From assembly GCF_000002985.6 (NCBI RefSeq), contig NC_003283.11, positions 11,842,001 through 11,906,000 of the forward strand: a stretch of 64,000 bases of DNA, read 5' to 3'. A program made the position numbers and the translations under genes. This document shows positions 1 through 64,000 of the stretch, piece after piece. The stretch's first letter is position 1. Every line of letters starts with the position of its first letter. This stretch comes from Caenorhabditis elegans (taxonomy: Eukaryota > Nematoda > Chromadorea > Rhabditida > Rhabditidae). The notes under the pieces are model-generated. The model was not told where the DNA came from and did not search any database. It saw only the letters and a list, made by a program, of their open reading frames with translations.

Positions 1-1625
1 TCACCAGCATTTGAGGAGATTATTTCCAAGTCAACTGTGAATGGTTCAGTGACATATGTGTACCCATTGTGTACTCCGATCTAATAATAAAGTATAAATA
101 AAAAGATAAACGATTACTTGTTTCTTGCAAAAATATTTGAAAACCTGGACGAATTCAAAGTAATGTAAAAATGATTCCTAAGTTTCACTGCACCTTCCGT
201 GTAACAGCAAATATCATGTTTTTAGCCAACTTTTCACCAAAAAACTCACTCTCAATTTTCTATCCATTATGATTGCTTTTGGTTTAAGAGTTCCTCCTTC
301 TTTCAATGCCCATTCTTTTTCAATATCATGTGTAATTTGTTTTTCTAATTCAGGTACATTATTCTTGAATTGAATTACAATTGCATCAATTGCAGCGGGA
401 ATTGTTGGCATCTCTTTTGGCGTGCTCAACCACCATTCTGACACAAAACATTAAAAAATTAAAAAAAGGAATATTTGTTAACTAACCATCAGAACTGTCT
501 TTGATTATTCCAGGAATAATGTCTTTGTCGCAAACAATGCAAAATTCAGGCAAACATTGGAAGAATATGGGTGGCATTTCGAATATGTTGTATGTACATT
601 CAACATTTCCAACTGGTTTTAAAACTGTTTCTTTATCAAAAATTAATAGTTTTGGAGTTCCACCAAATATATCGAAACTAAAGTAATAAGAAAAATTATG
701 TTGGAGCAATAATTAAAAAAACTCACATTTTAGTGTTTGATATTTCTACGGGCGTTTTCTTCTCGATATGCGTTGAAAACCATCCAACGCTTGTGGCAGG
801 CGCTGTAATTTTTGTACTTTTCGGGTTTTCGAATGTTCTTCCATCTAGAAAAGTTTAAAATCTAATTTATTTATTGTATTTGCCCTATGCAAGGAAGAAA
901 AATGTTTCAATTAGTGATTTCCAAATGTTTATTTTTAATGCGAGTTTATTTTATCGTGATATAAAACTTATGTTAGTATAAATTTACTAAATTGTGCATT
1001 ATTTTGAAACATATGGTCATAATGATTCGGAAAATTCTCTGAATTATTGAGAAGTTATTTAAAAAAATAATGACTGAAAGACAAATAGGAGCTAAAAAGC
1101 TATTTTCAAATATTATTTTGAATGAAAAGCCAATAAAACATTATGATAAATAAATTTAAAATGTTCCTTTAAAAATTTAACAATTAAATAACTTACTTAT
1201 TTCGTCTGATCCTTCTTCCACAAATTCAAGAATAAGAAGCACATCTCTGCTGTTTATAATTGAGTAAAAATATAATGTCTGCAACATATTCCAGTTATTA
1301 AACAAACTTGTACAATTTCTACTTCATTAAAAACACAAGTTCCATTACTATTCGCTGGAATCCATTCTGTTCTACATTGCCTCCCAAACATTTGAGAAGT
1401 CTTCGTGTCGAATAAAAAAGCACTAATCTGGTATCGAATGTTCTCAGTCAGCTAAAGTATTAAAATCATATATTAATTAATTATATCGTTTACACATACC
1501 TGTGGAGATGTCAAATTGGAAATGAACATTGAATAACACAAAGCTTTAGTTCCTCTCGAAACATTACGTTTCATTTCAACTGGCCGGTTTGCCAGAAACA
1601 ACGAATACCAGTCGTTGACCGACAT
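1..1625 (-). CDS. nphp-4: nephrocystin-4, N-terminal part (runs off window)
   Basis: Nephrocystin-4 is a scaffold of the ciliary transition zone that works with NPHP-1 in sensory neurons. Seven exons can be read on the minus strand: 1625-1500, 1451-1314, 1278-1197, 844-727, 677-487, 437-250 and 80 to beyond base 1. All junctions keep frame with GT..AG borders. The protein starts MSVNDWYSLFLANRP. It then reads as a beta-rich C2-like region (RYQISAFLFDTKT, VGWFSTHIEKKTPV, GGTPKLLIFDKE), as expected for the NPHP4 N-terminal half. The second intron (about 35 nt, donor GTACAA) is very short, so that junction is the least certain. The gene is divergent from hmp-1 and has an X-box upstream. The name rests on family resemblance plus recalled gene order (R13H4.1 next to hmp-1); most of the protein lies outside the window. 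Confidence 0.75.
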
Positions 1626-3876
1626 TTTTCGAGACTTTGTTACCACAAACTTTAGTATTTTCAGCTAGTTTCTAGGCAATAATATATAGAAACTAAAAAA
1701 TAAACGTTCAAGAAGAACGATAGAGGAAATACGATAGAGAGTGAAAAGAAGGAGTATACGAATTGGAGAGCGGGTGCTGGTTGTCATGGAAATGAGAAGT
1801 CCCAGCTGCTGGGAACACGTTGGATTACGTATATTGAGCATTAATTTGATGTAATGTGTAAATTGTTGGGAAATGTTTATATACTGAATAGTTTTGATTA
1901 TGCTATTGCATTTTGTATTGAGAGTCGTCGTTAGAACAAGATTAGATCAAATCACTTGATTTTTTTTTCGAAATTTTTTTACAGAAAACTAAGTACTTTT
2001 CTATTTTGAAATGTTGAAATGATGCCGTTATCCTTTAAATAAATATAAATCACAATTTTCCACGAAGTATGGTTAGCCACTTTGGATGAGAAACTCCAGT
2101 TCCTTTCTGGAAACAACTCACAACTAATTTTTTTTAATTGGTCAAAACTTTTTAAATGTAAACTGGAAAGGTTCCTAAAAATTACTACCTGGGGTCAAGC
2201 TGAATTGAGGAACATCTTGGCCACACTTCGTAAAAATTCTATAAGTATCTTAGTAACTCCAGTGAAAAAGTTCAATAAGCCGGCAACAGTTACTAGATTT
2301 CCGTAAATTGTCTATGAAAGTTTAGACAGGAGAAACCTCTTAAAATTGGGACAAAATAGACTCTAAATCAAATTATTATTGAACATATTTTTACAATAGC
2401 ACAGATCGTGTTGCAGTGATTAATAATGTTGTTGATATCATCTGAGAAAGTTCAGGTTCTCAGAAAAATGCAATCTCAAAAATGTACTTTCCCTGATTTT
2501 TCCTAGTTTTTTTTCTTTTTTTTCACTTCAGTTCACCCCCGCGATTCAAAGTTTACAAACAGCTGCTGCCGTGTACAAAACGTGATTCAGACTTCTCTAT
2601 GACTCAGATTCCACTTTTTTGAAACGAGAAATTGTTTCGGTCGTATTCAAATTTAAATTTCAATACCCAATATAAGAATATGATGATGATGCATCAATTC
2701 ACTGTCCTTCCATATCCCTCAGAATTATCCCTCGAAATCTCCGAATAAGACGTAGAAGACGTCAAAACAAAAGGGAAACTTTTTGTCCCTTTTCCATCAT
2801 CTTCTCAATACTCCTTCCATAAAAGTCCTTTATTTCCGGGGCGCACACTCACACGCTGCTGCTGCAGTTGCCCCAACATAGGCCATACGTACCCAATTTT
2901 ATAATCCATGGGAGTCGGGCAAACAAACTCAATTCGGTCATCTTCTCCATCTGTCGAGTCTCTGCTCATCCCGAAGGGAACCGTCCTGCTTCCGTCCGTC
3001 CCAATGTCTGTGTCTCTTCATCTCCATTGACCAGTGTCCTTGCCTCTTCGTCCTCTATTCCCGCCGCTCGTCCGTTCTTATACCCTTCTCTCCGCTCACT
3101 CGTCACCCGCTGACTGACCGACCGGCCAACCCGACTGAATCATCATTTCTTTATGTGTCTTCTTTCTCTCTATATTTAACAGTGTCTTCGTACACCGGTT
3201 GATGGTGCGGAATCATCGTTTTCACCATATTCACTTCTCACTCGCAAATACCTCAAAAGTTTGCTTTTTGTGACTTTTTGGCTTCGCAACTTTTTTATTT
3301 GAAAATTTTTGAGTGTGAAACATATATTCAACATGGCAAATAAAAACTAAGTTTCTTCATTTTCGGTCGAAATTTTAATTTTCGAATTTGTTTTTTTCTT
3401 AAATTTTATTTAAAAAATAGTTATTTCCTAAATTGCCGGCATGTGAAACATAATCCCCTATTAATTGTTTTGTTTTTTCGTTGAGTAAACACCCGAAAGG
3501 CCTCACAGGCCCCACCACACTTGTTTCTCGCTATTTTGCGAAAGGATTTTTTATTTTTTTCATTGAAAATTTAATTTTTAATTTTTGAAAAGTTAGAGTA
3601 AAGATTTTTATTTTATATGAGTCATTTTCTCAAAGAATAAGTAAATTCTGTGTTTGCCAATAAAGTTTAACGGTGACAGTACCCTCTTGGATCTCTTTGA
3701 GACCAACCACCCCTTCTTTATCGTGCGCCTTCAAATCTAACAGTAGTTCTAATCGATACTTTAATGTAAGGTTATGTATTTCTTTTTATATTTTTTGATT
3801 TCATCTCAATATAAATATTATTTCTCTTCGTTTTATTTGCATTCTAATCTGAATTTTCAATTTTATTAATTTTCAG
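1626..3876. other. intergenic, divergent nphp-4 / hmp-1 promoter region
   Basis: No convincing coding exon is seen. The nphp-4 proximal promoter occupies the left end. From about 2700 to 3250 the plus strand is rich in CT tracts and CG dinucleotides (for example TCCGTCCGTCC near 2993), typical of worm promoters and outrons, and probably belongs to hmp-1. Short open frames here (2082-2306, 2868-3113) show no codon pattern or splice context. Confidence 0.5.
1780..1793 (-). promoter_or_regulatory. X-box (DAF-19/RFX site) of nphp-4
   Basis: Read on the minus strand the site is ATTTCCATGACAAC. It fits the X-box consensus RYYNYY-AT-RRNRAC at every position. It lies 155 bp upstream of the nphp-4 ATG, the usual distance for ciliary genes switched on by the RFX factor DAF-19. 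This supports both the gene identification and the chosen start. The match is seen directly; binding is inferred. Confidence 0.75.
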
Positions 3877-3877
3877 A

Positions 3878-6800
3878 ATGCCTGCGAATGGCAATTCTCA
3901 TGCGTATTTCAACATCGACGAAGTGCGCTCGAAAAATGTTTTGAAACAAATTACTCAATTAATCAATGAAGTGACCAACATCACTGAAACGTTTCCGTTA
4001 AAACCTGGACAAACTACTGAAGGACTTGTCGCCACTCTTGATGCTGCCGTTGCTAATTTTCTTCAAACGGGAAGCTTTGCAATTTCGAAATGCCCAATTG
4101 CAAACAGTGATCCACGCGCAATTGATTTATTGCACGAAGCTCTTGGAGCAGTTCAAGATACTGGGCAAGTGATGATTCAAACTGGAAGAGATTTTGTCAG
4201 AGATTCAACTTCAACAAACAAACGAGCTATTGCAACGAATTCTGGTAGAAATTTGTTGACTGTAAGTTTTTAGGTACTCTTTTAACTGAAAAATGTTGTA
4301 TTCAGGCTGTCGCTAAATTCCTAATTCTTGCCGACTCGATTGATGTAAAAGTGATAGTTGATAAAGTAGATGAAGTTCGAGAAACTGCACACCAAATGAT
4401 TGAAGCGGATACAAAAATCAAAGTAGATGATTTGTACAATCTTCTCATTTCTCAAATCGAAGAACTTGATATCACTGTTCGACGACGAGCCATTGATTTG
4501 GTTAAACCAAATCAGAGAGATGATCTTCTAGCAGCAAGATCAGCACTTCGACAGACTGCACCACTTCTGTATACTTCAACACGAACATTTGTAAGACATC
4601 CAGAACATGAAGAAGCTCGAAGAAATCGTGATTACACTGCAGATGAAATGCATTCTGCTTTAAATGCTCTTGAATCTGTTTTAAACGGACAACAACCGAA
4701 AGTAACATTTTCTGAATATGGAAGAATAGGCGATCTTATCAATGAAATCGATACTTTTCAAGTGAGTTTAAAAATTTCAAATAATAAGACAAATAATTTA
4801 TTTTAAGAATCGAATCGAAATTGATCCAGCCCATTATCGTCGAGGAACTGATCGTCCAGATCTTGAAGGACATTGTGAACGAATTGTTAGTGGTTCTGCT
4901 TCAATTGCCGATGCTGAAAGCACTCGTGAAAATCGAAAACAAAAAATTGTTGCTGAATGCAATAATTTGCGGCAAGCTCTTCAAGAACTTTTGACCGAAT
5001 ATGAAAAATCTGTAAGTTTTTTCTATTGATCTCTTGACTTGTTGCCTCGTTTAAAATAAAAAGAAATAAAAAACATTCAAAGAAGCGCATCTTTTTCACA
5101 AAAGGGCGATGGAGACGGTGAGAACAAACAAACAAACAATCGTGCGTTCTTTCAAGTGTGACGCCTTGTCCCTCAGGGCGAGAACAACTGTTTTTGTTTG
5201 TTAACCGAACTCGAACTAAAGCCGTTTTTTAGAAAAAAAAATGACCACCGCGAGTTCAGACATGGAAAATGTTTTTTTTAGAATTTCGGGGAAATTCTTT
5301 AAAAAATTTGTAGTAGTAGAAAATATAGAGACTACAAAGTTTTTACAATAAAATTTAAAGCTTATTACGACCTGTTTAACTATGTTTTAAATCTGTAATT
5401 TTTCAGACCGGCCGAAGAGATGATAATGATGATATTCCTCTTGGAATCGCAGAAGTACACAAAAGAACAAAAGATCTCCGGCGACACCTTCGTCGTGCAA
5501 TTGTAGATCATATAAGTGATGCTTTCCTGGATACCCGTACACCGCTTATTTTACTGATAGAAGCTGCTAAAGAAGGCCATGAAGAGAATACAAGATATCG
5601 TTCAAAGATGTTCCAAGAGCATGCAAATGAAATTGTTTCAGTTGCTCGTCTTTCTTGTCAACTTTCATCAGATGTTGAAAGTGTTAGTGTCATTCAGCAT
5701 ACGGCTGCTCAACTTGAAAAACTTGCTCCACAAGTTGCTCAAGCTGCCATCTTACTTTGCCATCAACCTACTTCAAAAACTGCTCAAGAGAACATGGAAA
5801 CCTATAAAAATGCTTGGTTTGACAAAGTGAGATTGTTAACGACTGCTCTTGACAATATCACTACTTTGGACGACTTTTTGGCTGTCAGTGAAGCACATAT
5901 TGTTGAAGACTGTGAGCGGGGAATCAAAGGTATCACGGTAAGTATTTTAGTTCTCAAAATTTTAAATTTAATGAAAATTAACAAAAATAGTTTTCGCTAA
6001 ATTCGTCAACTTTTGAGACGTTCAAACTGAATTTTCCAGGCAAACGCTTCAACACCGGATGAAAATGCGGCCAACTGTGAAACTGTCGACTGTGCTGCCG
6101 GATCGATACGTGGACGAGCTCTCCGAGTCTGTGACGTTGTCGATGCTGAAATGGACTTCCTTCAGAACTCTGAATACACTGAAACTGTTAAGCAAGCTGT
6201 TCGGATTTTGAAAACTCAACGTGTAGATCAATTCGCTGAGCGTGCGAGCGCTTTAGCCAACCGTCAAGAAGCACACGGACTTACATGGGATCCAAAAACA
6301 AAGGAAGAAGAAATGAATGAATTTATCAATGCTTGTACATTAGTTCACGATGCAGTTAAAGACATTCGACATGCACTTTTAATGAACCGAAGTATGAATG
6401 ATGTTGATTCGGATGTAGAGTATGAAGCTGATGGTGTTGGTGCAGCAAATGCAGATGCTAATCGTACGATATCCGAACAAGAAAATCAACAGAATCTGAT
6501 GAGACGATTGCCAGAAGAAGAGAAAAAGAAAATTCAAGCACAAATTGATATCTTCAAAGTAACACAAACACGATTCGAAAGAGAAGTTGCCAAGTGGGAT
6601 GAAACAGGAAATGATATTATATCATTGGCCAATAATATGTGTAAGATTATGATGAGTATGACAGAATTCACAAGAGGTTGTGGGCCATTGAAAACGACAA
6701 TGGATGTTATCCGAGCAGCACAAGAAATCTCACTTAATGGATCAAAACTAAATGCATTGGCACGGCAGATTGGAGAAGAAAGTGCTGATTCGCAGACGAA

Positions 6801-9770
6801 AAAGGATTTGCTCGCATATTTGTCACAAATCACTCTATATTGTCAGCAACTGAATATTTGTAGTAAGGTGAGTTTTTTTAATTGGTGCCACGAGCTGTAA
6901 AAGCGTACCAAATGTTTTTGGTCAATTGTTTGTTTCGGGGGTTTTTTAAATTTGTCAAATTAGTTTTTCAAGAAAATTGTAAAGATTCACAATTAAAAAC
7001 GCGTCTATAAAAACTAAAACTGAAAAGAATCTCGTATTTTTCAGAATTATCTGAAAAGTTTTTGAAAAAATTGAGAATTAAAAAAAAAAACTTATAGATA
7101 GTGTGATATTTCACCAAAAGAGGTTTCAACTGTTTTTAACGATTTCAGTAGAGATATAATTTTACTTCGCGTTTTTTTTGCGAACCAAGCTCTAGACTGA
7201 AGCCATGAAAAATGAAAAAAAAATTGTGATTGGCCTCACTTATACTAGAAAATTGTTCATATACTTACTATAAATAAGTTTTGTTTAAATTGCTTTCAAA
7301 AAACCATGTGAAATATAACTTTAAACTTTTAATAGAAAGTAATATTTCAGGTGAAAGCTGATGTGACTCAAGTTGGAAATGAGCTTGTCGTATCTGCACT
7401 TGACTCTGCAATGTCTCTTATTCAAACGGCTCGAAATCTTTTAACTGCTGTTGTACAGACTGTTAAAGCTGCATACATTGCCAGTACCAAGGTTGGTTCC
7501 CTTTCTTTAAACAAAACATTAATTATTATTCCCACTTGATGTCTGATACTATTGCTTTCCAGCATTTATCACACATTTCTTTTTTCGTACAGACGATAAC
7601 GGCTGCTTACGTAATTCATTTCAAATCAGATGGTATTTCGCCCACTCTTTTGAGTAGACACGTGGTTTAAAGTGCCAATAGACCAGTTGCCTTTTGTACA
7701 CTGAATTTTGAGATTTTAGAAAGTGTACCCAAAAGTTTTAGAAAATTAAATAAATAAAATTAAAAAAAAAAAAAAACATTCTCAATAGTGTGCACAACGC
7801 GAACGTGCTCGAGTCGAATCAGCCGTTGCGCTTAGCGATGCTCACAAAGCTATTAATTATGAAAGTCCGATGGATGAATCTGGTGAGAAAAAATGAGAAA
7901 GCATTAAATATCGTGTTGTGTGGTTTTATCGATGTTGTTTTTGAGAAAAAGAGATATTGAGCATGTCGAATTTAATTTTTTGCTTTTTTCTCAAAATTTA
8001 CGTTGGCTGCTGCGTAATTTAATGGTAAATATTTTTTATAGTTAAAAAAAGCTTATGTCTTGAGTTCAAATCAGTGGTTAAGACTATTAATGTTTGACGA
8101 TTTTTTTTTAATGGAGTAGGGATTTTGCTTTAAAAAAATCCAGAATAGTTTGATTCTCAGAAATACCCAAAAAAGAGAAAGAATGAAATGTCGAATTTTC
8201 GAAAATCAGATTTTTCAATTTTTGGCGATTCCCTATTTGAATTCTCTCAGTTTGGTGCGAATTCAAACATGGAATTTAGCCAAAAATTAAAAGCAAAATC
8301 TCAGATTTTTATAGATTTCCTGAATCCTAGAAAATACAAATTAATTTTCATTATATTCCAAAAAAAAGAAAACAATTCCAGTTAAATATGTTAATTCAAA
8401 TTGGTAAGGACATCCCTTTCTTATTTTCCCTTCACACTTAAAAATCGTTTTCCCAACAAAAAAACATTTAACTTTCTAAAAATGCATTGTATCGGTCTTG
8501 ATGTGTGGACATCGATCCCCCAATATGTCGGTCTTGTGATCTTATACTCCCCCGTAAAAAACTCATACATTTTAAACTAGATTGTATTGCAACTTTAACT
8601 AAGAAAAGAAGATTAAGTTGAAAAAAAAACTTGAAAGAAATTGATACGAACGTAAAATATGTGTTATTGTTGATGAAAAGTGTCTCGATGTTGTTTGCTG
8701 TTGGTTTCATTTTCTTAAATTGCTCGAATGCTTGGAATTCTTTGCTGATAACTTCCTGAAACTCATCCTTATTCTTGCAGTTCCGTCGTCCTAATGCCAA
8801 CAGTGTACGTGTCGAGTGGCGAATGGCTCCACCAAAGAAACAACCACTAATTCGACCACAAAAGAATAATGCTATAATCAGGTAACGTTTTCATCTATTT
8901 TTTTTGAATCAAGGATCCCTCTATAAGTGTTTCCTTTGCCTGCAAAAGGACATATGACACACTTCATTGAGAAGCCATGTGAAAAAAAGTAGTCGGTCCC
9001 TGAATAATTCATAAAAAATAGCACTGCCACCAGAAAATGGCACGTAGCTGCCATTGTCAGTAGTCCCAAGTCCCTTTTTTTGTGGTAAAAGTGGTGAAAG
9101 CCGAAAGAGCTGCGACACCAAAATGTATATTCTTGACTTGTTGAGCAAAAGTGTATCCCTTGAGGATCATAAATGCAAATTGAGTTTTCGGAAAGCAAAA
9201 AAAAAGCGACAATGTTCATAAAAAGTGATGAATAGTTGGATGATTTCGGACATTGAAATGAAAGTTTTAAAGCATCAAAAAACACAATTTTTCTTTTCTT
9301 TCAGAAAATTTTCCCCCCCTGAAAAAATTTTTGATAAGATTTCAGACATTTTTTAAACCTATTAAACTAAATTTTACGATTTTGAGATGCACCCCGTAAA
9401 TCGACACAAGCGCTACAGTAGTCATTACAATAATTACTGTAGTTTTCGCTACGAGATATTTTGCTCGTCAAAAATATGTTGTGCAATACGCATACTCAGA
9501 AGTTGGTGTTCCCGTGATAGGTGATCACTAATTCTTGATCATTATCTATTCCATTACAGAAAATTAATTAGAATCCCCCTTTCAAAAGATGTATTCAACG
9601 AACGCCGACTAATGTTATAAAGAGTTTGCAGACGGGCATCCGAACGGCGACCTTTGCAACCAGCTAAAGTGCTCGCCGAGTTTACGCGTAACGAGATTGA
9701 GACGGGTCGTGATAGTGACGACGAGGAACTTGATCGCCGGCATCAACAAAGAATAAACGGTCGTTTATAG
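3878..9770 (+). CDS. hmp-1: alpha-catenin HMP-1
   Basis: Alpha-catenin links the cadherin/beta-catenin complex (HMR-1/HMP-2) to F-actin at epithelial junctions. Exons: 3878-4261, 4306-4761, 4808-5011, 5407-5937, 6040-6867, 7351-7491, 8781-8881 and 9632-9770. All are in phase and give 927 aa, the length recalled for HMP-1a. The N-terminus is the beta-catenin-binding helical region. The middle reads as vinculin-like M domain (TKDLRRHLRRAIVDHISD). The C-terminal third is the actin-binding bundle (SLIQTARNLLTAVVQTVKAA, then VRVEWRMAPPKKQPLIR) with an acidic tail (RDSDDEELDRRH). A TTTTCAG acceptor sits one base before the ATG, so the mRNA is probably trans-spliced there (SL1) or has a 5' UTR intron. 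A candidate 94-nt exon (7789-7882) and an 18-nt one (7593-7610) lie in the 7492-8780 intron. An F-box gene starts 225 bp downstream on the same strand. Confidence 0.93.
7789..7882 (+). other. hmp-1: candidate alternative (frame-shifting) exon of hmp-1
   Basis: This 94-nt stretch is bounded by CAATAG and a strong donor, CTG|GTGAGA. Read in phase 0 after the exon ending at 7491 it encodes 31 sensible residues (CAQRERARVESAVALSDAHK, ending SPMDES). Because 94 is not a multiple of 3, joining it to 8781 changes frame and stops after four codons; reading through its own donor also stops after three. Inclusion would therefore remove the last 79 residues of the actin-binding region. It could be a regulated truncating exon, a decayed exon or chance. 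Splice signals and coding look are seen; use is inferred. Confidence 0.45.
9391..9517. repeat. partial palindromic repeat (same family as 21309-21501)
   Basis: The sequence CGACACAAGCGCTACAGTAG followed by AATTACTGTAGTTTTCGCTA and ACGAGATATTTTGC matches, in part on the opposite strand, the element at 21309-21501. It lies in the last hmp-1 intron. One terminal arm is missing, so it is a truncated copy of a dispersed worm MITE-like repeat. Confidence 0.6.
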
Positions 9771-9994
9771 ATAATTTATTTCAGTTTTATTCATGTATCT
9801 TCATACTTTTCCCTTCCAAATCTTTCCACACATCCTTTATATGCCCGAGTCTTTATTATTTTCTCATTCTTTCAATTCTCTTCAGCTAGAAATTTGTATC
9901 TGTGTATTTTTTGTATTCATTTCTGTTTAATGCTCTAAATTCTATCAGCTCATCACCGCCACCATTATCACCGCATTTTTCATTTTTCTCCCCC

Positions 9995-12900
9995 ATGAAT
10001 ATCATAATCCATACTGTTGAAAATCAGGTAACTTTACATCTTTACAATTTATTTTCGCACTATCAACCTCACCCTTTCAACGATTTTTTCTGTATGATTC
10101 TGATTTCTAAACTCCCTGATCTATGTGCACAAGTTTTTCAAATTAGATGAACTCAATTCTTTCCTATTTTTATTATGTATATAGACATCAAAAAGGTCTC
10201 GTACATCTGGCACCGTCAAAATTGTTGTGCCTGAGCATTACGAGCAGCTGGTACTAAACGGAAGTGTGTGCAACAACTCTCCTTCCACCCTCGCCTCCTT
10301 CTTCATTTGTACTACGTTTTGCTTTTCCCCTTATTCTCTTCTCCTGGACTACTAGCAACAGAAAGGGAGGAGGACATAATTGTTTTTTTCTTCAAGAGAG
10401 ACTTCCCAAATGGATATCCCCTACTATTTTCACACATTCCCATATTGCCACCCATGTTTTCGCTTCAAGACCCAATTTCAATTCCCTAATTTCCTGCGCA
10501 TTTCCGTGTTTGCACACGCGGCGAGTTACTTTTTAATTTCCTGAAAGCTTACGCCTCCGGGTTTTCCGTTTTTTTTTTTGCTGCTGTTGCTGCAGAAAAA
10601 TCCTGGAAATCGCGTGCCTAAAGTGTATGGAACGCTGCTTACAGAATTTCCAACGAGATTCTAGAATATTCAACTTATTTTTCTTTCGAGAGACAAAGTG
10701 ATGGTGGTGACCCAAATACTAATTAGTACTATTTTGTACGCTCATCTTGCTCCAGCGTCCTTATTAGTCTCATTATTTTGGGGCGAAAGTTGGCTGGTTT
10801 TTTGTCTCTCGTCATTGTTTTGGATGACCATAGAACATCTTATTTAGAAACTTGTTAGTAGAACTACGTTACAAAGTACAGTAACTCTACAAATCTCCAA
10901 AATGTGGCAGCCTCATTTTTGAGTGTTCCGAAGTCACGACCACTTGGTACAGTCAATCATGTAGAAGATATATAGTGACGTCATTCTACCAAAATAAGTG
11001 TTGCCCGGATTTCCAAAGGTCTAGCTAGAATTAGGAAACTCTGACTGTTTTATGCAATTGCGCTCTTCTGAAGAACGCTGGTCTCGCAACATTTCAAAAA
11101 TCAGTTATGTTTGATCATTGTCTCCTTATTTTGAATACCCTTAAAAATACCTGTATATGAAAAATGGGTTTTTTTAAAGATATTTTAATTTGCCACATTA
11201 TAGAGAACTTGCTCACTTGATCTATTTAGTAAACTGAGATTTCTCATCTGGATATCCTCATATTTTAAATTGAACACCCAGGTTTGTACTCCATTAAATC
11301 TCATAGCAAACTTATTGTTCAATTTTGAATATTTTGAATTTTATCTATCTAGTAATTATTTTATGACTTATTCCAGTGTTTTTAAAAGTTGTCTTGTCTA
11401 CTTATTGTTCCTGTTTATCACGAAAACTATAACAAATATTGGTAAAACTAAAATTCGATTAGCGCATTAAGCCAAATATTAAATACCAGCCGTGGACCGC
11501 ACCTCCGGCGCGGCCCCCGACTTCTGGAGCTGAAAACCATTTTTTCTGAAACTACCGTAATCATACAGTACTCCTACCGTACCACCATTGTACCACTACA
11601 GTACCTCGACTATATCCCTACACTAACCCCAACTCACTATCTCTCCAGAAGTTAAAACTTCGCAGACTACAAAGAGTACATAGACTACAAACTATGGACA
11701 AACGGAATAAGCGCTATATATATAGTAAATGATATTTAATAAAACCTGCCTGACCAAAAACACTGAACCGGAAGAGAAGTTCCTCCTCTTCGAATTCTAT
11801 TCATATCGTTCGTTATCAACGCAGTAATCAGTTTCCGTTTTCTTAACTAGTTAGATAAGAATATTTTTATTTCGGTACAATTTTAGTTGAACCAGACAGT
11901 TGTTGTTTCCTTGAGCACTTACCACGTGCTCATTTCGTAATAAATAAAAAATGACCCCCTGCTTTTGTGGAAGTTTCTGGAGTTTTTCCACTTTTTTGGA
12001 GAATTTGACACAAGAAGTAAATACTAGACTCATGAACATTCGTTTTGCATTCTATCATTTTCATCCTTTTTCATTCTTGTTTTATAATTAATATCAGTAT
12101 ACATATATTTGCACTAGAAAAACGTATTTGTTGCTCAACATATACTATTGTTTCTTGAAAAAGTTTTCATACACATTGTTGGCAAGCTGTGAATCATTCA
12201 AAGTGTAGATCACCTTAATAATATCCGAAATGTTTTTTTTTTCTCAGATTTTCTGTAACTATATATATAGTAGACCATTTAGAGTCCACCACAGGAGCTC
12301 TCAAAATATTTGTTTAGAAGTTTCATAGATCAAAACCTCGTTGTAAACACTTCTAGGGACTTCAATTGTGAATATCCTTACTGAACATTTGAAAGAGTTT
12401 CTAAAATTGAAATATTCTATAGGATTATACAAGAAAATTGAATATTTTACAGAGATGCAAAAAACATCTACTTGCGTTCCTACGCCCGCCATGAAAAATG
12501 GGATATATAGGTCACATTCCAAGCGAGAATTGTAGGCATAAAGGTAGTTTTTGTGCCTTATAAAATCCTTTTACGACAAAAATGCGACCCGATAGATTTG
12601 TAGCAGAATCATTCGAAAAATGTAGTAAAAGTCCATGCTAGTTCTAAATTTATTGTAACTTCCTGCATCCACTAAATTGACTTCATGTTAATTTTCATTT
12701 AGTTCCTCGTTAGAAAAATTTGACGGTTTTTGTTTTTATTTTACGAAAAATTTGAGCTTTAGAATTTTTTTTTGTTTTATTGGAAATAAATAAAACAAAT
12801 TCCAATTCGCGAAAATAGTACCCTTATGTATTAATTAAACTATCATTCATTTGGAAATACTAATTTGAACGTTTCCCTACATCAAGTGTGTTTTGATTTT

Positions 12901-15900
12901 CTGACCCTTTCCTTCGTTTCTCTAAAGTAGATATACTAAAACTAAAAACCTATTTATCTATGTCTACATTAGTCAGACCTCAATCAGTGCTTCCGCATGT
13001 ACAAGTCGATTCAATTATTGTCTCATTTCTTCTCTCAGTGCAATATCCCCAATTTTTTCCTTCTCTTACTCAATTTCAGATTGACTTATGGCCGTGTATC
13101 TGCATTTCTTACGAACTAAAATTTAATATATGTATTTTTCTTATTACGCCCGTATATTTTACTTCCTTGGCAACGCTTTGATTAATTTTCTTATGCCCAT
13201 GTTGAAATCTGATTTCTGAAGTCAGACATTACCAATGATTAATCAAGTTGAAAGTTTCTGGAAATTAGAAAAACAGGAATCATGGAAAAGGAAATAAAGC
13301 TCCAAATAGAGAAGACACTCGGATTAAGAGCTCATTTAACGGAAGTGTTCCCCCGCTTTTAAAAGACATTCCCTCTCCCACTTTTTCATTGATTTCCCCC
13401 GCAGAATATGAATTTTCAATAAAAATAGACGAATGAAGAAGACGTCTTTTCATTCGCTTTTCAAAATTTTCATAGACTTCTTGAATTATTTCTCTAAATA
13501 CACTTCAGGAATATTTTGACTTTTTTTCTCAGAATTTCGAATTGATCCCGAGAATGTCACAGTTTAAATTAAAAATTCTAGTAATCGGATCGTTTTGGAA
13601 CCATTTGAACCTACTGGGTCTCCCACATTTCTCTCATTTCACTCAAATTCGGTTGACCTTTCGGGATGATTCAAAATGTTACCACATTTGATTTTGAAAT
13701 TATTTTAGTAGTTGCATACACATTAAAGTTTTCGATAAAGCTTGCAACTTCTGAAAATGAAAATTTAAACAATACCACGGGACCTAACACATTAGTGATG
13801 AAAGCAATTCGAATGTAAATAAATACACTGCCCCTTCTCTTTCCAAATTTAGGATGTTTTCTTGGACAAATTCCACGTGATATTTACATGTGGTCGGTTG
13901 AAATTTCACTTGAAAATGGAAGCCCAGAAACAATTCAATATCATTTTATTTGTGGAGGTATTGGCTTTTGGTTATTCTTATTAGGATAAAATGGATCTCT
14001 TGTTTTTTTTTGAGATTACGCATTCATTTTTACAATTTTGAAAATTGAAAAACAACTAAAACTAATTCAAGACCAAATCTGATTATCCACCTCCGTAGAG
14101 ATTTTCAAAGCTTCTTGTAAGACTAAAAAATCACTAAAACTAAAAAAGAACCATTCAATATTTAAACTAACAATAATCACATATAATTTATTTAAAGACA
14201 TTTTTGTGAAGAACTCGGGTTGGCACAATTGCGCCCGTATAGTAGACATTTTAACCTGGTTGAAATGTTGTTACTATTTGAAAATATTGTATGAAACGAA
14301 ATCCTCAATGATGCTTTGTACTTCGCATTTATTCATCTTCTAGAAAACCGAAAACGTTACAGTAAAATATTTTTGATTGCTCCCTGAGCTCAGGTGCTTG
14401 AGCAAAACCTCACCTGATGTCGATCTCAATTTGAAAGTTTTTTGATTCTTCCTTCTTCCTATTCCCTCAAAAATCGCCGATGAAACGTGATATTGCTCAA
14501 GGAGGTCTCGTGGAACAGCTGCTTTTCCACACATTTTTGTTCTTTTTGTACGGAAAACCGATTTTGCCACATCAAATAAAAATGTATTGGTTCCTTTCTA
14601 TTTTGTTGAAAACTTTTCTCCGCTTTGAACTTTTTGTACTCAACCCAGTACGATGCTTTGGTATTCTGCAATTCAAACATGTGGTCTCTCGCCTATTTCA
14701 GTCTTGTAGAGGTTTGAATAACTAAGCACAGGTATGCTCAAAAATATTCCGTAAAATTAATGGTTTTTTGTGATCACAGCTGCAAACATTTGTTATAAGC
14801 AAACAATTGTTTCTCTAATTGAACCAGGTGAAAAAAGTATTAAAAAGGAAATGAAAGATGTTTGATTTGTAGAACAAAAAGTTGAATCAATTATTTGGAA
14901 TTAGTCGGCTGATAGAGTGGCTTCAAAGTAGAAAATAATTACCGTCATCTTGATGTTTTCCGTAAAATTATATAACTTAATTACATAAGATAAATATTAT
15001 TGATAACATTCGAATGAGATAATTATTTGAGTTGTGTGTGTGTATTTTGTAAATATTTGTATAATATCGCTGTATATTGGCACACATCTGTAGGTAAAAT
15101 AAATTGGCAAAAAATTAAACATAATCTTGAAACCAAATAGCTTTTTTTTCTTCCTTCAATTTTTGAACTAAACACTCGATGAACCATAGCGTTTCGTTCT
15201 TTTTCTTCTTTTGGGTCTCTCCAAATAAATCGGTGTCCTGGGAGAGACACGGGGCTCCACTTTTCGGCGGCCTCAAGTCATTTTTATTTCAAAACACTCA
15301 CTTTCGTCGACGTCACTTTTCACTGAACTGCATTTTTCCCTGAAAGTGGCTAGAAAACACAGAAACTTCTAAATCAAAATTATTACTGGAATTTCTTCAG
15401 GAGTTATTTGGAAAGACATGAAATGATTTTTTATTTTTTATACATTTTGAGACTTCAGAAGCTAGTTTTTTAACAAATAAAAATCACTGCCAAATTATTT
15501 TTCAAAAAACCTTGATAAATAAAGGATTTTTGGCTAATTTCTCAGTTCAAAAATTTCTGGCAATTTTGAGACATTTTTCTGGCAACATAGTTGTGTCTTT
15601 CAGAAATTTGACTACTTATTTGAGAATCGACGTTTCTAGTTTTGCCGCAAATAAAAAAATAATTGTATTCAGTATAATTTTCTATATCACTTAAATGTCT
15701 TTAAAATCTTTCCCGAAACAAAAACTATTTTTTATGTTTCTTTAGTTTCAATGTCCCTCGTGTCAATCTTACCTCCCACGTGAACTTACCCAATCTCTAA
15801 TTAATTTGGCGAAAAGTGGAAAGGAAAAATACGATACGATCAGAAAACCAAGTAAACTAGAAAATGTGAGAATATGTGTTCTTCTTCTGCTTCTTCTTCA

Positions 15901-18900
15901 TCGTTACCCCCCATCATAAAATCGTACTGTGATGTGTGTGCCTCCCCCGGAAATTCAAACAAACCGCCTCTTCTCACTTTGTGTAACTACCATCATCATC
16001 TGACATAGAAATAGAAATAGAGAAACCCTTCTCTCTCTAGGGCACCCCTAATGGTCTAGTTTTTCTAAAACTTTCCAGTTCAAGTTCACCTTTTGTCATC
16101 ATCAATCAAAAGTTAAAATAATACTATATTTGGAAAAAAATCAAAATTGAAATTCTATTTTCGCTCAGCGATTTTTCCCGATTCGTTCCGCCAAAGTTTG
16201 TAATATTATGACAGATCTCGTGTTTTTCCTTGTTTCTTCCAATTCGTCCGGTTTTTTTTTCCATTTTCCCTTTTGTGTTTCCGACGGGAATTTCATAAAT
16301 ATGTATGTATTCTTTTTCATTTTCAGTTCCTGTTCTTTTTCTGTTTTCATTTTCAATTTCATCTTCTTTCTATTCCTATTTTTTGTTTTGCTTTTCTCTG
16401 TTCAAAGAAAATATGAATACATATCAGATAATCTTATCTGAAAATCAGATCTTGCCACGCCACCGTATGTTGATGATGGGGTATTGTGTAATGGATCTGC
16501 ATTCAAATTGAGCAAAGTTCATGTTTTTTTGTATGGAATTTGTGACGTTGACATGTAACGACAAATTCAAAACACGTGAAAACCACCCATTGCTTCCTAG
16601 TGTTTTATTTCAATGCTGTAGATTTTAAAGAGACTAACGGTCGCTGACGTAAATCATCGGAAGGATAGTAATCCGAATATAGGTAATCTGAATTATAGGT
16701 TTCATAAGTTATTCAAGAGTGGGACTTGATCTGGATATGTGAACTATAGTTTTTGGTATGACAAAGGCTTATTAGGTAATAGTGAAATTCCATTTCAAGC
16801 GTTAATTTTTTTTACAATAGGGGTTTGCATCTCCAATTTTAACTAGTTATTGACACTCTAGTGGGCATTAAAGAAAAAGATAAACCTGTCGCTCCGTAGT
16901 AAATGTAAACTCCGTAGGCTGTTCACCTTAATGATACTCAGGTTCTCAGTTAAAAGGGTTTTTTGTGACATCCGCAGTTTCTGGAACGCAAAGTGAAAAC
17001 ACAAAAAACGAAGTTTTGGAATTCCTTGAAAGTACATTGTATCACCTTTCTCAATTCATATCATCGTTATAATATGACTCACCACACCATAATCATGTGT
17101 TCACACTAGATTCTTTTTGATCGCTCAACTTCTTTCCAAATTCTATCTTGCAAGAATTCGTATCAATCACATACAGTAATCTTGTTAATCTATAGTTAAA
17201 GAACTGGACTTTCGCCTTGTATCAAATACCAAAATCCATTCCATTGATCACGTGATATCCGTTCACCGTTCTCATCATCTCAGGCTTCTCTGTGCGTGTC
17301 GAAATCTGACGGTCACTCATTTCCGTCCAAAGTGTCGTTTCATATCGTCGTCTACACATTCCCTTATTCTACCATTTTTCTATTTTTAGTCATATGTCTC
17401 TCTCCAAAAGAAAGAGAGAGAGAGAGAGACAACACCGATTGATCATATTCACCCAACACAAAGCAGTGCGCAGTGTTCAGAAGAACATCGTCGCGTTTGC
17501 AAAAGCCCTTACCCAAAGTCAAATCAAACAACGTTTCACCCCTTTTTCGTTTAATTTTTTTTTTGGTTTCTTCGTCCTCCTCTTATTCGCACCTTAACCC
17601 CGCCTACCATATGCAAGTCATGTTCTACTGATAACGAACCGATTCTTTGATATGATTTCCAATCATTTACATACATCTCGTCTCCTTTTCCATATTGAAC
17701 TCTCATCTTCCACTTTCCTTATCACTGGGTCAGTCGGTTTATTTTCCGGAATTTTGAGTCAATTCCTACGATTTTTGCAGAATTGCACGAATCATTTTCA
17801 TTCAAAAAAGAATAAAAGATCTTTATTGAATAAAGCTAGACAAGACATAAGTTGGTAACTTCCTGTTTTTCTAATGGTGTTTTGCCTGCTGAAATTACAG
17901 ACAATTAGTTCGAGCACTTTTTGTTGTTTTGATTTTTAAAATATATATTCAGATAGTTCGCTGATGATGTTAGTATTTTTGAAATAAAAAAGTCGGAACT
18001 TGTTACCTGAGAAATTCAGGAATCACATATCGATCATTGATTACTTAATCATACTATTTTTAGAACATTCAGAACATATTTAAATGATCGTTGTCTATTG
18101 GATCACATTGACATCATCTAAGGGTTATTACATCTCACTTCAAAAAATGAATTCATTCAACCGCGAAATTAATTTTCTGAATTCATGAAATCATGAAAAT
18201 TCTGAGAAACACTAGAAACATTTTTTTTTTAATTTTCAACCAAATTTATCAAATGTTTTAATTTGCCAAAAAATATGTTTAATTGGTCTACTTAAACCCC
18301 CCCCCCCCCCCCCCCATTAACAATTAGATCCACATAACCTCTTGGTCGTAACCCTCTTCCCATTATCATTATCATCATCATACAAACATTTTCTCGGAGC
18401 AAGTGCTTCGTTTCTCGTTACCCCTCTTATCCTCCTAGCCGCTGAAAAATTAGTTGTGTAAAGAGCTAATTTACGATTCTCGGAAGTCAGTTCATCCTTC
18501 TATTCTCATTCAAAACTTCTTCTTTCCCCTTTCTTGTGTCTCATCTTATTCAGTCATTCATCGGCTCATTCAAAGACTACTTGCTCTCTTCGTTCTCGGC
18601 TCCGCCCTTTTCTATCGGCTCGCGCATGCCTTTGCCGCCCTAACCAACAAATATATATCGGGGTGGTTTTCCAGATTGGCAGAATGCTCAATGAGCAAAT
18701 TGTTCGACTTCTTTCGTTGATGCACATTCATCCGCCGTCGGCAAAAGATGCCGCTGGGGGTAACAGTATTGTCAAAAGGCTGAAGTTTGGAAAAAAGAGA
18801 AACTCTCCAAAATTCGGAAATTTGCCAGAATCAGTATGGTATGTTACTTTTTTACATTTGTTACATCGTAGTTTTATAGTCATAATTCGAAAAACCATAT

Positions 18901-20070
18901 GGTAATAAAAATATATATTATTCGATTTTTCAAGAAACGAAACAATTAATTTCAAGAACTACTTTAAGAACTACGTAATAAATAAAAATTGTGCACTGCG
19001 AAATTTAATTTTCCGTTTGCAATTTGTTATTGGTTTTTGAGATACATACTGCTTCTACCCCATTTAATTAACTTTTCGCTTTTTGCAGGGATAACATTCT
19101 GGACAACTTGTCTCCATTCGAGCGAGTTAAAATGCGTCGAATCAATCACAAGATCAAAAACGTAGTGGATAAACGTCGAAAACGTGTCCTCTACGCAGAT
19201 TTTCTACGTACTGACGTTGACACAATCCTTCCGCCGGAAACTAATGGAGACGGTGACTTTTTCCGTATGCCAAAAACTCCAAGAATTGTTGTGCACGAGG
19301 AAGCACGTAGTATCCTAATAATTGTTGATACTCATTGGACAGTCAGTGACGCAGTCAAAATGATGGCTGCAATTCGATATTATGGAGAAAATGCACACAC
19401 TGTTACGGTAAGTTACAAAAAAAGTTATTAAGCAAACAATTATCATGATAATTTCAGCTTGATGCCTCTCTCGCTGAGCTCTGTGTAGCTGCTCAATCAA
19501 CAAATGACATTGCATTCTGGTTTGCTTTCCAATCAGCAAGTGGAACTTCTGATCCAGTATGTCAGTCGTCAAAGGCTCCAAGATGGGTCCCTGATGATTT
19601 CCGTGTCAGAAGTGTACAATCATATGAGCAAGATCAGTTGACAGCCTACTCCCAATGGTCTCCAAGAACACAAGTTATTCCAGTTGGCCCCCTGTTTCCA
19701 AAAGCAACCGAGGTGAGAATTTTAGAAAATATAATTTAGAAAAAAATCAAATAATTCCTGAGAATTTCTGATTATGTTTTGATATGGAAAATATAAAAAC
19801 TTTTTATTATTCAATTTTATTTTTCAGATAACAATCCGTGCTTCGGTTCCACAACTTCGTCGTCTTCGTCGTTTTCCTGTCTACCGTAGCCCTCTTCACC
19901 GTTGCTTTATGGATCCAAACAATCTTCATATTCTTCGTCTCGTCGTCTCTAGTAACAATTCATCTGGTCGTAGAGGTCGACAAGTGGCACAATCTCTGAA
20001 AATGGCTCCATTTTTGAAATGGGCAAATGCTCAGCGATTGGCTCACAGATTTTCTGTACAATTTGTATAA
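9995..20070 (+). CDS. F-box protein of unknown target
   Basis: Six exons join in phase to 359 aa: 9995-10027, 10185-10250, 18675-18838, 19089-19407, 19458-19712 and 19828-20070. Residues about 82-118 form an F-box (NLPESVWDNILDNLSPFERV followed by KMRRINHKIKNVV), the Skp1-binding module, so the protein is probably a substrate adaptor of an SCF ubiquitin ligase. The C-terminal 240 residues match no family I can name; they include a beta-rich stretch (RIVVHEEARSILIIVDTHWT) and an Arg-rich block (LRRLRRFPVYRSPLHR). The third intron is 8.4 kb. The first two small exons are supported by phase and by a continuous helix across the junction (EHYEQL + IGRMLNEQIVRLLS) but are less sure than the rest. 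A shorter product from an ATG at 18684 is likely. The first exon starts 225 bp after the hmp-1 stop, so an operon with SL2 splicing is possible but unproven. Confidence 0.68.
18297..18315 (+). repeat. C19 homopolymer (G19 on minus strand)
   Basis: Nineteen consecutive C residues lie inside the long F-box-gene intron. G-tracts of this length can form G-quadruplexes, and in C. elegans they are kept stable by the FANCJ-like helicase DOG-1. The tract is seen directly; its behaviour is inferred. Confidence 0.95.
18340..18674 (+). promoter_or_regulatory. probable internal promoter for the short F-box isoform
   Basis: The stretch is pyrimidine-rich with CG-containing blocks (GGCTCCGCCC at 18599 on) and has an AATATATATCG TATA-like element at about 18650. 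It ends in the acceptor TTTTCCAG, nine bases before an in-frame ATG at 18684. That layout is what a trans-spliced worm promoter looks like. A transcript from here would lack the first 36 residues but keep the F-box. Confidence 0.35.
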
Positions 20071-21751
20071 TTGAATCATCATGACGTTTTTTATGTTTTG
20101 TTTTGCTACGGGTACTGTTTACTTTGACGATTTTCTCTGAAATGCAATTCTTCTCAAATGTATTCTCAAACAACCAAAACAATATTTTGATCGTCGGGTT
20201 CGTTTTTTTTGTAACTCTGTACTTCCCCTTGTGATCTTGATGTGTAGAATTTGTTAATTTGAATTAAATAATAAATAAATGATGTGATCAAAATAATTCC
20301 ACAAACACGGAACAAGGACAAGTCAGCACAAAGAAGAAACGGGTCGTAAACACTAAAAATGAGTCAGAACACAATCAAAGAGGATTATGATGTCAATGAC
20401 TTGAAATGAGTTAAAGAATTAAAGAGCACAAAATGACAGGAATTTCATCATTTTCAATGACTAAAAAACTTCAAACATTTTATTAGACGAAAAATTATTA
20501 GTTAAAATTTGAAAGAAACCTTTCTGTAACAGAAAACGTAAAGTTCAAAACTAGTTTCAAATATATTTATTAGAATACCGTTTTTGGTAAAAAATGAAAT
20601 ATGTGATGGCTTAGATGTTTGAGAAAAATGTTTGAAAATGTTTCCAGATTTTTTTTCAGGTTGTATAATGTACATTTGAAAAGTTAAAATTTATAAATAA
20701 ATATCTTTAAAACTGTAGTAAAGTTCCTGTTTTCTCACAAATACAACTATAATATCTCAAAGGAAAGTTAACTAAACTATTTTATAATAAAACCAAAAAT
20801 TGTTTCACATACATCTTTTTTATATAGTTTATTGAGAATTTACATGATTTGGAGGAACTATACATACGTACATTGCCGTACGGTAGTACCCATCCAAAAT
20901 CTGACTCGTGTCTGTTTGAAAATGTTTTACAGTTTTTTAAAAGATTTGGCGAGGCCCGTAACGACATTTTCAATTTAGAAAAAGTGTTGTAAATAAAAAG
21001 GTAAATGGAAAAATTTACATCGCAAGTTCAAAATGTGAATTACTGTAGTTGTTGATCATTTTTTAGAATCAGATAGGCCTTATCATACTAATTTCAATGA
21101 AATTGTTTCATTTTTCCAATATTCAAGTCAACAAGAATAATATCAGCTATAAATTAGGTCAATTCAAGTAGTAAACAATATATGTCAGAATGGTTGTTTC
21201 AATCATTTCGAAACAATCTACTTGCACTAACACAGTGAGTTTACAAAAATAAGAGAGCTTACAGGGGACCTCATGGGAAAAGAAGAGAGAAAGTGCTAAA
21301 AAATATTACAGGAACACAGAATTCCGAGAATGCGCATTGCGCATGTGTGCACAATATCTCGTGTGGAAACTACAGCAATTCATTAAATGACTACTGCAAC
21401 GCTTGTGTCGATTCACGGCATTACTGTATTTTTGCTTGCGAGATATTCTGCGCGTCAAATATGTTGTCCAATATGCATTCCGAGAATTTTGTGTACCCGT
21501 AACACAATGAGAATATCAAATTCAAAATTGAACATTGCATAGTTTAGTTTCAATCATGTTCTTTTCAGAAAAAAGGGGGGGGGGGGTATAGCCTACACGA
21601 GTGACTAAATTAAATTGTTGTAATTCGTTGAAAACTGTTTGCACTGCCCGCTATCAGTGCAAATGTACTCTACCAAACATATATCATATTCCCGATTGTG
21701 CGCGTGTTAAGAGACAAATTAAAAAAACAACATATTATTTTGCAGGTAATC
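20071..21751. other. intergenic, F-box gene 3' end to Lon-like gene
   Basis: AATAAA-type poly(A) signals for the F-box gene lie at about 20265-20280. The rest is AT-rich and non-coding, with a palindromic repeat (21309-21501) and a run of 12 G (21575-21586). No coding exon was recognised. Confidence 0.5.
21309..21501. repeat. palindromic MITE-like repeat
   Basis: The ends are inverted copies of each other: the left end reads GGAACACAGAATTCCGAGAA and the right end reads TTCCGAGAATTTTGTGTACC. The middle carries ACTACAGCAATTCATTAAAT and CTTGTGTCGATTCACGG, shared with the partial copy at 9391-9517. It has no coding capacity and is best read as a non-autonomous DNA transposon. Confidence 0.65.
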
Positions 21752-22913
21752 ATGCCTGCGCGTGCTGGTGGTAATCCTAGTCAATTGAATACGAGTATCC
21801 ACGCGACTCGAGCACCAGCGGATCCAGCAATAAAATCGATATCTAAACTGGAATTTGGAAAGATTTGGGTGAATGGATTGGGTGTTATTAAACCCAATGG
21901 AGAACAAAAAACATCGGCGGAAAAAGGTCCGATTGTCCCTATCTGTGGGTTTTAAAGCATTCCCAAAAAATGTCGGAATTTTTTTTTCGATTTTCACCCG
22001 AGGTTCCGGAACATTTTTTCTCAAAAAATTGAGTTTCCCTCCAAATTATTTTTTTTTTAAATTGAATTTATCTCCAAATTGTGATGAAGTCACAAAATGG
22101 ATGTGGCCAGTACACTTCTTGCGTGAATAAGACTACAGTCTAAAAATCTCTGAGGTTAAACTATGTAGGGATTCAAAACTGCGCTTCATATCTAGTAACA
22201 TGACAATTTATTTTTCAGTTTGCACATTTTTCAAGTTCAAAACCGACTCGTTTCATTGTTACGCATTGGAAAGTATTGGAGAAGACATGAAAGAGGGTGC
22301 GAGACTGGCTTATGACGCTGTTACATTTAATCTCTGTTCAATGGGAGTATCGCAACATCCAAGAGAGGTCCGTGTTCAATATTATGCCGAGTCTCACTTA
22401 GACAGAAAATCTGCTATTTTGACGACTGCACTTGGGCTGATGGCTGCATTCACAGGCATGATCATTCCAGATTACATTGCGGCCACTGGAAAACTCGATT
22501 TACCTGGAAATGTTTATTCTTTAAGTTCTTGATACTTATAAAATAACTATCATTATGTTATATTCAACATCGTTCTCGAAAAATTTGCAAATTTTAGAAC
22601 ACATTTTCCTCCATACGTTTTGATAACTGGTACAACATAAGTATATTTTCAGGTAGGTGATATTGAACTCAAAATTGATGCTGCGATCCAGAATAAGAAG
22701 ACTATAGTAATTGTGCCAAAGGATAATTTTGAATCGATTTCCAAGGATATGAAAGCACAGATCAATGGTGTACCGGTGTCGCATTTGCTAGAAGCTTTCC
22801 AAGTGGTGTCACAACAAGGAAAAAAAAAGATAATTGTCAATTGTTCCCACTCTTTTTTTGCCAAAATGTCTAGAATTTCTTTGTATTGTGCAATTGAAAT
22901 TGATCAAAAATAA
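21752..22913 (+). CDS. stand-alone Lon (S16) protease-like domain protein
   Basis: Three exons (21752-21926, 22219-22524, 22657-22913) join in phase to 245 aa. The protein matches only the proteolytic domain of Lon and has no AAA+ or substrate-binding region. The block IGEDMKEGARLAYDAV matches Lon LGDVMKES-type helices. DRKSAILTTALGL aligns ungapped with the Lon DGPSAG serine motif, with Ser at residue 123. TGKLDLPGNVYSLSDIELK aligns ungapped with the Lon TGxVxLxGxVxPxGGxxEK motif, with Lys at 166. The Ser-Lys spacing of 43 equals that of E. coli Lon (Ser679-Lys722). The glycines around the serine (G-P, and G after S-A) and the GG before the lysine are replaced, so activity is uncertain. There is no signal peptide. 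The weak donor GTCCGA after 21926 and the acceptor of exon 3 are the least certain junctions. Confidence 0.65.
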
Positions 22914-24673
22914 AGAGTGGAAATACATGAATAAGTTAAAGCCCAGACATTATACCGAGATTGATAATAATCATACAAAGATCGATAATAAACATACGGA
23001 AAATGAATTATCATCTGAAAAGTTGATTAGTTAGAACATGAAATTGCCAATGTGCGGGTGTCAGGATGATGAATGACAGTAATAGACAAAAGTATTGAAC
23101 TTGCATAGAAAAATAAGACTCATTTTGCTAATTTGTTATAGAACTTACTCTGTTTTACTCTGTTTAGTACTCTGTTTGTGAAAAAGTGTCTTCGTGTTTT
23201 GATTTTGCACTTCCACCAGATGAACTCGGTTTTGGTTCGAGTTTTACTATTTTTGTCTATTTTGAAAAAATGGTCAGTGTCTTTTCACCCTGAAATGTTT
23301 TTCTCAGAAAATTTGAATTTTTCGTTTCGCTTCGTTCTCCGAGAATTTTTTTCCCTGATCAAGCTACGTTCTGAAAAGACAACACAAATTTCATAGGATT
23401 ATAGGATTATTGTTTGGGTTTTATTGCCGAAATTTCTGAATGCCGCGCCGCCCTGAACGGAATCACTTCTCCGGATATCGTTAAGAAGCTCGGTGTCGGG
23501 AAATCTGTGGTTAATCGAACTCTGATCCGGTTCAGAGAGCTTGCGACTTTGATGGGCAGTGTCCTCTAACCAGTAAGTATTCACAATTTCAGTCATCCGC
23601 CCGATATTGTTTCTTTTTAGTTTGTTCAGGAAACAAATGGATAAATACCGGAAAAAATAAAGTTTTGTGGGTTGTCAAAAATCTTCAAGAAATTGTATGA
23701 AATTCAATTACAAATTATTGCGATCTATAGATGTATAAAATTATAATTGGTCAAGCTCGAATCACGATCGAAATAAGTTTTTGGGAAAGTTCAGGATTCA
23801 TAACTTGAGTTTGGTCGAACAATTATGGAAAATTTCAGGTTTTGTGTAGGTCTTTTTCGTTTTGGAAATTATAGATAAATTTGGCAAAGTATTGTTCGAA
23901 TGTTCGTTATTATTGTCGTGGAGCATATGAATAAGCTTATTCTTACAAAGGTTTTTTCTCCAACACAAAGTGCATATTATATATGTAGATATCAGGGATC
24001 GAGCAACTGGGGTGTTTATGGAATACCAAATAAATTAAAAAATAAAAACTTTTGCAAAAACCCCAATTTTAATTAAATTTCCCATTGCTTCGTCATATTT
24101 CAAGAAAGTACATTTCTTTCCTATTTTCTCTTATTGCTGTTTCTCTTTGGAGCAGCTTCCAAATTGGTTTTCATGATACTTTTTTCTCATACCCATCATC
24201 ACATGACCGGATTTTCTTTTCATTCCAGCAACATTTTTGGTTAAAAAAAAACAGAAAGTTCTTCTTCTTCTTCTAGTGACTGCTTCTTTCTGCCTAAAAA
24301 TCGGATGGTTCGAATTTCCTCTCGAAACTTGATACGCTGATGTGCGCACACCACAAAATGGTTCGCAACCAGTTTTGTGGAACATAAAATCATCGGAAAT
24401 GTCCGACAAATTGATGGCGTCATCTCGAAACATTAATGAAAGGCCATAATACTTTATTTACAAACAAATAAATACATGTTTTAAATCAAAATAATATAAA
24501 GATCGTAGAAAAGAGTAACCCGTATACAACCGAAATGGAAAAATGATAAATTGAAAATTAGAATATAAAGTATGTTGATCATAAGTATCACCAACATCGG
24601 AAATATAAAATTATAACCGAATACAACGTTTAGAAGAGATAGAAAGCTGAAATATTCGATTGAATTGAAATCA
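22914..24673. other. intergenic, with one transposase fossil
   Basis: The Lon-like gene ends on the left and the GPCR on the right, the two genes being convergent. Apart from the helix-turn-helix fragment at 23423-23569 it holds no credible exons. A minus-strand open frame at 24131-24433 has no splice support or recognisable domain. Confidence 0.5.
23423..23569 (+). pseudogene. Tc1/mariner-type transposase helix-turn-helix fragment
   Basis: A 48-codon frame reads RAALNGITSPDIVKKLGVGK then SVVNRTLIRFRELAT and stops. This is the pattern of the first DNA-binding helix-turn-helix of Tc1/mariner/IS630 transposases (R-x-x-I..G.S...IA+.L.+.+STV.R...R+.E.G). The codons are GC-richer than the flanks. 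There is no ATG in this frame and no DDE domain after it, so it is a fossil, or an exon captured from an element. Confidence 0.5.
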
Positions 24674-26234
24674 TTAAGATGTTGAATTTACACGGCAGTT
24701 TAGATTTGAAGTAATCGTTGAATCTCGATGATTCAGTCTCATCACAATACTTGAAGTTCTTGGAGATGATCTCATTTCATAGTCATTATAGATTGCTGAT
24801 AATGAGAAGTTCTTCCGACAATTGCTCAATACTCCTTTTCGGATTACGCTGCTGAAAATTAACACTTTGTGAAATCGATATCTTTACATTGCTAGTTTTT
24901 TTTGAAAGAAGGAAAAGAAAATGCTTGTTAATTTTTAATCGACAATGAAATGTCTAAAGTCCAGGGGTTATCGGGTTTTCCCATGTAGATATTTCTCTCA
25001 AACAAACCAAGAAATAAATGTCAGATAATATTTGAAATGCTACTATAACTTCTTAGGTGCCTAATTTGGAAATGTGTACCGCCTACCCAATGAGAGTTCA
25101 ATTTAAAATTTGAAAACATTTTTGAATACACAACAAAAAATCTAACCTGAAGAACAAATAAAGAAGAGGATTCACGAATGAATTAGTTGCAAATACAACC
25201 ATAACTGCCCAATTCATCCATTTTCCATGTTTTGAACACTGTGAAATAAACACTTGTCCCACCACAAACAAAATTGTATTGATTATACAAGGAACCAGAA
25301 GACGAGTTTCTATACTCAATTGGCGTTGTTGTGCCGCATATGATGATGTAGATATTGGTGCGTGCGAGTATTTTGAACGAAGTTCTGAAATTTCAAATTT
25401 TCAGCAAACAATAAAAGTCAGAAAATCACATACGCATATTCCTCGAAGTTTGTCTTTGAAATAAAACTGCGAGAGCCAGAACGTACAACGGAAAAGGCAC
25501 CACCATCAGAATTACATTACACACCATGTAATATGTATTAGTTCCAGAAAGTTCATATTTTTCCCAATCAGAATGCATTCCATAACGAGTTGGTGAGTAG
25601 AATAATGGTGTGAACCAGTCGAACTGAAATGACTTTATTTAGAAATTTGAGTTTTTATTTTTGAAGTTTTTAAAATTTCAATTTTAATATATTTAATAAA
25701 GTCTTAAGATGTTCATCAAGATTTCAAATATTCATATTTTACTCAAAATTCAACACCTAATATCATCAAAAATGATGATTTTGCTAATTATTTCAACATG
25801 GCTCAATAACTCACCTGATGCTCAACTAGACTCTGCAATAATCCAGTGAACCATGGAATTGCACAGATCATAATACTCGTGCCATGTGGAAGTGTACGAA
25901 ACCAATTCGGCCATTGAACTGCGGCAAGACGTGACCATGCAATGACTGTGTAATGATATACCATTGCCCACCAAGTGAAATCAAGATAAATATGAATATT
26001 CCACCGCCACGATTCATTGATTATCTCATTTTGAGTTAAAATCACAATTCCTGGCCAAATGCCAAATTGGATCATTAAGAGAATGTCAGTAAGAGCTTGC
26101 GAAATGAGAAATCGAAATCCAACAATTTCATTGACCATTCTCCACATTGAGCAAACGATTAATCCGTAAAGCGCACATCCAACAATTCCAAAAAGTAACA
26201 GGAAAATTCCAGCTGCTGCATCGGATGCGTCCAT
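24674..26234 (-). CDS. rhodopsin-like G protein-coupled receptor
   Basis: Four exons (26234-25815, 25623-25434, 25384-25147, 24851-24674) join in phase to 341 aa. Seven hydrophobic segments are visible. TM1 is GIFLLLFGIVGCALYGLIV; TM2 follows ISQALTDILLMIQFGIWPGI. The third-helix end AWSRLAAV stands where DRY would be. TM5 is YMVCNVILMVVPFPLYVLAL and TM6 is TRLLVPCIINTILFVVGQVF. TM7 ends in NSFVNPLLYLFF, a clear NPxxY. A Ser/Arg-rich cytoplasmic tail follows (RSSPRTSSIVMR). It is a plasma-membrane receptor, probably one of the nematode-specific rhodopsin-like groups (Srx/Srsx/Srw-like); I cannot assign the subfamily or ligand. The gene is convergent with the Lon-like gene. Confidence 0.75.
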
Positions 26235-29200
26235 CCTGCAAAAGAATCCAATAGAGAATTGAAATAAATCCAGAAAGAAAATGAATAAACGTGGAAGATA
26301 TTTTTTCTGTTATAGCTCGAATACTAATAATAAATTAATTAAGTAAATCAAAGACATTTTAATATATAGTTTCACATTTCGGGCAGTACTTGAAAAAAAT
26401 TAAATTTCAATTTGAAAAAATGCACGTTAAAATGAAATTTCCTGCCTTTGTTATTGTTGGAATTATAGTTTCTAGAAGTGAACGATAAAAAAAATTGTGT
26501 TTCAAAATTTTTATATTTTTGTACTCTCGAAATTTATCAATCGATCTGGACTTTTTTTTTGTTCCGCAGAGGCTGGCGGAGTTTACAAGCGTACGACATG
26601 GTTCAACTTTTGTTTAAAGCTTTATAAATGGAACATAGATGAATATTTCGAATGCTAAATGCAAAAAGAATCAGCAAAAAAGCTGACAGCCCCGTCCTTC
26701 TCTGCCGAAAAACGCCGTTTAAGGATCGATTGATAAATTTTGGCAGTACTCTCATCATTTCGTGTGAGGTTCTCATACCCAAAAACCGAATGAAATCATG
26801 AAGTGAACATTCAAAAAAATTTCAAAAAAAATTCAGTGTGATATATTCAGCTTTTCGCTAAAATTTCATTCAAAAATTCAACTAAACTCAGTAAAATGTA
26901 AAACAACTAAGTAAAATGAACTGTTAAAAAACTGATAGAAGTTAATATAAAAGTTCAATAAAAAGCCTAGTAATAGTGTAATACAAAAAAAAGAACGAGC
27001 CTAGATGAAGATGGAAAAAGAAGGGCGCACGTTTCAAAACCAAAAATGAAATCGCAAAAGTAAATAAAAGAAACAACTGGGAGAAAAAGGCCCCTCACTC
27101 TCATTCTGGTATGATATGTTGTGAGATGAAAATGAGAATATATGGAAATGGAATTTGGAAGTACTTTCTTCTATTCACCAGAACGATGTTTGAAGAAACT
27201 AGCTCGTTTCTATCCGTTTTTAAATATACATTAAGATTATTAGAGTTCATCAGGAAATAGCCTACCAACTAGTTTTATAAAATGAGATGAAAATGGAATT
27301 GGTATGAGAATAGATGTATTGTCATTTCTTTTGTTGTGGAAAATTGGAAGAATGCCAAGGTTTTTTGATTTAATTCAAAAGGACCAAATAAAGAATCTTT
27401 GTTGAATAAATAATAAACAATGAAGATTCATGGTGGGGCTGGTCACTGAGCCCTTTCCAAAACTTTATGAGCCATTGAAGGTGTGGCACCAGGAAAAAGC
27501 AAACGGAAGTGTGGGTGGCGACCGCTGAGCACGGGAAAAAAGGGGAGAAAAGAGCAAAATATTGTGTTGGTAGGAGGAAATTGAACTCACTTGACAGGTT
27601 GTGATCTGTTGATTTGAACTGGTTTAGGGTAAGTTTAATTCAAAGACGACAAGGATTTAAAAGTTTCAAGATATTTAAAATTTTTAGATACTGTGCTTCC
27701 AAAAGTTATCATTCTTTTCTAGTTATTGTTTTGTGCGCTTTTAATTTGCTTGAAAAGGTTGCGATGTAACAGTAGGCAGTTAGGTCAGCATTTTTGCGGC
27801 TACAAAAATTCTACGATATTAAGCTTTGAAATCTTTTTAGCACCAAGTTATAATCGCCCAATTTCGTTTCAAATTCTAGTTTCAAAATAATGAGTTCAGC
27901 AAACCTTCTTTGAAATTTTTTTTGATTATTTTTTGCAAAACTAATTTTGCTCAGCATTTTCTAATAACCACAATTCAATTATTTTCCCATTAGAACTTCA
28001 TAAACCAATTTTTTAATAATTGAGATTAAATTCGCTTTCAGGTGCCATGGCCACCTACAAAACTTTGTTTTCTAAAAATGGGAAAAGCTTCAAACATAAA
28101 TATATGTTTACCGAATGTTCAATGGGAGTTGCCAAAACAACTTCAATCGTGTAATTAAATAAGTATATAATTCTCTGAACTTCCCATAAATTCCATCACT
28201 TTTAAAATCAGAAAAATCAGAACATGATTTCATTTATTATAGAAATTTTTCAAGTATGATAAACTTATCCTCAAGAGTATTTTCCAAGTATTTGGGTCAG
28301 TTGATGAATTAAAAATCTACAACCATATGATGTTTACAACGACATGAAAATTTCAGATCTTTGAGATTAAAAACCTAAAATTGTTCATTGAAATAAAGTT
28401 TCTTTTGAGAATAGTGTTCTCTATTTTAATTAATTAGTTTTAATTGGATTCAAAAATGGAAATATTTTACTTCCTCCGCTCTAGTTTCTAGGATGTATTA
28501 TGGTCATTTCATAATCCTCGTGGGCTTGCAACATCATAGATGTGGAAAAAAATATTGAAATTAGAATACTGTGTGCACAAACTAGCAGAAGGATAATGCT
28601 TAAGAGACTGAAGATTGTGAAGATGAGTGGGTAATTAGTTAAATAAGACACATACATGTGGGTGGATGATCATAAGATTTTTATGAGGAATACTTCAAAC
28701 AAGTCTAGCCGCTGACTTTTGCATATGACACTGAATTTTCAAGTTTTTATTAGAAAGTTATAATCATGTGAGTGACATAGATAACCTAATGAAGCACAAA
28801 ATCATGACACACCATACATCTGAGAAAATAAAATTTGAGGGGTTGGAAACCAGTGTTGCAAGAAAAAAATTGAAGAAAATGGCACCGGAAGTGGGCAATT
28901 TCTCATTTTTGGGATGGTGGGACGGAGGGGAAGAGTTTGATTTATTGTTGGAGCTTCTTTGGGTTGAATTCTCGGAAATACCTATTGTTCGGCTATTTTG
29001 AAAAGGGCAAAGTCAGAAAACAGAAATTAAAAACCAAAAAGTGTTTCATTCAATAAAATAATTGTTTTGTATCTATAATAACTTCCAATCCACTCAAAAG
29101 CTTAACATTTCATTAGGTAATGACGGAGCTGCTGAACTAATCCATGAAGTATTTTATCAAACATCATCCGAGTATTATCCGATGATTGAACCCAGCTTGC

Positions 29201-31522
29201 ATGAAAATTAGGTGTTTGAACGAGTACTTACATATTTTGTAAATCAGAACCAAAGTATACATTTTTCATACACAGAGATTTGTAGGATTTGACAGAAGAA
29301 CAAATATTTTTGTATTTCACAAATACTTTCTACATTATAAAACCCAAAAAAAAATCAAATTTAGCAGAAAAATAAGCTCTGGTACGAGAAATTGATTTTT
29401 AAAGGTAAAATTTGGCAATTTTTAGAAATTTAGAACGGATAAGATTGTAGAAGTTATAACTCGGATTAGTTTCATATCATATATTCGGACGCCAGAATTT
29501 TAACTCAGCTTTGTTTAAAAATATTGAATTAAGAATACTGGAAACATTTTTACGTACTGAGATTGTCTCATAATTTGTGTCGAAGTTTTATTTTCTCTAC
29601 ACGTGTTTTTGATTCGATGCCGGGGTCAGTTTATAGGAAGCCGATTTGAAAAAGTTGTAAATGCAAAACTACAATGAGGTTATAATAGCAATGCCAAAAA
29701 ATAAAGTATGTATCATGTTTGATTTAATTTATATTTAAAATTAATCACAATATAAATTTTCAGACTGGTATACATGCATTTCTACATTATTTCAGCGTTT
29801 AATAAATAAAAGTAAGCTTGGTAAATGTAATTCAAAAAGTAATCAATTTACTCTTGATCATTGTAGCTTTACTATTGAATTTGTGTTAACAAACATATAA
29901 CTGAAAGATCAACAACACTGAAAAAGATGAAATGCGGGAACTCCTTAAAAACTTAAAAATGCAAAACTGTCTGTATAATCGGAGCACCGGAAGCCGGCAA
30001 TTTCTCATTTTGCGGTTGCAAAAATGCGAGAAAGTCTAGTCGTGTCGGTGATTTCCCAAAAATGTAAGGCTCCGCCCATTCGGAAAGCACGGCTACTCCC
30101 AATCAATGTCTGCATTTGCGTCCAAAATCATCCAGCAGTTGGAGCAGTAGGAGCAACATTATTCGAAACACGATACTACGTGGCCCTTTTCTCTCTTTTG
30201 ATGTGACATCTGATGACCATCGGAATTGGAGCATGTGAATCACGCACAAATAGAAACGTGGGTCCCTCTTGCCCGAAATGAGATTCGATGGCGGTTTTTC
30301 TATTTTTGAGTGAAGAAAAAGTAGAAGAAACAGAAGAAGACAAGGAAGAGAGGGAAAAGAAAGTGTGCCAGCTTGTTCCGGGCACCAGTGGTACTTGGAA
30401 AGATGAGAAGAAGTTGTTGACAGACAGAGGTGTCACATTAAATGTTTTTGTTTTGATTCAATTTATTCTGATTTGCAAAGTTGGAAATGACTATTTTAGG
30501 ATCTCACAATTTAAAACTCTCTGTTTGTTTCTTCCTGATCTCTAAATTTGCTTTGTTCCCATTAAATAATCAGAGCTTACAGATCGTAAATTTGTTATTT
30601 TATATAAAAACGGAAGTGCAAAAATACGTTTTTAGTCCTTGATAAACTGAAAAAAAAATATTTTCAATCCAGTAAGATGTCTGATTTGGAAGGAAGCATT
30701 TCATGCTGACACAAATACCTGCTTATATGCCTAAAAAGTATGATTTACCAGTAATTACCAGAAATTGTTGAATCCGAAAAAAAATACAAAAATTTGAGTT
30801 CTTTTGAAACTACTGGGTCAAATATTTGAAGTTTTTTTGACGGTTTAGACGCGTCCGGGGAAATTTCACAGTAAAATGATGCAATTATCAATATTGACTG
30901 AAATTTGGAAACAAAACTTCAATGCCTAAATTGTCTCGTTTTTCTTATAACAAAACATATTATAAGAAAACATGTTTTGGAATGTTCAAAATGAACTGTT
31001 TATTTTGAAAGAACATGTTTTAAAATATTTGGATTCCGCAATGCTTTGAGAATATTGAAACTATTAAAAATGATTACGATTGTTCCGAAAAATGGAAGAA
31101 GCTTAAAAGGTTCTTGCAATATTTTTCTTAGTGCAACAAAGTACATGCTCTATGACAAAGTCAAAGCTAAAAACACTTGGTTCAAGTAAATCGGCTCATA
31201 AACCACAAAAATCTTCCGATATTACAAAGTTAAGTAGATGTTTGTTTTTAGCTTTCACTTGATGGTTTTACTTGTTTACAAATTTTGCTTTCCGTAACGT
31301 TTTTGATTTTTGATGTTATAGAAATTCAAGAACATTAGTTGAGTTTCGGTTTCCGGGCTGGTGGGGAAATTATTAAAAATAATTATTCGAAAACATTTTT
31401 TGATGTTTTTATCAACACAGTGCAACGCAAAAAAAAACTTGAAAATCTAAAAAAAAACTGATATTAAAATAACAGTTGTTAATCGTGAATAAATGAAAAA
31501 AGTATGTACTACCGGCAATTGT

Positions 31523-31548
31523 GATAACATTGATAAGATAATTTGATA
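31523..31548. promoter_or_regulatory. GATA-site cluster upstream of sulp-4
   Basis: Four GATA cores occur in 26 bp (GATAAC, GATAAG, GATAAT, GATAGT), about 1.8 kb upstream of the sulp-4 ATG. Clusters like this are used by ELT-type GATA factors in worm gut and epidermis. The motif is short and AT-rich DNA produces it by chance, so this is only a candidate. Confidence 0.25.
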
Positions 31549-32213
31549 GTCTACTGAAGGTGTTCAAACTTTGTGAGTACCAAAAAAAAGTACAAACATT
31601 TTAGTATATTCTCTGAATGCTATGAATCCTGTCTAAAAATGAAGTATTTCTCTTATATTCTTTCAAAACTAGGTGATGTGAACAACTTTATTGTGTCAGA
31701 AAACCATTAATATTCATGTAACAGAAAAAGTTTTCAATAGAGCAAATTGATGTAACAGTTACTCAAAAGATTTTTCATGATATTCAAATTTAACAAAAAT
31801 AAAATGAAACGAAACAGTTTTTAGAACATTATCTGTCCAGTCAAAGATTTCGTGCGTTCTCCAGAAGTTTTTAAGTGCTTGTTTCAGTGCTTTCTATAAT
31901 TAGCTATACATTTTTTTAAAACTATATTTTATATGGTTTTATATGGAGTATTTCTAGGTCCAATAATTCTACGCATATTTGTTTTCCTTTCCAGGTTTAA
32001 TCGAAACTTCTAGAAGAATTCTATTTGCTAATGTTTTGGTTTTGTACGTTGGAGCGATATTGCTGACCTTTGATGATATCTGTATTATAACACTTTCATT
32101 GATGATTGATCACGTGTCAAACAATTTGCGAATCATGATAAAAATAACGTCATAGGCATGAAGTATTACAAACTGTATTATACATTTTCACTTTTGAGTT
32201 TTAAGTTAGGTTA

Positions 32214-32322
32214 ATCTCGGTAAGCGTCTACGCACTTTCTGCGCACAATCTGCGCCGATTAATAGAGAAGAAATTAATCGGCGCAAAATGTGCGCAGAAT
32301 GTGCGCAGACGCCTACCGAGAA
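32214..32322. repeat. short foldback element with GC-rich arms
   Basis: Two arms of about 48 bp pair almost perfectly around a loop of some 10 bases (AGAGAAG core). The outer arm reads TCTCGGTAAGCGTCTACGCA on the left and GCAGACGCCTACCGAGA on the right, and the inner arm is CTGCGCCGATTAAT / ATTAATCGGCGCA. The GC content is far above the flanks. This is a MITE-like insertion or a strong cruciform/hairpin; no obvious target duplication was seen. Confidence 0.7.
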
Positions 32323-33367
32323 GATATTTTCATTTGTTTTATAGCTTACTTTTTTCCAACGTTTGAAACATCTTCCTTTTTCTCTTCTCACGTACGTTCG
32401 ATTCATTTTCATCCCGGATAACAATTCATTACCAAAATGTGACTTTATTTCATTCAGACACATTTCAATTAAACATTTGACGTCAAAGTAATGACAAATG
32501 TTTATTCTGAGAATTCATTCAATTGAAGAATACATGAAGAATACATATCAGTTCAACCGAGCAAACTTCCTGATTGTTTTCTGATGTTTACTTTTTTGTT
32601 CAGGCGCGTTTAGGAATAAGGGGCCGTCTTCCAGGATAAAAAACGTGAACTTTCCGAAAAAAAATTGTTTGTTTTTCTTGAATCTGTTGTTTTGTTTTCT
32701 CTTGGGCTTGTCTCGCACTGACAGTTTATATTTTCATTTAAATCATAAATGACAGAAATATAAGCTAGTAGAGCAATTAAGCGGTGCAAGACTAACAAGA
32801 AGAATGGAACATAAAACATCTACGAAAAAAAATCGGTTTCATAGGTTGAGTAGTATTCTGGAAAAAAAACAGGTCTACTTCCAAAAGGTGAATTTTTTTC
32901 AAGTTGAATGTTTAATGTGACTTTATCCTGTTTTTTTCATACACTAGAAGACAATTCACTAATTATGTAGAAACGTTTTGCTAACAAGTATAATTCCAAA
33001 AAACTGAATAAAAAATTTATCCACATTAATAGTAAGCAATGTTTCTGAACTTAAAACTAAATATAGTTGTACATGAGTCTAGTGATTGTTTTCACTGACG
33101 TGAGTTAGCAGAGAAACTCAGAGCAACAAAAGTCAACTGTCTGCAACTCTTCATGACATTTTATCTCTTTTCAAAAAGAATAATTTTCACAGACTTATAC
33201 TACTTTACATAACTTGTTCTGTAACTTATTTTCAATTTCATAAAAACCACGCTATATGTTAATGGAAACAGTGTTAAAAAGTAGTTGTTCGATTTTTACC
33301 AGATTTGTTGGTTTTGTTTTTCATTTTCTTTTAAAATAATTATGCAACTATTTTTCCAGTATTCAAA

Positions 33368-36300
33368 ATGGCTCCGCCTGGTCGGATAAACCATGCAAGA
33401 CATTTGTCAGAAGCTGAGGAAGAAGCTGAAAATTATTTAGAACATTTCTATAACAAAAGTGAACCCAACAAAAGAAGAGTTAGCTTTGTACAACGAGGCG
33501 CCATGAACCAGGTATATTGAATTTTGAGAAATTATTAAAGTTTTACTCGAACATTAAAACTTTTCAAAATGCATTCTTTCACCCCAATTTCTTAAGGCAC
33601 AATTCGATGAAAAATTCGACTACAACAAACCTCATTTGGAGAATGAGTTGAAAAAACAAGCAAAAAAATTTGTGAGGAGATTCTACGAACCCTTCACTTC
33701 ATTTTTTGCCCTGAAACTTTTTATTTTCGACCTGATCCCAATATTGAAATGGTTCCCAGAATACAAATGGAAAACTGATTTGAGTTTGGATATAATTGGA
33801 GGAATTACGGTTGGAGTAATGCAGGTACCACAAGGTAAGATTTTAGATTTTTATTAATTTTTTAGAAAACAATTGTTAATTTAAAGGAATTGCATACGCT
33901 CTTCTTGCCAAACAACCAGCTATCAATGGATTGTACACATCTCTTTTTCCACCTTTGATCTATATGTTGTTTGGAACTTCCAGGCATGCCAGTTTAGGTA
34001 TGTATACTTCCGATGGGATATTACTTTGAATTGAAATTTTAGGAACGTTTGCGGTTGTGTCACTCATGACAGGGCTTTCCGTTGAGAAATTGGCTGCTCC
34101 AACAGATTATGATCCTTCGTCTTTTAATGAAACGGATATTGATTTGGTTAAACTTCCGTCACCAACGGAAGTATCATGTGCTATTACGATTACAATGGGA
34201 TTGATATTGGTTAGTTGGAAATGTTTTCTCAATTTTTAAGGGAAATGTAGTAATTTGAAATGTGTTCAAAAATTGTGTAGTAATCGGCATTTACCAAAGT
34301 TTCCAAACCAAGCGAAGATAACTGTCGAAATTGCCGAGCTCCAGTACAAGCTGTAAATTTCAGAAATTGATATTAATTTTCAGAAGTTTTGAGAATTGTC
34401 AAATTTGTTTTTGTTCCGAAATTGTATTTCGAAGTGTGTATAAGAAAAATAAGGTGTTTTTTTTCACTTTTCATTCTGATGCTGAAATTTCTGAACTAAC
34501 ATTTTCTCGGCAAACTGTACTTGCCTATTGCTGAAACATTTACAATTTTTGGCAAGCCGTAAAAATGGCAACGTTCAAACAACTTTAAAATATTTTCAGT
34601 TCGTTATGGGAGTTCTCCGTCTCCAATTTCTAACCACTTACCTTTCGGATCAAGTAATTGCTGGTTTTACTGTTGGATCTTCTGTTCATGTTCTTGTATC
34701 TCAATTGAAAACTCTGCTTGGAATTCGTGGATTGCCACGTCACAGTGGACCATTTTATCTTTTCCGCCATCTTTATGATCTGGTAATGTCAATTACCCGT
34801 GCAAATCCAGTGAGCTGTGGGATTTCCATTGTTTCAATTATTGTTCTGCATTTTGGAAAAGAATTCATCAATCCATTTATCAAGAGGAAAACTAAATCAA
34901 ATATTCCAATTCCGTGGGAGCTGGTTATTGTAATTCTGTCAACAGTTTTTGTGGCTGTAACAGGAGTTGACACAGAAGCAAAAGTTCAAGTTGTAAACAA
35001 AATTCCTGTTGGTGTCCCTAATTTTTCACTTCCATCATTCTATCTTATTCCTCAAGTTCTACCAGATGCCATCAGTATAACTGTTGTTAGTATTTCTGTT
35101 TGGTTATCAATTAGCAAAATGCTCGCAAAAAGGTACAACTATGAACTCGATTCTGGTCAGGTAAGTCTTTGAAAATATAAAACTATACAAATAAATTTAT
35201 TTGAGGAACTGTTTGCCCTATCATTTGCCAGCATTTCTTCTAGCTTCATCCCATCTATTCCAAATTCGTGTTCTTTGAGTAGAACACTTGTCGCTGTTGG
35301 AGCTGGTTGCACTACACAGCTTTCAATATTCTTTTCTTCCTTAATTGTTTTCTCAGTTGTCATTTTCCTTGGGACGTTACTTGAAACACTGCCAATGGTT
35401 GGTCACAATTTTTAAAAACTCACACTTTTTTATTTTTAGGCAGCTCTTTCAGCGATTATTTGTGTTGCTTTGCAAGGTATGTTCAGAAAGTTTGCAGACT
35501 TGATCGATTTATGGAAGGTGTCTAAAATTGATTTTGTAAGTATCATTTAAAAATATTCGTAATACAATTTTTATTTTATAGACAATTTGGGTAGTGTCCT
35601 GTGTCTCTACAATTCTTTTGGATGTCTCCACGGGATTAATAATATCTGTCTGTTTTGCATTGTTCACAACTATTCTTCGAGAACAATAGTGAGTTTTTAA
35701 AAATGTTTCCTTTCAAAGTAATATAATAAAAATTCAGTCCAAAATGGCATCTTCTTGCATCAGTTAAAGGAACACAAGACTTCCGTGATGCAGAAAGATA
35801 CGGAGAAACTGTTTATTTCAAAGGAATTTGCATTTTCCGATTTGATGCTCCATTACTCTTCCATAATGTTGAATGGTTAGTAACTTTTTTTAAAAATTTA
35901 GTCGAAAAACCATGATTCTTCAGTTTCAAAAAATCAATCGAAAAGGCATACACTGAATGGCAAAAATCGCATGAATTCTATGTACTTCGTGAGGAACGAG
36001 AAACTATTTTAAATACAAAATTAGATGGATCTGATGAATCGATTGATGGAAAAATGGTAAATGGAAAATTCGATGAGTCAAAATATTTGATTATTTCAGT
36101 TTCAAACAGCTCAATCGACTTTAAACACTCATTCTCCTGATATTTTATCTCGACATTTTGTAATCGATTGTTCAGGTTTTACGTTCATTGATTTAATGGG
36201 TGTTAGTGCACTAAAAGAGGTAACAATTCCCAATATATTTCAGAAAACCTCAAAATTTAAAAAATAAAAAAACACGTATTATTTCACCTTGACTTTCTCG

Positions 36301-37014
36301 GCGCCATTTTTGACTCAAATAGTTGAAAAACATTCTCAAAATAGATCCTAATTTTCCCTGAAAATTTGTCAAACAAAACATCACATTTGGTTTATTTTAA
36401 AACGAGATATTAACAATTGTAAGGTTTTTTATCTATGTGAAGAAAGTGAAAAAATTAATTGTTTTTTCTTGTTTTTCAAATATATTTTGCTAATGGTGGT
36501 AACCATTGCCGCTTTAAGCTGGTATATGAATCAGGAAAATGTTTTCTCACTTATTGCCTTTTCTTAATTAAATAAATACAAATTAGAGCCATTTTAAAAT
36601 ATTTCCTAGGAAATAATAATTTTCCTATTAACTCAATATTTTGCTACAAATAGAGCTATGATTATCATCTTACTGAATTCCATTTAAAAATTTAATATTC
36701 CCGAATAAAAATGTTGAAAATTTCAGATTTTCTCCGATATGAGAAAACGTGGAATTCTAGTGTACTTTGCAAATGCAAAAGCTCCAGTCAGAGAGATGTT
36801 TGAGAAATGTCACTTTTTCAATTTTGTTTCAAAGGAAAATTTCTACCCAACAATGCGTGATGCAACAAGTATTGCCAGACAACGACAGCTAGAGTGAGTT
36901 TGAAATAATTACTATTAAATGGAAATCTAAATTTTCAGACTTGGGTTCAAAGATACTGGATATGTACCAGAACACGATCGATTGACAGAAGTACTCAGCT
37001 CACATCCAATGTAA
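33368..37014 (+). CDS. sulp-4: SLC26/SulP anion transporter
   Basis: This is an SLC26 exchanger for sulfate, bicarbonate, chloride or related anions in the plasma membrane. Thirteen exons join in phase to 749 aa: 33368-33511, 33597-33834, 33887-33997, 34043-34209, 34600-35160, 35206-35397, 35440-35535, 35582-35688, 35738-35875, 35924-36056, 36100-36219, 36727-36893 and 36939-37014. The SulP signature is clear: GITVGVMQVPQGIAYALLA, then GLYTSLFPPLIYMLFGTSRH and LGTFAVVSLMTG. Further core helices follow (GVLRLQFLTTYLSDQVIAGF, SLSRTLVAV). The C-terminus is a STAS domain (HFVIDCSGFTFIDLMGVSAL, then VYFANAKAPVREMFEKC). An unstructured charged N-terminus precedes the membrane part. It is tandem with a close paralogue at 38032-41160. 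The symbol is from recalled gene order (K12G11.1). Confidence 0.88.
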
Positions 37015-38031
37015 ACATGTCTCGAGAGGACATCAAAAGAAAATCAACGAGTTTTAAATAAATTCCCTGTGAAAAACAAATGACAACAATTTGCATTGAA
37101 TTGGGTTAATTTTAAAATAAATGTTTTGAACGACACTTTCTATAATTGTTATTTCTTCAAAAATTACAACATCAAACACAATTGATTGATATTTTCAGAA
37201 TAAAAGTGGTTTCAAAAGTTCAGGGATAGTGATGTATCTGTTATTCTTTCATTTCCACCCTCACAATGAAATTTAAATTTTCAGAGATTACTCTTATGCA
37301 CGTGTCTTTTTTTGTGCTTGGAAAGTTTCTGGTATACCTGAACTTTGTTGTAATCGGTTTCTTTTTAGTACGGTCAGTCGAATACTCTCTTCCGTCCATT
37401 TGATCTTTTTTGCAACTTAATTTACATAAGTTAGTACAACCAAATAAAAAGCGGCGGTAGGTGATGAGGGATTCATTCTGCTCTTTTTTGCTGATTTCAT
37501 TTTTTGTGATTGGAAAAAGTACAACTTTTACTGGTGTGAATTATACAAAAAATTCTTTAAAAAAAACACAATGTTGCGACCAAGAGAAAAAGTTGGACTT
37601 TTACATTATTTTTCACATGCCACGCTTCTTTGCGATCTTCATCTCCTTGTTTTTGCCCGGAAAACGCATCCAAAGAGGGAGAAAAAAAATAATATTATAA
37701 ATAGCACAAAAATCGATTCCGTTCTTATATCAATAATGATTTTTTTCAAGTTTTATGAATCTTCTGTTTTAATCTTTTGTTTTCAGAGTTTCGAATTTTC
37801 ATATGGAAACATTTTTGCAACATTTTGGTTTTTGAATAAAATCAAAACAAAATTCAGTGTTCTGTATTGTTTTGATATATGTATGCTTCCGGGAGATTAT
37901 CAAGTGAAAACTAGTAATTCCTTCTTTGTTGTTTAAAATTAATAATTCAACTTCCGCATTATCAATCAGTGAAAACCTTGTATAAAAGATATGAATTTAA
38001 AACATTTGATTTCATTTTGCTCTTGTTAAAG
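37015..38031. other. intergenic between the two SulP genes
   Basis: AT-rich spacer of about 1 kb carrying the 3' end of the first transporter gene and the promoter of the second. Overlapping open frames at 37461-37936 lack splice sites, domains and codon bias, and are taken as chance. Confidence 0.5.
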
Positions 38032-41000
38032 ATGGACATTCCACCATCTACACCATCAACTCCTACGATGATCCACGTCGAAGAGGAAGAATATGATCAG
38101 TTGCGCAGTTTCTATGCAAAAAAGAGGAGAGCGCCAATGAACCAGGTATTTTTAATACAAACAGAAGATCTTTATCTGAAGTTTGTCAGGTGGAATACGA
38201 CGAGAAATACGGTTACCAAAAGAGACTGAAAGACGGTGGAAAGTTCAAAAAGCGGTCGACAAAGGTAGCCAGCCGGTTAGTTATTCTTAATCTTAACTGG
38301 ATTGAAAATGATACTTCTCTTAAAAATCAAAAATATTCTTAAACGAGAAATTGACAGATACTATGTTCCATTCACTTCCGTCACCAATTTCAAAATATTT
38401 CTATTGAACTTATTTCCAATATTTGGATGGCTCCCCAAATATGATTGGAAAAATTCTTTGACGTCTGATGTAGTGGGAGGTATTACTGTTGGTGTTCTAC
38501 AGATTCCTCAAGGTGAGTGGTCTTTTCTTGATAGGATTCTCATTCAGTAATTGCTCAGTTAGGTGCTGAAATCGGTCATTGCTGAAGTTTCCGAACAAAA
38601 AATCTGCATTCTGTAATTGCCAACCTGTAAATTTCCGGCATTCCGCAATTTTACAATTGAAATTTTAGGAATTAACCATCTCCAGTTGTAGAAAGCCAGA
38701 TATCACTATTTCACCAAACAATTTTCTTTCAGGTATCGCATATGCAATACTATCCCGACAAGATCCAATTGTTGGACTCTACACTTCAATTTATCCCGTA
38801 TTCTTATACATTTTCTTTGGAACATCCAAGCATGCAAGTCTGGGAACATTCGCAGTTGTGGCTCTCATGACAGGTTTAGCAGTTGAACGTGAAGCCTTTA
38901 TCCCGAGTGATAACTTGAATTCAACTCTTCTTCCTGGCGATGAAGCTCTCCCATCTCCAATTGAAGTGTCTTGTGCTTTGGTATTGGGTGTTGGACTGAT
39001 TCAGGTAAATAAAAATAATATTCTACGGAAAAAAGTAGATTTTCAGTTTTTAATGGGAGTTTTCCGATTACAATTTCTGACTACTTACCTTTCTGATCAA
39101 CTAATTGCGGGATTCACAACGGGGTCAGCAGTTCATGTACTTGTTTCCCAGTTTAAAGAATTATTTGGACTGAGAGGATTAGTAAAACATAGTGGACCGG
39201 GATACCTTATCAGGGTAAAAACTTTATTTGAGTAGTTCTTAGACACAATGGTTTCAGAACGTTTATGACACTGTCACCAATTTGCCAAAGGCAAATTTCA
39301 TGTGCTGCGCCATTTCGCTTGCTACGATGATTCTTCTTCATTGTGGAAAAGAATATATAAATCCAATCATGAAAAGGAAAATGAAATCAAACATTCCAAT
39401 TCCCTGGGAGTTGGTGGCGGTAAGGAAAAAATAAATAATTTTTAAATTTTCCATGTGATTTTCAGGTTATAATCTCTACGATCTTTGTTGCACTCATCGA
39501 CGCGAACGAGTTGTATAATGTGAAAATTGTCAATAAAATTCCAACCGGGTAAGAATATAAATCGCAAAAAATGAAGTAACGAAATGAACCATTTTCAGAC
39601 TTCCCGAACTATCACTACCAAATCCAAATCTCATTCCACGAGTTCTTCCAGATGCAATCAGTATTGCAGTTGTAGTCGTAGCTGTTCATCTTTCACTATC
39701 AAAAATGCTTGCTAAAAAGTATGAATATGAAATAGATGCTGGACAAGAACTTTATGCTTTATCATTTACTGCAATTGGTGGAAGCTTCTTCCCAACATTT
39801 CCAACATCCATAGGACTGGGAAGAACAATGGTTGGAGTTGAATCAGGAGTCAAAACACAAGTTGCCACTTTCTTCTCTTGTTTATTTGTTTTATCTGTCA
39901 GTCTTTACTTTGGACGATTCTTAGAAACATTACCAATGTGTGTTCTGTCTGCAATTATTGTAATTGCATTGAAAAGTATGTTATGGAAATTGAGAGATCT
40001 TAAAGGAATATGGAAGTTATCGAAAATTGATTGTGTAAGTTTATCGTCTAAGCGCGAGTTAAACTCATTTTTTATTTACAGTAAGTTACACTTTAATTAC
40101 ATATTTTCAGTGCATTTGGATGGTTGCTTTCTTTGCCACAGTACTTGTTGACGTTTCCGAAGGACTCTTAATTGCAATTTTCTTCGCATTATTTACAACA
40201 ATACTTAGGGAGCAATAGTAAGTTTTTCATTTAATATTCATTCTGAAGTTGTAATACTTTTCAGTCCAAAATGGCATCTGCTCGCAAATGTGAAAGATAC
40301 TGACGAGTTTAGTGACACTCAACAATATCAGGAAACTATATTCTACAAAGGAATTTGCATTTTCAAATTCGATGCTCCATTACTTTTTCATAATGTTGAA
40401 TGGTACGTCACTGTCGAGAAGTGAGAGTTATAATTTAATATTCAGTTTCAAAAAATGTATCGAAAAAGTGTACGATGAATGGAAAAAGTCTTCTGAATTT
40501 AATTTTGTGAAGGAGCCAAACGCAGGCAAGGGAAGCAAGTTTACATTTGAAGGAATGCATAGGATTGCTCCAATTACTGAAATAGTTAGTTTTTTAGTTG
40601 ATTAATTTATCAAATAATAATAATAAGTACCGACAACTATTCCAGCCACTTCATCCAGGCATCAACCGTGACCCAATACTTCCTCGTCATTTTGTAATTG
40701 ATTGCTCCGGATTTACATTTATCGATTTGATGGGTGTTAGTGCTCTCAAAGAAGTTTTTTCTGATCTCAGAAAAAAGAGAGTACAGGTTTACTTTGCAAG
40801 CACAAAAGGTAGTTACTACGACTTTTTACACGAAGTTTAATTAGTTTTTGCAGTACCGGTGCGAGAAATGTTTGAAAAATGTAGTTTCTTTGATTTTGTA
40901 TCGAAAGAAAACTTCTATCCAACTCTGAGAGATGCAACTGGAATTGCACGATTACGACAAACTGAGTAAGTTTGTTTAGATAACATTTTTGAGAAAAATA

Positions 41001-41160
41001 AAGTTTGATAACAAAAAACACTTTCCAATCATCCCTCGTTTAGATAATTTTCGAAGAAACTGTTTTATTGAAGTTTTTCAGGTTTGGTTCTTTGGACACT
41101 ACAAGTATACCAGAATTTGATGAAATATCAAATGTGACCAATAATTATCCAACTCAATGA
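38032..41160 (+). CDS. sulp-5: SLC26/SulP anion transporter, tandem paralogue
   Basis: This is a second SLC26 family anion transporter. Fourteen exons join in phase to 737 aa: 38032-38145, 38190-38275, 38358-38512, 38733-39004, 39047-39214, 39258-39419, 39466-39548, 39599-40034, 40111-40217, 40265-40402, 40446-40584, 40646-40808, 40854-40965 and 41082-41160. SulP core: GITVGVLQIPQGIAYAILS, VGLYTSIYPVFLYIFFGTSK, then HASLGTFAVVALMTG. STAS domain: HFVIDCSGFTFIDLMGVSAL and VYFASTKVPVREMFEKC. Compared with sulp-4 the exons around 39599-40034 are fused (three sulp-4 exons in one), while others are split. The N-terminus is acidic (HVEEEEYDQL). It keeps GGSFFPTFPTSIGLGRT where sulp-4 has SSSFIPSIPNSCSLSRT, so substrate preference may differ. 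The symbol is from recalled gene order (K12G11.2). Confidence 0.87.
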
Positions 41161-41990
41161 CAAATTGAACGAATTTGAAAGTTTTCACTCAAAAATGAAT
41201 AAAAAAATATATAATTCTTGGTCTTGAAACCATGTTATCGCCCAATCACAAAAATGTCAACTGGTGTTGCAGAATGTGTACGTGCAGGTGTGTGAGTAAG
41301 TACCAGCAATAAAGAGAATAATTTGAAAATAGAAACGGATAGGAAAATGATTGTGAACAAATGATGGATAAACAACGATTGTTTAAGAATTGGAAATTTT
41401 AGAACTGCCACTTTTTGATCCTGGGTTCAAACTACATAGAAAATGCCCTGGAGTGGAAAAAAGACCATTGTCACTGTCAGGTAAAATCACTGTCAAGCAA
41501 CATTTAAAAATGCTGGGTACCAGAGATGTGCGGCATATGCCGATCGGCATGTGCCGAGTTTTTGAGACTCGGCATGTGCCGATGTGCCAAAAATGTTTCC
41601 AGTCGGCACATCGGCATGTGCCGACCTTTTTTATCGGCACATTTCGGCACATTTCGGCACATTCGGCACTTTTCGGAATATGTACCAAAATTTATTTTTT
41701 AATTTTAAAAATGCAAAGAAACTTTTAAAAATTGATTAATATTTTCGGAATTTATCATTTCAACTAATATGTAGTATACTAACATATGTATACTAACTTC
41801 AATATTAAGACAAATGCACAGCATTTTTTATGGGGTTATCCAACTGAATGTTCCCCCTTTTCCTCCTATTTCCCCCTCTAGTCGCGATCCAACTGGGAGG
41901 AAAAATGCATTTTCCCCTCGTTCTCGCAATTTTTAGCTGCGAAATTTCAGAACTGAGCTCAGGGTGGGTGACTTTTTTTTTACTTTTTTT

Positions 41991-42410
41991 AACCAGAAAA
42001 AGTTAAATTTTTATAGTTTTTTTTTAATGAATTGGACCTTAACTTTGAGCTATGATATCTTTGTGGTGAGTCACAGTCATGGTAAGTGATCAACCACAGA
42101 GTTGTAGCAAATTTTCTGCTTAATATTTTGTTAGTTGATCAATTTTTGGTATTATTACTCCACACGGAAAAAAGAGAAATCTCGTGTACGCAATTTACAT
42201 TAAAAAATTGTCCTGTTTCACAGGTATGTTAGTCTGTGAAAATTGATGATACCAAGAATTGATCAACTAACAAAATTTTTAACAAAAAATTTGCTACAAC
42301 TCTGTAGTTGATCACTTGCCATGACTGTGGCTCACCACAAAGATATCATAGCTCAAAGTTAAGGTCCAATTCATATAAAAAAACCATAAAAATTTAACTA
42401 TTTCTGGTCA
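41991..42410. repeat. large palindrome inside element A
   Basis: Arms of about 170 bp run from AACCAGAAAAAGTTAAATTT to TTAACTATTTCTGGTCAAAG. They share, inverted, the blocks GGACCTTAACTTTGAGCTAT, GATATCTTTGTGGTGAG, GATCAACTACAGAGTTGTAG-like and TTGTTAGTTGATCAATT. It could be an independent MITE nested in the hAT-like element, or the element's own core. Confidence 0.7.
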
Positions 42411-42563
42411 AAGAAAGCTGGAACCGCATTATTAATTATGTTATTTTAGTATTTCAACAATTGTCTATAAACTGGGAAAGTTTGAAAAAATTTTTTAAAA
42501 CATTTTTTTGATAATTTTTTCATGTCCTGTGCAGATTTCAAATTTTCAAACAATACTTTTAAT

Positions 42564-42730
42564 TCAAAACGTATTCACTTCGGATGCTTATATCTCCGTT
42601 GAAAAAATTTTTATGACAAAATGTTCAACTACAAAGTTGTACTTTGGATTAAGAAAAAAACTTTGTAGTTGACCACTTTGTCAAATCATTTTTTCAACGG
42701 AGATATACGCATCCGAAGTGAATGAGTTTT
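42564..42730. repeat. second palindrome inside element A
   Basis: The left part, ATTCACTTCGGATGC followed by ATATCTCCGTTGAAAAAA, is repeated inverted on the right as TTTTTCAACGGAGATATACG and CATCCGAAGTGAAT. The inner arms pair through ACTACAAAGTTGTA / AAACTTTGTAGTTGA. It is non-coding. Confidence 0.7.
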
Positions 42731-44508
42731 TTATACTCAGATGTTCTACTAAACCCTAGGTTTTCGTCTGAAATCGTGTTCAGAACATCCAAACTGAAAA
42801 AAAAACAAACATCGCAAGTAATTTTTTGTTATTTCTTTAAATTGATGAACTTTTTGTTTTTTAAGAAGCTATATAGTATCTTTGCAAATGTGCCGAATGT
42901 GCCGAGTGCCGATCGGCACAATGTGACGACTTTGTAAGGTTCGGCATGTGCCGAGTGCCGAGAAAAAATTAATTCGGCACATCGGCGTGTGCCGATGTGC
43001 CGAGAAAAAAAAATTTCGGCACATCGGCACATGCCGATGTGCCGAAATTTTCCAAGTGCCGCACATCCCTGCTGGGCACCTTCTCACAACAAGATTTCTA
43101 AGGCTTTTTGCTAAATACATAAGGTTAGCTTCGACCGTTCTTTGACTCTTAGTCAACTATTTGTGCACTAGTCTATCTGCTATCACTTATTTCTTCATCA
43201 AATTAAAACTAAATGTGCTATCCATCTGTAAACCACGCTATAATAGAGCAGCAAACAATATAGAAATTGTGAAGAGAAAGAAAGAAAACGAGAGAACTCA
43301 AGGAACTAACCAAAGACAAAATTGTGACCTTGGGTGTATTTGTTTCGTGAGAAATGTCGAAAAAAAGAGAGATTGGAGAGTCTTCGAGCATTGAACAATT
43401 TCAATTGGAAACTACAAAAATGGTCACCAACTGTTAATCAAAAACTTTCTGAAGTCTTATTAAAGTTTGATCAAAAGCTTTCAGTTATCCCGTTGTTTTA
43501 TCCAATTTACGGAAGAATACAGTAAAATAGTTCCAACATCGTGCCCAGGATTAGTCAACTTCTTAACCAAGTGAAATTCTTGTCACAACGTTGGCGTCAA
43601 AGGCCAAGAATATTTAATTTAAAACATTACACTTTTTGAATTCCCAGTGCACATAATTCCAAGTTTTCTGACCGTTCATACTAGGCAATGTGAAACTATG
43701 ATATAAAGATCTTTCCAGGGTTTACCTAAGATCTGTAAGTGAAAAGTATCGAAACCCTTCGATAGTGTACGGTGTTTCTTCACGTGTTTCTATATTTTCT
43801 TCTGTCCAGCCTGTAATTCTGTAGTCTAAACAGGCAAAACAATGCAATAAAATTGTCGTATTCTGGAATTTTGTTTACTGATACAAGCTGATATTGGCTA
43901 TAGAGAATTAAGTTTCTGCAAATTTTGATCTAAAAAGAAAAGCTACTTGTGAACCGTGATTTGTGTTTTGTTTCAATTGTTGATATTTACAGCCTATATT
44001 ATTAAATTTGTCTTCAAACAGTTATAAGTTCCTATCAGATGTGCTTTGATTAAAACTCTCTACCCACTTTCTTATCAGTTCCAAATTTCGAACAAACACC
44101 GTCAAAGTACGTTCAATGAAACACGTGTGCACTCAATTCTTATAGGAAATAACAAAAAGAGATAGAAAATCCGAAAAGCGGCCAAACACGTGGTATTGTC
44201 AATCTTCTCGGCCACACTGCCTGCTCACAAAAATAATGTTGAGGAACAAAAGGAAAAAATAGATTGACAGTTGTGACCATTGAACAATTCATTTCAGATG
44301 TTGTGACAATCACGAATACCTACTTATAGATGTAATGTTTCAGATCTAGATTCTTACAGGGTCATTCAAATATTTGAAGACTTTTAATTCTGGAAATAAT
44401 GTATTTTGGGCCAGACTATAATTGCACAATTTTTTGTTAAAAATCATATAAATAATTTATGATTCAGATACTTTCAGAAAAAGTTATATTGTATTTTCTA
44501 GTAGGATC

Positions 44509-44888
44509 CAGGGCTGTGCGGCTGTCGGCCCCGTTTCGGCTGTCGGCTGACGCCGACAGCCGAAAAAAAAAGTAACTCGGCTGTCGGCGCCAGCCGACAG
44601 CCGAAGTATTGGTTTTTTCGGCTGTTTAGAAAAATTTTATAAAAAAAATTCTCTATAAAATTGTCCAAAATATGCTCCAATCAGAAGGAATTTCATATAT
44701 TAAAGCTAAAAATAGTAGTTTTTGACCGTTTTTAAACGTATAATTGAAAAATTCTGCCTGTGAAAGGAAAAAAGCTGACAGCCGACAGCCGAGAAATAAG
44801 GCCCGACCCGGCTGTCGGCGTCAAAGAAACATGAAAACAAATTAAACATTGAAACAAATTGAATTTTTTCACCAGCCGCACAGCCTTG
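44509..44888. mobile_element. non-autonomous hAT-like foldback transposon B (380 bp)
   Basis: The left end is CAGGGCTGTGCGGCTG and the right end, read on the minus strand, is CAAGGCTGTGCGGCTG. Perfect 8-bp target copies GTAGGATC flank it at 44501-44508 and 44889-44896. Both ends carry repeats of CGGCTGTCGG / CCGACAGCCG. It is related to element A by its terminal motif and duplication length, but its subterminal repeat unit differs. No open frame of interest is present. The perfect duplication suggests a fairly recent insertion. Confidence 0.78.
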
Positions 44889-46041
44889 GTAGGATCCCAT
44901 GCAAAACTATGTTCCAGATTCCTTAATCACTGCGGTTGTGTTTATTAGTTTATTTTCAATGATGAAGAAATTAAATTTAAAAAGATATGTAAATTAAATT
45001 AAGTTGATGGAACGTGCAAGTCTACTTCTATTTTCATTTTTTGGGCGCAATACTACTAAAAATATGCAGAAAATATGTGAAAATATTAATGTAAAAATCC
45101 AAACAACAAAATTCAACTGTTACATACGGAAATTTTGATTTCAAACATTTTCAGTGCATTCCACTAAGCCCCAAACATCTGGAAACATAAATTCTGGAGC
45201 GGGTAAGTCGCTGAAAATATAGATCACAAATGCGTACAGAGTTGAGTTTTTAAAATAATTCAATTTATTTACTAAAAGAATGTTACTTGATTGTAAACTT
45301 TTTGATATTTTTCTTCAAAAATAATTAATCATTTTAAGGCAACAGGAGTTGTTCAGAAAACATTTTGGGCCCTCAAATTTTTATTGGGTACGTATTAGAT
45401 TTTAATTTTAATTCAAACTAATCAGCAAGATATTGCGAAACAGAGGTTTTGACTAAAGATATATTTGAAAGTTGGACGCTCTAAGAATTTGGTTGGTCTG
45501 TTAGAACATTTAATTGCTAACACAGAAACTGTTGAATTCGTTGTTTGGGGATTAGTTTAAGTCCAGACACTATTCTAAAAACTTAGAAATCAACAAGCTA
45601 ATTTTTTTTTGAAATATTATCGTTCGTTACAAAAATCCCGAAATTAGTTATTCTAATAAGATGATCTTTTCAACTTTACCTTTCTAGTAATTTTAAAGTA
45701 TTTCAAACTTTAGTTGGAAACATTTTGATTCGGAAGAAAAAGACCGTTCCAACTGGTGTCATGTGTTTTAACGGAGAGTACTGATCAATCTATGCAGGAA
45801 ACTTTTTGACTTGGAAAAGTGAGGCCAAAATGTGTTGACGACAGAGTTTTCCTATGTCAGTGGAAGAAATATACCTGATCAGCAAAGTATAGAACCAAAG
45901 ATCTTCCATACTGTCCATATTCTCTAGCTTTTTCCATTAATTTCAGCAATCTCTATACATCCAGTTTACACCAAATGAGAACTCCACCTCCAGATGCAAC
46001 GTGGGTTCAATGGGTTCAACCCGGTTTTCTTGACCAATCCA

Positions 46042-46214
46042 CACGTGTTTGCTGCTGATTCAAAAAGTGATAAGAAAGAGATAGTATGTGTTTTCACCAG
46101 AGGCATCTTTTTCATGATCGTTCTTCGAACCATTACACAGTTAGCACGTGTTCAAATAGTGCACGCACCGGAGAGTTTGCGGGAAGCCCCGCCTTCCAGC
46201 GTTGCCAACACGTG
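46042..46214 (+). promoter_or_regulatory. three CACGTG sites upstream of sodh-1
   Basis: The palindrome CACGTG occurs at 46042-46047, 46145-46150 and 46209-46214, the last just before the TATA box. The sites read ACACGTGT, GCACGTGT and ACACGTGT. This is an E-box, and it also contains the ACGTG core used by HIF-1. Three copies in 173 bp of AT-rich DNA is unlikely by chance and fits the strong inducible expression known for sodh-1. Confidence 0.5.
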
Positions 46215-46217
46215 TCG

Positions 46218-46225
46218 TATAAAAG
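46218..46225 (+). promoter_or_regulatory. TATA box of sodh-1
   Basis: TATAAAAG lies 71-78 bp upstream of the sodh-1 ATG and nine bases after a CACGTG site. A canonical TATA box with a short leader suits a highly expressed gene; transcription would start near 46250. Confidence 0.6.
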
Positions 46226-46295
46226 GGAAACCCCCGATCACTGAAATTCACAGCTTCTGATTCTTATTTCAAAAGCAGTACTAAACGTTCTCAAT

Positions 46296-47437
46296 ATGAC
46301 CGTCGAACTTCCATCCACTCAACGTGCTCTTGTCTTCGATACCTGGAATGGACCACTTGAAGTCCGACAAGTTCCAGTCCCATCTCCAGCTGATGATGAG
46401 ATTCTTGTCAAGATTGAATACTCTGGAATTTGCCATTCTGATCTTCACGTATGGCTCGGAGATTTGAAAGATATGAGCGTTTGCCCATTGGTTGGAGGAC
46501 ACGAAGGAGCTGGAAGTGTTGTTCAAATAGGAAAGAATGTTACTGGATGGCAACTTGGAGACAAAGCTGGAGTCAAGGTTTAAAACTGTTAAATTTCATT
46601 TCCAATTTCTTAAATTTAAGCTCATGAACTTCAACTGCCTCAACTGCGAATTCTGTAAGAAAGGCCACGAGCCACTCTGCCACCACATCCAGAACTATGG
46701 GTTCGATCGTTCTGGAACTTTCCAGGAGTACCTCACTATACGTGGAGTTGATGCCGCCAAAATCAACAAGGATACCAATCTCGCCGCTGCTGCTCCAATT
46801 CTCTGTGCAGGAGTCACAGTCTACAAGGCCCTGAAGGAGTCGAACGTTGCTCCAGGACAAATCATTGTGCTTACTGGAGCCGGAGGTGGTCTCGGATCTC
46901 TTGCTATTCAATATGCCTGTGCTATGGGAATGAGAGTTGTCGCAATGGATCACGGAAGCAAAGAAGCTCATTGCAAAGGACTTGGAGCTGAATGGTTCGT
47001 CGATGCATTTGAAACTCCAGATATTGTGTCTCACATTACCAAATTGACTGAGGGAGGACCACATGGAGTTATCAACTTTGCTGTTGCAAGAAAACCAATG
47101 GAACAAGCTGTTGAATACGTCAGAAAGCGTGGAACCGTTGTTTTCGTCGGTCTTCCAAAGGATTCAAAGGTGCCTTTTAAATAATATTTGGATTTAAAAT
47201 TATTGTTCAATGTTCCAGGTTACTTTCGACACCACTCCATTCATCTTCAATGCTATCACAATCAAGGGTTCAATCGTAGGATCTCGTCTTGACGTAGATG
47301 AAGCTATGGAATTCGTTACCCGCGGAATTGTCAAGGTTCCATTGGAGCTTGTAAAACTCGAAGACGTTCCAGCTGTCTACCAAAGAATGCTTGACGGAAA
47401 GATCAACTCTCGTGCCGTCGTTGACTTCTCCTTGTAA
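46296..47437 (+). CDS. sodh-1: zinc-dependent alcohol dehydrogenase
   Basis: This is a medium-chain alcohol dehydrogenase that oxidises alcohols such as ethanol with NAD(P)+; worm SODH-1 is linked to ethanol metabolism and dauer/longevity expression programs. Exons 46296-46577, 46621-47169 and 47219-47437 join to 349 aa, the recalled SODH-1 length. The catalytic zinc ligands are in GICHSDLH (Cys46) and GGHEGAG (His69), with a third at Cys156 (LCAGVTVYKA). The structural zinc lobe has four Cys in CLNCEFCKKGHEPLC (100, 103, 106, 114). The Rossmann nucleotide motif is TGAGGGLGS (179-187). It closely resembles yeast ADH1-type enzymes. It lies tail-to-tail with its paralogue, with 281 bp between stop codons. 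Confidence 0.92.
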
Positions 47438-47718
47438 AAATGTTTAAAGCTTTACCCACTGCACACATCATTTTCAATTGCTCAATTGTATATATTCAGA
47501 TGACACCATTACGTTTGTTTATAATTACGCGGTTAATTGCCTTCCCCTACTAAAAGAGATTAAATGAAATGAAATTATTTGATAAAACATAACTTTTAAT
47601 TTCATACTATGAATATGAATTACATGAAAGTTATAAAATATTGAAGTACATACAATTGTTCACTTTACAATACTAAAGATTATCTTACTTCTATTAAAAA
47701 TAACACGAAACAAGTTTC

Positions 47719-49186
47719 TCATCGCATTGAAAAATCGACAACAACACGAGAAGTGACCTTCCCGTCTTTCATTCGTTGATAGACACTTGGAACATCTTCG
47801 AGTTTTACAAGTTCTATTGGAACATGCACAATTCCACGAGTAATAAAATCGATTGCTTCATCAACATCCATGCGTGATCCAACAATTGATCCCTTCACAG
47901 TTATTTCATTGCAAATTAGTGAAAGTGTATCAAGGGGAATCTGGAAAAAGTAAAAATGAAAAATGTATGATTCTCGGAAACTAGAAAGTCTAAAATTTGA
48001 AAAGAAAAGTACATATGTATATTGTTTCAAGATAACAAAGTGTATGAAATCTCAACATTTGAATCTTTTTCTTTAGAAAATGACTGACTGAATACCAGAA
48101 TAACAAATTGTTCTAGGGTTCTTAATTTCAAAATTTATATAGAAATAGCCGCAAATTTGAGAATCCAGCAATTTCCGATTTCTTAAAATTTTTCGAAAGA
48201 ACTCACGAATGATCCGAGTTTTGACTAAGAAAATCATTATTACCGTTCCATCTTTTGGAAGACCAACAAACACCACGGTCCCTCTTTTTCTGACATATTC
48301 CAAAGCATATTCCATTGGCTTTTTGGCTGCTGCAAAACTAACAACACCATGTGCTCCTCCATTCGTTAATTTTCGAATATGAGCCACAATGTCTGGGGTA
48401 TCAAAAGCATCGACGAACCATTCAGCTCCAAGATTTCTGCAGTGATCTTCTTTGCTAATATGATCAACAGCAACAACTCTCATTCCCATTGCTTTTGCGT
48501 ATTGAATTCCAAAAGATCCTAATCCTCCTCCAGCACCCGTTAGTACAACTATTTGGCCTGGTTTCACATTTGTTGCTTTCAGGGATTTATATGCAGTTAC
48601 TCCACCACATAATACTGGAGCAGCTGCTGCGAGATTTGTGTCATTCGAAACTTTAATGGCATCAATATCCCGAATAGTTAGATATTCTTGAAAGGTTCCA
48701 TGGCGGTCTATTCCGTAGTTTTGGATATGATCACAAAGCGGTTCGTGTCCTGTTTTACAGTATTCACAATTTAGGCAATTTGCGTTGATAAGCTGGAAAA
48801 TGAGTTATTAATGTTTATGAGATTTTCAATAAATTTTGAAATTTTGGAAATAATTAAATTTTGTTCATATGCAAAAACCTCAAATATGTTTTCAAAAATA
48901 CCTTGATTCCTGCTCGATCACCAATGTTCCATCCTTTAACTTTTGAGCCAATAGTCACAACAGTTCCAGCACCTTCATGCCCTCCAATTAAAGGACAAAT
49001 GGAAGCATATTCAAAATCACCTTCCCACGTATGAAGATCAGAATGGCAAATTCCAGAATATTCGATTTTCACTAAAAGTTCATTTTCTTGCGGTTGTGGA
49101 ACTGAAACTTGTCGAACTTCGAGAGGTCCTCCATATTTTTCAAATATTAAAGCACTTTGCGTGGCAGGAATATTAGCTGATGACAT
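47719..49186 (-). CDS. sodh-2: zinc-dependent alcohol dehydrogenase, paralogue
   Basis: Exons 49186-48902, 48792-48244 and 47940-47719 join in phase to 351 aa. Exon borders fall at the same codons as in sodh-1, and the middle exon has the same length (549 nt). The catalytic zinc motif GICHSDLHTWEGD, GGHEGAG, the structural lobe CLNCEYCKTGHEPLC and the nucleotide motif TGAGGGLGS are all intact. ATG at 49186 is chosen because the upstream in-frame codons lack an ATG and the TATA box is only 44 bp away. It is an inverted duplicate of sodh-1. Confidence 0.9.
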
Positions 49187-49229
49187 GCTTTTTGAATTCA
49201 AGAAATCAATGAAATATTTATACGAATGG

Positions 49230-49254
49230 TTTTATAAGTAATTTGCGTCACGTG
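49230..49254 (-). promoter_or_regulatory. TATA box and CACGTG site of sodh-2
   Basis: On the minus strand TATAAAA (49236-49230) lies 44-50 bp upstream of the sodh-2 ATG. A CACGTG palindrome (49249-49254) lies just beyond it. The same pairing of CACGTG next to TATA is found in front of sodh-1, so the two genes probably share a regulator. Confidence 0.5.
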
Positions 49255-49811
49255 GCAATATGTAGACGGCGATTGTCATCTTTTTACTTGAATGGTCAAA
49301 AGGGAGGATGCGGTCAAAGAATACGGTTAGATAAAACTACGAGTACAGTTTTTGTAGTTGTTGTTACAAATGATAAGCAAAGAAGATTTTTGAAATTATA
49401 ATTACCAATTAGAAAAGGATGTAAAAATGAATATGCATTTGTTCTAATTTAATTTTTTGAAATACGATAAAATTGAATTGAAAACCGCAAAAAATAAGCC
49501 CAGAATAAGGCATGCAGAAAAAATTTTATTCTTGGATATTTTTCAAAATTTTCTATGTACCTAAGGCTCACTGGTTTACAAGAAAATTGACTCTGGCAAA
49601 AAATATCCCTTCAGAAACTGTGTAGAATAAATTTAGTCTGAATCTCTGTTAAACATGCTAAAAACATTTCTTCAAACGGCGTAACATCAAAATTTGCTTT
49701 AACGTATAATCATATTTTGGCCAAAGACTATGAAACTATTCATTACAAATATCTCACCTCAACATGTGAGATACGCGAGAATTCTAAACATTTCAAGATA
49801 TTGACTCTACT
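49255..49811. other. intergenic, sodh-2 promoter to Srx gene
   Basis: AT-rich divergent promoter region of 0.56 kb. No exon or repeat was recognised beyond the sodh-2 TATA/CACGTG pair. Confidence 0.5.
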
Positions 49812-51451
49812 ATGAACAATTCGGAGGAAGTGTACAACTTTAGAACATGGCCCAATACAGTTGCTTCAATTTTAATGACTATTGTAATTTTTAAATTATT
49901 AATTTTTAATAAATTGAAGTGTGTTTTTAGAATGTCATTTTTGGAATTTTGTTGAGTAGTTCGATTGTCTTTATATATCTAGTTGATCATAATGAAAAAA
50001 CTTCCTTCAATTTAATGTGTGCAATGCGAGCTTTCAATAATATTATGGTTATGATTACTTCATTTGTTCTTGTCTACATTCCAACAACTATTTTGTGAGT
50101 TCTATTCTAATTTGGAGTTTTCTGAGCATTGTTACTTTCTGAGAATTGTAATTTCTGAGCATTGTAACATACTGGATTCTGACATCCAAAACCACAGCTT
50201 TTCACCTAACGAAAACTCAGCAACTATAGTTTTCGAACTTTGATTTTTTTTGAAAATGAACCCAAAAACTCAATTTTCATAACGAGAAATCTAAACACGG
50301 TCTCATTCAGTTTTGTTAAGCTGCTCAACAATTTTTAAACTAATGTTTTAATAAGTTTTTTTTTATTGTTAAATCGTCTTAAAAACATTTTTGGTACTTT
50401 TTTCTGAAGCCACACAATGAAATTAATTTATTTTCGATAGTTCGAAAGTTCAACAGAAATGAAAATGTTTTTCTGAGAAATCGTTAGTAATTTTGGTTTT
50501 CGATTCATTCAAATTAATTTATTCCAGGGGATACAACTTATTACCAGCATGGCTTGAATCCATTTTGATTTGTTCCAGCATCAATTTTTACATGTATAAT
50601 GAATTTCAAAGTATTTATATCTCGATAAATCGTTTCATTGCAATTTATTTTCCACATCATTATAATAAACTTTGTGGATATACTGCAACCGCTTTTATAA
50701 GTACCTTATTGTATGCTGATCGATTGCGTAACATTTCTATTGAAACTTATCTTCGAACTAGTAAGTGATTTGTGTTATATGACAAGTTCACATGCATGTG
50801 CTTTCAGGCAAACAACAATTTATAATATATTCTTCTCAATATTTAATGTTCTCTTCAATGGATGTTTCCGGTGGTGGAATCGTTATAATGGGTGCCCTAA
50901 TGTTTGGTATAGCGTTATTCGCCAATTTAATGACATTTATCAGAATATCGTTATTTTACTTGGTGAGTACGGTGATGGTAGTTTATTCAATTTTGTTTCT
51001 TTTTTTAGAAATCAAGTATGAGAGATAGTCGTGAAAGCCGAGGAAGTGTAAGGAAAAATATGAAACTATTCTTCCAAACTGTAATTCAAGATGTTTTATT
51101 TTTTATTGATAACTTGTTTACTTTCATTTTACTGTACGGTATCACATCATGTTGATTAAACCTTTACAAGAAAACAATTTTTCAGAACCTTGATCGAACA
51201 TCGTTTTTGGTATTTTATTTGTGCAACCTTTGTCTGGCAAACAATGCATGTAATTGATGGGTTAGAGTTTGAAATTTTGAACAACTAATATATACTTTGA
51301 CATTTTCAGATTTGTCATGATAATGTTCAACGACCGATTAAGTTTTCTGAAAATTACACTTTTTGCAAGTTCACCAACACAATTGAGTGTAGTAGAAGTT
51401 AGTTCGCAAAGATCACCGGCAAGAAGAGCACCAATAGTAATTGTGAGCTGA
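49812..51451 (+). CDS. Srx-type chemoreceptor (7TM GPCR)
   Basis: Seven exons join in phase to 321 aa, the normal Srx size: 49812-49883, 49931-50094, 50528-50760, 50808-50962, 51009-51133, 51186-51260 and 51310-51451. Family features are TM1-2 VIFGILLSSSIVFIYLVD then CAMRAFNNIMVM and FVLVYIPTTILGYNLLPAW; the TM3 end RFIAIYFPHHYNKLC; QYLMFSSMDVSGG before TM5; and the TM6-7 block KNMKLFFQTVIQDVLFFID, ICATFVWQTMHVIDG and MIMFNDRLSFLK. The TM4 to loop-2 stretch (YTATAFISTLLYADRL) is shorter than usual and lacks the expected Trp and loop Cys, so the receptor may be degenerating even though the frame is open. It probably acts in chemosensory neurons. Ligand unknown. Confidence 0.75.
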
Positions 51452-52449
51452 AAATAAATGTTGTTTATAGTATAGTCAAGATATTGGGATTATCGATAAT
51501 AAAATATTTTTGAGTGACCCGTCAAAACTATGTTTCTAAAGTTTCAGTGTGTTCAGAATATCACAAATTGTCGGTTTTTGAGAGCTTGCAAAGTTTTCGC
51601 CAATTGTTGAACGTTGTTTAGTAAATGTGGTTCCTAAAAAAAACGTTATTGCCGTTGCAAAAAAATAACGTTAAAGGTTTTTGGTAAATAACTACTCTCC
51701 ACCAGCTATTGAAATAACTAACTATAAATTTGAAAAACCAATCGAAAGTAGGATTAAAATATTGAAATAAGCAGTTAAGCAAAATTAGGAGCAGTAAAAT
51801 TTGGATCACATGTGGTGTTCCCAACAAATCATGGCGCTAATCAACTGTTTCGAAATATTGGTAGTTCGGCGATTATTCCTTTTTAACTATAGATAAAGTA
51901 CAGAAAGGTGATATTCTGAAAATGAGAGTTAACCCAAAAGATCATGGTGATTGCTTTGATAAACTGTAAAGTGTGTTTCCTAAATCAAAGACTTGCAACA
52001 GAAAGAGGATCAAAAAACGTTCAGAATTTTAATTTGAGTGCCTATAGGTTGTTAATCTGCGTGTCAATTCATGTTAGTATTTAAAGAACTTCCCTCAAAG
52101 TGTAAGTTTCTTCGGAATTTTCTAAACAAATTAAGCAAAGAACAAACAAAAACTGAAGGAACACGGAACTCATCTCGGTGTTCGATCAGTTACCTTCAAA
52201 TGTACAAGTGTAATAATTAATGTAGGTAAGGCAAAGAAAATTCAAAGGAAGTGAGGTTGAGACTAGAAAAAGGGCACGTTATTGGCTGCAGATTCCATGT
52301 CATCCATCGACGTCCTCACCCAATTATCGAATTATTATCTGGGCGACGCATCGAGGCAGGAACACAACTACAACACGTACCTCTCTTTCTTTTATTTTAT
52401 GACGATATTTGTTGTTTATCTCAGTTGAATTATGTGGACTCAATATTCA
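51452..52449. other. intergenic, Srx gene to Kunitz gene
   Basis: AT-rich spacer of 1 kb with no supported exon. A frame from 52251 overlaps the Kunitz gene start in another phase and is a shadow. Confidence 0.5.
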
Positions 52450-53562
52450 ATGTTGATAGTTTTGTGTCTTTTTTCTTTGAGCCATTCATGTCAGGATCCA
52501 CCAAACCGAGGACATACAAAGTGTGGAAAAGCTCAAAAATCAATCAAGGTTTGTGGAAAATGTTGTTCTCAAAAAAATATTCCATTTGTGGAATTAATTA
52601 GAACTGAATGAGACTAGGTAAATAAGTTTTAGTTATTTTTTCTCAACATTCAGAAGCTTCTGTAAATCTTATAGGTTCATTTGTCTATTTGTTCAATTTC
52701 AGTACTACTTTGACAAGAAGCTTGAAATGTGTCTTCCGTTTCTCTACTCTGGATGTGGTGGTAATACAAATCGTTTTGATGATTCCGAAATGTGCAATTT
52801 GAGATGCCGAGCAGGTTGAATTTTGAATTCTTGTAACTCATCTTATCCAAATTTTTGGCAGCAGATAAAGGCATATGCGGTGGTGGCTCAAAAGCACTGG
52901 CAAACTGTTCGAACAGAAACAAAACGTGCCCAAAAGGATCTAGATGCATCATAATGGCATTTGGACTTGGATTATGTTGTGATGAAAAAATTCAAGGTTA
53001 GTGTTTTAAGTATTATGACTTTTTATTCAGGTTAGAAAAATATATTTACCACATTTCTTGTCGAGCCAATTTGCGTCAAGCTTCCTAGTAGGGCTGAATG
53101 CAAGACTCATTTTTATTTTACAAGAAAGAATCTCACCATTCAATTGACATTCTATGTTAGAAAAATGAAAAATTGATTTATAATTTTTGTTATTTTCTGA
53201 AAACAGGGACTGATTTTTAGCCCAACATCAAATCCACACAATACACTTTTAAATTTCATCACTTTTTTAGAAGCATGGCGACAAGAAAATCATCCAGTTT
53301 GTAATATTCCAAATCATGAAGTCGTCACTGAAACAGCTTGGTACGGGGAACAAGAACTTCTTGGAAGGCACTGTGGCCACAAGTAGGGTTTTCAGTATTC
53401 TTTTAAACAGTGAACTTTGCTAATTTTCCCCGAATCTCAAAATCTCAGTGAAAAAAAAACAACACGAACATATTCAGATTCTGTCCGATTGGCTCAAAAT
53501 GTGTTGAAGGCAGATGGCTGGCCCATTGCTGCAGACCGATCATAAAAGCCGCTAATTCATAG
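52450..53562 (+). CDS. secreted Kunitz / cysteine-rich protein
   Basis: Five exons (52450-52548, 52703-52814, 52862-52996, 53271-53382, 53478-53562) join in phase to 180 aa. Residues 1-13 (MLIVLCLFSLSHS) are a short signal peptide, so the product is secreted. A single Kunitz domain starts at once: CQDPPNRGHTKCGKAQ, then YYFDKKLEMC, SGCGGNTNRF and EMCNLRC, giving all six cysteines. The residue after the second Cys (usual P1) is Gly rather than Lys or Arg, so classical trypsin inhibition is doubtful. Two further Cys-rich modules follow, each of the type C..C..(C)PxGSxC....CC (NKTCPKGSRC..LCC; KFCPIGSKC..AHCC), like worm lustrin-type repeats found with Kunitz domains. The third-exon acceptor could be three bases later. 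Confidence 0.75.
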
Positions 53563-56500
53563 ATTCGTGGCGTCCCGGAGAGTTCATTTTTATGTGTTGC
53601 TCTTCGCGCCCCTCTCCTCCCTTTGGCTTGATTTTCACGAATTTTTGTGAACTCTATATTTTTTTTCTAAACGTCTCTTGTTTGCAAATGTGATTTATAT
53701 TTTTCGGGTCATTCTATTTCTCAATCGAATCAATCATTCATACACAATCAACACCGAATCAAAGAGAAAGTGTTGCACGTGTATGCGAAAATTTTGGAGA
53801 TTGTTTTTCTATGGAAGTGATTATTGTGAATGGTCCGCCGACATCTACCAAAATGTGAAAATAATGCATACACGTGCCCAACTTTCTTTATTTGATTCGA
53901 GTGTAGCTTATTCAATATTTTTGTTTTTCTAATACAAACAAATCATCTAAACCTACCAATAAAACTTTTGAAGTATTTAATTTGTGTTTGAAAATATCGT
54001 TTGAAACTACTCGGTACTTTAGAGCAACTTCCTGCCAAAATTTGGCAACTGCCACCTGGCAACTTAATAAATGTTTCTCAAAATTTGGAAACGGGTAATT
54101 TCCAAAAATTGGTACTTCCATGTGGTAGAAAACGTGAAATCTCTACCTACAGTTTTGTGCACGTTTGTATCACAATGCATCCAGAATATACCGTATATCC
54201 TCTATTAGTTTTGCACCCCTTTGCTCAACTTTGGCAGCTCATATCTCAGTAGTCGTTTGTTCTAAAGAAAAGTTGTCTACTGATAAAATATTTGTTAGAT
54301 GTTTTTCTATAGTATGTAGTTTGTTAATTATTTATATGTTCAAAACAAAATGAGATATGAGCTGTCAAAGTTGAGCAAAGGGGTGCAAAACTAATAGAGG
54401 ATATACGGTAAACGTTTCTCATATCTGGTGAGTACACGAATGGTCAGCGAATCCCTACTTTTTTTGGCATCTGGAAACCATGAAAATACGTCGTTTTAAT
54501 ATTGCAACTACACAAAAATGTTATGATGCATTTCCATATGTGACGTCAGATTACCAAATTCAAGTATTCCCACGATTCTCAGAGGTCAATCTAGAGTTTG
54601 TAGTTTGACCTACAGGAGGGTCCATTCGACTGCCATTGTAGTCTAGTCCGCAAATTTGCGTCACTGTGCTGGTGGAGAGCGGGAAACGGGAGAGGTGAGA
54701 GGGAGAACACCCTTTTTTCTCCCGCGTAGAAGACCTTTTTGAAACACAGCCCAGTGTCGAGTCCGTAAACACCGGCACGCTCAAGTGAACGTTTTTTATC
54801 AAGGCCGCGTTTTTCGAATAACATTTCTCAATAGTTTGTGGTTTTATTAAATGGGTTTCACGTTTTACTATAATAAATAATTTTACTTTCAAAATAAAAT
54901 TGATGACCATAAATAGTAATTTCTGGTTTTTTTTCAATCTTCGACTTCCGATTCTTTGTAAGTTACGGTTTAAATCTGTTCATGTAAGCTTATATCTTTT
55001 GTAGATCTATAAATGATTTGTTTTAAATCTATAAGATTTAAAATACACAGTTATATTTTACGTGTTTGACAGCAATATTAGCTTTAAAATGAACCTAATT
55101 AGATCTAGAAACCGATACTTGTGCTTTCCATGCAGAATTTGAAGAACGAAGTGTTTCTAGTTTCTTCTCGTAATGAAATTTACATGGGATTTTTCACTAC
55201 CCCTGTAAAATTGATTCTTATTTTATCACTCAACTTGTTTTTGAAATTTTGTTTCCCACCTCTTGTAAATTTGAAATTCTATGTATCTAACGGGCAATGT
55301 CCTTGGGAATGTGTGCACGTGGTATCTTAGACAACATAGGTGTTCTTTTTATAATCTAGACAGTGTTCCTTCTAGAGTAATTCATACTTCACTAGTTGTT
55401 CTGTTTATAATATACTGATATACCAAGTGATGGTGACACAGTTTTTAGAGATAATCGACGCTTATTCATCAGTTAAATTTCTGAAATATGTAAATCTGCG
55501 CTGCGCAACATAAACCCTTTTCGATGAAACAAACCCTACAGTGTCTACTTTAATTTATGCGATTTTTCTTCCGGTCCTTCATTCCTTCAGTTTCCGACAT
55601 TTGTAGCACATCTGGCGACGATTCATACCGACCCTGTAGCACTTTTTTGTTCAATGTGTTCGGCACAAGGTTATGCGCACTTCGCCTCTTTCTCCTATTC
55701 GCTAATACTAAACGAAACTTATCGCATTTACATTCTCACACTTCCACTTTTCAAAAAAGTAAAGAATACTACTTGTAAGGTGGTAGTGGACGACTGTCGG
55801 TGTCGGTTTTGTCGAGATTTCGTCTTTCATTCGACTGATCGGACAACTAGATACACTGAATTAGGTGGTGAAAGAAACTTTTCTTTTGAAAAAGGAGAGA
55901 CCTACGTTTTTCTTGTCCGTTTCATTTCACTGCCTTCTGCCAAAATATGTGTGTTTTCTCACTGTTTTATCATCCTTTCAAAGTCTTGATTTTTTGGCTC
56001 GCAGTTTTTATGGTTGTCGTGGAATTGTTTGGTTCTCTGTTCCTCTTTGCCACAAAAAGTTTGTTGACTGTAGGTTAAAATTCAGTACTCTTTTAAAGAT
56101 TTTTTTTACTGTAAACTACACGATTGTGAAAGAAACTTAGTCGTATTTTGTCAGCTTCAGATTTCGGCAAATGTTTGAGTCGGGAGTACAGCTCTGTTTA
56201 TCTACATTTCCATTCTCTTTTCAAAAGTTGTTTCCCAAAACACCTGTCGACCTGTTACCCGTCCATAAATCATGCCAATATCATTGTCAATATGACGGCG
56301 TTTATGGTCAAGTATACCTCAACGAAATGCGTCAACTCTGACGCATCCGTGTTGACAGACGAACTCAACTCATCATAAGTACACAAATGGAAACGTATAC
56401 ACGCGTTGAATGAATAGATTGAATTCCTAGAAATGGGTGTGTTTTTTCCTTGAAGAATTGATCCATATGCGTTGTCGAAAAGTTGTTCTAAAATAATTTT

Positions 56501-57563
56501 CTGAATAACTAGAAGTTTTACAGTAATTAAAGTTTTTCGTTTGTTCAGAGATACTTAGTATTCTTAAGTTGCCTGTGCATATTCCTGTCATGCCTGTTTA
56601 AAGTAACTCCAGTGGGATTAACTATCAGAAACTCTCCCTAAAATAATATACGAATATCATAATAAGACTTTTATTTGAAAAAGTTTTTTGTAGGCAAACA
56701 CCAAAATAACTAAATGTCCTCCACTCATAATTTTTGAAGTAGTCCGAAACATTTTAATATTCTCATATTTGGATTATGTTTTAAGCATTTTATAGGTCCA
56801 AAAATGAGGCATTGTTTTAAACATTTCCAAAAACCGACATTTTCGAAAATTGGCAATTTGCCAAAACTTTGAACAAGAACATGTATGATGTCTTTTTCTA
56901 GAAGTCAACAAATATTGTCAACAATAAACAAGAAATCATAAAAAACTATAATAATAAGTGGGCTGCTCATGGATAAGAACAAAAAGCGGTGTTCTTCCTG
57001 GCTCTTGAAACAGACATGTTTGAACTCAAGTGCCCCACTGTGGCGGTCAGCTATTTTTGTGTTTGTCAATTTCCGCCACCGGAATCCTCGATTTCTCGCC
57101 CATTTCGGCCACCACTCAATTGTTGCCGCCGCTGAACATTCCTTCCGTTCTTTTCCCGTCAGGCGAATACACATATTCGATACTTTTTATCCATCGCGCC
57201 GATCGATGGATGTCTTCTAATCGTCTCCGACACTTTCTCCGTTACTTCTTTCTCTCTCTCATCATATTCGGATAGTATTGTATAGAGAGACTCGGCAAAG
57301 GATAAACGAACGCCGGACGTCGTTGCAATTGAACACAGAAGAGATAAAGATTATATAAGAAGTTACCTTCTGAAGACTGAGGAGGAACCACCACGGCTAC
57401 TGTCCGAGTGTCGCCGTGTTTCCTTGACCCTTTTTCTCCATATCTGACAAGAATCGAACACGGATTGTCAAGACTGTTCATAACGGAGGAAATACTACCA
57501 CTTACTATTTTTCGACTTTGCTATATACATAATATATTCTTGCTAATATTGTGAAGCTTTATC
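53563..57563. other. 4 kb intergenic region upstream of sma-1
   Basis: No gene was recognised. A palindromic element lies at 54189-54410. A GC-richer stretch at 54590-54800 resembles a dispersed repeat. From about 55550 to 56400 and 57000 to 57560 the plus strand is CT- and CG-rich, as in worm promoters and outrons; this probably belongs to sma-1. Open frames at 55557-56378 are T-rich chance frames. Confidence 0.5.
54189..54410. repeat. palindromic MITE-like element, 60-bp arms
   Basis: The left end TACCGTATATCCTCTATTAG then TTTTGCACCCCTTTGCTCAA returns inverted at the right as TTGAGCAAAGGGGTGCAAAA then CTAATAGAGGATATACGGTA. The arms are about 60 bp with very few mismatches, around a 100-bp AT-rich centre. 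It starts and ends with TA, as in Tc1/mariner-type insertions. Confidence 0.75.
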
Positions 57564-60500
57564 ATGTCGTATGTGTCGTTCGCGGCAAGCTACTCGCCTG
57601 GAGAAGGCAAAACAGTTCGAAATCTCAATGGTATGTGCTCTTTCATTTTAAATTCTTTGTAATAAGTTTTTCAAAAAAATTCTGAAATTATTAATTTGAT
57701 TTTGGGCACATCAAAGTAGGTGCAAATTAGTTTCTGCAAACAAATTTTCTAAATTTTTATATTTGTGTTAAGTAGTCTTCTAAATTTTGGCGCTTGAATA
57801 TATAATAGATCGAAGTAAAAAATTGTATGAATATTGCTAATTTTGGTGTTGTTGTGTTATATGCATTCTTGCACATTCTCACAGTCTGCTGCATTCCTTT
57901 CTCTCTTTATTTCTTCGTTCTCTCTATATGGAAGTGGCGAGAGGGTAAATATGCAACACTGCATACCATCAGTAGAGCGTCCATAGAGCCGTGAAGGAAA
58001 AGGGCACAGTGATAGGTGGTAGTGTTGAAGTGTCAATACAATTTAGTACTTTTTCTCTTTCCACATATTTTTGTCGCTATTCTAAAGTGAATCATTGTCC
58101 TCTGTGTCATTTCGATTTGCAATTTACCAAGTATGAGATATTTATGTATCTGTCTTATTGGGATCTCTATGCTGTGACAGATTGCTTCACTAAAATAAAC
58201 AAAGTTCCAATAGCATTCCCTCCGTTGTCTAATCCATTTTCTGTTCTCACTTTTTGCCCCCTGGGTTCGTCTTTACTAATGAGTTCAGCAACCATCCCGC
58301 GGAGCACATTTCAGTGACTCATTCTTCTTTTTCGCAGTGATAAGACGCTGTTATCAGATGTAATAAACACGGGGAACGCCCCCACCTCCACAATATACCT
58401 TACTTTTAAAATTTTGAAAATTTTCGTGACGTTTCGAACTTTCTCTGCTTTTTTACTTGAAATTTAATCTGTCAATGTTTTTTGCTGGACATTTATAGCG
58501 ATTGCTAAACACGTCTCTTTTTTGTTTAATTGCAGAATAGTTCCAACATTTTCTCAGAAAAAATTTCATTCGAAAAGCTTTCCAATTATTCCATTTTCTT
58601 TTTTGTAAGCCTTTTCTGATTCCAGTTAAATATTACTAACTTTGTTTGTGTCGCGTCGTCGTACGACATCCGACGTACAAATTCTTAATAAGTCATATTT
58701 CACGTGAACATTATTACGTGAACTTTGCCCACACACACAGAAAATAGTCGCACACATAGGAATGCCACGTGTACCACGTGTGCCACTCTTTCACTGTTTA
58801 TGTTCGGCGAAACATTTCTTTATTTCAAAAATCTTTCACTTTTCTTGAAAGTATTTTGTTGCTGGATACAATTTCCCGTTTTAATTGTAAGTTAGGTTCA
58901 AACTTTTTCTCTGAAAAACGATGTGATTCCAAATATTAATAATCTTTGTCTTTTTTGTGCCACGTGGGCGTCTCTGTTGCATATCATTTTGATCATTATT
59001 CTCTTCAGAAATGTATATATAACTTGTCTTTCTTTTTTCTCTATCTATTAGTCACTTAACTACTCAAGAAACTTTCAAATTTATCAACTAAAATGTATAT
59101 TTTTCAGACAAGGTAGAAGGGTATCGCAAGGAGATTGCCCCAAGTCGCGAAAACGTTGACTTCGATCACTTGCGAAGAACACCTAGAGATCCTTTACCGG
59201 AGAACGACTATCAGGCGACGAGCAGTACTGGATTATCGAGTGGGGAAGTAAAACCCTACCAGTACCGCGACTATCACCAACATCAGAAGCACGAGTATTA
59301 CGGCGAAGGAGTGAACGACGGTGTATCTGAAGACAACGTTGAAGACAAAATGAGAAAATACGAAATGCAGGCAAGTTTATATTTATGAACTAGACAGGCT
59401 TTTTAAAGTAGCATCAACCTGTAGATCGAAAATGAATGTTTAAACCTATTATGATTGGATTTTAAGATAATCCGATTACGCGTTTGAAACATAAATCCCA
59501 ATTTTGCCAATAGTCAAGCCAACACATCTAATATTTTTGTCAGATTGTAGTAGTTGTTTATATTTGCTCTAAAAGTCATGCCGAAAAAGTTAATTTATTC
59601 AATATCTATGAAATCAACAGCTTCATCTCCAACCCCAAGTGTTAGAACATTACCTGAAGAACAGGTAGTTGCTGTTTTTTTGTTTTATAAATTGTTCATG
59701 ACTCATGAACATTTGGAGATCATTCATTTTCTTAAAGTAGTCAGCTGACGTGCTCTCATACACTCTATGTTATTTCTGTTTATCATTAAGGTCGGCAAGC
59801 GTCTCTCCCGGTTAGGAAGGCTATGCTGTCAAAACGGAAAGACGCTGAGCTAGTAAATATTTGTTTTTCCTTATATGTAACAATTTTGGTTCCGTAATAT
59901 TATTCTGGAAAGTTTTAAAGATCCGAAAAAAAACTGAGAACGTTTAGAAATATTTAACAGTTCAATTAGCATCAAGTTCATAATGATTTTTTCAGGTTCG
60001 TGTTCCAACAAGTGGTGCACCACCAGTTCGCGCAGATGCCAATGGAACAGATCAAGACGAGTTCAATAATGAGACACTGTACTTTGAAAGATCACGCATT
60101 CGGACACTGCAGGACGAACGTGTGCACATTCAGAAGAAGACGTTCACAAAATGGTGCAACTCCTTTCTTAATCGGGTAAGTTGTGATAACAACTGATTGG
60201 AGTATTTGATTCTATAACGGCGGTCATCGTTAACACGAGAGTGAATAAGAGAGACGGGTAGAATTAGAGGGAATAGGTGAGGGAGAAAGGTTCAATTAGT
60301 CGGAAGAATTGTTTACGGAAAGAGAAGAGGATAATGCAACGGGAAAGTAATGCGGACCAAGATGACCTTGCAAATTCCCTTATCTTTATCTGGAGATCAG
60401 TTTGCATGCAAGAACGAAAGGAATGTTCGGATGAAAACCAATGAAATCAACTGAATTCATTCGTTGCATATGGGGTAGAACCAGTGCGGAATTTGTCAAA

Positions 60501-63500
60501 ATACACTTGATATAGTCTAAAAGAATATATTAACGTAATTAGAAATTATAAATGTTTTTTTAGAGTTGTAATTTTCAATCTTAGCAAAATGGCAACATTT
60601 TGCAAAGTTTGGGGTTGAAAAAATATAATTTGAAGATTGGTATTTGAAATCTTATCATAGTTAATCACAAGGGTAATTATAAATATTTGAAAAAATAAGA
60701 ATATAAATTTTAACTTCCAAAACTGTGACTTGGTATTAATATAAGTTTAGGAATTAAAACCATATAAGCACAACAATTTTTCAGGCAAGTTTGGAGATTG
60801 TTGACCTTTTCGAAGATGTCGGCGATGGTATTATGCTCATGAAACTTCTTGAAATCATTTCCGGAGACAAACTCGGAAAACCGAATCGTGGCCGAATGCG
60901 TGTGCAGAAAGTGGAAAATTTGAACAAAGTTCTTGACTTCTTGAAGAAAAAGAAAATCCAATTGGAAAATATTGGAGCCGAAGACATTCTTGACAGAAAC
61001 GAGCGACTTATTTTGGGTCTCATCTGGACGATTATCCTCCGATTCCAGATTGACACTATTGTCATTGAAGTGAGTTTAGAGAAGCCATTGTTTGTTTTAG
61101 TTTAAATTTTTCAGGATGAGGAGGAGCGTGGAGAGCGAAAACATGCCAAAGATGCCTTGCTGTTGTGGTGTCAGAGAAAAACAGCTGGATATCCAAATGT
61201 TCGCATCGAAAACTTCACTACAAGTTGGCGCAATGGATTGGCTTTCAATGCACTTATCCATTCGCACCGTCCGGATCTTGTCGATTTCAATCGTCTCAAT
61301 CCAAACGAGCATGTGGATAATCTGAATCATGCGTTTGATGTGGCTGAAAAGAAGCTTGAGATTGCACGTCTTCTTGATGCTGAAGATGTTGACGTTACCA
61401 GGCCTGACGAGAAGTCAATCATTACATATGTTTCCTTGTACTATCATCATTTTGCAAAGCAAAAGACTGAGATGACAGGAGCTCGACGTATTGCTAATGT
61501 AAGTGTTTATAAGTTCATGAAAAAAATTAACAAATTGTTTTCAGATTGTCGGAAAACTTATGGTTTCGGAAACCATGGAAGATGATTATGAACATATTGC
61601 TTCTGAGCTTCTCAATTGGATTCGTGTTACTATCAAGACATTGGAATCACGTCGTTTCCCAAACTCTCTTAATGGAATGCGCGAGGAACATGCCAAATTC
61701 AACCAATTCCGAACAAGTGAGAAACCACCAAAGTACAAGGAGAAGGGAGAACTCGAAGCTCTGTTCTTCACAATCCAGACTAAAAGAAAAGCGATGAGCA
61801 GAAAACAATATCAACCACCACAAGGACTGTTCATGCACGATATCGAGTCTGCTTGGGCACAATTGGATTATGCCGAAAATGAGAGACAAGTTGCTATCAT
61901 TGCCGAGCTTCAAAGACAGGAAAAGTTGGAACAACTTGCTCAACGATTCCACAAGAAGGCCAAGTTGAGAGACAGTTGGCTCAGATCAGTTCAAGTGGTT
62001 CTTGAAGAGATGGAACACGGTCGCAGTGCATCACAGGTTGAAAAGACGTTGAAGAAGCAACAAGCAATTTCCACTGATATTTTGGCTCGTGAAGATCGCT
62101 TCAAGATGTTGACAGCAATGTGCAATGAGTTGTGTACTGAAAAGTACCACGAATCTGACAAGGTTCGAGGAATGGAACGAGAAATTATTGACCGATGGAC
62201 TCAGTTGCTGACTTTATTGGAACAACGTAAGAGAGCTCTCATGAGTCTGAATGATCTGATGTCGTTGCTTCGTGATATCGACACCCTTTCAAATGAGCTT
62301 TATTCTTTGGAACCAGCTGTCAGGAACCGTGATGTTGGAAAACATTTGATTGGTGTTGAAGATCTTCTTGGAAAACATGATCTTCTTGATGCTCAAATCA
62401 ATGCTCATGGAAGTCTTCTTTCCAAACTATCTCAATCTGCCAACAACTACATTCGGCACAAGGAAGAGCAATTTGATGTATTGCAAAGAAAACTGGATGA
62501 AGTCACTGCTCAGTACAATACTCTCGTTGAGTTGTGCCGTTCTCGTCGTCTCGGTTTGGAACGTGCTCGTTCACTCTTCCAGTTTGTACAAGATCACGAA
62601 GAAGAGATGGCTTGGCTTGCAGAAAAAGAGAAACTCTGCACAACTGCATTGAACTCAGGAGACATCTCAGCTGTTCCACAAACTACTCTTCTTTACAAAA
62701 ACGTTGAGATGGAAATGCAAACTCATTGGGCTCGAAGCAAAGGAATGATTGCTGGTGGAGAGAGACTTGTTCAGAATGGACAGTCAAAAGAAGACATCCA
62801 ACGCAGACTGACTCAAATGAACCACAGATGGGAACGCCTTAGGGTTGCTGTTGATGCTCTCGGAAACTGGTTGTCAGAAGCTCGTCATGCTCAACAATAC
62901 TTCCAAGATGCCAATGAAGCCGAATCATGGATCCGTGAGAAAATGCCGCTTGTCAAGTCTGACGATTTGGGACGTGATGAAGGTGCTGCAGAGTCACTTC
63001 TTCAACGACATGCTCGACTCGAGGAAGAGATCCGTGCTTATAAGTGAGTTTTTGGTTTGATAAAATCTCAAGAATTTTTTTATTTTTGCAGGAGTGACAT
63101 CAGTCGACTCGAGGAGATGCAAAGTCAGCTAGCAAACAGTGCGTTCCACACTGCTACTACCAGTCAATCCGTACAAGAAACTGAAGAAGTCAATGTCCCA
63201 CAAGTTGAGATGTCGTACAACTATGAAGGAAATGGAATGCGTGTTTCTAAGGGAGAAGTGTTGGCCCTTCTTGAAAAATCAACCCCTGAATGGTGGAGAG
63301 CTTTGAAACGAGATGGAACAGAAGGTTACGTTCCCGCTAACTATTGTAAGATCGTTCCTGGAGAGACTGTAACTGTCACGCAGACCACTCAAAAAACGAC
63401 AACTACTTTGGAAGGTAATGAGACAAAAAGCTCAGTCGTCGCCGATAGACAGCATAAAATCTCCAATGATTATCGTGAGCTGAAGAGGTTGGCTGATGTA

Positions 63501-64000
63501 AGAAGACGTCTTTTATCTGACAACATCAAACTTCTTCGATTCTACCGCGAGTGTGATGAATTTGAACGTTGGGCAAAAGAGATTGAAGTTTCATTGGCTG
63601 ATGAACCATCTCCGGAACATGTTGCTGCATTCCGCCGCAAATTTGACAAGCTTGAGGCTGATATGAAAACCAATGGTGGAACTCAATTGAAACATATCAA
63701 CGATATTGCCAACGATCTGATTTCCGAAGGTCATGGTCAGTCTAGAAAAATCGAAGTTCGTCAACATAAGATCAATGCCATGTGGGACAATTTGGAGAGG
63801 CTCAGAAAACAACGAGGTGTCCGCTTGGAAGCTACTGAACGTGTTGCTGACTTTGATACCACGTGTGAAAGTGCTCGTGAATGGATGCTCAGCAAGTTTG
63901 AACAGCTTGATCGTAATCCAAATGATGTGAAGAGTCTTCAAAATTTGGAGCGTGATTTGAAACCACTCGAAGATAAAATCGCTGCTCTGGAAAAATTAGC
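57564..64000 (+). CDS. sma-1: beta-heavy spectrin SMA-1, N-terminal part (runs off window)
   Basis: Beta-heavy spectrin crosslinks apical cortical actin in epithelia and is needed for embryonic elongation. Exons: 57564-57630, 59108-59370 (GC donor), 59996-60175, 60785-61069, 61115-61498, 61545-63043 and 63092 to beyond 64000, all in phase. About 150 N-terminal residues rich in Tyr/His precede two calponin-homology actin-binding domains (CH1 from [17 protein letters not shown], about 154-265; CH2 with [17 protein letters not shown] and [16 protein letters not shown], about 272-385). Spectrin repeats follow. An SH3 domain interrupts them ([25 protein letters not shown], about 63205-63360), which marks the beta-heavy class rather than beta-spectrin unc-70. 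Two alternative first exons are possible (59578 and 59823). The symbol is also supported by its position near K12G11. Confidence 0.9.
57631..59107 (+). other. first intron of sma-1 (1.5 kb)
   Basis: It is AT-rich with several CACGTG-type motifs near 58765-58790 and 58962 (CCACGTGTACCACGTG) and CG-containing blocks. No coding exon was recognised. The size and motifs make it a possible enhancer-bearing intron. Confidence 0.4.
59578..59664 (+). CDS. sma-1: possible alternative first exon of sma-1
   Basis: ATG begins [20 protein letters not shown] and the exon ends EEQ|GTAGTT in phase 0, so it splices directly onto the exon at 59996. An acceptor-like TTTTTGTCAG lies 35 bases upstream and could take a spliced leader. 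It would replace the first 110 residues with 29. It is seen as an open, in-phase exon; use is inferred. Confidence 0.4.
59823..59852 (+). CDS. sma-1: possible second alternative first exon of sma-1
   Basis: ATG begins [10 protein letters not shown] and runs into the donor CTA|GTAAAT in phase 0, so it too would splice onto the exon at 59996. The open frame extends upstream to the acceptor ATTAAG|GTCGG (59791), but that start is in phase 1 and cannot be joined to the earlier sma-1 exons in frame. With only ten codons the evidence is weak. Confidence 0.25.
60176..60784 (+). other. sma-1 intron between the N-terminal exon and the CH exon
   Basis: A 609-bp intron with a purine-rich left half (GAGAGACGGGTAGAATTAGA region) and an AT-rich right half. 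No exon was recognised. Confidence 0.5.

What the first reader, a model, noticed from the sequence alone, without database searches (positions are those of the whole stretch)
21752..22913. A stand-alone Lon-type protease domain with Ser and Lys at dyad spacing
The 245-aa product aligns without gaps to the serine and lysine blocks of the Lon S16 domain. Ser123 (DRKSA) and Lys166 (DIELK) are 43 residues apart, as in E. coli Lon (Ser679/Lys722). There is no AAA+ motor, no N-domain and no signal peptide. The glycines that normally surround the serine are changed. An AAA-less, diverged Lon protease in an animal would be either an ATP-independent peptidase or a pseudo-enzyme that binds peptides or other Lon-like subunits. 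The sequence alignment is seen; the function is inference.
Basis: partly seen in the sequence, partly recalled or inferred. Interest (0 to 1): 0.75.

Follow-up and report, generated by a model that had tools for sequence, protein, structure and literature searches.

The report
Decaying stand-alone Lon-protease-like worm gene
This worm gene encodes only the cutting half of a Lon protease; it belongs to a small, fast-changing set of cut-down copies that may have come from the worm's peroxisomal Lon gene, and this copy has lost a splice signal beside its active site, so it is probably a weak or dead enzyme.

The parts
21190..21234 (+). 5' exon of the deposited model (MVVSIISKQSTCTNT), donor ACA|GTGAGT
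21746..21944 (+). second exon (contains ATG 21752); N-terminal part and first P-domain strands, ends ...VPI (phase 1)
   Evidence: spliced alignment
21945..22218 (+). core intron 1, phase 1, directly after an Ile that is invariant in A3; same position and phase as in the lonp-2-like gene
22219..22511 (+). third exon in isoform P0001; ends at 22367 in isoform P0002 (the Ser block is then spliced out)
   Evidence: invariant column in 48 sequences
22521..22526 (+). TTAAGT at the place where paralogues have the donor (GTAAGT, GTACGT, GTGAGT or GTAATT): lost 5' splice site
   Evidence: nine paralogues with both flanking exons have GT at this codon boundary (L018, L020, L022-L026, L028, L029)
22521..22652 (+). 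core intron 2 by homology (phase 0 in paralogues and the lonp-2-like gene); sequence similar to intron 2 of L020, L022, L025
22653..22913 (+). last exon with stop; acceptor TTTTCAG|GTAGG used by both deposited isoforms; carries the Lys and the rest of the P domain
   Evidence: invariant column in 48 sequences

Best explanation
The locus is a C. elegans gene for an AAA-less Lon protease (S16) domain. It belongs to a small, fast-diverging family made by duplication of a Lon gene's last exons, most likely lonp-2's: N-domain, AAA+ motor and peroxisomal tail were left behind and copies then spread. Better-kept copies (P0003, L018, L025, P0006) keep Ser and Lys at the Lon positions and would work, if at all, as ATP-independent Ser-Lys peptidases on loose polypeptides. 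The window copy is probably not a working protease: its dyad loop is shortened or its Ser spliced out after loss of the ancestral donor, and the conserved Gly before the Ser is gone. It is a pseudo-enzyme or a gene on its way out. Shown: homology, dyad columns, family, intron positions, lost donor, deposited isoforms. Inferred: origin from lonp-2, loss of activity, and what the relatives do.
Against: The tree does not group the family with LONP-2. It puts family plus archaeal LonB on one side (97/96); family+LONP-2 gives p-AU 0.065, family+LONP-1 0.225. The two LONP-2 rows score lowest of 14 references against the family profile (38 bits each, the other 12 from 50 to 70). Terminal branches are up to 5.4 changes per column, so this is weak, but it is contrary. 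P0006 has no Lon_C match and L024 stays below the cut-off. Intron 1 is absent from L022 and was not resolved in L023, L024, L028 and L029. The window frame is open over about 240 codons despite 26-37% identity to relatives, which argues that it was kept until recently. The AF2 alignment contained 45 Lon proteins, which helps the fold along; mean pLDDT of P0001 is only 69. My spliced aligner allows GT-AG introns only, so the GT of paralogues is asked for, though not its place; P0003 and P0006 as deposited confirm it for L022 and L026. No RNA or protein data were available.
Confidence: 0.6

Rival explanations
1. The window protein is a working ATP-independent peptidase: the three-residue shorter loop before the Lys and the lost glycines are tolerated, and it cleaves unfolded peptides like LonC.
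For: Ser and Lys columns kept, S16 fold predicted with pLDDT above 90 in parts of the core, frame open over the whole domain. LonC shows that a Lon domain can degrade unfolded substrates without ATP (PMC3391209, abstract and one section read).
Against: The positions of R144 and I148 (P0001 numbering) are Gly in 45 of 45 Lon rows. The deposited loop is 3 residues short, and one of two isoforms lacks the Ser.
Confidence: 0.15
2. The family acts without catalysis, as peptide-binding or poisoning subunits that join Lon rings or other partners; the dyad survives in some copies only by descent.
For: Three copies with a readable P domain have lost Ser or Lys (L023 Thr/Met, L024 Ser/Ser, L029 Ser/Met), with no stop in the spliced core.
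Against: 5 of 14 copies keep both residues although most neighbouring Lon positions changed. The LAKL tail of LONP-2 is missing from P0001 and P0003, so the proteins need not meet LONP-2.
Confidence: 0.14
3. The family comes from an archaeal-type LonB or bacterial Lon gene gained by horizontal transfer, and introns were gained later.
For: Tree and profile scores favour LonB and bacterial Lon over LONP-2.
Against: Both core introns coincide in position and phase with the two introns that I read in lonp-2's P domain. If places were uniform over about 555 positions, two such matches would have a chance of order 1e-5 (my estimate, no call).
Confidence: 0.11

Closest known systems
Peroxisomal Lon, LONP-2 (this genome G000:C3, L017; the name is recalled from gene position and tail, not given by a call)
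   Same: S16 P domain; both P-domain introns at the same position and phase
   Different: LONP-2 ends ...LAKL (a peroxisomal-type tail, recalled) and has canonical KDGPSAG and GGVKEK. The window protein has neither, and the sequence tree does not join them
LonC / MtaLonC (PMC3391209; abstract and section 5 read)
   Same: Lon P domain without ATPase function; degrades unfolded substrates without ATP
   Different: LonC has 719 aa with a large N-terminal part lacking canonical AAA+ motifs; the window protein is a 265-aa, P-domain-only protein
Archaeal LonB P domains (1xhk, 1z0e)
   Same: Best sequence profile matches in the PDB
   Different: LonB is membrane-inserted and has an AAA+ module (and recall); GDSA motif instead of DRKSA
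CalpL, Lon-SAVED effector (PMC11417357, search listing only; PDB 7qda)
   Same: Lon domain without its own AAA motor (recalled)
   Different: CalpL is fused to a SAVED sensor; Pfam finds no further domain in P0001

Membership tests
Lon S16 proteolytic domain (Lon_C, PF05362) | Profile score above curated cut-off | tested here: met
Lon S16 proteolytic domain (Lon_C, PF05362) | S16 fold | tested here: met
Lon S16 proteolytic domain (Lon_C, PF05362) | Catalytic Ser and Lys in the Lon columns | tested here: met
   S146 and K186 invariant in 48 sequences; isoform P0002 lacks the Ser
Lon S16 proteolytic domain (Lon_C, PF05362) | Ungapped 43-residue Ser-Lys spacing | tested here: inconclusive
Lon S16 proteolytic domain (Lon_C, PF05362) | Serine motif GPSAG | tested here: not met
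   RKSAI here; G, P, S, A, G in 45 of 45 Lon rows
Lon S16 proteolytic domain (Lon_C, PF05362) | Proteolytic activity | not testable with these tools
   needs a bench assay
LonA/LONP1/LONP2 ATP-dependent Lon protease | AAA+ module in the same chain | tested here: not met
   265 aa, only Lon_C found; longest + strand frame lying wholly between 21000 and 21745 is 87 aa
LONP-2 descent | Shared intron positions and phases | tested here: met
   both core introns match the two introns that I read in the P domain of the lonp-2-like gene; lonp-1 has neither
LONP-2 descent | Groups with LONP-2 in a tree | tested here: inconclusive
   not in the best tree; p-AU 0.065, very long branches; LONP-2 rows score lowest of 14 references
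LonC | Large N-terminal AAA-like remnant | tested here: not met
   first predicted strand begins at residue 51 of 265; LonC description from PMC3391209
[quoted passage not shown]
   not examined residue by residue

The most novel reading that the evidence does not exclude
Caenorhabditis has turned the tail exons of its peroxisomal Lon gene into a fast-evolving family of stand-alone, cytosolic or nuclear Ser-Lys peptidases, of the kind driven by conflict with pathogens or selfish elements. The window gene is a strain-level casualty of that birth-and-death process, with a lost splice site beside the active site.
Probability: 0.25. Interest if true: 0.65.

Novelty: new variant of a known kind. 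Interest (0 to 1): 0.45.

Why it matters
Animals are known to use Lon as a motor-protease of mitochondria and peroxisomes (general knowledge). A multi-copy family of motor-less Lon domains would be a new use of the S16 fold in an animal. It would sit in a model worm in which each copy can be deleted. The window copy offers a testable case of gene decay: a lost donor and two deposited isoforms, one without the catalytic Ser.

Tried and rejected
The genome-wide Lon_C search alone missed most of the family: 6 matches, from the lonp-1-like and lonp-2-like genes and one exon on C4. A single-sequence protein search returned only the two C. elegans isoforms (2 of 324 candidates). A profile search gave 5 proteins, adding P0003 and two pieces that match L024 from a 2600-base contig. 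P0006 came with the A3 profile, which already held the L026 reading, so its E-value there is circular. One search scored 7997 candidates and listed 120 of 2642; P0001, a row of A3, is not among the 120, so that search is no census. No orthologue in another nematode was seen; the word-based prefilter may miss diverged ones.

An intronic RNA: no Rfam hit in 20900-23600, weak consensus fold of three introns (-3.5 kcal/mol). Intron 2 as a dispersed repeat: not supported, two searches matched family loci only (such searches skip very common words). Part of intron 1 does match 8 other loci (9 stretches), so it holds a repeat.

Literature: no description of this family in the listings (2 papers; 0; 2; 0; 8 of 29 listed). 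(20 of 99 listed), 70, 71 and 77 were on immunity, ATP-independent Lon, degradomes and CalpL. Of PMC9025075 I saw only passages found by term; 'paralog' and 'lonp-2' do not occur in it.

Dropped: L027 (E 1.2) and L031 (E 0.37) as too weak. One search used a window exon end two bases off, so its window rows are void; one search repeats them. One search used a window reading one codon short at the same place. hhalign A1 against A5 is circular, as both share members; A6 is the clean test.

Full report
What is there. The window is G000:C5:11842001-11906000 of a 100.3-Mb, 7-contig genome. Genome size, the length of C5 (20924180, the contig of the deposited proteins) and their names identify it as Caenorhabditis elegans, chromosome V; I read contigs C1-C5 as chromosomes I-V from recall. 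The deposited proteins differ. P0001 (265 aa) has exons 21190-21234, 21746-21944, 22219-22511 and 22653-22913. P0002 (217 aa) ends the third exon at 22367 and so lacks the serine block (coordinates placed by me). P0001 passes Lon_C (27.1 bits); P0002 matches no family.

A family, not a singleton. Searches of the genome by protein (they give lower bounds) and spliced alignment by my script give 14 copies or remnants: the window gene; L018 and L019 (II, an inverted, nearly identical pair); L022 (P0003), L023, L024, L025 and L026 (P0006, deposited as 'F-box B protein'), on II; L020 and L015 on IV; L028, L029 and L021 on V; L030 on I. Ser and Lys both sit at the Lon positions in 5 of 14: window, L018, L022, L025, L026. 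L023 has Thr/Met, L024 Ser/Ser, L029 Ser/Met, and L028 Ser/Met with two stops. L019 lacks the last exon, L020 has a degenerate one, and L015, L030 and L021 are fragments. The 9 of 14 copies put in a tree form one side of a branch (99/99). Pfam's Lon_C passes its cut-off in P0001, P0003, L018, L025, L023 and L029, but not in L024, P0006 or P0002 (9 proteins given).

Origin. Core intron 2 is phase 0 in GxVxx|(V/I) in nine paralogues. Core intron 1 is phase 1 directly after a conserved Ile in the window gene, L018, L019, L020, L025 and, as deposited, P0006/L026; L022 lacks it, and it was not resolved in L023, L024, L028 and L029. The lonp-2-like gene (L017) has, by my reading of its DNA, its two P-domain introns at exactly these places, VMPI(1)E and GHVLP|IGG. 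The lonp-1-like gene (L016) runs through both. This points to duplication of lonp-2's last exons. Against it: the tree puts family and archaeal LonB together against the LonA types; family+LONP-2 is borderline (p-AU 0.065), family+LONP-1 is not rejected (0.225); and the two LONP-2 rows score lowest of 14 references against the family profile (38 bits). Branches are very long, so I give the introns more weight, but the question is open.

Decay of the window copy. Nine paralogues with both flanking exons (L018, L020, L022-L026, L028, L029) have GT at the donor of intron 2, at the same codon boundary. My aligner allows only GT-AG introns, so the GT itself is asked for, but its place is not, and deposited P0003 and P0006 confirm it for two. 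The window reads TTAAGT at 22521-22526. The deposited isoforms use GT sites 9 and 153 bases upstream. The first shortens the loop before the Lys by three residues, and the second removes the Ser. The Gly two residues before the Ser, present in 45 of 45 Lon rows and in the eight other copies whose Ser block was read without a stop (L018, L020, L022-L026, L029), is Arg here. The C-terminus runs about 29 residues beyond the end of L018. Yet the frame is open over the whole domain, so loss of function, if it happened, is recent.

Selection. The only pair close enough to measure and not nearly identical, L022 and L025, has dN 0.21 and dS 0.66, which fits purifying selection. The other pairs tested are at or near saturation at synonymous sites.

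Mechanism. For better-kept members I infer an ATP-independent Ser-Lys peptidase, by analogy with LonC (PMC3391209; abstract and one section read). For the window copy I infer little or no catalysis. Neither was tested.

Noticed in passing
window 22521-22652 and intron 2 of L020, L022, L025: Intron 2 is better conserved than the exons around it: best local identity 78-83% with these three copies over 60-116 bases, while 61-76% of comparable four-fold sites differ; L022 against L025: 94% in the intron, 16 of 69 four-fold sites differ. L023 and L026 show no such similarity. It is not a common repeat, has no Rfam match and no strong fold. Unexplained.
   Followed up: partly
L018 and L019 (chromosome II, 7.3645-7.3750 Mb): Two inverted family copies, 99.5% identical over 766 bases, about 5 kb apart; L019 has lost the last exon. 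A recent inverted duplication.
   Followed up: partly
L026 (chromosome II, about 2.06 Mb): A protein deposited as 'F-box B protein' (NP_494169.3, P0006) lies on a locus that P0003 finds at 4.2e-7 and shares intron 2 and the Ser and Lys columns with the family. Pfam finds neither an F-box nor Lon_C in it. Possibly misnamed.
   Followed up: partly
window 23405-23566: Short open frame that reads like a helix-turn-helix of a mariner-type transposase (recalled resemblance); no Pfam match.
   Followed up: no
window 46531-47181 (+) and 48076-48804 (-): Two zinc-type alcohol dehydrogenase open frames in opposite orientation; other frames in the window match vinculin, sulfate permease and spectrin families.
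   Followed up: no
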